DNA from: a virus
IMG/VR virus record: IMGVR_UViG_3300036822_000175
Coordinates: 1-40,768 of that record
Direction: 5' to 3' (one strand)
Length of the DNA: 40,768 bases
Shown here: piece by piece, positions 1-40,768 of the stretch
Numbering within the stretch: position 1 is the first letter of the stretch
How the letters are laid out: every line of letters begins with the position of its first letter
Notes under the pieces: generated by a model
Seen by the model: only the letters and a program-made list of their open reading frames with translations
The model's database searches: none
What the model was told of the DNA's origin: nothing
Made by a program: the position numbers and the translations under genes

Positions 1-20
1 CCTGCTGGCTCATATCGAAC
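1..20. repeat. Left copy of 20-bp terminal direct repeat
   Basis: The first 20 bases (cctgctggctcatatcgaac) are identical to the last 20 of the window. The primase-helicase reading frame continues in frame from base 1 into 40748, so the repeat is the join of a circular or terminally redundant molecule rather than a true genome end. A 20-base overlap is also what a k-mer assembler leaves on a circular contig. Confidence 0.95.
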
Positions 21-1741
21 CGCGTAATTGCTTTCATGTGCACCAGCTTCTCGTAAGTGCCGCTGCAGCCATAGCGGTTTTTGGCCAGTTTTAACCACGT
101 ACTGATAGGGCCGCGTTTTATGCGTTCGCCGGTGGGATCGCGCTCGGCTTCTTTCACGTCGTCCTTGTCGTAATAGAGCAGCAGGACGGCGGCGGCGTCC
201 TCTTCGAGGGCGCCCGAGGATCGAAGATCAGTCATTTCCAGTTCAGTTCCCCTGCGCTCCGCATTGCTGCGGTTAACCTGGCTTACGAGGATGAGCGGTA
301 CATCGAGGTTGACTGCGATTTGTTTGGTAATTCGGCTAATTGCCGTAAACTTCTCGTATTCGGATCGAAGTTTCGGATCGCCGCCCATAAGTTGCATGTG
401 GTCGACTACCACCAGACCGACCTGGCTGCGCTCCCGCACGCGCATGGATTCGATATGCAGAAATTCCGGGGTAACCGCAGACTTGGTGGAAACGAATAAA
501 GACGACTGGGCGTAAGTCTCAGTCGCCTCCCGCAGCGCCATTGTCATCTCCCAGAGCAGCGGGGAGTCGAGACCGGTTCGCCGCAGATGCCGGAAGTGCG
601 ACAAATCCACCCTGGCCCGCTGCGCCGCCAGGCGCTGGAAGGCGTCACGGTGTCCCATTTCCATCGAAAACAAGAGAACGCCGGTGCGCGAGGTCAGCGC
701 GGCATCGGCGAACTGCAAAACCAGCGAAGTCTTACCCTGGCCGGTGCGGGCCGCCAGTATGTAGACCTCGCCTTTGCGCATTCCGCCCAGCTTGCGGGTC
801 AGCGGCGGAAAGGGAGTAGGCAGGCCTTCGATGTCCAGCGATTTCCAGAAGCCTTCAAATCCGCCGGCGGCGCGCAGTTCGTCGCCGAAGGTGCGGAGGT
901 AGCGGTCGTTCTCATGCACCAGCGGAGTCTCTGGTTTCACCTCAGGCGTCCACTCAGGCGCTGCGCGATACAGGTTGCGCAGATCGAGGCCGGTACCGCC
1001 CCGGGCCAGGAAGTCAGATACATCCCCCTTTTCCGGCAGGTCGGGAATCTCCACAATCTTCAGACTGGCCGCCACTGGCGCGAGGAGCCTCGCCACGAGG
1101 TCGACATGCTGCCTGCCTTTGTCGTCATTGTCACCGAACACGGCGACGTGCTTGCCGGCGAAATGCGGCACCAGTTCCGGTTTGAAGTTGCAAGCCCCGC
1201 CGGAATTTGTAGTTGCCACCCAGCCGGCGCGGACCATGTTTACTGCGCACTTCTCGCCTTCGACAACCGCGACTACTGTTTTGCAGGCCAGTAATTCCGG
1301 CAGGCGAAACGGAACTCGCGGTGTGTCGCCCAGGGCCCACGACCATCTGCCGTCCAGCCACCTGCGCTGCATGAACACCTTGCCGGGTTTGCGCACAACC
1401 TGGTAGAGCAGATTACCGTCGGCGTCGGTGTAATCGTAGGTGGCCTCAAAACTGAGGTCTTCCCACTGCGGCTCAGGCCTGCCGACTATGCGAAAGACTT
1501 CGAGTTTGGCGGGTACGAACTCAACCCGCCGGAGGGCCATTTCCAGCGAAATGATGTCGAATCCCCGACCGCACCGGCTGTGGCACATGGCCATCCCGGT
1601 CTGCGGATCCACGGCAAAATTAGGGTCTTTGCCGCCATGCACCGGACAGGGGCCGCGCCATTCGGCGCCGATCTTTTTGAGGCCGGGAACCCGGACGCGG
1701 CAGTAGGCCGCGACTTCGCTGGCTGTGAACTCGACGAACAT
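1..1741 (-). CDS. Primase-helicase (zinc finger + TOPRIM + DnaB-like), split by linearisation
   Basis: Bifunctional replication protein, presumably priming and unwinding phage DNA at the fork. ATG at 1741 with AAGGA about 9 nt upstream. An N-terminal zinc-finger-like set (C32, H35, C53, C57) is followed by a TOPRIM-like primase region with EGEK at 161-164 and GDND at 203-206. The helicase part has Walker A ARTGQGKTS at 331-339, Walker B LVVVDH near 443-448 and the DnaB-type LVSQVNR near 485-491. The gene reads off base 1 and ends in AAAAHA-stop at 40731-40729, giving about 586 residues. It is the last gene of the leftward early operon, 24 nt after a small Cys-rich gene. No DNA polymerase is visible, so host polymerase is probably recruited. 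Confidence 0.93.
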   Translation of the reverse strand, partial: MFVEFTASEVAAYCRVRVPGLKKIGAEWRGPCPVHGGKDPNFAVDPQTGMAMCHSRCGRGFDIISLEMALRRVEFVPAKLEVFRIVGRPEPQWEDLSFEATYDYTDADGNLLYQVVRKPGKVFMQRRWLDGRWSWALGDTPRVPFRLPELLACKTVVAVVEGEKCAVNMVRAGWVATTNSGGACNFKPELVPHFAGKHVAVFGDNDDKGRQHVDLVARLLAPVAASLKIVEIPDLPEKGDVSDFLARGGTGLDLRNLYRAAPEWTPEVKPETPLVHENDRYLRTFGDELRAAGGFEGFWKSLDIEGLPTPFPPLTRKLGGMRKGEVYILAARTGQGKTSLVLQFADAALTSRTGVLLFSMEMGHRDAFQRLAAQRARVDLSHFRHLRRTGLDSPLLWEMTMALREATETYAQSSLFVSTKSAVTPEFLHIESMRVRERSQVGLVVVDHMQLMGGDPKLRSEYEKFTAISRITKQIAVNLDVPLILVSQVNRSNAERRGTELEMTDLRSSGALEEDAAAVLLLYYDKDDVKEAERDPTGERIKRGPISTWLKLAKNRYGCSGTYEKLVHMKAITRFDMSQQ

Positions 1742-1765
1742 GTCCGTTATTCCTTTGCATCGCAA

Positions 1766-1948
1766 TCAAAAAAGACTCTCAGATTTCTCGGGCTTCGGCT
1801 TCTTTGGCTGGGGCGGGGGATGGCAATGCGGGCAATGTATTTCGCACCAGCAGGTGGTCCCGACGATATGGCACTCCTCGCCCACCGGATGCGCCGGCGG
1901 CATCCGGCAGGTGCTGTCCACACGGCGGGTTATCAGGTGGTCGATCAT
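1766..1948 (-). CDS. Small Cys/His-rich protein (60 aa)
   Basis: ATG at 1948 with GGAG 8 nt upstream; the start overlaps the stop of the preceding small zinc protein (ATGA). Central residues carry a dense Cys/His cluster, EECHIVGTTCWCEIHCPHCH, followed by a Pro/Lys tail (PPPQPKKPKPEK). The spacing suggests bound metal, but no named family is recognised. A longer in-frame start further upstream would overlap the neighbour completely and has no better ribosome site. Function unknown; it lies just before the primase-helicase in the early operon. Confidence 0.7.
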   Translation of the reverse strand: MIDHLITRRVDSTCRMPPAHPVGEECHIVGTTCWCEIHCPHCHPPPQPKKPKPEKSESLF

Positions 1949-2124
1949 GCCTCGTCTCCTGCAGCCGCCGGGGGCTCCGGCTCTCTTTCGGTGTCGTAGT
2001 CGCTGAAGTCGTCGCAGGAACTGCACAGCGGCGAGCAGCCGGACTCAATCCAGATCCGCCGGTTGCAGCGCGGACAGCGGCCCATAGTGCCGATATCGGA
2101 CGCGCGGGCGTCGTCCTCAAACAT
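1945..2124 (-). CDS. Small zinc-ribbon-like protein (59 aa)
   Basis: Starts at ATG 2124, overlapping the stop of the gene before it (ATGTTTGA), and ends in an ATGA overlap with the next gene. The protein has two Cys pairs, CPRC at residues 17-20 and CSSC at 34-37 with an extra Cys at 30, as in a zinc ribbon, then an acidic Pro/Ala-rich tail. Tight coupling on both sides and the Cys layout support a real gene. The role is unknown; it could bind nucleic acid or protein. Confidence 0.7.
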   Translation of the reverse strand: MFEDDARASDIGTMGRCPRCNRRIWIESGCSPLCSSCDDFSDYDTEREPEPPAAAGDEA

Positions 2125-2476
2125 GTTCCGCCTCCGGTGCTATTGCTTCCGGCTCTTTTACCTCCGGTTCCTTTGTCTCCGGCGCTTCTGCCTCTGGCTC
2201 TTTTGTCTCTGGCTCTTCCGCCTTCGGTGTTTCGGCTTCGACCTCCAGCAGGTCTACCGCGAAAGCGCTGAGCGGTTTGTCGAGGTAGAAATTCCAGGCG
2301 TCGATTTCGTTTTCGAATTTCCGCGCGTCCTTCGGAGCGTCGGTGACGACCAGATGCACGAAGGGGTCTTCCTCGTCCTTCTCGTTGAGCAGCCCCGGGT
2401 CGAAGTCGATCAGGTACTTGCCGTCGTAGTCGGTTTTAGTGCTGTCAGTTCTGCGTATCAGGCGGATCACAAACAT
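2117..2476 (-). CDS. Small phage protein with acidic PE-repeat tail (119 aa)
   Basis: ATG 2476 with a strong AGGAG site about 5-6 nt upstream. The N-terminal 75 residues match the protein encoded at 40157-40423 on the other strand: both have IR(L/I)..R.D, DG(K/R)(Y/F), DP, VHLV.T, AR(K/Q)F, N(F/Y)Y and (K/R)PL(S/T)A(F/Y). The two are therefore paralogues. The C-terminal third is a low-complexity run of KEPE/APE units made from 15-18-nt periodic DNA. Function unknown; the compact domain probably makes a specific contact and the tail is likely disordered. Confidence 0.85.
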   Translation of the reverse strand: MFVIRLIRRTDSTKTDYDGKYLIDFDPGLLNEKDEEDPFVHLVVTDAPKDARKFENEIDAWNFYLDKPLSAFAVDLLEVEAETPKAEEPETKEPEAEAPETKEPEVKEPEAIAPEAEHV

Positions 2477-2639
2477 GGGTTTCTCCTTTTTGAATTGGTT
2501 CTCTTCTCTGGCCGATCTCCATCGTCTGCCAGTCGTAATCGAATTCGTCGCCGCAGTCCAGGCAGGTGACGTGGGCGGTCTTGTCGCCGTATGCGGTCTG
2601 AGGGAAGGTCACCCGGAGATGCCGGCAAAAGAGCTTCAT
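2445..2639 (-). CDS. Small phage zinc-binding protein (64 aa)
   Basis: Starts directly after the methyltransferase stop and overlaps the next gene by about 30 nt. Sequence features are LFCRHLRVTFPQT and VTCLDCGDEFDYDW, a single CxxC knuckle in an aromatic acidic context, with another Cys near the end. I recall similar short proteins in many phage early regions, always without assigned function. Its position between the methyltransferase and other zinc proteins suggests a DNA-metabolism accessory. Confidence 0.75.
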   Translation of the reverse strand: MKLFCRHLRVTFPQTAYGDKTAHVTCLDCGDEFDYDWQTMEIGQRREPIQKGETHVCDPPDTQN

Positions 2640-3631
2640 TCAGTCCTCCGCGAGACACGCGCGGATAAAGAGCGCGGCAGTTTGCGGAACGATTGCATTG
2701 CCGTAACCGCGCAGTCGCACCATTCTGGCGGGAACCCCATTAGCCAGCGGCTGAAGGCCGGGTTGAGTGAGCCGCGTTTTTCCGTCGGTGCAGGGGAGCC
2801 GGTCGAAATCGCTCCATGCACCTGTATACGCAGGTTCTTCGGATCTCTGGATTTCTCCGACTCCGAAATCCCGTAGTGTTGCGCGTCCTGGCACGTCGGC
2901 GTTCCCCACCCCGTTAGACTGACCTGCCTCCCCAGCAATCCATTGATTGGAGTATTGGTCAGGTCGGACGCTCCATCCTTGTGATCCCGAACAGTTGGTG
3001 TCGCCCAGCCCGCAAACTTCGCCGCATGCTCCAGTGACGCCGCATGCTTCCTGCCGTCCGCCGTGCGCCCCGTCGCATCCATCTTTTCCGGTGCCATTGA
3101 GCGGCCGCCGTTCGGCGTGCATGGACTCGGCCAGCCAACCAGGTGCGCCGCGCCCTCCAGATCCATTCCGCCCGTATGCGTCGGCGTACTGCGGGTATTC
3201 GGGCCTCCGCTGGGCGTGTTCGGCGTTGGCCACCCAGTACAGCCGCTGTCTGATGTGGGGCGCTCCCGCGCTGTGTGCTCCCAGAACCGCAATCCCGAGA
3301 GCGTACGCTTCCTTCTCCACGTCTGCGCGTACACGGTCGATCCAGCCGAATCCAACAGAGTTCGCAACCTGTTCCCCAAAGATTCGGTCAGGATGTCGCT
3401 CGGATGCGATGCGCCAAAACGCAGGCCAAAGGTCGCGGGTATCCGTGTGGCCTTCCTGTTTTCCGGCGACGCTGAACGGCTGGCACGGGCAGCTTGCGGT
3501 CCAGACGGCACGGTCATCCGGCCATCCGGCGAGGCGCAGGGCGTAAGACCATCCGCCGATCCCGGCGAAGAAATGGCACTGGGTGTATCCGGCGAGGTCG
3601 GCTGCTCGAACATCAATAATTGAACGCTCAT
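2636..3631 (-). CDS. Overlapping-frame ORF nested in the methyltransferase gene
   Basis: A 331-codon frame lies on the same strand as the methyltransferase, shifted by one base, from ATG 3631 (GGGGGA 5-6 nt upstream) to 2636. It encodes repeated GW(P/A/G)TP blocks and ends with LNPAFSRWLMGFPPEW. I recall this pattern from many phage hypothetical proteins. The blocks are a direct readout of conserved methyltransferase codons: GLGDTNCS and GWATPTV come from the same DNA. It may be a recurrent shadow frame kept open by GC-rich codon use, or a genuine overprinted gene. The shadow explanation is favoured by default. Confidence 0.3.
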   Translation of the reverse strand: MSVQLLMFEQPTSPDTPSAISSPGSADGLTPCASPDGRMTVPSGPQAARASRSASPENRKATRIPATFGLRFGASHPSDILTESLGNRLRTLLDSAGSTVYAQTWRRKRTLSGLRFWEHTARERPTSDSGCTGWPTPNTPSGGPNTRSTPTHTGGMDLEGAAHLVGWPSPCTPNGGRSMAPEKMDATGRTADGRKHAASLEHAAKFAGWATPTVRDHKDGASDLTNTPINGLLGRQVSLTGWGTPTCQDAQHYGISESEKSRDPKNLRIQVHGAISTGSPAPTEKRGSLNPAFSRWLMGFPPEWCDCAVTAMQSFRKLPRSLSARVSRRTE

Positions 3632-3725
3632 CGACATCCCCCGCCGGAATCAAGCCACCTTCCATCAGTTCGCGCAGCCATGCCGCCGCCTTTGGATCGA
3701 ATTCGTTGTAGTAAACACTTGGCAT
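2640..3725 (-). CDS. C5-cytosine DNA methyltransferase
   Basis: Transfers a methyl group from S-adenosylmethionine to cytosine C5, probably protecting phage DNA from host restriction. Motif I FAGIGG is at residues 53-58, the catalytic PCQ loop at 80-82 (nucleophile C81), the motif IV equivalent EQV at 118-120 and the motif VIII-like RQRLYW near 159-164. The C-terminal GLQPLANG...RGYGNAIVPQ block is typical of the family. ATG 3725 gives 361 residues; a GTG at 3740 is also in frame but lies in a palindrome. It is the first gene left of the integrase and divergent from it. Almost the whole gene is also open in a second frame (see next entry). Confidence 0.95.
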   Translation of the reverse strand: MPSVYYNEFDPKAAAWLRELMEGGLIPAGDVDERSIIDVRAADLAGYTQCHFFAGIGGWSYALRLAGWPDDRAVWTASCPCQPFSVAGKQEGHTDTRDLWPAFWRIASERHPDRIFGEQVANSVGFGWIDRVRADVEKEAYALGIAVLGAHSAGAPHIRQRLYWVANAEHAQRRPEYPQYADAYGRNGSGGRGAPGWLAESMHAERRPLNGTGKDGCDGAHGGRQEACGVTGACGEVCGLGDTNCSGSQGWSVRPDQYSNQWIAGEAGQSNGVGNADVPGRATLRDFGVGEIQRSEEPAYTGAWSDFDRLPCTDGKTRLTQPGLQPLANGVPARMVRLRGYGNAIVPQTAALFIRACLAED

Positions 3726-3734
3726 AAAACATTC

Positions 3735-3748
3735 GTACACGCGTGTAC
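3735..3748. promoter_or_regulatory. 14-bp perfect palindrome between methyltransferase and integrase
   Basis: GTACACGCGTGTAC is a perfect inverted repeat just upstream of the methyltransferase start, in the gap shared with the divergent integrase. Two further GTGTAC words lie at about 3889 and 3903, close to the integrase start. This is a plausible operator for coordinating the two divergent genes. No regulator is assigned. Confidence 0.5.
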
Positions 3749-3914
3749 ACAGAGGGGGTATTTGGGCCTTTTGAGGACACTTGGGCCACTTGTCTGTCCT
3801 TTAAAATCAACGTTTTCAATAGTCTTGGGTTTATTGGACGAATCGACTCACCCCATAAAACATTGGTGTTTTGGATATTCTCGCAGGCCGTGTACTCGCT
3901 TTGTGTACCTATCA
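3749..3914. other. Intergenic region upstream of the integrase
   Basis: No gene is seen here. The stretch is AT-richer than its surroundings and holds a direct repeat of TTGGGCC about 22 bp apart near 3762-3790. As the gap beside the integrase it is the most likely place for attP or integrase arm sites, but no core sequence can be named without a host junction. The palindrome TATCATGATA (3910-3919) overlaps the integrase promoter. Confidence 0.4.
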
Positions 3915-3923
3915 TGATATTGT
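3915..3923 (+). promoter_or_regulatory. Extended -10 element, probable leaderless integrase promoter
   Basis: TGA followed by TATTGT (3918-3923) leaves 7 nt before ATG 3931, so transcription would begin at or next to the start codon. The same 10 bases, TGATATTGTG, with TAATG at the same spacing recur at 38083. No -35 match is visible, as expected for an extended -10 promoter. Confidence 0.5.
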
Positions 3924-3930
3924 GAAGGTA

Positions 3931-5124
3931 ATGAAGCCTTCCACAAACCTGATAACCTACCGTCGCCACTCGCGGGAATGCCTGCGCACCGGTCGTGACA
4001 AGGGCGGCCTTTGCCAGTGCACGATCTGGGTAAGAGGCCGCGTCAATAGTGCCAACGAACCCATCCGCCACAGCCTTGAGACCAGCGAGATTGCAGTGGC
4101 GAACCGCAAGGTGCAGGATCTTCTCCGGGGCGTCGACCGTCGTGTCAAAGTTGGCCTGACCGTCGCAGCTGCCATGACTCTTTGGCATACCCATCTTGAA
4201 AATCCTGACATCGGTCTGGCCGCCAACACCATCGACAGTTATAAAAAATTGACGCGGCCATTTGTCGAAGCCGCCGGCAGCATTCCTATGAGCGCCATCA
4301 ATGAGGATGACATCAGCAACTTTCGAAGCATCCAGCGGAAACATCTGGCCCCGGGCAGTTGGGCTACTGAGCTTACGATCATCAGATCGTTCTTCTCCTG
4401 GTGCGCATCTGAGCCCCGCTGCTGGATCACGCACAACCCGACCGCGAGAGTTCCAAAGCCGGCAGCGAAGGAACTCTGCACGCCTCCGCTTGACGAGGAC
4501 GAAGTAGCCCGCATCATTAAAGCCTGCGACAGTTTTGGTGTCAGCCGTCAGGGTATGAATCCAAGCAATGTTTATGGGCGGCAGCGGGCTCACGCTTTGA
4601 TCTCTTTGCTCCTGCACTCCGGTTTGCGCATCAGTGACGTGGCTGCGCTGCGACGGAGCGCGCTGAACCCGGCAACCGGACACCTGACCGTGAAACCTCT
4701 CAAATCCCAGGGAAGGACTTCGATTAAAGTCAAACTGCCGGAAGAGACCGTGAAACTGCTGCTGGCGTTGCCCGCTTCCAATCCGCAGTTTTTTTTCTGG
4801 TCGGGCGACGGCACTCTCAAAAGTCTTTGTGAGACCCTCCGCAACGTGATCGGAAGACTCGGCGAGATCGCCGGCGTGAAAGACCTGCATCCCCACCGGT
4901 TCAGGGACACGTTCGCAGTAGCCATGCTTTCCGAAGGCGGAGATGTTCGCCACATCCAAAAATTGTTGGGTCACTCGTCGATTGCGGTGACCGAACGGCA
5001 TTATTTGCATCATCTCGATAAGCATCAGGATTTGCTCGACGAGCTTACAGCGCGTCTTCGCTTCGGGCATCCCCGAACTCCGGTTCTTCTGAAACCGGTG
5101 CCGCGTCGGACAGCGCAGGCGTAG
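3931..5124 (+). CDS. int: Tyrosine recombinase / phage integrase
   Basis: Site-specific recombinase, probably integrating and excising the phage at attP/attB. ATG 3931 gives 397 residues; a longer in-frame start at 3871 would read through the promoter element. The N-terminus holds a Cys-rich HSREC...CQCTIWV module, followed by a SAM-like arm- and core-binding region. Catalytic residues are R233 (SGLRISD), H320 and R323 (HPHR), H348 (LGHSS) and nucleophile Y358 (ERHY), plus a likely beta-hairpin Lys near 256-258. It is the only plus-strand gene in the leftward early block, and its last 80 bp overlap the antisense HTH gene. AAGG lies only 3 nt from the ATG, so initiation may be leaderless. Confidence 0.95.
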   Translation: MKPSTNLITYRRHSRECLRTGRDKGGLCQCTIWVRGRVNSANEPIRHSLETSEIAVANRKVQDLLRGVDRRVKVGLTVAAAMTLWHTHLENPDIGLAANTIDSYKKLTRPFVEAAGSIPMSAINEDDISNFRSIQRKHLAPGSWATELTIIRSFFSWCASEPRCWITHNPTARVPKPAAKELCTPPLDEDEVARIIKACDSFGVSRQGMNPSNVYGRQRAHALISLLLHSGLRISDVAALRRSALNPATGHLTVKPLKSQGRTSIKVKLPEETVKLLLALPASNPQFFFWSGDGTLKSLCETLRNVIGRLGEIAGVKDLHPHRFRDTFAVAMLSEGGDVRHIQKLLGHSSIAVTERHYLHHLDKHQDLLDELTARLRFGHPRTPVLLKPVPRRTAQA

Positions 5125-5461
5125 CCTTGCGCGGACGTCCGCGCTTCCTCTTCGCTTTCGGCGGTGCCGCTTCCCTGGGCTGCTCCGCTTCTTCCGGTGG
5201 TTCCACCTGTCCCGTAGGCATGCTCAGGTAATCGTGGACCCGCTGTACTGCCGACTCAGGAATGCGAAGTGTTCCCCGCTGGTTTTGGCTGGACCCGAGT
5301 TGCCGGGGAAGGCAAATGCGCATCACATCCGGCTCGTTCTCGAACAACCTCCTGATGGTGCGTACCGCAACGTTCCACCGAAAGGCCACCTGCTGCACGG
5401 TGTAATGCCGCTCTATTCCTTCGTCGTAATCCCGATTCTTTTTAGTCGATGAAATTCTCAC
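5045..5461 (-). CDS. HTH DNA-binding protein with AT-hook tail
   Basis: GTG 5461 with AAAGGG 5 nt upstream gives 138 residues; a GTG at 5503 is an alternative. The N-terminal half reads HYTVQQVAFRWNVAVRTIRRLF...GTLRIPESAVQRV, a helix-turn-helix plus wing like MerR/excisionase-type (HTH_17) proteins. The C-terminal half is Pro/Ala/Glu-rich with an AT-hook KRKRGRPRK. Its last 80 bp lie antisense to the integrase gene end. It may be a recombination directionality factor or a regulator of the early operon; the sequence cannot separate these. Confidence 0.8.
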   Translation of the reverse strand: MRISSTKKNRDYDEGIERHYTVQQVAFRWNVAVRTIRRLFENEPDVMRICLPRQLGSSQNQRGTLRIPESAVQRVHDYLSMPTGQVEPPEEAEQPREAAPPKAKRKRGRPRKATPALSDAAPVSEEPEFGDARSEDAL

Positions 5462-5518
5462 GGTACCCTTTCCCTTTACCAGATCCCGCCCGCTGCGTAA
5501 CACCTTTACCCGACCGAT

Positions 5519-5806
5519 TTACCTCCTGTCTGTACTGCACTTGCCCGTGAGGCGATACAGCGCCTCCGGATCCAGCGTGGACTGAGCGCTGAGCTTCAGC
5601 CCGACCACCTCGCACAACCGGTACAGCGTGAGGCCCTTCCACGGGGTCGTCGGCACAGTCCTGTCAAACCTCCTGAGCCTGCCGACCTCTTTGTACCGCT
5701 GCCAGTACGCGGCTCTTGCGGCCTTTGCCGCGCGCCTTTTAGCCTCCGGCCTGCTGTTGTGCTTTCGGCGGCCAATGTAAGCGACGAAGCTCACCCCCAC
5801 CGGCAT
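5519..5806 (-). CDS. Basic hypothetical protein (95 aa)
   Basis: Starts at ATG 5806 immediately after the TAA of the resolvase gene. The N-terminal half is very basic (RRKHNSRPEAKRRAAKAARA). The C-terminal half, PWKGLTLYRLCEVVGLKLS...DPEALYRLTGK, is helical and looks like a small DNA-binding fold, but no family is recognised. Position between RuvC-like and HTH genes fits a DNA-metabolism accessory. Confidence 0.6.
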   Translation of the reverse strand: MPVGVSFVAYIGRRKHNSRPEAKRRAAKAARAAYWQRYKEVGRLRRFDRTVPTTPWKGLTLYRLCEVVGLKLSAQSTLDPEALYRLTGKCSTDRR

Positions 5807-6313
5807 TTAATTGACTTCCACTGACGCCGGATAACGCGCCGGCGTTTCCACTGCAACCACTTCGCCCCGCAGGCGGTCGCTGGCGGTTAAGGCTACTGCG
5901 AGGGCCGCCCACAGGTGTTTCGACACGCCATACGTAGCACCCGGGTGTTTCTTCGTCCCCTGTGGCCCCAGCCGGTCGATCAGTGCCTGGCGGATATTGC
6001 CGTCCTTCGCGCGCGGCGAACCGCACAGGTGCAGACAAATCTCTTTGCGCGGGATGCGCATGATCCGGCTATGCTCGCAGGCCTGGATGAAGCGCCCGCT
6101 CCAAACGGCGGTCTCAAATACTTCGGCGCCGACCGGCATCCCGTAACAGGCAATCTGCTCGATAGCCAGGGTCGTATTCCTGGTGGAGTCGTGCAGGCGG
6201 CAGATCGAGATCACACCCTCGTTACTGGTCATGCCCATGCGCACAATGCGCTGCCCGTCCCATTGGATCCAAGCCGTCTGGGTGGTGCCCGGGTCTAAAC
6301 TCAAAAGGTTCAT
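5807..6313 (-). CDS. RuvC-like Holliday-junction resolvase
   Basis: ATG 6313 overlaps the stop of the exonuclease gene (ATGA), giving 168 residues, the usual RuvC size. An RNase H-like first strand carries the acidic D7 in LLSLDPGTTQTAW, and LAIEQIACYG supplies the second acidic residue; later acidic residues are less clear. It would cut branched DNA produced by recombination-dependent replication or before packaging. It follows exonuclease and annealing genes in the same coupled operon, which supports the call. Confidence 0.82.
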   Translation of the reverse strand: MNLLSLDPGTTQTAWIQWDGQRIVRMGMTSNEGVISICRLHDSTRNTTLAIEQIACYGMPVGAEVFETAVWSGRFIQACEHSRIMRIPRKEICLHLCGSPRAKDGNIRQALIDRLGPQGTKKHPGATYGVSKHLWAALAVALTASDRLRGEVVAVETPARYPASVEVN

Positions 6314-7050
6314 TGTCCGGTCGCCTGCTTTTGGTGGATTTCGATAGATCGCGTGAGCGCCCATTCGAGGTCTTCGTCGGTCAGCCACAGCCTGGGCTCG
6401 TCGGGCCGTTCCGCCGGCGGTTCTTTCTGCACCGTAATCCAGCCGCGCTCGCGGAACATCGCGGTAAAGGATTCGAGGCGGGAAGAGAACTCAGTAACTG
6501 CAGCAGCGAGTTTCCCGATGTATTCCTCGTCGCGTTCGAACCGCACGAGGGCCTCGGGAAGGCCCGGATTGTAGGACATAATGTCGACCCATGCGCGCCC
6601 GGTGACCCAGAGTTGACCCTGCGTTTGCGCCTTGTAGTAATCGCCGGCGCCGGTGGCGTTAAGCAGGTAACTGACATGGGTGCCGGGGCTCGGCACTTTG
6701 ATTTCCAGCAGGCCGTCATCACCCACCAGCCGATCCGGAGAGGCGCCGATGGTGCCTTCGTCGTTGGTAATGAAGCCGACTGTCACGGTGTCGACGGAGC
6801 GCTCCATTTCGTAATACGCGACGGCTTCGGCTTCATGCTCCGAGCCTCTTTGCATGGCCATCGAAACGGCTCGCACCAGGGGTTCGTCAAGCATGCGTTC
6901 CGCCAGCAGGTCGTGCATATACCCGTCAGCGGATTTGGAGAGCGCGCCGCCGGGAGTAACGATCCGCCCGAACTCGGAACTTGTGGGAATGCCGCATCTC
7001 GCCTGAAGCCACTCCCTGCTTCCTTGCTGAAGGCAACCATGCACGATCAT
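6310..7050 (-). CDS. YqaJ-type viral recombinase / lambda-exonuclease-like nuclease
   Basis: PD-(D/E)xK exonuclease expected to resect double-strand ends for the partner annealing protein. ATG 7050 (ATGA overlap) gives 246 residues. Family marks are GSREWLQARCGIPTSSEF (10-27), RGSEHEAEAVAYYE (68-81) and the catalytic core ASPDRLVGDDGLLEIKVP with D106, E116 and K118. QTQGQLWVTGRAWVDIMSYNP matches the late YqaJ helix-strand region. A longer in-frame upstream extension is unlikely because it would lie inside the neighbouring gene. Confidence 0.92.
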   Translation of the reverse strand: MIVHGCLQQGSREWLQARCGIPTSSEFGRIVTPGGALSKSADGYMHDLLAERMLDEPLVRAVSMAMQRGSEHEAEAVAYYEMERSVDTVTVGFITNDEGTIGASPDRLVGDDGLLEIKVPSPGTHVSYLLNATGAGDYYKAQTQGQLWVTGRAWVDIMSYNPGLPEALVRFERDEEYIGKLAAAVTEFSSRLESFTAMFRERGWITVQKEPPAERPDEPRLWLTDEDLEWALTRSIEIHQKQATGQ

Positions 7051-7418
7051 TGCGCTGCCACCACGCAGGAGCGCAGCAGGTCCGCCAGATCGGCTGACTG
7101 GATCAGCCGGTAGCGCGGGTCCAGCAGCAGGTAGCGTGAATCCAGAGGCGGCTCGTCCAGGTACTTGCGCACGATGGCCTGTACTTCGACATCCATCCCG
7201 CGAATGCGCAGGTGGTCCGCCCACCACGCCGCCCTGAAGTCATTCCAGTGGCTGGTCGAGCCCGGGTAGGCGGCGCCGCAAAGCGCCCACAGAAGGCGGT
7301 TCTCCATGGGAGCGCAGTACCAAACCTGAATGGGATCGGCATGGTCGAATCGCGCCGCGATGTCGGCGGCTCTTTCGATGACATCGCGCGCGGTTCTGAC
7401 CTCAGACAGGGGCTTCAT
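7047..7418 (-). CDS. Hypothetical protein between exonuclease and ERF protein (123 aa)
   Basis: ATG 7418 overlaps the stop of the annealing-protein gene and the gene ends in an ATGA overlap with the exonuclease. The protein is mostly helical with a Trp-rich middle (HWNDFRAAWWADHLRIRG). No family is recognised. Its place inside a recombination module suggests a helper of the exonuclease/annealing pair. Confidence 0.75.
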   Translation of the reverse strand: MKPLSEVRTARDVIERAADIAARFDHADPIQVWYCAPMENRLLWALCGAAYPGSTSHWNDFRAAWWADHLRIRGMDVEVQAIVRKYLDEPPLDSRYLLLDPRYRLIQSADLADLLRSCVVAAQ

Positions 7419-8140
7419 TTCTGGCTCCCGGCTTTGGCTTTTTCGTCGCGCTTTCTGGCCAGGAACTTTTCCGCCTTGCCGTAGTCGGTCTCGCTGATGT
7501 CGGTGAAGTTGCCGACCTTCAGCCAGTCGAGAAACTTCTGCCGATCACCGCCGAGATCTTCCAGTAGTTCCTCCAGGTATTTCGCCTGCTCAATGGAGAC
7601 TTTCAGCGGCACGCCCCTGCCGTCGTCGTCCTCGTCGGTCTCGACGATATTGAAAAGCATCTTCGTCAGATGCCGACGTCCGTAGGAGACGGTGGAACCG
7701 ACCGCCTGAATAGCATTGCGGCCCGCGCCGGTGTCTACCGGCAGCGTCAGGAACTTCTCTTCGAAGTGCCCGTCCCGGTGCCGCAGTTTGGCGGTCATCA
7801 GAACCCGGCCTTCCTGAAAGTCGGTGTTGAAGGTCAGCGAGAATCCTTCCGCCGCATATAGAGGCCGGATGGCTCTGTCGATGTCCTCCAGTTTGGCGTA
7901 GGTCGCCTTGTCGGTGCGTCCATGTTTGCCGATGGGAGGAATGAGCGCCTGCACGCGGCCCAGGGCACCGGAGAACAGCCGCTCGCGCTCGTCGTGGTCC
8001 AGTTGCATTTTCAGCGCAACCAGACGCTCCATCTTTGAAATATCGACAGAGGGGTCTGCAGCCGCCCGCGAAATCACCGCCATCAGGTCAGCATTGGACT
8101 GCTGCTGCGGCGCGTCTCTTACCGCGACTTCATTGACCAT
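7415..8140 (-). CDS. erf: ERF-superfamily single-strand annealing protein
   Basis: Expected to coat and anneal complementary single strands during phage recombination or genome circularisation. ATG 8140 with GGAGGA 8-9 nt upstream gives 241 residues. Recognisable ERF features are the early LQALIPPIGKHGRT-like segment (here VQALIPPIGKHGRT), YAKLEDIDRAIRPLYAAEGFSL, a GHFEEKFLTLPVDTG strand pair and GSTVSYGRRHLTKMLFNI followed by an acidic ETDEDDDG. The C-terminal third is charged and helical. It pairs with the YqaJ nuclease downstream as a two-part recombinase. Confidence 0.9.
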   Translation of the reverse strand: MVNEVAVRDAPQQQSNADLMAVISRAAADPSVDISKMERLVALKMQLDHDERERLFSGALGRVQALIPPIGKHGRTDKATYAKLEDIDRAIRPLYAAEGFSLTFNTDFQEGRVLMTAKLRHRDGHFEEKFLTLPVDTGAGRNAIQAVGSTVSYGRRHLTKMLFNIVETDEDDDGRGVPLKVSIEQAKYLEELLEDLGGDRQKFLDWLKVGNFTDISETDYGKAEKFLARKRDEKAKAGSQK

Positions 8141-8393
8141 TGGACGCTTCCTCCACAATCGCCTCGCTGCACAGGTTTCCGATCTCGCTGAGAAATGAAA
8201 ATGCAGTTGAGCGCTCCTGGCAGGGTGGAACATTTTCCCGAATGGTTCTGGCCGCCATGGCGAGGCTTCGCCATACTTCAAGAGAGCGCTTTATTGCCGC
8301 ATCGTCCTGCCGACAGCGCAATTTATGGCAATCATTCCGAAAAATGCGCAGAGCTTCGCCCTGCCCGGTGTTTAGTGGGAGTCGCATACACAC
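8130..8393 (-). CDS. First gene of the early leftward operon, hypothetical (87 aa)
   Basis: GTG 8393 is preceded by AAGGA at 9 nt; ATG 8387 is possible but worse spaced. The protein is helical and charged, and its end overlaps the start of the ERF gene by 11 nt. No family recognised. It lies about 100 bp downstream of a good sigma70-like promoter, so it is the first product of the early operon. Confidence 0.65.
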   Translation of the reverse strand: MCMRLPLNTGQGEALRIFRNDCHKLRCRQDDAAIKRSLEVWRSLAMAARTIRENVPPCQERSTAFSFLSEIGNLCSEAIVEEASNGQ

Positions 8394-8495
8394 TCGCTTA
8401 ATTCCTTTTTGGAGTCCGCAGATCTATTTTTGCGGTGTGAAAGATCTGTCGGTTCACGGCAGAGACTTTTACGAGTCCAAACTGCCTGTGCATGA

Positions 8496-8525
8496 ATCCT
8501 AATGCCGAAACTCAGGCCGTGTCAA
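8496..8525 (-). promoter_or_regulatory. Sigma70-like promoter for the early leftward operon
   Basis: Minus strand: perfect -35 TTGACA at 8525-8520, 18-bp spacer, -10 TAGGAT at 8501-8496. The first gene starts about 100 bp downstream. GGCCTGAG occupies 8518-8511, just after the -35 box. The same word sits at the matching place in the promoter at 32322-32350, so it may be a repressor site. Confidence 0.65.
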
Positions 8526-8693
8526 TGGGAAAATCATTGAAAACCCTGAATGTTTTCGATGTTTTAGCCTTCGTAATTGTTCGCACGGGCCTGAGTGGAC
8601 TGTAAGGACAAATCAATTTAACCTGCCTGCGCGGTGAAATTATTTGGGGATGAAATGATGCCCTTGAGCGCTCTTTCGAGCCTTTGATTTCTC
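8526..8693. other. Intergenic gap between virion and early operons
   Basis: No gene seen. The stretch is AT-richer than flanks. It carries GGCCTGAGTGGA at 8588-8599, a 12-base word repeated at 32353-32364 in the other regulatory gap. No convincing terminator for the virion operon was found, so read-through into the early operon is possible. Confidence 0.45.
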
Positions 8694-9155
8694 TTATTGC
8701 TGAAGCAACCCTCGCTGCTGGTATGGATTCGAAATAGCCTGCTGCGCCATCAGCGGCGCCCCCTGCGGAATCGGCGTAACGGGTGCCCCCGGCACTTGCG
8801 GCCCCAGGTTCTGCGGCACTATATTCTGCGGCTGCGCCATAGTTGGCGGCGGCGTCGGAGTTGGCCTGAACCCGAGGTTGGACGGCTGCGGCGGCGCGTT
8901 CATTTGCGGCATGGCGGGAGCCTGCGGTCTCGGCATGCTGAAGCCGCTGCCACTTGTGAACCCGCCGATTTTCGGCATGTACTGCGAAGAGAAAGACGAA
9001 CCCGCTGCGCTGGCGGGCTGCTGCATTATGCCGGCACCGCCAGCGCTGCTGCCGCTTCCCTGACCGGCGGCCACACTCAGCGGCACGTTGCCGCCGATTT
9101 GGTCGTCGCCCGGTTGCTGCTTGAGCGTGGTGTAGAGGTCGGTGAACAGGCTCAT
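8694..9155 (-). CDS. Pro/Gln/Gly-rich probable structural protein (153 aa)
   Basis: ATG 9155 overlaps the stop of the preceding gene (ATGA). Only the first 20 residues (SLFTDLYTTLKQQPGDD) look ordered; the rest is low-complexity Pro, Gln, Gly and Met (PTPTPPPTMAQPQN, PYQQRGLLQQ). It is the last gene of the virion operon. Such disordered proteins are often minor virion or ejected components, but no family is recognised. Confidence 0.65.
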   Translation of the reverse strand: MSLFTDLYTTLKQQPGDDQIGGNVPLSVAAGQGSGSSAGGAGIMQQPASAAGSSFSSQYMPKIGGFTSGSGFSMPRPQAPAMPQMNAPPQPSNLGFRPTPTPPPTMAQPQNIVPQNLGPQVPGAPVTPIPQGAPLMAQQAISNPYQQRGLLQQ

Positions 9156-9334
9156 TCCATTTCCCCGATCTCCCGCAGCAAATTCGTTGTTCGCATGCGG
9201 ATTTCGTGGTCGTTGAAGCGCGACCGGTCGTAGCTCCATTTCACGAATTCGACCATGGCCTTGTAGCGCGGATCGTCTTCCACCTTCGACACGTGTGTTT
9301 TCGGATGTTCGTTTTCGACGTCGTTTTTCTTCAT
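9152..9334 (-). CDS. Small charged protein in virion operon (60 aa)
   Basis: ATG 9334 and the stop both lie in ATGA overlaps with neighbours, which strongly supports translation. The sequence is charged and helical (YKAMVEFVKWSYDRSRFNDHEIRMRTTNLLREIGEME). No family recognised; possible assembly factor for the flanking ejection-type proteins. Confidence 0.7.
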   Translation of the reverse strand: MKKNDVENEHPKTHVSKVEDDPRYKAMVEFVKWSYDRSRFNDHEIRMRTTNLLREIGEME

Positions 9335-10308
9335 GGTTCGAGCAGTCCTTTCAAATAGCTTTTGCCCTGATTCAACAGGCCGTAGCCGAGCAGACCGCCG
9401 CCGATAATTTTGCCGCCGATCTGCGCTGCGCTCTTTAACTGCTGTGCCTTTCGGTATTCGGCCATTGCCGCACGGTACTCATTGCCAACCCCGGCGCGAT
9501 TCGCCGCCTCCTCGTTGGCGTCGTTGAGCGCCCTTGCCAGGATCGACACCTGCCGCTGCATCGGGGGATTGGCTGCCTGTCTTTCAGTGGCAGACAGGCG
9601 ACCAGCATTACTCGCGAAATCGCGCCCCTCAGCGTAGGTCATCGGCGGCGCATTCGGATCAGTCACGGCCTTCAGAAAGTTACCCACAATCTTTGGCCGG
9701 GTTGCTCCCGCATCGGCGAGTTGCTGCGCTCGCAATGCAGCATCACCCGCCGGGCCGACATTGATAGGCTCATTGGCGGCGGCAGCCATCACCTTGTCGA
9801 AGTTGCCAGCGGCTCGCACGGTGCTTGGAAGCGCACCGTATCCACGCAATGCACCTTCTGCGAGAAGGCCCAGTGCCGCCGTGTTGACTCCAGTCGCCGC
9901 CAACTGGCCTGCCGTGGCGCCAGTGGATGGCGCATCCGGAAAATCAGGCAATCCCGGCTTTATGCCAGGCTGAGTGGCGCCCCCGGCAATCTGAGCGCGG
10001 CGCGACTGCAGCGATTGTTGATGCGCTGCCCATTCTGCGGGAGTAATGGAGTTAAGCGCGTTGGTGCCTTCGACTGCGGCTGGAGTGAGACTGTCCCATG
10101 CACCTTTCACCGCCGCCGGGATGGAGTTCAGCGGGTTGATGCCCTGCAGAAAGGAATCCATGAAACCGGGCTTCGAGGCACCGGGCTGCGGCTGCGTTGC
10201 GGTGACAGTCTGCCAGTCACCAGGCCCGCTGACGGTTTGCCAGTCATCGGGGCCGCTGACAGTCTGCCAGTCATTTACTGCTGGAGCGGTGGTCGGCCCG
10301 GTTGCCAT
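9331..10308 (-). CDS. Putative internal virion / ejection protein with DWQTV repeats
   Basis: ATG 10308 with GGAGG 5-6 nt upstream; 325 residues. The N-terminus carries three 9-residue DWQTV(S)G units. The middle is Ala/Gly-rich and partly hydrophobic (TGVNTAALGLLAEGALRGYG), and the C-terminus ends in a glycine-rich segment (GGKIIGGGLLGYGLL) that could cross or disrupt a membrane. It overlaps the preceding gene by 34 nt. Location at the distal end of the virion operon and composition suggest an ejected protein; no direct family match. Confidence 0.6.
   Translation of the reverse strand: MATGPTTAPAVNDWQTVSGPDDWQTVSGPGDWQTVTATQPQPGASKPGFMDSFLQGINPLNSIPAAVKGAWDSLTPAAVEGTNALNSITPAEWAAHQQSLQSRRAQIAGGATQPGIKPGLPDFPDAPSTGATAGQLAATGVNTAALGLLAEGALRGYGALPSTVRAAGNFDKVMAAAANEPINVGPAGDAALRAQQLADAGATRPKIVGNFLKAVTDPNAPPMTYAEGRDFASNAGRLSATERQAANPPMQRQVSILARALNDANEEAANRAGVGNEYRAAMAEYRKAQQLKSAAQIGGKIIGGGLLGYGLLNQGKSYLKGLLEP
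10204..10274. repeat. 27-bp tandem repeat, about 2.6 copies
   Basis: Units begin at 10204, 10231 and 10258 (gacagtctgcc / gacggtttgcc) and encode the DWQTVSGP(D/G) repeats at the N-terminus of the internal virion protein. The unit length is a multiple of three, so copy number can vary without breaking the frame. Confidence 0.85.
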
Positions 10309-12140
10309 GTTTTACCTCCATCCATGGAATATCGAAATGCTTTCGTTGACGGGCTCTGCTGAACTATCGGAACAACCCGACCGCCTGATTGGGTACCACC
10401 AGGTGCCGGCGGTCCCTGCTGCGGAACCCTGCCCGCTCTGAGCGCCGCCATTTCATCGTTGTAGCCGGCGTTGCGATTGCCCATTTCCTGCTTCATCAGC
10501 GCAACGGCCTGGGACAGCGTGCCTTTACTCATTGCGGATGAGAGCATTTCCCTGGCATGCTGCCGCGCTGAATCGGTTACGGCTATATTGCCCATGCCGC
10601 CGGACATGACCTTGGCGTATTCCGAGGCAGCCGTTTCAACCGCGTTGTTCAGCAACTGGGTGTCGGTGTCGCCAGCGTACTGCCCCTTGAGTTGGAGAAG
10701 GTAGCGGTTAATCACCGGAGACCCTGTGCGGTCCACCTTCGCGGAAAGCGAGTTCGCAAGATCGAGGTTCTTTGATGCAGTGTTCTCGAAAGCAGTCACT
10801 ACAGCCTGTTGCTTCTGGAGATTACTGATCGTAGCTTTATTCGCCGCGAAGTCCATCTTCGCCCCGGCGAGATCGGCGCCGGGTTGCATTGTCGCAGCTT
10901 TGTTGTAAATATCAGCTATAGTCGCTCCACCGCGCATGCCAAACGAAGGTACCGGGCCACCACTAAGAGCCTGTTGCGCGAGCATCTGTTGAGCATCCGG
11001 CGACAGGTTTATCACCGGCCCCTGTGCCGTTGCAGCTTTGGCCAGCGGCTTCCCGGTGCCTGGGTCCACCAACGGCTTAATGGTGCCGTCCGGCATCTGC
11101 TGCATCAGAACGTTACCGGACGTGAAGATTTTCGGCGCGGTTGTCTTTGGATCGGCTTTGCCCGCTTCCTTAACCAGGGTGAACGACTCCATGGGAGTTT
11201 TCCCATGGGCCAGGTTGTATTTGTATGCCTGCATCTCGGGGGACCCGGCATCAATCTTGAAGGACGGATCGTGGCGGTCCATAATAGTCCCGTCCGGCGC
11301 ATCAAACAGATCGGGCGCCACCAACGCCCCGGTAGGAATGGCCTGCCCCCTCTTTGTCATCACACCCTGAACAGTTTGCCCTGTCTTCGGGTCCTTCATT
11401 GCAAAGGGTGACCCAAAGGCCTCGTTTTGCGGAAACAGTCGCATTATGGTCTGCGACATTTGATCGGCGGCCTGCGCGCCGATCACCGGAGCATAAGTGC
11501 CGACCAGTTGCTTCATCTTCTCCTGATCGCCGCCGGCGGCAATCATCTTGTCCCTGAATTCGTTCAGCAGCGGACGCTGATTCGCCACCTGCTGATTCGC
11601 CAGAGTTTCGGTGACAACCTGGTTGTACTTCGCCATCTTGTCGAGCATGGAGGGCTGCTGCCCGGGCGGCGCAAGCAGAACGTCCATGAACTTGTTGCCG
11701 ACCGCTTCCTTATACGTCTTGGCCAGATACTTCCGCTGCTGGTCGGTGAGTTGTTCCGGCCCTGAGGTGGGCATTGCGGGCGTCTGCATGACGGGAGCAT
11801 TCGGCGCCAGCGAAGGCAGCGGCTGCACTGGCGGGGGTGGTCCGTTTTGAGCGGGAGGGAGTGGCGCGCTCTGGTCAGGCGCGGGTGCGCCTCCGCTTGA
11901 GTCAGGCGGTGGCGAACCGACCTGCGGTATATCCGGTCTTCCCGGAACTGCGGAGGTGAGATCCTGCGGCCCCGCCGGGTAGTTCTGCTGATAGGCCGTG
12001 TTCTGGCTGTTGAGCAGCCCGTAGGTGGGATCGGACGAGCTGTCCATCCCCGTCATCTGAGACAGCAGGCCCGGGTTGATGCTGTTATACCAGGCATCCG
12101 GATCCTGCGGCTTGCGGGCGAACATATCGAGCAGTCCCAT
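10275..12140 (-). CDS. Large internal virion protein, putative ejection component (621 aa)
   Basis: ATG 12140 overlaps the TAA of the preceding gene (TAATG). Residues 1-120 are Pro/Ser-rich and disordered. The body is helical with many Gln/Ala (LTDQQRKYLAKTYKEAVGNKFMDVLLAPPGQQ; AATMQPGADLAGAKMDFAANKATISNLQKQQ) and ends with FRYSMDGGKTWQPG. Length, composition and position beside another internal protein fit a podovirus ejection protein, but no family is recognised. Confidence 0.6.
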   Translation of the reverse strand: MGLLDMFARKPQDPDAWYNSINPGLLSQMTGMDSSSDPTYGLLNSQNTAYQQNYPAGPQDLTSAVPGRPDIPQVGSPPPDSSGGAPAPDQSAPLPPAQNGPPPPVQPLPSLAPNAPVMQTPAMPTSGPEQLTDQQRKYLAKTYKEAVGNKFMDVLLAPPGQQPSMLDKMAKYNQVVTETLANQQVANQRPLLNEFRDKMIAAGGDQEKMKQLVGTYAPVIGAQAADQMSQTIMRLFPQNEAFGSPFAMKDPKTGQTVQGVMTKRGQAIPTGALVAPDLFDAPDGTIMDRHDPSFKIDAGSPEMQAYKYNLAHGKTPMESFTLVKEAGKADPKTTAPKIFTSGNVLMQQMPDGTIKPLVDPGTGKPLAKAATAQGPVINLSPDAQQMLAQQALSGGPVPSFGMRGGATIADIYNKAATMQPGADLAGAKMDFAANKATISNLQKQQAVVTAFENTASKNLDLANSLSAKVDRTGSPVINRYLLQLKGQYAGDTDTQLLNNAVETAASEYAKVMSGGMGNIAVTDSARQHAREMLSSAMSKGTLSQAVALMKQEMGNRNAGYNDEMAALRAGRVPQQGPPAPGGTQSGGRVVPIVQQSPSTKAFRYSMDGGKTWQPGRPPLQQ

Positions 12141-14209
12141 TACGCCGCCGCTCCCGCTTCGAGCAGGCCCTGCTTCTTTGAGACCTTTTTATCGAGGTGC
12201 TGCAGGCCGGCTGTAAGCAGTCCGACCACGGCAGGAAGCGAATAACCCTTGAGGCCGTTTGGCAGTTGCCTGGCGGCGGCGGGATGAGCCTCTTCGATAT
12301 TTTGTGCAGAAAATCCCGCATCCGGCTGACCCGTGCCTTTCCAGCGGAAGGTAACCGGCTTAAGTTTATGCACGGCCTTCATGGGATCGGCGACAGCGGG
12401 TTTGCTGACTTCCGGCAGGCCCAGCGAAGTGCTTCTGATGACCGGCGTCGCGACCGCCGGTCCAACCGGAGTTCTTACGGCTACAGGTCGGCCAATCATA
12501 GTTCTCCTCGTTACCGGCATTGAGACAACAGGCTTCGTTCCGGTCATCGGCTTGATGTCAGTCTTCAGCCGAATGTCGGAAAGGCTGAAACCACCGCTGG
12601 CATTGTAGGTACTCTGGCTGCCCTGCGTCTGTGTATTGCTGGTGCCGGTTTGCGTGCCGCTGCTGGTCCCCGCCGTGGTGTACGGAGTGTTGCTGACGGC
12701 GCTTTGCCCGATGCCAAGTTGCACCAGAGGGGCATTGTTTATCAAAGCCTGATTGGCGTCGTAGGTATTCTGGTAGGCCTGGTTATATGCCTGCTGTTGA
12801 TTACCGATGCTGTTGAGCATGCCGTAGTTGTTCATGCCCATGTTTTGCTGGGTCTGGCCACCCTGGTACAGCGAATTCGCCGCATTCAGGTTTACGTTCT
12901 GCCCCGCAAGACCCGCCTGCTGATTGGCCAGGTTTGCCTGCTGCAGATTGCCGGCGTTGTATTGCGCTCCCTGATTCAGCGCCTGCTGGTTGTTCTGCGC
13001 GGTGTTGAAACCGAGTTGCGAGTTGTATTGTCCGGCCTGATTGAGCGCACTCTGATTGGCGAGGCCGTATTGATTGTTCTGGGTGGCATTGAACTGGCCT
13101 GCCGCGTTCTGCGCCGCCGCGTTGGCGAGGTTGGTGGAAGCCTGCAATCCAGCCGCCTGCTGCGAGGCCTGATTGGCGGCGTCGGCCTGGAACTGCAGCG
13201 CCTGATTGGTGGCCTGCTGGTTCAGTTGCGAGAACTGATTCTGCGCGCCGGCGCCGTACTGAAGGGCGGTGTTCTGCGCATTCAGATTGGCGAGCCCGAA
13301 CTGATTCTGATAGCCCGCGTTGTTGGCCGAAACTCCGATATCAGCCTGCTGATTGGCGAGTTGCGACTGCAGTTGATTCGAGGTGTCGCCCTGCAGGGCA
13401 CTGAGGGCCGTGTTGAATCCGCTCTGCCGCTCGTTGGCGCTGAGACTGGCCACCTGACGGAGATAATCGTCGTTGGTCTGAGCGTCCATTACGCCCTCGC
13501 GGGAGTCGCCAAAAGCGCCGGCCTGCGCCGCCTGCGCGGCGTTGCTTTGCTGCGTCAGTTGCCGCGCCCGGTCCAGATCGTTCATCGAAGCATTGATGAC
13601 GTTGGTCTGATAACTGGGATCGAAGGCCTGCAGGTAGGAAGGAAGCTGCGAAGCAGCGGACTGCACTCCCACGTTCTGGATGTTGGCGCGGTTCTGCTGG
13701 TCAGCTGTTCCGGAAGCCGCCGTATATCCCTGTGCCTGCCCTAACTGCGAGGCATTGTATCCCTGAGCGGCTGCAGCTGCTACCGGGCCGGCCTGTGACG
13801 CCTGATAACCGGACGCACCCCCGAGGGTTGATGCGTTATATCCCTGAGACGCCATCTGCGATGGATCGTAAGTTGATCCGGTGACATTCTGCGGCTGATA
13901 GCTGACGGCGTTATTCGCGCCCCACAGGCCCTCATCAATCGCGTTACTGCCCTGCCCGCCGACGGCGAGCCCCCGGGCGGTATTCATTGCGGTAATCTGG
14001 TCCGGCGTGAACCCCGCCGGAGCGGTTGCCAGCGTCGGATTCCAGTTAGCGGCGGCATTCATGCCGAAGCCGAGGTTCTGGTCCGCAGCCTGCTGAAGGG
14101 CCGGGTCGTTAATCGTGGTGGCTTGCTGCGCGTTCTGGGTCTGGTTCGTTTGAGTGTTACTGGTCTCGTCGAAATTTACCCACTGCCCGGACGCATTAAA
14201 TCCAAACAT
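12140..14209 (-). CDS. N/Q-rich virion protein with C-terminal S74-like chaperone domain (689 aa)
   Basis: ATG 14209 with AAGGAGG 7 nt upstream. Residues about 100-520 are a long Asn/Gln/Ala-rich repeat region (QNQFGLANLNAQNTAL-type units). The C-terminus resembles the endosialidase (peptidase S74) intramolecular chaperone: LSDIRLKTDI, FRWKG, GFSAQNIEEAHPAA, GYSLPAVVGLLTAGLQHLD. The Ser-Asp pair and Lys used in self-cleavage are present. A Pro/Val-rich insert of about 55 residues separates LSDIRLKTDI from the rest. It probably trimerises an elongated virion part and may release its tail domain. Confidence 0.75.
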   Translation of the reverse strand: MFGFNASGQWVNFDETSNTQTNQTQNAQQATTINDPALQQAADQNLGFGMNAAANWNPTLATAPAGFTPDQITAMNTARGLAVGGQGSNAIDEGLWGANNAVSYQPQNVTGSTYDPSQMASQGYNASTLGGASGYQASQAGPVAAAAAQGYNASQLGQAQGYTAASGTADQQNRANIQNVGVQSAASQLPSYLQAFDPSYQTNVINASMNDLDRARQLTQQSNAAQAAQAGAFGDSREGVMDAQTNDDYLRQVASLSANERQSGFNTALSALQGDTSNQLQSQLANQQADIGVSANNAGYQNQFGLANLNAQNTALQYGAGAQNQFSQLNQQATNQALQFQADAANQASQQAAGLQASTNLANAAAQNAAGQFNATQNNQYGLANQSALNQAGQYNSQLGFNTAQNNQQALNQGAQYNAGNLQQANLANQQAGLAGQNVNLNAANSLYQGGQTQQNMGMNNYGMLNSIGNQQQAYNQAYQNTYDANQALINNAPLVQLGIGQSAVSNTPYTTAGTSSGTQTGTSNTQTQGSQSTYNASGGFSLSDIRLKTDIKPMTGTKPVVSMPVTRRTMIGRPVAVRTPVGPAVATPVIRSTSLGLPEVSKPAVADPMKAVHKLKPVTFRWKGTGQPDAGFSAQNIEEAHPAAARQLPNGLKGYSLPAVVGLLTAGLQHLDKKVSKKQGLLEAGAAA

Positions 14210-14221
14210 GCTTCAACCTCC

Positions 14222-14470
14222 TTATTCCGGCGTTCGCACCAGTTCCCGCCGGTCCTGCGCCAGTTGCCACTTGCCTTTGAGATCGTGCTGTCTTACAAAC
14301 AGCGTGAGCGCGCCGCTTTCCTGCGCACTGATGACAGCTGCCTGCAGCCGGTAGTCTTCGAGCAGCCGAATCAGCGCGTCGTCGAGCGGGAAGGCGTCCG
14401 TGTCCGACGCCGCCTTTGACGGCAGCTTGCGGTTGCCGTTTTCGGTTGTTTCCGGTTCGCGTTCCGTCAT
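14222..14470 (-). CDS. Small virion-operon protein (82 aa)
   Basis: ATG 14470 with AAAGG 6 nt upstream overlaps the stop of the preceding gene. The N-terminus is charged and Thr/Glu/Asn-rich. The rest forms LDDALIRLLEDYRLQAAVISAQESGALTLFVRQHDLKGKWQL, probably helical and strand-rich. No family recognised. Confidence 0.7.
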   Translation of the reverse strand: MTEREPETTENGNRKLPSKAASDTDAFPLDDALIRLLEDYRLQAAVISAQESGALTLFVRQHDLKGKWQLAQDRRELVRTPE

Positions 14471-14874
14471 GGCTTGCCTTTCACGGTGATGCCGTTGCGT
14501 GTGCGCCACGCATCCACCTGCTGCTGGTTGATCGTCGTGTCCGCGTACCGCTGAGCGAAGGCCGAAATGATCGAGTCGTTCTGCGCAGCCAGCGAGACTT
14601 CGGTCGGGTCGTCGTTGTCCTCCGAGATGAACTGGAGAATGTTGGTTACCGTCGTCGGGTCCTGGACGAAGTACGTCAGCGTTTGCGTGGTGTAAAACTC
14701 CAGCGAAAGCGGGATATTCTCAGCCAGCACGCGCACGCGCACCCATGCGTCGTCGGGCGTGTCGGGGATCGCCGTTGCGGTTTCGTAGGCGGACCACGAC
14801 GCCAGCGTGATCGAGTTGCGCTGCCGCACGATAGGCCGCGTGAGGTAGCGGGAAATGAGAATGTTGTCTGCCAT
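14467..14874 (-). CDS. Virion-operon protein, possible tail accessory (135 aa)
   Basis: ATG 14874 with AGGAG 4 nt upstream. The sequence is strand-rich (YETATAIPDTPDDAWVRVRVLAENIPLSLEFYTTQTLTYFV) and lacks membrane segments. It lies between the tail fibre and the N/Q-rich protein. No family recognised. Confidence 0.65.
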   Translation of the reverse strand: MADNILISRYLTRPIVRQRNSITLASWSAYETATAIPDTPDDAWVRVRVLAENIPLSLEFYTTQTLTYFVQDPTTVTNILQFISEDNDDPTEVSLAAQNDSIISAFAQRYADTTINQQQVDAWRTRNGITVKGKP

Positions 14875-14881
14875 AAGTCTC

Positions 14882-16906
14882 CTAACTGATCGATAGACTT
14901 GCCTGCCGCGTCACGCCGTCACTGCCTTTTACTCTGAACACGATTGACCCACCCGCTGAACCCAGTTCCATCATCACTGCGGAATTAACCAGTTTTGATT
15001 CATCCGCGTTGCCAACCTGGGGCAGCAGAATAACTACACCAGCAGTTCCGGGACCGCCGAGTTGCACGATGTTATTCAACTTGTGCCCAGCCGCGTCGAT
15101 ATCCGACGCCCATGGTGTCTGCGCGCCGCCCGTTGCTATCGGTGTGCCATTCACACGAAAGACTCCGGTGCAATTGATGTCGCCAGTTACATCCAGTGCA
15201 TAGGCCGGTGAACTCTGTAATACGCCTACGTGATTCGGCGCGGCGAAGGTCAGCATTTGAGTAAGTGGCACGTTTGCGCCCGCCGTGCCGACCGGGGCGG
15301 CGAAAATGGCGGTGGGTACCGAGCTTGAGGACGCAGCAATCCATATGGCCGCGCCGTTACTCCGGTAAACCTGGTTTGATCCGTTCCAGTAAGCATTACA
15401 GTAAAAACCGTTGGCCCCGGTGATTCCTGCCTCAACCCACGAATTTGTCCGCATATTGTTCGCTGTCAAGGCGTAGCCTGAATCGTCTGGCGCGTTGATC
15501 GTGACGTGGCCCGCTGTGTCGATGGCGAGGCGCGTTACGGCGTTCGTATTTAGACTCAGTGTCGCCGCGCCCGCCGCGATGGTCTGCGTGCGCACGCTGC
15601 CGGTGCAGTGGATGTCGCCGGTTACGTCCAGCGGATAGGCGGGGGCGATGTTGCCGATGCCGACGTTGCCGCCCATTGGGTTAAGCGCCATGCCCCAGGC
15701 ACTGTTTCCCGATTGCCGGGATTGCAGCCATGCCGCCCAGGGGCTTGCAGCTGCTGTGCCCATGGCGATCTGTACATCGGCGGAAGTTCCCACGGTTGCA
15801 GTTGCGGGAGCGTCAAAAGTCACCGATGGTGTGGTCTGCCCTGCGCCTATAACATGCAGCGCCTGCACCGGACTAGTCGTGCCGATGCCGACCTTGCCGG
15901 CATTCGACAGGTTGTGCCCCGCCGCGTTGATATCGCTGGTCCACGGCGTTTGCGAGCCGGCACCCGGTGCTGCAACCGAAATCGTCCCGTCACCTGCGAC
16001 CGAGATGTTCGCGCCGATCTTTACCCCGCCGAGTACGGTTGCGGTCGCCGGAACGACCGGCCCCGCCGGTCCCTGTGGGCCAGTTGGACCTTGCGGACCT
16101 GCCGGTCCGGTACCGGGCGCGGCGACGCTGATCGTGCCGTCCGCTCCCACGCTGACGTTGGCCCCAATCTTCACACCGCCCAGCACAGCAGCGCTTGCAG
16201 GCGGCAATGTATACGCGCCGGGAGTAACTGAAATCGTTCCGTCAGCAGCGACGTTAACGCCGGAGCCGATCTTCACGCCGCCCAGCAGTGAAACAGTTGC
16301 CGCCGGAAGAACGTAAGCGGCGGGAGCGCCGGTGATCTTCGACCATGCCAGAGAGGTGATCCACGCCGGATTGGGGTAAGAACCAATCGTCGAAACCGCG
16401 TTGGTGACCTGCGCTGCCGTGTAATCGCCGGCTGTCGCAATGACCGGCCCGGTTCGGCCAAACACAGTTACCACGTTTGCGGTGAGCGTCACGTCCGCTG
16501 TCAGATCGCCACCGCCGCCCAGGCCTGCGCCTGCAATAATCTGCCGCGAGGTAGGAACTCCGGGTGAGAACGGCGCTCCGTTAACGCGGAAGGTGCCGGT
16601 ACAGTTGATATCGCCGTTGACGTCCACCGGGAACGCCGGCGTGGTGGTTCCCACGCCGAGTAGCCCCACGTTGGTCAGGTTGTGGGTCGCGGCGTTGATG
16701 TCCGAACTCCACGGCGTCTGCGCCCCGGTGGAGATGGGAACGCCGTTGATGTAATAACCGCCCGAGACATTCACATCGCCGGCAACATCAACCGCGTAAG
16801 ATCCGGAGGCCGCACCGACATTGGTCCCGCCCGATTCCTCGATAATGTGACTGCGCATGGCCTCGCGGGCGCGGTTATAACGGCCTGTCTGCACCGGCAG
16901 GTTCAC
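14882..16906 (-). CDS. Tail fibre with repeated fibre modules and collagen-like stretch (674 aa)
   Basis: GTG 16906 with GGGGG 8 nt upstream; reading upstream would enter the preceding gene. At least four modules share the pattern PAxPLDVTGDIxCTGxxRVNGxPI followed by TPWxSDINAAxHNLxNVGxxGIGTT. A short collagen-like GPAGPQGPTGPQGPAGP run lies mid-protein, and ATVLGGVKIGANxSVxxDGTISV units repeat. It probably forms a trimeric receptor-binding fibre. Module duplication suggests host-range evolution by recombination. Confidence 0.85.
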   Translation of the reverse strand: MNLPVQTGRYNRAREAMRSHIIEESGGTNVGAASGSYAVDVAGDVNVSGGYYINGVPISTGAQTPWSSDINAATHNLTNVGLLGVGTTTPAFPVDVNGDINCTGTFRVNGAPFSPGVPTSRQIIAGAGLGGGGDLTADVTLTANVVTVFGRTGPVIATAGDYTAAQVTNAVSTIGSYPNPAWITSLAWSKITGAPAAYVLPAATVSLLGGVKIGSGVNVAADGTISVTPGAYTLPPASAAVLGGVKIGANVSVGADGTISVAAPGTGPAGPQGPTGPQGPAGPVVPATATVLGGVKIGANISVAGDGTISVAAPGAGSQTPWTSDINAAGHNLSNAGKVGIGTTSPVQALHVIGAGQTTPSVTFDAPATATVGTSADVQIAMGTAAASPWAAWLQSRQSGNSAWGMALNPMGGNVGIGNIAPAYPLDVTGDIHCTGSVRTQTIAAGAATLSLNTNAVTRLAIDTAGHVTINAPDDSGYALTANNMRTNSWVEAGITGANGFYCNAYWNGSNQVYRSNGAAIWIAASSSSVPTAIFAAPVGTAGANVPLTQMLTFAAPNHVGVLQSSPAYALDVTGDINCTGVFRVNGTPIATGGAQTPWASDIDAAGHKLNNIVQLGGPGTAGVVILLPQVGNADESKLVNSAVMMELGSAGGSIVFRVKGSDGVTRQASLSIS

Positions 16907-16922
16907 TGTGAGATCCCCCTGG

Positions 16923-18413
16923 TCATCTGCGGCCTCCCTGGATGGTGTCCATGCGCACCCGGCCCAGCCGCCAGTTGGCGTCAGCCGCACCGTAAACGTC
17001 GAGAGACGCCTGACGCCCGGTAACGCGCACGTCGGTGTACTCAGCGGCGTTGTACGGCCCCCATGTAGTCTCCGGTCCTTCCGGTGTCAGTTTGGTGCGC
17101 ATCTCGAAACTCACCTGGCCGAGGGTGGCTTCGTCCGGCACCAGTTGATTAACCGACATAACCCGGTCGCCGGAAGCGCCGATCTGGGTGGGTCCGGATT
17201 TGGCATAACGCTGACTGGTAAGCGGCTGACCGTCTGCGGTCCAGCCGTATTCCTGCTCATACAGGTTCCCGCTATCATCGACAGCCATCGGATAATTGAA
17301 GACCCCGGTATCCTCCCAGCAGAGGCGCACCAGTTTGCCGATTGACCAGTGATTCTCCAGGTAATTCCACACCACGTAACTGTCGTTCTCATCCGAGTTC
17401 AGCGAGGGGTAAAACCACCACACTTCGCGAAATTTGGCGTTCTGCGCCGCGTAAATTTTGGAGATCTGGATGAGGTTGATGTTTCCGATCAGGTAATCGG
17501 CGATATCGCACTGCAGAGGACTGACGGTGCCGCCGTCGTACAGGAAAAAGCCGGTGCCGGACATCCAGACCGCGCCGGAATCCAGAATGGCCACCGCATT
17601 GGAACTGATAGCTCCGCACCAGGAGCCGACGCGGCGAATGCCGTACACCAGCGGCGGCCCCATGAAGTAGACAGAGTGGACGTCAGTGTCAGTCCAAACG
17701 ACGATTTCGGCGCGGAACCGGTGCCCGCAGCGTATCCGGCCCTGCGACTGCACTTTCAGATCGCCTGCCAGATTGAGCGTGTCCGGAGTCCAGGTAGTGT
17801 TGTCGCCCTCGTCCGACCACATGATGTTACGGGGATCGCCATTGGCGCCCAGCGCAAACTGGAAGCGTTCGGTGGAAACGAGTGTGCCCACGCATTTGGT
17901 GGGTGCGTTGGCGATAAGCTGCGCCGGTCCCTGCACGTTGATATTCCACTGATAGAGGTTCCCGTCTCCAGTGGAACAGCCGACCAGATACTGGCCCCAG
18001 TTATCGAACGACCAGGTGGTGGCGTCGAGTGTCGGAGGATTAGCCGGCGGCGCTCCATACAGACCGGCGTTATACGGCCCGAAACCGTAACCTGCGCCGT
18101 AGAAGGCATCCTCGCGCCCCACAGTGAGACCGGCGGGAGTGATGTCGTAGATCGAACCGCCGTTGTACACATACAAATTGGAATGAGTCCCGATGGCCAT
18201 CCAGCGGTTCTGGGTGTTATCCCGCCATGAGAACATCTGCCGCGCCGCGCCCTGCAGTTGGGGGATGGTACTGGCTGGTTTCATCCAGCCGCCTACCGGC
18301 TGAATGGTGCCCTCGTACCAGCGCACCAGCGAGGCGTCCCACCACCTGCCGAGGGTTTGGTATTGCGTTCCGTTGCGGTACACGCCGGGCGGGATATCCA
18401 ACTCGATCAGCAT
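16923..18413 (-). CDS. Propeller-like tail protein, putative DNA-stabilisation / tail accessory (496 aa)
   Basis: ATG 18413 follows directly on the TAA of the preceding gene. GVYRNGTQYQTLGRWWDASLVRWYEG at the start is a pattern I recall from podovirus-like structural proteins. Many short strand blocks with Trp/Tyr and Gly (TWSFDNWGQYLVGCS, NLYQWNINVQGPA, NIMWSDEGDNTTWTPD) suggest a beta-propeller like P22 gp10-type packaged-DNA stabilisation proteins. It sits between connector and fibre genes. The exact family is uncertain. Confidence 0.65.
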   Translation of the reverse strand: MLIELDIPPGVYRNGTQYQTLGRWWDASLVRWYEGTIQPVGGWMKPASTIPQLQGAARQMFSWRDNTQNRWMAIGTHSNLYVYNGGSIYDITPAGLTVGREDAFYGAGYGFGPYNAGLYGAPPANPPTLDATTWSFDNWGQYLVGCSTGDGNLYQWNINVQGPAQLIANAPTKCVGTLVSTERFQFALGANGDPRNIMWSDEGDNTTWTPDTLNLAGDLKVQSQGRIRCGHRFRAEIVVWTDTDVHSVYFMGPPLVYGIRRVGSWCGAISSNAVAILDSGAVWMSGTGFFLYDGGTVSPLQCDIADYLIGNINLIQISKIYAAQNAKFREVWWFYPSLNSDENDSYVVWNYLENHWSIGKLVRLCWEDTGVFNYPMAVDDSGNLYEQEYGWTADGQPLTSQRYAKSGPTQIGASGDRVMSVNQLVPDEATLGQVSFEMRTKLTPEGPETTWGPYNAAEYTDVRVTGRQASLDVYGAADANWRLGRVRMDTIQGGRR

Positions 18414-19073
18414 TTATTCCCACCAGGTAACTATGCAGATACCGGAGCCGCCCGTGCCACCTGCCCAGGTGTTGTAAAAACCGCCGCCGCCGCCGCCTCC
18501 GGTATTGGCTTGCCCGTTTCCTCCGGCGCTATATTGAGAGGTGCCATTGCCGGCCCCGCAGGAACCTCCCGCGCCGGAAGAGCCGCCGCCGCCGCCATAC
18601 CCGTACAATCCAGGTCCGCCCGATTGTGCTGTACTGCTGCCACCGGCACCCGCGCCACCGCTTGGATTTGTACTTGCAGGACCGGATATTGCTGTACTGG
18701 CACCGGATGAACCGCCTATTTGATATTGCGGATTGCTCCCGAGCACCAATTGCCCTCCGCCCTGGCCACCGGCAGCAGTTACCAGACTTCCGAAACTGGA
18801 AGTACCACCATTGTTCCCAGGGGTGCCTGGAGCACCGCCTCCGGCAATCGTGACTGTAACTGCCCCGGTGATATTCACCGTCGCCGTTACGACAGAACCA
18901 CCGCCGCCCCCTCCACCGTAACTACCGGAATTGGAGTGTCCCGATCCGCCGCCGCCGCCACCCACCAGCAGCACATCCACCCAACCCGCCTGCAGTAAGG
19001 CGGGCGAAGGTGTGAAGGTGCCGGATGCCTTGAAGGTCTGGCTTTTCTTAACTCGTCCCTGCAGGTACGCCAT
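18414..19073 (-). CDS. Glycine-rich tail adhesin-like protein (219 aa)
   Basis: ATG 19073 with AGGAG upstream. After an N-terminal strand motif (FKASGTFTPSPALLQAGWVDVLLVGG) the protein is dominated by poly-Gly runs up to seven Gly, separated by short hydrophobic stretches, and ends GGSGICIVTWWE. This matches the glycine-rich adhesin/fibre-tip architecture of many phages, where Gly-rich loops contact the receptor. Probably a tail-tip receptor binder. Confidence 0.75.
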   Translation of the reverse strand: MAYLQGRVKKSQTFKASGTFTPSPALLQAGWVDVLLVGGGGGGSGHSNSGSYGGGGGGGSVVTATVNITGAVTVTIAGGGAPGTPGNNGGTSSFGSLVTAAGGQGGGQLVLGSNPQYQIGGSSGASTAISGPASTNPSGGAGAGGSSTAQSGGPGLYGYGGGGGSSGAGGSCGAGNGTSQYSAGGNGQANTGGGGGGGFYNTWAGGTGGSGICIVTWWE

Positions 19074-19084
19074 TCATCGGCTCC

Positions 19085-19717
19085 TTACTGAATCCACCAG
19101 TCCGTGCCGTCGTTAATAAACAAAAGCGCATCGTACTGGTGGTAAATAACGAAAGTGGATATGCCGTCAATCGCGCCACCGGCGCTGTTCACGGTTACCG
19201 TATTCGTCGAGGTGTCCATCTTTTTAAGCCGCACAATACGACCTAAATTTCCCGTCGCAGCATAGAGCGTCACGGTGAGATTCCCCGCCGATGCATCCGC
19301 ATAGACGGTTAACTGCTGATAGGTGGCGGTGAGAGTAACTGACGCAGCGGTGTGTAAACTTCCCGTCGTGTACGACACCGCCGCTGAACCCTGTGTGGTG
19401 GAATCCGGAAAGATGACCCGGGTGCAGTGAACATCGGCGGGATTGTTCTGCCCGATAACGGTTCCGTCGATATTGCCGCCCGTGATGACCACCGCCTCCG
19501 CGTTCTGGGTGGCTATATCGCCGCAGCCGAGGTTGGCTCTGGCAGTAGGCGCATTGACGGCTCCGGTGCCACCGTTCGCCACCAGCACGGCTGCCGAAGC
19601 GTTGAACAGTGCGTCGATAACGTCAAAATCCGCGTTCAGTTTGGTTCCCCAGGTATCTGAGGACGCGCCGACTTCAGGCTTGACCAGTTGCAGATTGGTG
19701 GTGTTTGTGTCGGCCAT
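19085..19717 (-). CDS. Tail fibre / baseplate-type protein (210 aa)
   Basis: ATG 19717 with AGGCG upstream. The N-terminus [20 protein letters not shown]...[16 protein letters not shown] is a common phage fibre start. It is followed by [17 protein letters not shown] and strand repeats ending GTDWWIQ. A longer in-frame start would overlap the signal-peptide gene upstream. Likely a short fibre or fibre adaptor. Confidence 0.75.
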
Positions 19718-19722
19718 TTCGC

Positions 19723-20091
19723 CTACTGCCCCACGTTGATGTGATAGAAACAGCCTGCGGCGGAAGCGACGATGCTCATTGATTTGGGAAAGACAGCCCC
19801 CGCAAACGGCCCCAGACTCATTACCGAATTGCTGGCTATCGAAATTCCGTTGAGCAGCATAATTCCGTTGCCATCCAAAAGGGTGATAATGCGGCCATTC
19901 GATCCGCAGGAAATCCACGAACCCGGCTGCAGCCGGCTGGTGCCGGTAAATATGATGGTCCGAACAGTCGGAACCGCCTGCGGTTCCATTCCCAGTGACG
20001 TCGAGAAATCCGACGATTTATAAACCACCGGCGTCTTCGATTGCGCCAGCGCCATGCAGATCATGGCTAAACCGATAAAAAAGGTCTTCAT
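19723..20091 (-). CDS. Secreted-type protein with signal peptide (122 aa)
   Basis: ATG 20091 overlaps the stop of the preceding gene. Residues 1-17 ([16 protein letters not shown]) form a typical signal peptide with a likely cleavage after ALA. The mature part is strand-rich ([40 protein letters not shown]). An export signal inside a tail gene cluster is unusual. It could act in the periplasm or envelope, or be a virion protein whose hydrophobic N-terminus is not cleaved. Confidence 0.7.
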
Positions 20092-20717
20092 CCGATGCTC
20101 CTTATGCTGGCGGCCATAGTTCCGCCGCTGTAAGCGGCTTCCTGGTCCTGCCCGGTAATTTCCTGAATGATGTTTTGGTAGAGGTTCTGCCAGACCTGGA
20201 TGCGGTCGTCGTCTTTGAGATAAGGCGCCGACTGCAGTAATGCCCCGTAGAGGTAGGCATCAGGGTGATTCTCCAGCAGCCAGTTACTGGGGTTGTCTGA
20301 GGTAAGCGGGGGAATCTTTGAGTAGTAAGAAATCTCCGCCGTGTAAGCCATGTCGGGAGCCCGCTCCACTTCGAGGGAACCGCCGGCAATTGTGAAATAG
20401 GTTGGCCTGCCGGCGTTGTCGTTGTGACAGGTCATCCAGTCCGCCATTTGATTCGGCGTACGATACATCAGTTTTTGCGTGGGCGAAACGCTCGTGATGC
20501 GAATACTCCGCATGGACAGAAAGTCGGCGGGCAGCGGTACATACTGGGCGTCGATCACAAAAGCGTCGTCGCGCGTAATCATGTTCTGCGTATGCAGGCG
20601 GCGGTTGAGTTCCGACTCGGCGAGGACAATAAAATCCGGCGCGACCGGCGTCAGGTCGGCGCGGTTCAGCGTGTCCTGAATCGAGGAAACCAGTTCCGTA
20701 AAGCTGGTGAACGGCAT
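20088..20717 (-). CDS. Head-tail adaptor protein (209 aa)
   Basis: ATG 20717 lies in a TGATG overlap with the preceding gene. Helical N-terminus (FTELVSSIQDTLNRADL...PDFIVLAESELNRRLHTQNM) and later PLPADFLSMRSIRI, WLLENHPDAYLYGALLQSAPYL, ITGQDQEAAYSGG match the phage adaptor family found between capsid and tail genes in podoviruses. It likely docks under the portal and connects to the tail. Confidence 0.75.
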   Translation of the reverse strand: MPFTSFTELVSSIQDTLNRADLTPVAPDFIVLAESELNRRLHTQNMITRDDAFVIDAQYVPLPADFLSMRSIRITSVSPTQKLMYRTPNQMADWMTCHNDNAGRPTYFTIAGGSLEVERAPDMAYTAEISYYSKIPPLTSDNPSNWLLENHPDAYLYGALLQSAPYLKDDDRIQVWQNLYQNIIQEITGQDQEAAYSGGTMAASIRSIG

Positions 20718-21034
20718 CAGAGCATCCCCGGCCTCGTGCGCAGTTTGCGGTTGTCGGCGTCGTTCAGGAATTTCTTAAACGCTTTTTCGTCGTCGGCGAT
20801 TCCGGACGCCTGAAGCTGCGCAAAGACGGTTGACGGAATGGCCGCCACCTGGCCACCGATGCCGTCTCTGTACGGTGTCTGCCGGCTCGCGGAGGCGTAG
20901 GCCGACTGGTTGGAATCGAGCAGTTCTTCGATGGGCTGGCGGGTTTCGATAACCGCAACCCCGGTGGCCGGGTCCCAGTGGAAGATCTCGGTGATATCGG
21001 TTTCCGGGTCGTAACTGAAAATCTGGCTGTGCAT
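20717..21034 (-). CDS. Small protein downstream of capsid (105 aa)
   Basis: ATG 21034 is chosen because the in-frame TTG at 21061 lies inside the capsid terminator hairpin. The protein has strand and helix blocks (YDPETDITEIFHWDPATGVAVIETRQPIEELLD) and ends KKFLNDADNRKLRTRPG, a pattern I recall from proteins at this position in podoviruses. Probably a connector or packaging accessory; function unassigned. No clear ribosome site is visible. Confidence 0.7.
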   Translation of the reverse strand: MHSQIFSYDPETDITEIFHWDPATGVAVIETRQPIEELLDSNQSAYASASRQTPYRDGIGGQVAAIPSTVFAQLQASGIADDEKAFKKFLNDADNRKLRTRPGML

Positions 21035-21041
21035 TTGGCTG

Positions 21042-21076
21042 AAAAAAACGGGGACGGCCAATGGCCAGCCGTCCCC
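21042..21076 (-). terminator. Intrinsic terminator after the major capsid gene
   Basis: Minus strand: GGGGACGGC / GCCGTCCCC 9-bp perfect stem (21076-21068 with 21058-21050), 9-nt loop, then G and seven Ts (21048-21042). It lies 15 nt past the capsid stop and would raise capsid mRNA relative to distal virion genes. Confidence 0.85.
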
Positions 21077-21090
21077 AGGTTTGCGGAGGA

Positions 21091-22053
21091 TTACAGTAAG
21101 TCGGCGGCTAAACCAAAAGCCGCCTCGTTCAAAACCTTGAGCGTGAATTCGGCCTGGATCAGCATCTTGGTGGTGTCACCGGTCTTGGCCAGGGGAATGG
21201 TTTCAAAGGAGCGAAGATAGGATGTCTTCGCCATTTTGGTGTCGACCAGGATGGCGTCGCGATTACGCTGGAAGCGGTTGGGCACCACGTTCAGCGTGGC
21301 GAAATCGCCAACATAAACATCGGCGGCGCCAATGATCTGCGCCTGCGAGCGCGAGTTTACATCGCGAAAGCGGGTGGCCACGCCGGAGAAACCCGAGACC
21401 ACGGCCTTCTGGGCCGCTCCCACCATGAGAATGGTCGGCTCCGCGCCGCTCTGGAAACACAGCGAAAGTACGTTCTTCAGGATGGTCTCAGTGAAAGCGC
21501 GCTGGGTACCATCGACGCGCGCCGGGGTGGGCGTTCCTGATACGTAAGTCGAATTCGCGCCGGTCGCGCCCAGATCGGTATTGGTCTTGATCCATACCGG
21601 CAGGGAAGCGAGCAGGGGAGCGGTCGTTGCGTTACCCGGGGCGCCGGCCTGATTGAGACCGACCATATTGAATTCCATGTCGCGCTTCAGTTCCTTGGCC
21701 TTTTTGGCCAACTGATACGACATTTCTTTACCGGGGCGCCCCGCTTTGTCAACGGCGTCCTGAGTGCCGGAAACGATAGCGGTTTTGCGCGAGATCTGGG
21801 TGCGATTGGAAACCCTGACGGTGGGAGTTACCGGATCGTAAGCGCTGATGTCATCGCCCTGCAGTTGCGCATTGGAGGCAGCGGCGGCAAGAGCATCAGT
21901 CTGCCACTCAGTAAGAGTGGAACTGCACGAGTCGCGACCGACGCTGTTCATAAACGGCGTTTCAGTGGGCGAGATATTGTAAATCGCGTTGGCGAGGTCT
22001 TCACGGTTACCGATAGCGGTAAAGGTCGTGAAGGTATTAGGGATAAGCGACAC
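21091..22053 (-). CDS. Major capsid protein, SU10-like (DUF5309-type)
   Basis: GTG 22053 with GGAGG 5 nt upstream gives 320 residues. The N-terminus NTFTTFTAIGNREDLANAIYNISPTETPFM is highly characteristic of the SU10-like HK97-fold major capsid family. Later, KKAKELKRDMEFNMVGLNQ, FSGVATRFRDVNSR and DVYVGDFATLNVVPNR follow the usual order. It forms the icosahedral shell together with the scaffold encoded just upstream, and is followed by a strong terminator. Confidence 0.93.
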   Translation of the reverse strand: MSLIPNTFTTFTAIGNREDLANAIYNISPTETPFMNSVGRDSCSSTLTEWQTDALAAAASNAQLQGDDISAYDPVTPTVRVSNRTQISRKTAIVSGTQDAVDKAGRPGKEMSYQLAKKAKELKRDMEFNMVGLNQAGAPGNATTAPLLASLPVWIKTNTDLGATGANSTYVSGTPTPARVDGTQRAFTETILKNVLSLCFQSGAEPTILMVGAAQKAVVSGFSGVATRFRDVNSRSQAQIIGAADVYVGDFATLNVVPNRFQRNRDAILVDTKMAKTSYLRSFETIPLAKTGDTTKMLIQAEFTLKVLNEAAFGLAADLL

Positions 22054-22054
22054 G

Positions 22055-23050
22055 TCAGCCTCCTTTGGTGGCGTGAAAGAAATAATCCGCAGCGTCTTCC
22101 ACGCTGCCCGACTTCGCAAGACGCTGACTCGCCTTCACTACTCCGTTTACCTTCTGGGGGGTGGCACCGGGCCGCGCCGGCCTCGTGCTGGGTTCCCGTG
22201 AATCCGGCTTGAGGTTGGCCTTTTTCGCCATCAACTCGTCGTACGCCACGGCCTTTTTCAGGATCACGACAGCCCGCGAGTCAGTAACTCCGGCCAACTC
22301 CTTCGTGGAGTAGCCGTAGCTCTGGCCCGCCTTGAGGAGAGCGGCCTTGCCGGCTTTGGCCTTTTCCGGGTCTTTCCACTCCGGAATGGCTTCCAGCAAT
22401 TTCGTCTCTTCGGCCCGCAGCACTTCGTTTTGCTGCTGCGCCCTGGTCTGCTCCATCTGAGCGTTGACACGCTCCTGTTCTGCCTGCAGACCAGCCATGG
22501 CCCGTTCCCGGTCCTGTTGTTCCACCTTCATGACCATCCACTGCTGCGGATCGGTCAGTTTCAGTTGCTCCCAGTCGATTTGCGGTTCCGCCTGCCGGAT
22601 CTGCTGCTGCAGTTGTCCGAGCATGGCGGCGTAGTGTTCACGCTCCGCGCGCACGGCGCTATGGTCGGCTTCGGCAGCTTTACGCTGTTCCGCCAGAGCC
22701 ATGGTCTTGCGCGTGTAGTCTTCGTTACGCTGATATCCGGCTTTGAGATCTTCCAGCGAGACGCGCTGTTCTTCTCCGTTGACCTTTACGGTGTGGAGTT
22801 CCGGCGCGCTCTCTTCTTCGTCCTCAGAGCCTTCTTCCTGCGTTTCGCCTTCTTCGTCATCCTGCGAAGTGGATGGCTCGTCAGCGTCGTCGGGGTCGTC
22901 GTCCCCTTCAATTGCCGCTTTGGTATCTTCCTCTGCCGATTTACCCTTTTCTTCGGGCATCAGCATAGTATGAAAAACGTCAGCGGCTTCGTCGAGAGTA
23001 AGTGTTCCGGAGGCGTCTGCTTGTCCGGCGTTGGCTGCTTCTGTACTCAT
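22055..23050 (-). CDS. Capsid scaffold protein (331 aa)
   Basis: ATG 23050. An acidic disordered N-terminus (Asp/Glu runs at residues 40-85) is followed by VKVNGEEQRVSLEDLKAGYQRNEDY and a long coiled-coil of Gln/Glu/Arg (about 120-220). The end is basic. This layout, and the location between portal and capsid, are typical of scaffolds that nucleate procapsid assembly and leave before packaging. Its stop lies immediately before the capsid start. Confidence 0.82.
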   Translation of the reverse strand: MSTEAANAGQADASGTLTLDEAADVFHTMLMPEEKGKSAEEDTKAAIEGDDDPDDADEPSTSQDDEEGETQEEGSEDEEESAPELHTVKVNGEEQRVSLEDLKAGYQRNEDYTRKTMALAEQRKAAEADHSAVRAEREHYAAMLGQLQQQIRQAEPQIDWEQLKLTDPQQWMVMKVEQQDRERAMAGLQAEQERVNAQMEQTRAQQQNEVLRAEETKLLEAIPEWKDPEKAKAGKAALLKAGQSYGYSTKELAGVTDSRAVVILKKAVAYDELMAKKANLKPDSREPSTRPARPGATPQKVNGVVKASQRLAKSGSVEDAADYFFHATKGG

Positions 23051-23060
23051 AACTTTCTAC

Positions 23061-23315
23061 TTACAAACTGGCTCTTTTTTTGTCGGCTTCGGCCCATTTG
23101 CCGTCGTCAACCACACTCATTAGCTGGCTGCGGAGAGCGGTAACCGCCTTATATCTGAGCCAGGCCAGTTCCCGGCCTTCTTCATCCCCGGCCTTGGAAT
23201 GCTTCCAGTTATCGACAGCTTCGGTCTCAAGTGAATCCAGAGCTTCAACCAGCAATGGATTCTTCGTGAGTTCCCTGGCCTGTTCGGCCCGCTCTATTCG
23301 TTGTTCGGGCGTCAC
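23061..23315 (-). CDS. Small helical protein between portal and scaffold (84 aa)
   Basis: GTG 23315 overlaps the portal stop (GTGA). Helical and charged: TPEQRIERAEQARELTKNPLLVEALDSLETEAVDNWK. I recall similar small proteins between portal and scaffold genes in related phages. Possibly an assembly helper; no function known. Confidence 0.75.
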   Translation of the reverse strand: MTPEQRIERAEQARELTKNPLLVEALDSLETEAVDNWKHSKAGDEEGRELAWLRYKAVTALRSQLMSVVDDGKWAEADKKRASL

Positions 23316-25543
23316 TGACCGGCCCCCTGCTCAGGCTGCGCCGGCTGCTGCTGCGCCTGTTGCGCCTGTTGCGCCTGCTGCGCCATCTCGGCCTGGTGCT
23401 GCTGCGCCTGTTGCGCCAGTTCAGCCTGGGACTGTTGCTGATCCATAACCGACTGCACCCGCTTCTGCTGCTGATCCTGCAAGGCCAGATGGTTGTCGGC
23501 GAACTGCTGTTGTTCCTGCAGCCTGATGTCGTGCAGATTCTTATTGATGTCGACCTGTACGCCTGCCATGTTGGCGCTGTATTTGGCCTGAATTTCCGCC
23601 AGCGCAACGCGCTCGTCCGAGGCCTGTTTCTCCCGCTCACGTTCGTCGTTCATGCGCACAGTGGCCGCCTGCAGCGCCAGTTTTTGATTTTCGATCTGGA
23701 TGTTGGCCATGATTTGCTGCTGCTGCGCCTGCGCCAGAATCATGGCCGCCTGTTCCTGTGGCGACTGCTGGGGCTGACCGGGGGCCTGCGGCGGTTGCCA
23801 GCCAGCCGGCACTGGCGAGAAAAACATGGAGGAATCCCGGTATCCGGCCAGTTCCACGGCCTTGCGCAGGGTGGTCGAATACTGCGCCATGGAAACCAGC
23901 GGGTTCTGCGGCCCGTAAGTCTGCAGGATCATTTCCTGCTTCTGCGCAATCCCGTTCAGAGCGTCAATCCGGTCCTCTGCCGTGCCGCCGCCGAGGCCTA
24001 CGTTGATGGTCACGTCCATGTCGCTGTTCCAGACCCGGGGGTCCATGGATACGAACTGATTGCGCAGGCGGATAATGCGCGGTTTGTCCTGGTGGGTGAC
24101 GATTAATTTGAGGATCTGCTTGAACAGCGGCTTCATGCCGGTTTCGGCAAAGATACGGGCCAGCAACTCGATCTTGCGCTGCGCGGCGGTTACTGTAGCG
24201 GTAACCGCCGCTTTTGTGGAAGACTGCAGTGCGTCCGCGTTCAGACCCTGACTCGCCTTGGAAACGCCGGTGCGATCCTCGCGAACGTCATCCATATAGG
24301 ACAGCACAGGAAAAGCGGCCTGCCCCACAAAAGGCACGGTGAAGGGAGTGACCATGCCAGGCGCTTTCATTCTGATCGGCGCACCGAGCGCCGTATTCAA
24401 AACGTCCTCGATATTCACCTGCTGGTCGACCACGCCGAAGCGCGGCACGATGGCGAGGGCGAGTGAATCCAGCGTCAGCCGCAGGATCTGACTCTTCATT
24501 AACTGGATATCCATGACCTGATCGGCCACCGAATTACCGATCAGCGTGTGCGGCTCCGGGTCCGGGCAGAACACCTGAAACGGCTGTTCGTCGCAGGGAT
24601 CGTTGCGAATGATTTTGTGACCAGGCCCGAGACAGCAGAGGCGCCGCAGTTCAGCCACGCCGCTGTCATCCCTGTCCACCCGGACGTAAGCCTCTACATA
24701 AAGATGGCGCAGCAGCGATGGATTGAGCGGGGTTTCGGGATATATGGTTTGGGTGACCTGGCGGGCGATCCGCTCCATGTTGTAATCAAGCGACCAGTCC
24801 GTGCCTGCCTCTTTGATCTCGTCTTCGGTGAACCCCAGCGCCCGCAGTTCGGATGTCGTTAACTCCTGGCGGTGCGCCACCAGATCGGCTGTCTCCAGCG
24901 AGACTGCGTTGCGCGAACACAGAAACTCTTCGGGCGGCACCGAAACCACGGCCACCTTATTGGCCGGCACCCGCCGCGTCACCTTACCGGCAATCGTCCC
25001 GTCGGACTGTGGTAAAAGAGCCACATCCGGCTCAGCCTGCTGCAGGATCATCGCGGTGGGCTGATCGAGGCCGGAATAAGTGAAAGTCTGCTCGGTTTCT
25101 TCGGTATTCCACCAGGTTTTGGTGATGCCGGTCTTGCGCACCAGCGCATCCTTAAAGACTTCGTAGAAAAGCAGGAATCCCTGGTTGTCGTTGTTGATGA
25201 TGTACTTTACGTAATCGGTCGCCTGCTCGGCGAACGGCACGTCTTCAGGACCCACCGGCACGAATTCCGCAAGAGTCTCCGAACCAAAGAAAATGGTCAT
25301 CAATTGCGGCAGAATGAAGCCCACCACGTCGGCCACATCCCGCGAAACCACGCGCGACCGGCCTTCCATCTCGTTACCGAAGGGCTGGCCACGGTAATAA
25401 TCCGTGGCCAGCGAGCGAATCAGGCTGAGTTGGCCGTCAACGTACAGGATGGCGTCGTCAATAGCCTGTCCCACCGCTGCCTGCAGGCCATCTTCGTCAA
25501 GCGGGTCGGTTGTAGTCGCAAATTGTCGGTGAGAGGCGAACAA
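23312..25543 (-). CDS. Portal protein (743 aa)
   Basis: Forms the dodecameric DNA channel at one capsid vertex and docks the terminase. Strong podovirus portal features: YVDGQLSLIRSLATDYYRGQPFGNEMEGRSRVVSRDVADVV, WWNTEETE, PPEEFLCSRNAVSLETADLVAHR and DVREDRTGVSKASQGLNADALQSSTKAAV. The last 130 residues are a Gln/Ala-rich coiled tail. The start must be TTG 25543: an in-frame TAA inside the palindrome at 25556-25558 blocks earlier starts, and no ribosome site is seen. Divergent from the large terminase. Confidence 0.92.
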   Translation of the reverse strand: MFASHRQFATTTDPLDEDGLQAAVGQAIDDAILYVDGQLSLIRSLATDYYRGQPFGNEMEGRSRVVSRDVADVVGFILPQLMTIFFGSETLAEFVPVGPEDVPFAEQATDYVKYIINNDNQGFLLFYEVFKDALVRKTGITKTWWNTEETEQTFTYSGLDQPTAMILQQAEPDVALLPQSDGTIAGKVTRRVPANKVAVVSVPPEEFLCSRNAVSLETADLVAHRQELTTSELRALGFTEDEIKEAGTDWSLDYNMERIARQVTQTIYPETPLNPSLLRHLYVEAYVRVDRDDSGVAELRRLCCLGPGHKIIRNDPCDEQPFQVFCPDPEPHTLIGNSVADQVMDIQLMKSQILRLTLDSLALAIVPRFGVVDQQVNIEDVLNTALGAPIRMKAPGMVTPFTVPFVGQAAFPVLSYMDDVREDRTGVSKASQGLNADALQSSTKAAVTATVTAAQRKIELLARIFAETGMKPLFKQILKLIVTHQDKPRIIRLRNQFVSMDPRVWNSDMDVTINVGLGGGTAEDRIDALNGIAQKQEMILQTYGPQNPLVSMAQYSTTLRKAVELAGYRDSSMFFSPVPAGWQPPQAPGQPQQSPQEQAAMILAQAQQQQIMANIQIENQKLALQAATVRMNDEREREKQASDERVALAEIQAKYSANMAGVQVDINKNLHDIRLQEQQQFADNHLALQDQQQKRVQSVMDQQQSQAELAQQAQQHQAEMAQQAQQAQQAQQQPAQPEQGAGQ

Positions 25544-25554
25544 CTTGTGGTTAC

Positions 25555-25585
25555 ATTACCACAGATTTTAAAAAACTGTGGTAAT
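25555..25585. promoter_or_regulatory. 10-bp-arm inverted repeat between portal and large terminase
   Basis: ATTACCACAG (25555-25564) and CTGTGGTAAT (25576-25585) flank an A/T spacer. Each arm contains TGT-GGTAAT, an extended -10-like word, pointing outwards 11 nt before each divergent start. Each arm also supplies the in-frame TAA that fixes the portal and terminase starts. Probably a combined operator and bidirectional promoter; a transcriptional terminator is unlikely between divergent genes. Confidence 0.6.
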
Positions 25586-25596
25586 TTTGCACTACA

Positions 25597-27006
25597 ATGC
25601 CGCAGGAAAACCCCTTCGACCAGTTTCAGTTGCTTTACCGCACCGATCCGGTGCGCATGGTGCGGGAAGTCTGGGGCGCAGAACCCGATAAATGGCAGGA
25701 AGAATTTCTGAACGCGCTGGCGCGCGGCGAGCGCCGTATTTCCGTCCGGTCCGGCCACCGCGTCGGCAAGTCGACCGCCGCGTCGTGGGCTTCGATCTGG
25801 TTTTTGCTGTGCCGCTACCGCTGTAAAGTTGCGATCACTTCGCAGTCGGCCACCCAGTTGTTCGACGCGCTTTTCAGCGAGATCGTGCACTGGATTAACG
25901 AACTGCCGCCGCAACTGAAGGAATTGCTGAATATCAAATCCAGTTCCATTGAACTGGCGTCGGTGCCGCAGGACTGCTTTCTCACCGCCGGCACCTCGCG
26001 ACCCGAGGCGCCGGAGGCGCTGGCCGGCAAGCACTCCGACTTCGTCCTCTTAATCGCTGACGAGGCCTCCGGCATTCCCGAGCAGGTCTTCGAAGCCGCA
26101 TCCAGTTCCATGGCGGGACACAGCGCGCAGACGGTTTTGCTGGGCAATCCGGTTCGCACCTCCGGCTTCTTTTACGACACCCACCACAAGAACAAAGCCC
26201 GCTGGTACACGATGCACGTCTCGGGTGTCGATTCGCCGCGCGTGTCGCGCGACTATATTAAGGATGCGCTGGAGTCCTACGGCGAGGATTCCAATTACTT
26301 CCGGGTCCGCATTCTCGGGGAATTCCCCCGGGTGGACGAGGACACCGTTATACCGATTGAACTGGTGCAAACCGCCGTGTCGCGGGATGTGGCGCCTTCC
26401 CAGTTCGCGAGCATTGTATGGGGTCTCGACATCGCCCGCTTCGGCAGCGACTGTTCGGCATTATGCAAACGTAAGGGAAATTCGGTAACCGAACCAGTTC
26501 GCACCTGGCACGGCAAAGATCTGATGCAGACAGTGGGCCTCGTGATGGCGGAATGGGAAACCACGCCCAGCGAGCGGCGCCCCGTGGAAATCCTTGTGGA
26601 CTCAATTGGTCTCGGCGCCGGGGCCTGCGACCGGCTCGCGCAACTCGGCCTGCCGGCGCGCGGCATCAATGTCTCGGAATCTCCCGCAGTCGGGAATACC
26701 TTTATGAATCTGCGGGCGGAACTCTGGTTCAAAGCCAAGTCGTGGTTCGAAAAGCGGGACTGCCTGATTCCCTCGGACGACCGGTTGATCGGCGAGCTTA
26801 CGACGATCCGTTACGGGTTCCAGGAGAAAACCGGCAAACTGCGAATCGAATCCAAAGAGGACATGAAGAAACGGGGTTTGCGTTCCCCTGACGTGGGAGA
26901 CAGCTTTATTTTGACGCTGGCGTCCGACTCTTCGACGGCGCTTTACGGGACTGCCGCCGGGAATTCGTGGTCGCGGAAACTCGTCAGCCGGTTGCAGGTG
27001 GTTTAA
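25597..27006 (+). CDS. terL: Terminase large subunit
   Basis: ATPase/nuclease motor that packages DNA through the portal. 469 residues. Walker A SGHRVGKST at 52-60, Walker B LLIADE with D155-E156, and the coupling motif GNP at 183-185. The RNase H-like nuclease has D278 (GLDIARFGSD), D335 (VDSIGLG) and D432/D435 (SPDVGDSF). The only usable start is ATG 25597, because TAA at 25582-25584 is in frame, and no Shine-Dalgarno is present. It is unusual in being divergent from the portal and 6.5 kb from the small subunit. Confidence 0.95.
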   Translation: MPQENPFDQFQLLYRTDPVRMVREVWGAEPDKWQEEFLNALARGERRISVRSGHRVGKSTAASWASIWFLLCRYRCKVAITSQSATQLFDALFSEIVHWINELPPQLKELLNIKSSSIELASVPQDCFLTAGTSRPEAPEALAGKHSDFVLLIADEASGIPEQVFEAASSSMAGHSAQTVLLGNPVRTSGFFYDTHHKNKARWYTMHVSGVDSPRVSRDYIKDALESYGEDSNYFRVRILGEFPRVDEDTVIPIELVQTAVSRDVAPSQFASIVWGLDIARFGSDCSALCKRKGNSVTEPVRTWHGKDLMQTVGLVMAEWETTPSERRPVEILVDSIGLGAGACDRLAQLGLPARGINVSESPAVGNTFMNLRAELWFKAKSWFEKRDCLIPSDDRLIGELTTIRYGFQEKTGKLRIESKEDMKKRGLRSPDVGDSFILTLASDSSTALYGTAAGNSWSRKLVSRLQVV

Positions 27007-27173
27007 ACCGCCCTGGCCAGTTTCAGCAGCGGAACAAGATCGGCGCCGGTGATGGTCTTCATCGTGTTGGAAGTTGCCGCCTGATAGTTCATATTTTGCA
27101 GTCCGCCGTAGAGCGCCTGCGCTGAATTGTAATTCGCCGGTTGCTGCTCATAGGCAGAACCGGCTACGTAAAA
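27003..27173 (-). pseudogene. Startless coding-like frame, possible -1 frameshift extension
   Basis: This minus-strand frame encodes YVAGSAYEQQPANYNS...LYGGLQNMNYQAATSNT...LKLARAV and stops at 27003, overlapping the terminase end by 4 nt. Codon use looks coding, but there is no start codon until an internal ATG that leaves 29 residues. A -1 slip on the UUUU at 27173-27170, just before the UAG of the gene upstream, would join the two. It may be a frameshifted remnant, a sequencing indel or programmed slippage. Confidence 0.4.
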
Positions 27174-27370
27174 GAACGAACGATCACCTCACACCGATTG
27201 GGGTCGAGAGTCTTACCGGAACCATTCTTCGATATGGCAGCAATCACAGCAGCGTTGGTATTGCGAGCCACGACTGCGATGGGGCCAAGAATAAGCTCTT
27301 CGTCGGCGGTGCCCTCGTCGATCTCTTTTTTGGTCGGTTTGCGAATGATCGCAACTTCAAATAACGGCAT
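27164..27370 (-). CDS. Small conserved phage protein (68 aa)
   Basis: ATG 27370, with no ribosome site but a TGA-TACTAT element 6 nt before the start, suggesting a leaderless message. The sequence MPLFEVAIIRKPTKKEIDEG, ELILGPIAVVARNTNAAVIAA and CEVIVRSF resembles short phage proteins I recall from virion-gene neighbourhoods. Function unknown. Divergent from the excisionase-like gene with only 20 bp between. Confidence 0.8.
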   Translation of the reverse strand: MPLFEVAIIRKPTKKEIDEGTADEELILGPIAVVARNTNAAVIAAISKNGSGKTLDPNRCEVIVRSFT

Positions 27371-27373
27371 AGC

Positions 27374-27386
27374 GTGATAGTATCAC
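27374..27386. promoter_or_regulatory. Palindromic divergent promoter/operator
   Basis: GTGATA-G-TATCAC is a perfect 6-bp inverted repeat filling the 20-bp gap between two divergent ATGs. It contains TGA-TAGTAT (plus, 7 nt before ATG 27391) and TGA-TACTAT (minus, 6 nt before ATG 27370). A regulator bound here, perhaps the HTH protein it controls, would block both messages. Confidence 0.55.
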
Positions 27387-27390
27387 TGAT

Positions 27391-27591
27391 ATGGAAACAG
27401 CGTCGGATACTACGGTTGATATAAGGCCGGTAACTTCTGCGTTTGCCAGCATAAGCGATACAGCGGAATTCCTCAGAGTTTCGACGCAAACCGTGCGAAA
27501 GTTGGTGGCCGCCGGGGCGATCCCTTCCACGAGATACGGTCGCGCTATTCGCATCCCGTGGGCATGGCTGCGGGCGCAGGCGGGCGAATAA
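27391..27591 (+). CDS. Excisionase-like HTH protein (66 aa)
   Basis: Residues 19-63 (FASISDTAEFLRVSTQTVRKLVAAGAIPSTRYGRAIRIPWAWLRAQ) form the helix-turn-helix and wing of the HTH_17/excisionase family. It could be the recombination directionality factor for the tyrosine integrase, a small repressor of the divergent promoter, or both. No Shine-Dalgarno is seen; the promoter element ends 7 nt before the ATG. It heads the coupled plus-strand run to 30349. Confidence 0.85.
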   Translation: METASDTTVDIRPVTSAFASISDTAEFLRVSTQTVRKLVAAGAIPSTRYGRAIRIPWAWLRAQAGE

Positions 27592-27818
27592 TGAATCCAG
27601 CCATTCTGCCGTTCTTCCAGGTCACACTGCCGCTGATGTCCACGTTCGTGGGCGCGATCTGGGTGGCGTCATGGTCGCAGAATAAACGCTTTGACGACAT
27701 CCACAGGCGGCTCGACGAGATCATCAAACGTCTCGACCGCATTGAACAGAAACTGGACGACCACGAGCAGCGCATTGTTCGCCTCGAAGAGCGAACTTCG
27801 CCGCTGGGGAGACGATGA
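27591..27818 (+). CDS. Small membrane-anchored coiled-coil protein (75 aa)
   Basis: ATG 27591 lies in a TAATG overlap with the previous stop. One N-terminal membrane segment (ILPFFQVTLPLMSTFVGAIWVASW) is followed by a heptad coiled coil (DDIHRRLDEIIKRLDRIEQKLDDHEQRIVRLEE). The layout resembles XhlA-type membrane proteins linked to lysis and also several other proteins in this genome. Possible holin-like or superinfection protein; unassigned. Confidence 0.8.
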   Translation: MNPAILPFFQVTLPLMSTFVGAIWVASWSQNKRFDDIHRRLDEIIKRLDRIEQKLDDHEQRIVRLEERTSPLGRR

Positions 27819-28441
27819 TGACGCCACTGCCGAAAAGAATGGCCGATTTACCAGTCGATGAAAGGGGTTACGTCGTTCCCTGGTTCGTACAGTGGGTGGA
27901 CGGAAAACCGGAATTCCGCGCGATGGACCCGGAGAAATTCGTTCGCGCCATCAAAGAAAAGTTGTGTTGGGTGTGCGGCGGCAAACTGGGCGTTCATATG
28001 ACCTTCGTCGCCGGCCCTATGTGCGGCATCAACCGCACGTCGAGTGAGCCGCCGTGCCACCGGGAGTGCGCCGAGTGGAGCGCGGTGAATTGCCCGTTTA
28101 TGAGCAATCCACGCATGGTGCGCCGCGAAGATAACCTCCCTGAAGGTGCTGGCGAGATGGCGGGCTTTGGTCTCAGGCGAAATCCCGGCGTGACGATGCT
28201 CTGGCATACGCGCGGATACGAGATTTTCAAAGTCGAAAACGGCTTCGGCGTGCTCATTATGATGGGTGAACCGGAATCGGTGGACTGGTACGCCGAGGGT
28301 CGCCGGACCACGCGGTCCGAAGTGCTGGAGTCGATTGAAACCGGGTTGCCGAATCTGTTAGCACTGGCGCGGCTGGAAAAAGGCGGCATCGAACATCTGG
28401 ACCGGGCGCGCGCCCGCTTTGAAAAGTGGCTCCCGGCATGA
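27815..28441 (+). CDS. Conserved phage protein with Cys/His motifs (208 aa)
   Basis: ATGATG start overlapping the previous stop. LPVDERGYVVPWFVQWVDGKPEFR, CWVCGGKLG, VAGPMCGINRTSSEPPCHRECAEW, NPGVTMLWHTRGY and GEPESVDWYAEGRRTTR are marks of a widespread phage/prophage family of unknown function that I recognise from memory. The Cys/His clusters suggest a bound metal. Its neighbours are small, similarly widespread phage proteins. Confidence 0.85.
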   Translation: MMTPLPKRMADLPVDERGYVVPWFVQWVDGKPEFRAMDPEKFVRAIKEKLCWVCGGKLGVHMTFVAGPMCGINRTSSEPPCHRECAEWSAVNCPFMSNPRMVRREDNLPEGAGEMAGFGLRRNPGVTMLWHTRGYEIFKVENGFGVLIMMGEPESVDWYAEGRRTTRSEVLESIETGLPNLLALARLEKGGIEHLDRARARFEKWLPA

Positions 28442-28791
28442 CAATCGAAGAACTGAAAACCATAGCCGACACTGTGCTGCACTACGGCGTTAAAATGCTT
28501 CGCTGCGACGGTGATGTTCCAATGCTGTTTCATCTGGTGCGTGCGGACGGCACGATGGAGTTTATCCCGGTTCCCGGCGCTGTAACCAACAATGCGCGCG
28601 CCAAATACCTGCTTTCGGAAATCATCAAGGACCGCATTAAGGCCGGCGGTATCGAAGCCGTGATAATGCTGTCGGATGTGTGGTGGGGTTTTCTGAGCGA
28701 GGAAAATTACGAGTATCGGCGGCGGATGAAATGGTCGGTTCGGGAGTGTCAGGAGCACGGCCTGATGGAAAAAAAGAGGCTGTCGTGGTGA
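28438..28791 (+). CDS. Hypothetical protein (117 aa)
   Basis: ATG 28438 overlaps the previous stop (ATGA). Alternating strands and helices (HYGVKMLRCDGDVPMLFHLVRADGTMEFIPVPG; AIEAVIMLSDVWWGF-like segment) and a basic end. No family recognised. Part of the coupled plus-strand run. Confidence 0.75.
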   Translation: MTIEELKTIADTVLHYGVKMLRCDGDVPMLFHLVRADGTMEFIPVPGAVTNNARAKYLLSEIIKDRIKAGGIEAVIMLSDVWWGFLSEENYEYRRRMKWSVRECQEHGLMEKKRLSW

Positions 28792-28880
28792 GCATGGAAT
28801 CGCCAATCATCAAGCGCATAATTCGCCAGGAATACGAGCGGCTGGCGAGCGGCGTCCGGTTAATTGGCGAACCTATATAG
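28785..28880 (+). CDS. Very small ORF (31 aa), uncertain
   Basis: GTG 28785 has AGAGG about 5 nt upstream; ATG 28794 is also in frame. It encodes ESPIIKRIIRQEYERLASGVR, an amphipathic basic helix. It overlaps the previous gene end by 7 nt, which fits the coupling pattern, but length alone cannot establish it. Confidence 0.35.
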   Translation: MVSMESPIIKRIIRQEYERLASGVRLIGEPI

Positions 28881-28903
28881 CCCTTGCTGATAACACTGAC
28901 GGC

Positions 28904-28969
28904 ATGACCGGCTTTGACGGCAACTTTACGAACTTCTTTGGCCAGCCGGCGGAAAAGGCCGTGAACTGA
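28904..28969 (+). CDS. 21-codon micro-ORF before 28976 gene, uncertain
   Basis: ATG 28904 to TGA 28969 encodes TGFDGNFTNFFGQPAEKAVN. TGATAACAC lies 7 nt before the ATG, a weak version of the leaderless promoter word found elsewhere. It may be a leader peptide or chance. Confidence 0.25.
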   Translation: MTGFDGNFTNFFGQPAEKAVN

Positions 28970-28975
28970 GACCTA

Positions 28976-29398
28976 ATGAACGGGCGCTACATCCTGATCG
29001 GACAAACCCCGGTTCCCTGCGAAGATCTCTTCGAATGGGGCCGCTGGATGCAGAACGCGGATCGCGTCGTCCTGTCTACGACCGTCGGGGAGTGGCGGGT
29101 GTCGACCGTCTTTCTCGGACTCGACCACCAGCTCGGTGACGGCGGCCCGCCGATCCTTTTTGAAACGATGATTTTTCTGACGGCTGCGGAACGCAGGCCG
29201 AATGAGTCGCTGGACGACCTGTTCCGGCGTATACGCCCGCTGGAGGAAGCCGCCGACCAGGAACTTGTCGGCTACCAGCGGCGTTACTCCGACTGGATCG
29301 CCGCTGAGAGCGGGCACGAAGCGGCGGTTCGCCTGGTTGAGGAACGAACCGGCGCCGCGCGCGCCGATCAACCGGACTGGAAGGAGGCTGCAAAATGA
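28976..29398 (+). CDS. Conserved phage protein (140 aa)
   Basis: Marks are MNGRYILIGQTPVPCEDLFEWGRWM, DRVVLSTTVGEWRVSTVFLGLDHQLGDGGPPILFETMIF and a C-terminal RYSDWIAAESGHEAAVR. I recall this as a common phage protein family of unknown function, often near packaging or replication genes. The next gene starts in an ATGA overlap. Confidence 0.85.
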   Translation: MNGRYILIGQTPVPCEDLFEWGRWMQNADRVVLSTTVGEWRVSTVFLGLDHQLGDGGPPILFETMIFLTAAERRPNESLDDLFRRIRPLEEAADQELVGYQRRYSDWIAAESGHEAAVRLVEERTGAARADQPDWKEAAK

Positions 29399-29547
29399 TC
29401 GTGTTTCGTCCGATTGGGTGGTGGCGCCGCATTGCGGAGATGGTCCGGCCTGAGTTGCGCCGCGAACGCGAGCGCAGGCTCGACGCGGAAATAAGGCGCC
29501 TGTGTATGGACGCGCCGAATGAGCGTGTGATCGTGTTGCCCCGTTAA
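29395..29547 (+). CDS. Small basic protein (50 aa)
   Basis: ATG 29395 overlaps the previous stop. The sequence starts IVFRPIGWWRRIAEMV and continues as a very basic helix (RPELRRERERRLDAEIRRL). The overlap and codon use support it. Possibly a membrane-surface helix; function unknown. Confidence 0.6.
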   Translation: MIVFRPIGWWRRIAEMVRPELRRERERRLDAEIRRLCMDAPNERVIVLPR

Positions 29548-29568
29548 AGGTAATGCACTGGAAATGGT

Positions 29569-29835
29569 ATGAGCAGCGGATTTAAGGATATTTCAAAGCC
29601 GAAGACGCAACTGCGCATCGATGAAGTGTTCGTATTCATCGCGAAGGACGCGGACGGGGAGGGAGTGCCGGCTTTTACCCTGCCGGATGGGATGATGCTC
29701 CCTATGGTGTGCGCGGATAAAGAGAGGGTGGATTCGCTGCGTGCCATGGCACGGCGCATCGCGCGGGAAACCAAAAACAAAATCACCCTCTGCCGCTTCA
29801 GCGTGCGCGAAGAGATCGAAGTGATTGAACCATGA
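29569..29835 (+). CDS. Small conserved phage protein (88 aa)
   Basis: ATG 29569. Strand-rich: RIDEVFVFIAKDADGEGVPAFTLPDGMMLPMV, then a helix DKERVDSLRAMARRIARE and a strand KITLCRFSVREEIEVI. I recall similar small proteins in phages without known function. It ends in an ATGA overlap with the next gene. Confidence 0.75.
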   Translation: MSSGFKDISKPKTQLRIDEVFVFIAKDADGEGVPAFTLPDGMMLPMVCADKERVDSLRAMARRIARETKNKITLCRFSVREEIEVIEP

Positions 29836-30044
29836 GCGAGGAACTGTGCCGCTGCGGCCAGCCGCTGCACTACACTTCCCCGGAAATGAAGGCCCTCGTG
29901 GAGCGGCACATCCAGATGCTGGGTCCCGACACGAAAGTAACGGTGGGGGACCGGACGTGGAAAGTCCCGCGCCACTACATCGCTCTTCACGGTTTAAAAG
30001 CGGATGAGGTGGCCTCGCTTGGCTTTGAGGAAGCAACCGATTGA
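29832..30044 (+). CDS. Small zinc-like phage protein (70 aa)
   Basis: ATG 29832 overlaps the previous stop. CRCGQPLHYTSPEMKALVERHIQMLGP carries a Cys pair and a His. The rest (VTVGDRTWKVPRHYIALHGLKADEVASLGFE) looks like a compact alpha/beta domain. Unknown function. The following gene starts at TTG in a TTGA overlap. Confidence 0.75.
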   Translation: MSEELCRCGQPLHYTSPEMKALVERHIQMLGPDTKVTVGDRTWKVPRHYIALHGLKADEVASLGFEEATD

Positions 30045-30349
30045 AGAGCACGAATAATCCTGAGGCGGACGCGCGTTTCGGCGGCTTCGCGGTGGCGTAT
30101 GGCCTCACCGGAAACGGGCGCGAAGTTGTGGTGATGCGGCGCATGTTCAATACGCTTTTGACGATTGGACCGGTGGGCGCCGACTGGTACACGGACGGCT
30201 GGTGATTCGAGACGCCGGAACGCGCCGTGTGCGCGTTTAACGAATGGAATCCGGCTGAACAGAGTGAGCCGGAAGGCTGGTTCCGTCACGCCGCAACCGG
30301 TCGCCGGCGACCCGGTGGAGATCCGGCCAAAGAATACACAAACTGGTGA
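30041..30349 (+). CDS. Small phage protein interrupted by in-frame UGA
   Basis: TTG 30041 starts in a TTGA overlap. The frame runs 54 codons to a TGA at 30203-30205 and then continues 47 codons to TGA 30347-30349. The downstream half (FETPERAVCAFNEWNP, EPEGWFRHAATGRRRPGGDPAKEY) is clearly the continuation of the same family, in which I remember Cys at the interrupted position (DGWC-type). The interruption may be a nonsense mutation, a sequencing error, or a recoded UGA; a hairpin follows at SECIS-like distance. UGA ends many other genes here, so a whole-genome code change is excluded. Confidence 0.6.
30219..30237 (+). promoter_or_regulatory. Hairpin downstream of in-frame UGA (SECIS-like geometry)
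   Basis: AACGCGC and GCGCGTT form a perfect 7-bp stem around loop CGTGT. The loop starts 21 nt past the UGA and has G as its second base. As I know the bacterial SECIS consensus, the loop should lie about 16-37 nt from UGA with a G in its first two positions, so the geometry fits. Such hairpins are also common by chance in GC-rich DNA. Confidence 0.35.
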
Positions 30350-30404
30350 TATCCAGGCTCCGGGCTCACCGATCCATTAATCGCCCAACCCTCGGCTTTA
30401 CTGT

Positions 30405-30426
30405 TACGGCTGACGCCGGAGCCGTA
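30405..30426. terminator. Hairpin in convergent gap, possible bidirectional terminator
   Basis: TACGGCT / AGCCGTA (7-bp perfect stem, 8-nt loop) lies in the 84-bp gap between the plus run ending at 30349 and the minus cassette ending at 30434. The position is right for a terminator, but no good U-tract follows on either strand. Confidence 0.4.
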
Positions 30427-30433
30427 CCTTAGT

Positions 30434-30646
30434 TTAAATCCTCAGCGGGCGGATACGGTGCGCGGCGATGAATACCTGAAGATCCGGCAAGTCGTCCCAG
30501 TGGACGAAATAGCCGAACTCGCGGCCCATATCATTTACCGGGTCTTCCGGAAACCGGCGCAGCACGGTGGCCGGCGCTCCGTCCTGGTGAGTGTCGTCTG
30601 GTTCCGAGTTGATCTTTTCAACGCGGGTTCCAGGTGGCAGGGTCAC
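30434..30646 (-). CDS. Small conserved phage protein (70 aa)
   Basis: GTG 30646 overlaps the preceding stop (GTGA). LPPGTRVEKINSEPDDTHQDGAPATVLRRF, GYFVHWDDLPDLQVFIAAHRIRPL forms a small SH3-like barrel pattern, as in a family I recall from phages. Last gene of the minus cassette. Confidence 0.8.
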   Translation of the reverse strand: MTLPPGTRVEKINSEPDDTHQDGAPATVLRRFPEDPVNDMGREFGYFVHWDDLPDLQVFIAAHRIRPLRI

Positions 30647-30924
30647 TGAAAGCGAACCTTCCCCATGGTCGCCGCCAGCCGCAGCGGCACTGTCGCGTGC
30701 TTCTCGTAAAATCCACGACAGACCGCTTCGCCGCGCGGGTCCTCGCCGTATGTCGTCTTGTGGCACGGAATGCACGACTCGGCCTCGGTCGCTCCCTTCA
30801 CCAACCACTCCACGCGCCCCGGCTCAAGGTCCATCAGATTCCCCGGGCGGAAGATGCAGGTGTCGCACATTGCCCTGCGCACGTGCACCATCCCGTCTCT
30901 GAATACCGGTTTTTGTTTTTTCAT
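30643..30924 (-). CDS. Cys-rich conserved phage protein (93 aa)
   Basis: ATG 30924 with GGGGGAG 9 nt upstream and an ATGA overlap with the preceding stop. The motif MCDTCIFRPGNLMDL...ESCIPCHKT...EAVCRGFY gives five or more Cys plus His, suggesting a zinc or iron-sulfur site. I recognise this as a widespread phage/actinobacterial-type family of unknown function. Confidence 0.85.
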   Translation of the reverse strand: MKKQKPVFRDGMVHVRRAMCDTCIFRPGNLMDLEPGRVEWLVKGATEAESCIPCHKTTYGEDPRGEAVCRGFYEKHATVPLRLAATMGKVRFQ

Positions 30925-31802
30925 GGCAATCGACTCCCCCACAGCGCGGCGAGCGCCCGCGTTGCGTTTTTCCATTTATCATGGGCTTTAAAGATGTCAA
31001 GAGCCATCGCTTCAGGAATTGCTGTAAGACGATCCCATTCACGTTCGCTGGATATAACTTCCCGCACCGCTTCCGCCAGCTTGTTGGCGTGGTCGGGGGC
31101 GAGGCGGGAGAGAGCAACGTCAGCAAGCCAACTAGGGAAACCTGGCTTTCCATCACGTATTTCTTCTAGCGCCTTCAGCGCCTCGGCCAACTGAAGCATC
31201 AGCCCGACAGGACTGTCACGCTCATCAGCCTTGCGGAGAGCTTCTTCGAGTTCTGTTATGCGGCTGCGGGACTCGGCCAACTGAACTGCCTGTGCGTTCC
31301 GAGTAGCTTTCAATTTTTCCCATGAAATCAAGAGCACGCTATGCTGGCGGCGAGCCTCGGCTAGTTGTGCTTCGGATTCGCGGAGTTCGGCCAAGGCCTC
31401 TAATTCACCTTTAAGGGTCACATTGGAAAGAGTCCGAAGGGTGTCGTGGTCTGCCTTCGTCTGCTTCAATTCTGCCTGCAACGTATGAATAAACTCAACA
31501 AATCCTACATCTTCAGGGCACACCGAAGCCTCTTCATTCTCCGTGTCCAGTATCCATTTACGCGCCCGTTTCAGTTCTTCACTGAGCCCCGCAATTCTCT
31601 GCGCCGCGCTCTCAAAACTCAACGTCTCGTCCTTCGCGGCTGCAATGGCTTCGGCGTGCAGTTCCAGCATTCGTTGGATAAGAAACGGAACAATTTCCCC
31701 GTATCCAATTGCAGCATTACTGATGTCCTTCAGCGCCGCATTCGCCTGCTCCAGTTCCTCGGTAAGTCGCCGGCAATCAATGCAGTATGTCAAATTTGTC
31801 AC
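30921..31802 (-). CDS. Long coiled-coil protein (293 aa)
   Basis: GTG 31802 in a GTGA overlap. Except for a Cys pair near the N-terminus (TYCIDCRRL), the first 200 residues are heptad-rich coiled coil (LTEELEQANAALKDI; SEAQLAEARRQHSVLL; SRSRITELEEALRKADE). A helical C-terminal domain follows. No family recognised. In this cassette it could be a structural or regulatory scaffold. Confidence 0.8.
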   Translation of the reverse strand: MTNLTYCIDCRRLTEELEQANAALKDISNAAIGYGEIVPFLIQRMLELHAEAIAAAKDETLSFESAAQRIAGLSEELKRARKWILDTENEEASVCPEDVGFVEFIHTLQAELKQTKADHDTLRTLSNVTLKGELEALAELRESEAQLAEARRQHSVLLISWEKLKATRNAQAVQLAESRSRITELEEALRKADERDSPVGLMLQLAEALKALEEIRDGKPGFPSWLADVALSRLAPDHANKLAEAVREVISSEREWDRLTAIPEAMALDIFKAHDKWKNATRALAALWGSRLP

Positions 31803-32035
31803 TCACCTGGCTTTAGTCCTTCCCGCGTTGCCGCCTTCAACCCTTCCCAGCGCGCAACGAACCCCCGCACGACGCCTGCCCGGTACTCCAGCCTGCGGGC
31901 AAGATCCACGATTTCCGGCGTAAGGTCGCCGGCCTCGGTGAGCGCGTTCTGGATTTTCCATACCAGTTCGGTAGCAGCGGCCATTTCGAGGTGCAGCCGC
32001 GCCACCCAATCCGCCGTGGGTGGTTCGATCATCAT
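31799..32035 (-). CDS. Small helical protein (78 aa)
   Basis: ATG 32035 overlaps the preceding stop (ATGA) and the gene ends in a GTGA overlap. Sequence IEPPTADWVARLHLEMAAATELVWKIQNAL...LARRLEYRAGVVRGFVARWEGLK is all-helical. No family recognised. Coupling on both sides supports it. Confidence 0.7.
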   Translation of the reverse strand: MMIEPPTADWVARLHLEMAAATELVWKIQNALTEAGDLTPEIVDLARRLEYRAGVVRGFVARWEGLKAATREGLKPGE

Positions 32036-32289
32036 CCCCGCCCATCCATCAGTTTCGCGATGTCCGAGTCCAGCGCGGTGAGTTTGCCGGTGACCAGTTC
32101 TTTGAAAGTCCGGAATTCGTCTTCCAGCCGCTCGAAGCGGCGCTCCAGCGAATCCATCCGCTTTTCGAAAGACCGCTCCAGTGAATCGATGCGCTTTCCG
32201 ATCTGATTGGTTGAGATCCACATCCCGCCCAGGCCGACAATGACCGCCCCGCCGGTGCTGATGAGAGTCGTGATTACCGATGTGTCCAA
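32032..32289 (-). CDS. Small membrane-anchored coiled-coil protein (85 aa)
   Basis: TTG 32289 has AAAGGGAG and the spacer AAACGAAC found before other operon-head starts. ATG 32319 is in frame but has no ribosome site and lies upstream of the predicted transcript start. An N-terminal membrane helix (VITTLISTGGAVIVGLGGMWI) leads into a coiled coil with two near repeats, IDSLERSFEKR and MDSLERRFERL. First gene of the five-gene minus cassette. Resembles the proteins at 27591, 37576 and 37784 in layout. Confidence 0.75.
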   Translation of the reverse strand: MDTSVITTLISTGGAVIVGLGGMWISTNQIGKRIDSLERSFEKRMDSLERRFERLEDEFRTFKELVTGKLTALDSDIAKLMDGRG

Positions 32290-32321
32290 AGTTCGTTTCT
32301 CCCTTTCGGTTCCGTTCATAA

Positions 32322-32350
32322 ATCTTACAAACTATTTTCAGGCCATACAA
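32322..32350 (-). promoter_or_regulatory. Candidate promoter of the minus-strand cassette
   Basis: Minus strand: -35 TTGTAT (32350-32345), 17-bp spacer, -10 TAAGAT (32327-32322). GGCCTGA directly follows the -35 box, as in the early promoter at 8496-8525. Transcription would begin near 32315, leaving a short leader with a good ribosome site for TTG 32289. Confidence 0.5.
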
Positions 32351-32468
32351 GAGGCCTGAGTGGAACCCAGCGGCCTGAAGGATAACTTATTCATTCCTTT
32401 ATGGTTACCCTGAAAGATTTCGCTTGCATCCTGCCGCGTTTCACCTTACAACATAAAGGAACGTGCCT
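32351..32468. other. Divergent regulatory gap with GGCCTGA words
   Basis: No gene is seen. GGCCTGAGTGGA at 32353-32364 is identical to 8588-8599, and GGCCTGA recurs at 32372-32378. A rightward promoter for the 32469 gene is expected here but no clear match was found. Confidence 0.45.
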
Positions 32469-32735
32469 GTGATCTCGCCCGAGACCGATTCGATCCGCAC
32501 TTCAGCCTTCCCGCCCGCGCTCTGCAACATTCCGAAAACGGCGCAGCGGTTGAAGGCCCGCTGGTTCGCCCCCTGTCATTTGTGCAAGGCGCCAATTTAC
32601 GCCGGCAACATAATGATCTGGGAATGGGAGTCTCGGCGCTCGTGGCACGAAGAATGTTTCGCCGCGCGACCGGCTCGAAGCCGGCATTTGAAGGCCGCGC
32701 GCGAGAAAAGTTTGGCCGCCGCAAGCGGTCAATGA
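32469..32735 (+). CDS. Small zinc-finger-like protein (88 aa)
   Basis: GTG 32469 has AGGA at 8 nt; GTG 32463 is only 2 nt from it. CHLCKAPIYAGNIMIWEWESRRSWHEEC gives a CxxC...HxxC zinc site. The end is basic (RSRHLKAAREKSLAAASGQ). Probably binds nucleic acid; no named family. Confidence 0.7.
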   Translation: MISPETDSIRTSAFPPALCNIPKTAQRLKARWFAPCHLCKAPIYAGNIMIWEWESRRSWHEECFAARPARSRHLKAAREKSLAAASGQ

Positions 32736-32751
32736 AGTGGTAAGTCGGTCT

Positions 32752-32961
32752 ATGAGCCGTAGATCACGTCGCCGTAAAGCCCGTAATCCGAAGAGTAGCC
32801 ACTCTGTCCATCCAATGCGAGCCGAATCGCATATTGGTCATGACTATGTTCTGGAAACCCCGGCATGGAGCGCACGCAACAGAGCGCTTCGTGGCACAGG
32901 GCCGATGAAGGGTCCAGCCGGCAAGTGCAAGGTGATTATGAAAGACGGCTTGTTTGTATGA
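32752..32961 (+). CDS. Small basic protein (69 aa)
   Basis: ATG 32752; the ribosome site is weak. Starts with a very basic run (SRRSRRRKARNPKSSH) and ends KGPAGKCKVIMKDGLFV. The next gene starts in an ATGA overlap with its stop. No family recognised. Confidence 0.5.
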   Translation: MSRRSRRRKARNPKSSHSVHPMRAESHIGHDYVLETPAWSARNRALRGTGPMKGPAGKCKVIMKDGLFV

Positions 32962-33173
32962 ATTCCGCGACCCGGCGTGATGGCCCAGTGCCCCAGCGTC
33001 CGGAGCGCGGCGCGTCCCCGAAAGGCCGTGTGCTGGCCTGCAATGACTTAATTGAAACCCCGCAAGGGTTACGGGTTCGGTTGGATAAGTTCCCATACTC
33101 TGGGATAACCTCCAAGGCGGTACCGGTTGCAGCATACAGCGGTGTTAGCTCGACTAACACTGGCCTGACTTGA
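32958..33173 (+). CDS. Hypothetical protein (71 aa)
   Basis: ATG 32958 overlaps the preceding stop (ATGA). Contains GRVLACNDLIETPQGLRVRLDKFPYSGITSKAV, strand-rich. A 7-bp hairpin (GTGTTAG/CTAACAC, 33142-33160) lies in its last codons. No family recognised; the overlap is the main support. Confidence 0.5.
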   Translation: MNSATRRDGPVPQRPERGASPKGRVLACNDLIETPQGLRVRLDKFPYSGITSKAVPVAAYSGVSSTNTGLT

Positions 33174-33241
33174 GCGCGTTAGCCGGGGGACGGCGGCCCG
33201 TTTAGCCGCCGGGATCCGGTAGTTCAAGTCGAACCACATTC

Positions 33242-33266
33242 GGGACTGTTTTCGAGTCCCCTCTTT
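33242..33266 (+). terminator. Probable terminator of the 32469-33173 genes
   Basis: GGGACT / AGTCCC stem with a 7-nt loop followed by CTCTTT. The stem is short and the T-run modest, but the position, about 70 bp past the last stop, is right. Confidence 0.5.
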
Positions 33267-33311
33267 AGTAGAAGTGTGTTCTGTTACAGAGTTTCTTTCA
33301 CGGTGGTACAG

Positions 33312-33337
33312 AGGGGGGGGGCGGTAAGCCCCCCCCT
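33312..33337. other. G-run/C-run hairpin
   Basis: Nine Gs plus C (33313-33322), loop GGTAA, then G plus eight Cs (33328-33336) form a very stable hairpin; the G-run alone cannot form a four-run quadruplex. No T-run follows, so it is not a classic terminator. It may stall polymerases or protect RNA ends. Confidence 0.6.
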
Positions 33338-33420
33338 CCCCAATTGAACCCGTTTCATTCAACACCAGGAAATCAAGACAGTTACATACTCTGTATTAGT
33401 TAAAGCCTCTTGCTTTTGTA

Positions 33421-33441
33421 TTTTTTTTTTTTTTTTTTTTT
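33421..33441. repeat. 21-base poly-T tract
   Basis: Uninterrupted T run in a GC-rich genome, preceded by a weak AAAGC/GCTTT hairpin. It could serve as a terminator tail, a bent or easily melted DNA element, or be a sequencing or assembly feature; its exact length should be distrusted. Confidence 0.8.
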
Positions 33442-33489
33442 CCACTTCTTCTGTAACAGAAGATTCCCCTGGCCCAGTTCCCCTGCCTA

Positions 33490-33507
33490 CCGCGTCATAT
33501 GACGCGG
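33490..33507. promoter_or_regulatory. 18-bp perfect palindrome downstream of small terminase
   Basis: CCGCGTCATATGACGCGG is a perfect inverted repeat 38 bp past the small-terminase stop. As DNA it is a candidate dimer-binding or packaging site; as RNA it gives a CCGCGTC/GACGCGG stem. No T-run follows, so terminator function is weak. Confidence 0.55.
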
Positions 33508-33545
33508 GGCCTCGTAAACCTTCCCTTACAGTTAACCCCCTGCCC

Positions 33546-34232
33546 TTAGTCAGCACCTTCTGCGGTCTCAGATACGTCGTCTGTAGTAGACGCATTTCTC
33601 TGCGACGCTTTGCCACGAGAAGGAGTGCCGCCGTCGCCAGACGGCGTGGTGGAAGGGGATGCCGGGGGGCTAATTACAGCCGGCCCTGCGTTTAGAAGTG
33701 CCGTAGAATCAGTTACTTGCACCGGCGGCAGGAATGCGCCTTCATTCAACCGTGCGGTTGTTTGCAGATCCTGCGAACTACGTCGGAGACTATCTATATG
33801 TAGTGACTTCGCGTCAATGTTGACCACGGTTTGCGGTGTTGACGCGTAAGTGTCTTTGTCCCATTTACTTGCAAGCCATTGCCTTGCCTGAATGCGCAGT
33901 TTGTCGCGCGCTGCGTCGGGAAATGTTTCTGGCGCCGTGGAATTCGCGGTCTCGCGGCCATTCAACGCTGGAATCCCGTGTCCGGAGTCCGCAATGGCAA
34001 TAGTTTCGTGGGCCATCTGGGAAGCGAGGCTGGCTCTTGCACGATTAAGCAATGGTAAGCGCTTTGGATCGTAGAACCATGCTTCGAGAGTGGCGAAGGT
34101 GAAGCCGAGTTTAACGGCTGTTTGTTTCACTGACAGGCCGGCGTAGATGGAATCCCAGATTGCTTTCTCTTCAGCGGGCAAGAGGAAATCGAGGCGTTTA
34201 AGGGAAGAAACAGTTTCGACAGAGCCAGCCAT
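33546..34232 (-). CDS. terS: Terminase small subunit (228 aa)
   Basis: DNA-recognition partner of the terminase. An N-terminal helix-turn-helix at about 32-52 (GLSVKQTAVKLGFTFATLEAWF) and a helical middle (RDKLRIQARQWLASKWDKDTYA) match the small-terminase-like family. The C-terminal 80 residues are Ser/Thr/Pro-rich and disordered. It is on the opposite strand from and 6.5 kb away from terL, which is unusual. ATG 34232 has no strong ribosome site. A parS-like palindrome lies between its candidate -35 and -10. Confidence 0.82.
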   Translation of the reverse strand: MAGSVETVSSLKRLDFLLPAEEKAIWDSIYAGLSVKQTAVKLGFTFATLEAWFYDPKRLPLLNRARASLASQMAHETIAIADSGHGIPALNGRETANSTAPETFPDAARDKLRIQARQWLASKWDKDTYASTPQTVVNIDAKSLHIDSLRRSSQDLQTTARLNEGAFLPPVQVTDSTALLNAGPAVISPPASPSTTPSGDGGTPSRGKASQRNASTTDDVSETAEGAD

Positions 34233-34249
34233 GCGCTCATTTTGTCCAA

Positions 34250-34265
34250 TGTTTCACGTGAAATC
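34250..34265. promoter_or_regulatory. parS-like palindrome upstream of small terminase
   Basis: TGTTTCACGTGAAATC matches 14 of 16 positions of the bacterial ParB site TGTTTCACGTGAAACA, and its core TTTCACGTGAAA is a perfect 12-bp palindrome. It sits between TTGATT (34270-34265) and CAAAAT (34247-34242), the candidate -35 and -10 of terS on the minus strand. No ParB is encoded in the window, so host ParB or an unknown phage regulator would bind. Confidence 0.6.
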
Positions 34266-34307
34266 AATAGCTTGCGCCAGTACTATAACCTACCTGTTAA
34301 ATAAACA

Positions 34308-34337
34308 GTGACGTACATATGCACTAAAGCGTATAAC
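34308..34337 (+). promoter_or_regulatory. Candidate promoter of the right-hand accessory operon
   Basis: -35 GTGACG (34308-34313), 18-bp spacer, -10 TATAAC (34332-34337). The first gene starts at 34365 after an AGGGAGAAGG ribosome site. The promoter is divergent from that of terS. Confidence 0.5.
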
Positions 34338-34364
34338 AGTATGTAGGGAGAAGGAACGAACGAA

Positions 34365-34622
34365 ATGCAGACAGCGACATTCACATTAGACCCGATAGCG
34401 CGTTGGGAATCCAAAAGCGGCAAACATTGGGTAGACCTTTATACAGACGGAGTTGGAGCCTGGTATAAGGCTTCGGATTGCGGCGGATCGTTGGGAAAGA
34501 TCCGCATGGATACGACGCTGGAGGCAGCTCAGGCGGAGTTGGTCAGCACGTTTCAGAAACGCGTTGACAGCGGGTATTTCCAGCCGGACGCCAATATCAC
34601 ACCGATGCGGCGGATTAAGTAG
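34365..34622 (+). CDS. Hypothetical protein (85 aa), first gene of accessory operon
   Basis: ATG 34365 with GGGAGAAGG and the spacer ACGAACGA. Strand-rich WESKSGKHWVDLYTDGVGAWYKASDCGG followed by a helix. No family recognised. The leader resembles those of five other genes in this operon. Confidence 0.75.
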   Translation: MQTATFTLDPIARWESKSGKHWVDLYTDGVGAWYKASDCGGSLGKIRMDTTLEAAQAELVSTFQKRVDSGYFQPDANITPMRRIK

Positions 34623-34655
34623 AACGGAAACAAACGATAAGGGAAACGAACGAAC

Positions 34656-35090
34656 ATGACAAACGAAACGAAATTAAATATCGCCTTTGAAGTGCGAAGG
34701 ACGAACGACGAAACTGGGTTCGCCTATGTCGCAGGCATGAACGCATCGGTATACGCCGGCAGTCTGGCCACAGCGAAAGCCAAACTGCGCCCCATGGTGG
34801 AGGAGCAGATTAAAGCAGCTGTGACGCAGGTCGAAAATTACCAGCAATGCGTAATCGGCTGCGCAAACGGAACGGTCCTTGTCTGCCAGTTCAGGCACGG
34901 AAACTGGGGATACGAGATTGCAGGCCCGGGCCGCGTTCATATGTCCGCTGTAACGGGAATGCCTACCTTTGCCGAATGCTGCGTACGCGCGTTCAGGCAT
35001 GCGGAGAGCTCTTATGACGGCGTAGCGTGGCAACTCGGCGCCCCGTCCGACAGTGTGCTCTCGGAGGTACGGGAAAAGATAGCGGCATAA
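34656..35090 (+). CDS. Hypothetical protein (144 aa)
   Basis: ATG 34656 with AAGGGAAACGAACGAAC leader. Mixed alpha/beta: GFAYVAGMNASVYAGSLATAKAKLRPMVEEQIKAAVTQVENYQQCVIGCANGTVLVC. No family recognised; it may be a compact soluble domain with buried Cys. Confidence 0.7.
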   Translation: MTNETKLNIAFEVRRTNDETGFAYVAGMNASVYAGSLATAKAKLRPMVEEQIKAAVTQVENYQQCVIGCANGTVLVCQFRHGNWGYEIAGPGRVHMSAVTGMPTFAECCVRAFRHAESSYDGVAWQLGAPSDSVLSEVREKIAA

Positions 35091-35097
35091 CTCCGAA

Positions 35098-35133
35098 ACG
35101 CCAGACGGCTGGCGTATACCGGTTAATCCGGTA
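35098..35133 (+). promoter_or_regulatory. Two tandem hairpins before the 35154 gene
   Basis: ACGCCAG/CTGGCGT (7-bp stem, 4-nt loop, 35098-35115) is followed directly by TACCGG/CCGGTA (6-bp stem, 5-nt loop, 35117-35133). They lie in the 63-bp gap before ATG 35154, without a T-run. Possible RNA processing or translation-control structure. Confidence 0.5.
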
Positions 35134-35153
35134 CTGAAGAGGAAGAGACGAAC

Positions 35154-35504
35154 ATGGCAAACGACAAAAAATACAACGGCTGGGCGAATTACGAAACGTG
35201 GAATGTAGCGCTCTGGATCGATAACGACCAGGGCTCGTATTCCCAGCGCTGCGAAATGGCGCAGGATGCCTGGGACGGCGCCGAAGCGGATCGGAACTTT
35301 ACCCGCGAGGAACGCGCGGTATTGGATCTTTCCCAGGCGCTGGAAAACTGGATCGAAGAAATGAATCCAATCGGGGATGGAGCCTCACTTTTCACCGACC
35401 TGCTCAACGCGGCGCTGGGAGAGGTCGACTGGCACGAAATCGCGGAGCATTTCATCGAAGACGTGGAAAAGGCCGAAGAGGAAGCCGAGGAGGTGGAAGC
35501 ATAA
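35154..35504 (+). CDS. Conserved phage protein, DUF7249-like (116 aa)
   Basis: ATG 35154 with AGAGGAAG leader. YNGWANYETWNVALWIDND and LFTDLLNAALGEVDWHEIAEHFIED are typical of a phage family of unknown function annotated DUF7249, as I recall. The C-terminus is a Glu-rich run. Possibly an anti-host or regulatory protein. Confidence 0.75.
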   Translation: MANDKKYNGWANYETWNVALWIDNDQGSYSQRCEMAQDAWDGAEADRNFTREERAVLDLSQALENWIEEMNPIGDGASLFTDLLNAALGEVDWHEIAEHFIEDVEKAEEEAEEVEA

Positions 35505-35804
35505 ATGGACCCCGAAATCAAAGCCATGTTCGCCGGCCTTATCGAGGCGCAAACCAGAACGGATCGCAATATCAATGCGCTGGCCGAAATCGTCGGGAAG
35601 TCACACGACCAGATGACGGCGGCGCGCGACGAACTGAAAGCGGCTCACCTGCGCACGGAAGCGGCCATTGAAGGTCTGGCCGCTTCCGCCTCCCGCTATA
35701 TCACGTCATCGGACGAACGCATGAAACGCCTGGAGGCGAATCTTGACGGGTTGATCCGGGCAATCACGCGGGAGCACTCGAACGGAAAAAAGGAGGGCCG
35801 GTAA
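35505..35804 (+). CDS. Coiled-coil protein (99 aa)
   Basis: ATG 35505 follows the previous TAA directly. No membrane segment. Heptads run through most of the sequence (GLIEAQTRTDRNINALAEIVG; SSDERMKRLEANLDGLIRAI). Part of a group of small coiled-coil proteins here; function unknown. Confidence 0.75.
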   Translation: MDPEIKAMFAGLIEAQTRTDRNINALAEIVGKSHDQMTAARDELKAAHLRTEAAIEGLAASASRYITSSDERMKRLEANLDGLIRAITREHSNGKKEGR

Positions 35805-36017
35805 ATGACGATAGACGAACGGCTGGAGGCGCTGACTATGAACCTGGAATTGGCGCACCGGGATATTCTCGATCTGCAGAAGCTGGCCACGAAACACAAT
35901 CGCGGCATTCGCCGGCTGAGTAAAAACTCGGAAAAGGACGCGGAGAATATACGGGGACTCGCACGAATCGCGGAAATACATGAGCAGCGTATCGAACGCC
36001 TGGAGACAAAGCAATAA
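35805..36017 (+). CDS. Coiled-coil protein (70 aa)
   Basis: ATG 35805 with GGAGG upstream. DERLEALTMNLELAHRDILDLQKL and IAEIHEQRIERLETKQ form a coiled coil without membrane segment. Stop overlaps the next start (TAATG). Function unknown. Confidence 0.75.
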   Translation: MTIDERLEALTMNLELAHRDILDLQKLATKHNRGIRRLSKNSEKDAENIRGLARIAEIHEQRIERLETKQ

Positions 36018-36502
36018 TGCCGAGACCGCGTAAAACACCCGAGGAAGTACGCGCGGCGCGGATTAAAGCCGCGCGCAGCAAATGGGACAAACTGAACTTC
36101 GACGCGCGCAGCTCAGAAGCCGCTACCAGGTGGCAGAGATACACGCCGGAGGAACGCCGGCGGGCTACCGAGCGGATGCGGTCGTTTTCGCCGTCGCACA
36201 TCAAACACCACGGCGGCGCCGCGTCGGTTGCCGTGGAGGAAGTGCAATCTGTTACTGGCGGTCCAACACGGGATAAGGGAAGTGACCGGCTTATGCCGGA
36301 CGCTGCGGCACCGTCCACGCGTGTTACATGGGGGCCTTCCACCGCCGATAATTCTCACGTCGCAGAGCCTTTGCCGGCGATTCTGCAGGGCCGGTGGTAT
36401 TCACGCGTGGCCAGTGCCCATCAGGATCTCGACAGGGCCAACGGGCGCGCGTGGTTATGCGCGTGCGGCGCGTGCCGCGTGGCGCGCAGAGAAGCGGAAT
36501 AA
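36017..36502 (+). CDS. Basic protein with TPEER motif (161 aa)
   Basis: Starts in a TAATG overlap. N-terminus is basic (PRPRKTPEEVRAARIKAARSKWDKL) with YTPEERRRATERMRSF, a motif repeated in the protein at 38149. The C-terminus is different in character and ends CACGACRVARREAE with a Cys cluster. Possibly nucleic-acid binding; unassigned. Confidence 0.7.
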   Translation: MPRPRKTPEEVRAARIKAARSKWDKLNFDARSSEAATRWQRYTPEERRRATERMRSFSPSHIKHHGGAASVAVEEVQSVTGGPTRDKGSDRLMPDAAAPSTRVTWGPSTADNSHVAEPLPAILQGRWYSRVASAHQDLDRANGRAWLCACGACRVARREAE

Positions 36503-36520
36503 GGAAAAGGGACAAACGAC

Positions 36521-36826
36521 ATGGACAACGAAACAAAAGAGTATTTACGGGCAATGGAGGAACGGATTGCAGCGCTGATCGCAGGTGAGACCGCTACCAC
36601 TCACAGCGAACTGAAAGGAGTGGAGGAGCGGCTGACCTGGCGTATCGACGAAATAGACCGCCGCTTAAAGCGAGTGGACAGCAACACCAACACCACTATG
36701 GAATTGCTGGCGCGTCAATCACGCTGGCATGAGCAATCCGACAATTCTCTAAGCGGGCTCTCGACCGAAGTCAATAAATTACGGGAACGCATAGAAAAAC
36801 TGGAACGGGAGCGCCCCGCGCAATGA
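36521..36826 (+). CDS. Coiled-coil protein (101 aa)
   Basis: ATG 36521 with AAGGAAAAGGGAC leader. Long heptads (EERLTWRIDEIDRRLKRVDSN; LSTEVNKLRERIEKLERER). No membrane helix. Overlaps the serine recombinase start by 4 nt, so they are co-translated; it might assist it, though nothing in the sequence shows this. Confidence 0.75.
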   Translation: MDNETKEYLRAMEERIAALIAGETATTHSELKGVEERLTWRIDEIDRRLKRVDSNTNTTMELLARQSRWHEQSDNSLSGLSTEVNKLRERIEKLERERPAQ

Positions 36827-37551
36827 AAACCTTCGGCTACGCCCGCGTTTCGACCAACGAACAGGGCACGAACGGTGTATCGCTGGATGCGCAGGCCGTT
36901 AAGATCCGGCAGCAGGCCGGAGTGCTGGATTTGCCTGACGTGGAGGTGATATCCGAGGTGGGCTCTGGTTCCTGCATGGAACGGGACGGCCTGCAGCGCC
37001 TTGTAGGACTGATTGAAGCCCGCGAGGTGTCTATGGTCATCGTGGCTAAATTGGACCGTCTCACGCGCTCTGTACGCGATCTGTGGACGCTTCTCGACTT
37101 GTTTGACAAGCGCAAAGTGTCGCTGGTGTCGGTCGCGGACGCGCTCAACACTTCCACAGCCTCAGGCCGCATGGTGATCAGTATCATGATGACGGTTAGC
37201 CAGTGGGAACGGGAAGCAATCGGGGAGCGAACCCGGGACGCCCTGGGCCATATCAAGGAAAAGGGCTTTCGGGTTGGAACGGCCCTTTACGGCTACAAGG
37301 CGCCCAGGCGCACGGCAGAGGACCGAAAGCAGGGCGTCCGCCACCTGCTAACACCTGACCCGGCAGAGCAGGCATTGCTCAATCTGGCGAAGGCGTACCG
37401 CAAAGCGGGCGAGTCACTGCCTGCCATCGCGCGGTTACTGAACGAGGCAGGCCACAGGACGCGGCGCGGCGGCCTCTGGAGCCATCAGGGCGTGGCGAAT
37501 ATACTGGGCGCGCAGACAGAAGGCCTGAATGGCTCTGAGGGGCTACAGTGA
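36823..37551 (+). CDS. Serine recombinase (resolvase/invertase type, 242 aa)
   Basis: Catalytic Ser10 in FGYARVSTNEQ; VIVAKLDRLTRS and TASGRMVISIMMTVSQWEREAIGERTR are the conserved dimer and E-helix regions. A short DNA-binding end (GESLPAIARLLNEAGHRTRRGGLWSHQGVANIL) follows, so it is far shorter than large serine integrases. It may resolve genome dimers, invert a segment or serve a second integration route. The genome already has a tyrosine integrase, so a resolution role is attractive. Confidence 0.92.
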   Translation: MKTFGYARVSTNEQGTNGVSLDAQAVKIRQQAGVLDLPDVEVISEVGSGSCMERDGLQRLVGLIEAREVSMVIVAKLDRLTRSVRDLWTLLDLFDKRKVSLVSVADALNTSTASGRMVISIMMTVSQWEREAIGERTRDALGHIKEKGFRVGTALYGYKAPRRTAEDRKQGVRHLLTPDPAEQALLNLAKAYRKAGESLPAIARLLNEAGHRTRRGGLWSHQGVANILGAQTEGLNGSEGLQ

Positions 37552-37575
37552 CAGAATGGAACAGAGGATAAACGA

Positions 37576-37773
37576 ATGACAACAGATCAGGGTGTTTTAT
37601 CGGTGGCCGGCCTGCTGGTGACTCTTTTCGGGCTGGGTATCGCATTTTTTAAGTACTACATTGACGCGAAGCTGGACCCGATTGGTAAAAACGTAGACAT
37701 GCTGGTGCAATACATGATCTCGCACGAGGGGAAGATCGCGCGCCTGGAAGAGTGGAAGGCGGGCCAAAAGTGA
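37576..37773 (+). CDS. Small membrane-anchored coiled-coil protein (65 aa)
   Basis: ATG 37576 with AGAGGATAAACGA leader. Membrane helix VLSVAGLLVTLFGLGIAFF near the N-terminus, then DAKLDPIGKNVDMLVQYMISHEGKIARLEEW. Same layout as 27591, 32032 and 37784 products. Possible holin-like or superinfection-exclusion protein. Confidence 0.75.
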   Translation: MTTDQGVLSVAGLLVTLFGLGIAFFKYYIDAKLDPIGKNVDMLVQYMISHEGKIARLEEWKAGQK

Positions 37774-37783
37774 GCGAGACAAA

Positions 37784-37957
37784 ATGACGGACATGCAACT
37801 TTATATCGCCGTGGGCCTGCCGATCACAGCAGTACTGGCCTCGCTGGTAATCAACCTGTTTCAGATATCCGGTATCCGTGACGATATCCGCGAGATGCGC
37901 GCTGATATCAAACTTCTGACCGGCAAGGTCTACGAAATGATGGGCAAACACGAGTAG
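37784..37957 (+). CDS. Small membrane-anchored coiled-coil protein (57 aa)
   Basis: ATG 37784 to TAG 37957. Membrane helix LYIAVGLPITAVLASLVINLF, then SGIRDDIREMRADIKLLTGKVYEMM, a short coiled coil. It directly follows another protein of the same layout, so they may act as a pair, as holin/antiholin or spanin-like genes often do. Last gene before a strong terminator. Confidence 0.75.
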   Translation: MTDMQLYIAVGLPITAVLASLVINLFQISGIRDDIREMRADIKLLTGKVYEMMGKHE

Positions 37958-38017
37958 CAGACGTGCAACAATAACGGTACCGGGCGACTTGTCATCCCCG
38001 GAGTTCGTTTATTCCTT

Positions 38018-38059
38018 AAAAACCCCGGCGCGCTCCTCCATAGGCCTGCCGGGGTTTTT
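38018..38059. terminator. Strong intrinsic terminator, usable in both directions
   Basis: AAAAACCCCGGC / GCCGGGGTTTTT is a perfect 12-bp stem (38018-38029 with 38048-38059) around an 18-nt loop, followed by CTCTTTTCT. The A/T ends give a U-tract on either strand. It ends the 34365-37957 operon and separates it from the next unit. Confidence 0.88.
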
Positions 38060-38082
38060 CTCTTTTCTAATGCATTTAAACG

Positions 38083-38091
38083 TGATATTGT
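38083..38091 (+). promoter_or_regulatory. Extended -10 element, probable leaderless promoter
   Basis: TGA-TATTGT with 7 nt to ATG 38099; identical over TGATATTGTG with the element before the integrase and with TAATG at the same spacing. It lies just past the strong terminator, where a new promoter is needed. Confidence 0.5.
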
Positions 38092-38098
38092 GCTTTTA

Positions 38099-38161
38099 AT
38101 GTCGCTGAAAGGAAAGCGGCTGTTTGAGAAAGGGAATAACGACACGACATGGACAGACTTT
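38099..38161 (+). CDS. Putative leaderless 20-residue leader peptide
   Basis: ATG 38099 encodes SLKGKRLFEKGNNDTTWTDF and stops at 38161, 13 nt inside the next gene. With the promoter element ending 7 nt before it, translation would start at the message end, so it could couple or regulate translation of the 38149 gene. Too short to be certain. Confidence 0.35.
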
Positions 38162-38688
38162 TAGCGGAATTTGCGGCAATCGGTTTGGCGCAGGCGTTGC
38201 CCGGGCTGCGCCGGATGCGTGAGGTAGCAGTAGCGGGCATGGACGCTGAGATAGCCAAACTGGAGGCCCTGCTGGCGCAGTGCGGCGGCATTGTACCCAA
38301 CGGGCACAGACCGGTCGGCAGGCCGAAAAAAAAGGAAAGCGCGGTAATTGCCGAGGCGCGGCGGATTGAGGCTGGTGCGCAGAACGGGGCCGCAGGCAGA
38401 GGCCATAATTTCTGGGGCAATATGACTCCCGAAGAGCGCAGCGCGGAAATAGCCAGGCGCTGGAAGCTCCGGGAGGCCTCAGGGACCGGCGGCATGCGCA
38501 GGATGCCGAAGGAAGCCAGATCAAAACTGTCAAAAAGCTACTGGGGCCGGATGACGCCCGAGGAGCGCGTTAAGGAAATGAACCGGCGCATAGCCGTGAG
38601 TCGCGGGAAAGCCAAGCCAGTTGACCCCGCGAGCCATGCGGCGCAACTGGCCCGCCGTGCACGAAAAGCTGCCGAGGTGCAGGCATGA
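38149..38688 (+). CDS. Basic AT-hook-like protein with TPEER repeats (179 aa)
   Basis: ATG 38149 with AAAGGGAATAACGACACGAC leader. An N-terminal helix pair, then GHRPVGRPKKKES, AT-hook-like, and two WGxMTPEER units (WGNMTPEERSAEIARRW; WGRMTPEERVKEMNRRI) that also occur in the 36017 protein. Likely binds DNA; possibly a regulator or nucleoid-type protein. Confidence 0.75.
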   Translation: MDRLLAEFAAIGLAQALPGLRRMREVAVAGMDAEIAKLEALLAQCGGIVPNGHRPVGRPKKKESAVIAEARRIEAGAQNGAAGRGHNFWGNMTPEERSAEIARRWKLREASGTGGMRRMPKEARSKLSKSYWGRMTPEERVKEMNRRIAVSRGKAKPVDPASHAAQLARRARKAAEVQA

Positions 38689-39083
38689 TAAGCCTGTCCA
38701 ATCGCGGCTATCCAATGCTGAAAACTTTTGCCGACCAGGGCCCCGCTTATGCCATGAGCATCGACTATGCGCAGCACTACGACCAGCGGCCATTTCGCAG
38801 TATGCTCGTGCGCGGCTGGATCGCCTATAAACCGGGCAGGGGGTTCATGCTGACAAAGGATGGCCGGCGGGCGTGGGAGCAGTTTCTGTCGACCGATATC
38901 GGGCGCAAGAACTGGGACGCGCCGCTGACCGCTTACTTCGACCCGAACGCCTACGGGCTGGGGGACAAGAAGGGCAAAGCGCGCCGCGCGCGCGCTGTGA
39001 AGCAGGTCGCGCCGGCGCAGGCCAGACCGACGGTTAGCTTCCAGTCGACAGTGCGCGAGATGCGGGAGGCCGGGGTGCTGTGA
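38685..39083 (+). CDS. Winged-helix-like protein (132 aa)
   Basis: ATG 38685 in an ATGATAA-type overlap with the previous stop. SMLVRGWIAYKPGRGFMLTKDGRRAWEQFL resembles a winged-helix domain; a tail of basic residues follows (KKGKARRARAVKQ). Possibly a DNA-binding regulator; no named family. Confidence 0.7.
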   Translation: MISLSNRGYPMLKTFADQGPAYAMSIDYAQHYDQRPFRSMLVRGWIAYKPGRGFMLTKDGRRAWEQFLSTDIGRKNWDAPLTAYFDPNAYGLGDKKGKARRARAVKQVAPAQARPTVSFQSTVREMREAGVL

Positions 39084-39280
39084 GTTACCGCGAGCAGGGT
39101 GAGAACGTCGTGCTGACGATCTCAAAGAATCAGTACCTCATGCTGATGATGGCGCTTGGGATCGCGGCGGGCACGGTCTGCAAACAGGACGAACGCGACC
39201 TGTTTCGTACCCTGGTCAAGCTCACCAACTCTTTAAACATCGGCAACCCGAATTACAAGCCTTATGAGGAATCTGAATGA
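39080..39280 (+). CDS. Small conserved phage protein (66 aa)
   Basis: GTG 39080 overlaps the previous stop (GTGA). NVVLTISKNQYLMLMMALGIAAGTV, then LFRTLVKLTNSLNIGNPNYKPYE, a pattern I recall in many phage accessory regions. One short hydrophobic helix could be a membrane segment or a core helix. Function unknown. Confidence 0.75.
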   Translation: MSYREQGENVVLTISKNQYLMLMMALGIAAGTVCKQDERDLFRTLVKLTNSLNIGNPNYKPYEESE

Positions 39281-39489
39281 CCTGTCCGGTGTGCGGGCGC
39301 GAGCAGCCGCCGGACTGGTTCGCACCTGTCATTCCTTTGGAGGCCCTGAACTACAAACCGTACGCCTGCGTAGCGTGCATTACGAAAGCATTCGGAGGGG
39401 GAGTTAAAAATGCAAAACGATCTGAGCGAAGTACCGACAAGTCAGCTTTATTCGGAGATCGGGAGGCGCCGGGTAGCGGCGAGACGTAA
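39277..39489 (+). CDS. Small zinc-knuckle protein (70 aa)
   Basis: ATG 39277 in an ATGA overlap. CPVCGREQPPDWFAPV and YACVACITKAFGG give a paired CxxC zinc site in the first 40 residues. The remaining 30 residues overlap the next gene by 80 nt and look unstructured, so the frame may have been extended by loss of an earlier stop. Confidence 0.7.
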   Translation: MTCPVCGREQPPDWFAPVIPLEALNYKPYACVACITKAFGGGVKNAKRSERSTDKSALFGDREAPGSGET

Positions 39490-39601
39490 AGCGAGCGGGC
39501 GGCCTAAAGTGCTGCTGGCCTGCCGGCTCTGCGGGGTTACGCTGGGGACCCGCGAAATGCGGCGGCATGTGGCCCTGTGCAGGCGGGAGCAAAAGCAATG
39601 A
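39410..39601 (+). CDS. Small zinc-finger protein (63 aa)
   Basis: ATG 39410 with a strong GGAGGGGGAG site. A basic stretch (IGRRRVAARRKASGRPK) precedes CRLCGVTLGTREMRRHVALC, a clear C2HC zinc finger. Likely DNA- or RNA-binding. Stop overlaps the next start (ATGA). Confidence 0.8.
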   Translation: MQNDLSEVPTSQLYSEIGRRRVAARRKASGRPKVLLACRLCGVTLGTREMRRHVALCRREQKQ

Positions 39602-39897
39602 CAACACCAGTACTGGTTTGCGCTCCCGCCGCTGATGCCCTCGTTGTTGCTCGCGGCACGGTCTATGCCCATAACTGCTCCCGCTGCTCGCGCCAGGTAG
39701 CGATGGCCCCGTCCGGCCAAGCCTTCATGAAACGCAACCCCGGCGCTTTGATTATCTGCCTCTGCTGTTTCAAGGAAATACCGGAAGCGGAACACGCGGG
39801 CTGGATTCAGGCTGACGGTACAACCTCCGATGACTACAGCGCCGTTAAAAACGAAATGCAGGACATCGTGCCAAACGATTGGCGGAACCGAAACTGA
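39598..39897 (+). CDS. Small Cys-pair phage protein (99 aa)
   Basis: ATG 39598 in an ATGA overlap. NCSRCSRQVAMAPSGQAFMKRNPGALIICLCCFKEI carries two CxxC knuckles flanking a VAMAPSGQ motif I recall from phage proteins of unknown function. Probably a zinc-bound domain. Confidence 0.8.
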   Translation: MTTPVLVCAPAADALVVARGTVYAHNCSRCSRQVAMAPSGQAFMKRNPGALIICLCCFKEIPEAEHAGWIQADGTTSDDYSAVKNEMQDIVPNDWRNRN

Positions 39898-40185
39898 ATG
39901 CCTCATCAGGCGCAACCACGCGGGCTGATAAAGGGCGAACGGGTCCGCGTGCGAAAGTTGGGCACGAATGACGAATGGTGTTATGGCGAAGTTATTTTAG
40001 TGAGTCCCAACGGCGCGGCGGTGGCACTGGGGCTGGAAGGTATTGTCAGAAGCGGCGATGGTTTTATTACAGGCATTATTCCGCTGAACGTGGATCTGAA
40101 AGCGGGGCGCGTTACCGGCCTTACGGATGATGAATACGAAATTGAGGTTCCGCACTATGACGATCCGAATTCTTTCCCGGTGTGA
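39898..40185 (+). CDS. SH3-like small protein (95 aa)
   Basis: ATG 39898 follows directly on the previous stop. IKGERVRVRKLGTNDEWCYGEVILVSPNGAAVALGLE suggests a small beta-barrel like KOW/SH3 folds. Unknown function. Its end overlaps the next gene by 29 nt. Confidence 0.7.
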   Translation: MPHQAQPRGLIKGERVRVRKLGTNDEWCYGEVILVSPNGAAVALGLEGIVRSGDGFITGIIPLNVDLKAGRVTGLTDDEYEIEVPHYDDPNSFPV

Positions 40186-40423
40186 CAACGTAGCCACGAA
40201 ACTGGACGGCAGATTTATTCAGGAATACGACCCGACGCGCGGCGGCGTCGATCCGGACGGCAGGCCGTGGGTTCACCTCGTGACAACCTGCGATCCAGCT
40301 GAGGCGCGCCAGTTCCCGTGTGCGCGTGAAGCGGTCAATTACTATTGGCAGACAACGGGGTGCCTCAGGCCGGACGGCAAGGGAGACCGCCCGCTGACGG
40401 CGTACCACGTGGAGATCAGTTAA
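40157..40423 (+). CDS. Small phage protein, paralogue of 2117-2476 product (88 aa)
   Basis: ATG 40157. Shares with the 2117-2476 product IRIL.R.D, DGRFI..YDP, VHLVTT.DP.EARQF, VNYYW and RPLTAYHVEI, but lacks the PE-rich tail. Both lie at the ends of opposing operons, about 2.5 kb apart on the circular map. Function unknown. Confidence 0.82.
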   Translation: MTIRILSRCDNVATKLDGRFIQEYDPTRGGVDPDGRPWVHLVTTCDPAEARQFPCAREAVNYYWQTTGCLRPDGKGDRPLTAYHVEIS

Positions 40424-40728
40424 GGATCGAAACGCTGTTCATATATACTGTTTGCTGTCAGCGGGGCGACCGACTTCGCAAGCGCCAGCCGCCCCACAGT
40501 GTCAAGATCAGAACTCTATAAAGAGTCCGAGCTTAACCCGCCGCACTCTGAGTAAAATCAGAAGTGCGACTGACAGCACGAAGGTCATACAGACCTCCCT
40601 TCGCACGTCCGGGTTGGATTCCGGGGCCGCTGCCGAACAGCGGCTTCCGGGCCGGGCGCTCAGGACACGCCTTTACCGGCCTGCGATTCCACGGAATCCG
40701 CCAACGCGCGAATCAGACAGTCTAACAG
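40424..40728. other. Structured non-coding gap between convergent operons
   Basis: No gene seen in about 300 bp. TGCTGTCAG (40453-40461) and CTGACAGCA (40570-40578) could close a domain containing GGGGCG/CGCCCC (40463-40495) and ACTCT/AGAGT (40513-40526). Downstream lie AGGTC/GACCT, GCCGCTG/CAGCGGC near 40626-40648 and GATTCC/GGAATC. It may hold terminators for both operons, a small RNA or an origin. No tRNA fold was found. Confidence 0.5.
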
Positions 40729-40768
40729 TCAGGCGTGAGCCGCCGCAGCCTGCTGGCTCATATCGAAC
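40729..40768 (-). CDS. 3' end of primase-helicase across the circular join
   Basis: Minus strand from 40768: bases 40768-40749 repeat the last 20 bases of the gene portion at 1-20, and 40748-40729 then supply codons for AAAAHA and a TGA stop (40731-40729). This completes the gene that runs off base 1 and shows that the contig closes on itself. Confidence 0.92.
   Translation of the reverse strand, partial: FDMSQQAAAAHA
40749..40768. repeat. Right copy of 20-bp terminal direct repeat
   Basis: Identical to bases 1-20; see the left copy. Removing one copy gives a circle of 40,748 bp. Confidence 0.95.

Follow-up and report, generated by a model that had tools for sequence, protein, structure and literature searches.

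The limits published for the bacterial SECIS element (bSECIS) are an apical loop of 3-9 nt, a stem of 4-16 bp, a G in the first two loop positions, a spacing of 16-37 nt from the UGA and a minimum free energy of at most -7.5 kcal/mol (PMC13188914). The fdhF gene of Escherichia coli is the described case most similar to the phage gene family reported here, because both have an in-frame UGA at a Cys position, a hairpin downstream of it and an apical GGUC. The fdhF loop lies 18 nt after the UGA in the E. coli genome record, as compared to 20 nt in the phage family; furthermore, the phage protein is unrelated to that of fdhF, has about 100 residues, is borne by phages without SelB or tRNA-Sec, and lacks a CxxU-type redox motif. 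The catalogued prokaryotic selenoprotein families share the same decoding rules with the phage family, but none of 58 phage-family members matched a Pfam or NCBIfam model. Two reviews of prokaryotic selenoproteins, from 2022 and 2026, do not mention phages or viruses (PMC13188914, PMC9312934), and few or no viral sequences were present among the selenoprotein families examined in another study (PMC9402790). Our own search of an open-access library for selenoproteins and Sec decoding in phages or viruses found no phage selenoprotein family.

The gene described in this study is located in the virus record IMGVR_UViG_3300036822_000175 (40.8 kb), and the window refers to the whole stretch of DNA analysed, 40,768 nt in length. 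The window encodes a terminase large subunit and is therefore a fragment of a tailed phage; an SU10-type portal and a major head protein are also encoded (Table 1). The gene and the small ORF preceding it are part of a series of overlapping small ORFs on the + strand, and the most likely start codon is a TTG sharing bases with the stop of that small ORF (TTGA). From this TTG the frame reaches a UGA at codon 55 and then continues for 47 sense codons to a second UGA, and both the coordinates and the homologues agree with the earlier note that the frame goes on in the same protein family after the first UGA. We estimate a probability of about 93% that this gene belongs to a family of small phage-borne selenoproteins, in which the UGA is read as Sec by the machinery of the host. 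Support for the selenocysteine reading is strong at the level of the family and good for the window gene. The conserved UGA, the exchange of Cys and UGA, the covarying SECIS, the ordinary UGA stops and the single foldable domain were computed, and from there we infer the decoding itself, the competence of the host and what the selenol does. If the infected host can make Sec, its SelB carrying Sec-tRNA-Sec would recognise the hairpin starting 12 nt after the UGA and would direct Sec insertion at codon 55, which would yield a single-domain protein of full length with Sec at the end of a beta-strand. The virus would supply the gene and its SECIS, and SelB and tRNA-Sec would come from the host.

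Table 1. Coordinates of the features in the window (IMGVR_UViG_3300036822_000175)
Feature	Position	Strand	Remarks
DNA cytosine methylase	2640-3740		
Terminase large subunit	25597-27006	+	Upstream of the UGA gene
Small ORF	29832-30044	+	70 aa; upstream of the UGA gene, its stop overlapping the start of that gene
Putative phage selenoprotein gene	30041-30349	+	102 residues; proposed Sec at position 55
In-frame UGA, proposed Sec codon (codon 55)	30203-30205	+	Cys in Cys-type homologues
bSECIS-like hairpin	30218-30238	+	8-bp stem (30218-30225 with 30231-30238), 5-nt apical loop, spacing 20 nt, about -10.6 kcal/mol
Apical loop CGUGU	30226-30230	+	G second; G-U as far from the UGA as in the GGUC loops of relatives
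Terminal stop of the putative selenoprotein gene	30347-30349	+	Also UGA; without SECIS
Serine resolvase/recombinase	36823-37551		

The window gene is homologous to 122 other members, and the pattern and protein scans together yielded 123 distinct members, of which 61 have UGA and 62 have Cys at the same codon. A gene 55% identical to it, with UGA at the identical codon, was found on another contig in the first viral scan. The UGA members are highly diverged and nearly all of them are located on viral contigs; none was present in the phage and plasmid collections searched, and no further ones were found in 392 Planctomycetota, 369 Caballeronia-class and 385 Salipiger-class genomes. Homologues were detected by tblastn in 16 phage records, all with Cys among those read, and the phages of Caulobacter, Brevundimonas and Sinorhizobium carry W/Y-Cys-Y/F at the UGA column, so that Cys in relatives, as claimed in the earlier note, is borne out by the Cys members. 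The first UGA members were retrieved with a UGA pattern, which biases the raw UGA frequencies, and a fair tally comes from the loci of codon-blind scans, in which the column was TGC in 36, TGA in 27, TGT in 21, TAG in 1 and another codon in 7. At least one of these seven, namely the TGG in L310, results from a row out of register, because L310 was separately read as TGA. Unrelated residues at this column would have counted against the Sec reading according to the earlier note, but the true exceptions to Cys or UGA are a handful, i.e., Leu (L086/L300), Tyr (L152 and L217), Glu (L228), Asp (L255) and Asn (L278), and the Sec or Cys residue is thus not absolutely required. In a tree built with the key residue masked, which is poorly resolved, five changes between UGA and Cys were counted by parsimony and at least three were forced by well-supported branches. 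The clade of the window gene itself is mixed and includes L001, L070 and L139 with UGA as well as L071 and L261 with Cys. An unusual C-terminus (GRRVSRSPD...) was common to L138, a UGA member, and L107, a Cys member, which suggests recombination or a shared downstream segment.

The published bSECIS limits were met by 49 of the 61 UGA members, with a spacing of 20 nt in 46, as compared to 4 of the 62 Cys members. Most relatives with UGA thus retain the hairpin, the loss of which had been named earlier as evidence against the Sec reading, and L070, L139 and L138 keep the UGA without a convincing hairpin. In the commonest UGA type, which aligns without gaps, positions 15-22 (counted from the U of UGA) pair with 27-34, and the loop at 23-26 is GGUC, AGUU or AAUU. 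The five inner pairs were formed in all 32 gapless UGA members. The pair 20-29, which joins two third codon positions, occurred in these 32 members as six pair types (CG 10, GC 9, AU 5, UA 4, UG 3 and GU 1) with 19 double changes, and the covariation score was 0.545, while shuffled sequences gave 0.218 and slid controls did not exceed 0.15. Compared with synonymous recoding, stems exceeded the expected strength in UGA members, with a mean z of +1.30, but not in Cys members, with -0.15 (Mann-Whitney p 1.5e-9, the sequences being related to one another). A hairpin with a GU loop was present in 48 of 54 UGA members, where synonymous recoding would give 18.8 and none of 20,000 simulations reached as many, and in 3 of 58 Cys members. 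This hairpin was also kept in L081, L233, L265 and L269 despite different amino acids there. In the covariance folding of relatives, as proposed in the earlier note, a model built from 32 sequences recovered each of ten held-out members with a stop codon at exactly the expected place, and it had no match in ten Cys members.

The hairpin of the window was described earlier as a 7-bp stem with the loop CGTGT 21 nt from the UGA, with G second and within bacterial SECIS geometry. Indeed, the loop begins at the 21st nt after the UGA, the stem AACGCGC/GCGCGTT has 7 bp, or 8 bp with one outer G-U pair, and the hairpin lies within the limits of PMC13188914 in loop size, stem length, position of the G, spacing and free energy. 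Taken by itself, however, it is not significant, being mildly unusual against dinucleotide shuffles (z about -2) and giving under synonymous recoding p 0.07 for stem strength and 0.40 for the rate of GU-loop hairpins. The compensatory changes described above were scored in the 32 relatives of the tetraloop register, and the window belongs to the other, pentaloop register. The covariance model R1, which was built on relatives with the tetraloop, did not detect the window hairpin because the register differs by one nt. The pentaloop form CGUGY is shared with L001, L024, L047 and L113, and later also L222, with the G-U at equal distance. The nearest relatives of the window are mixed in this respect: L001 has the same geometry with a weak stem, and L070, L139 and L138, the UGA members mentioned above as lacking a convincing hairpin, are also among them.

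One member has UAG at the Sec codon. It was found at positions 3998-4000 of L290 (also L211 and L314) in the 63-kb record IMGVR_UViG_3300031939_000001, and the hairpin GGCCGC-GGUC-GUGGCC is intact after it. Since UGA to UAG takes two changes, a simple error is unlikely there. A pattern scan for UAA and UAG versions recovered this UAG member only, and its UAA matches were unrelated sequences. Geodermatophilaceae are very GC-rich, and the 8 kb of the L290 record that were read have a GC content of 73%. A passage of PMC5330540 citing Mukai et al. 2016 reports that tRNA-Sec has the anticodon CUA and that UAG occurs in selenoproteins in Geodermatophilaceae. Those cases are cellular genes, whereas L290 is viral and carries the same Sec codon together with the intact SECIS hairpin. 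It is possible that the L290 phage has a UAG-Sec host resembling Geodermatophilaceae, as its GC content and codon would indicate; two proteins of its contig, searched for host assignment, had no match in the phage collection.

As an alternative to selenocysteine, a near-cognate ordinary tRNA could read through the stop codon in a programmed manner, stimulated by the hairpin, so that products of 54 and 102 residues would be made without selenium. Readthrough signals also consist of a stop codon and a structured element, and the three UGA members lacking a good SECIS would fit such a mechanism. But in homologues the residue found instead is Cys, the usual partner of Sec, the apical loop obeys SelB-type rules, and the Cys homologues yield the full-length protein only. 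TAA never occurs at the site, and the lone TAG case retains a SelB-type loop. We therefore regard readthrough as improbable, although it is the best surviving of the alternatives to the Sec reading.

A nonsense mutation, a pseudogene or a sequencing error in the window was offered earlier as a simpler explanation, and a lone UGA in one metagenomic contig would indeed look alike. This explanation is contradicted by the 60 other members with UGA at the same codon, and the region after the UGA is under purifying selection, with pairwise differences of 170, 130 and 349 at the first, second and third codon positions; hence it is very unlikely. Translation as two separate proteins, the second starting from the GTG in the loop of the window hairpin (30227) or from another internal start, appears just as unlikely. 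Most UGA members have GTC there, which is no start codon, the Cys homologues are continuous, and AlphaFold2, for which 58 family members were used and UGA was translated as Cys, predicted one domain across the UGA with a pLDDT of 94.2 and a pTM of 0.86.

In this prediction residue 55 is located in the strand 52-56. PHROG 24748, a homologous family without annotated function or mention of UGA, matched 21 of the 58 members (best E 4e-13), and the E value of 0.0073 for the window protein is marginal. Among solved and predicted structures no match had an E value below 0.001, and weak ones, such as AcrF1, were not counted as evidence. Two positions near residue 55 differ between the types, both counts being uncorrected for descent: position -2 is Arg in 53 of 62 Cys members and Gly, Ala or Val in 47 of 61 UGA members, and the residue after the downstream Gly-Trp is His in 56 of 62 Cys members and Met, Ile or Phe in 52 of 61 UGA members. 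L256, which has Cys but is nested among UGA members, likewise carries His after Gly-Trp. We speculate that this pattern fits a thiol that needs help with ionisation and a selenol that ionises unaided. Given that nearly every member has Sec or Cys at the column, the most likely guess is that the selenol or thiol is the reactive nucleophile of the protein, a tentative guess to which we give somewhat less than even odds.

Alternative codes occur in some phages, and many tRNAs are present on some of the contigs studied here, but a reassigned code or a virus-borne suppressor tRNA decoding every UGA is the least credible explanation of all. Around the UGA members, 205 of 359 ORFs of at least 150 codons end in UGA, more than in either of the other stops, and so do 39 of the 61 UGA members themselves, which means no code change. 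The terminal UGA of the window gene, having no SECIS, is an ordinary stop, and the window has no tRNA gene. On the contig of the UGA member L142, ARAGORN found a tRNA that it labelled Pyl, the anticodon being CUA (L168:1497-1573), which is possibly an amber suppressor on a phage contig.

For the Sec reading, the decoding machinery would have to be found in the host. Neither SelB nor tRNA-Sec above the gathering score was found in the searched viral records with UGA members; the tRNA-Sec-like matches on viral contigs scored below it, and those checked by ARAGORN were Tyr, Leu, Arg, Ser, Cys and other tRNAs. The cellular assemblies with family members came from the protein scan, and the only one with a UGA member, the Planctomycetota MAG OFTM34 (L151), has SelA, SelB and tRNA-Sec(UCA). 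L151 sits among phage genes, so the link to this MAG as host rests on binning. SelA and SelB were missing in five assemblies with Cys members (Salipiger, Leifsonia, Gemmobacter, Agromyces and Saccharibacteria), and viruses of hosts without the Sec system would carry the same protein with Cys. SelA, SelB and tRNA-Sec were all present in Caballeronia pedi, which has Tyr at the column. The tRNA-Sec model RF01852 was not used alone, because two Cys genomes that lack SelA and SelB (G043 and G045) also score above its cut-off.

These genes are probably the first bacteriophage selenoprotein family, in which a SECIS and a Sec codon exploit the decoding of the host, Sec is replaced by Cys where hosts lack the machinery, and one lineage has turned to UAG to match the tRNA-Sec of its host. 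In that case gene callers split or truncate this conserved phage gene, and the tens of natural UGA/Cys pairs, together with the one UAG case, would bear on the question of what keeps Sec in a small protein. If the Sec reading is true, the family would serve as a marker for predicting phages of Sec-decoding hosts, and as a widespread viral family dependent on SelA, SelB and tRNA-Sec of the host it would make selenium status a part of phage host range.
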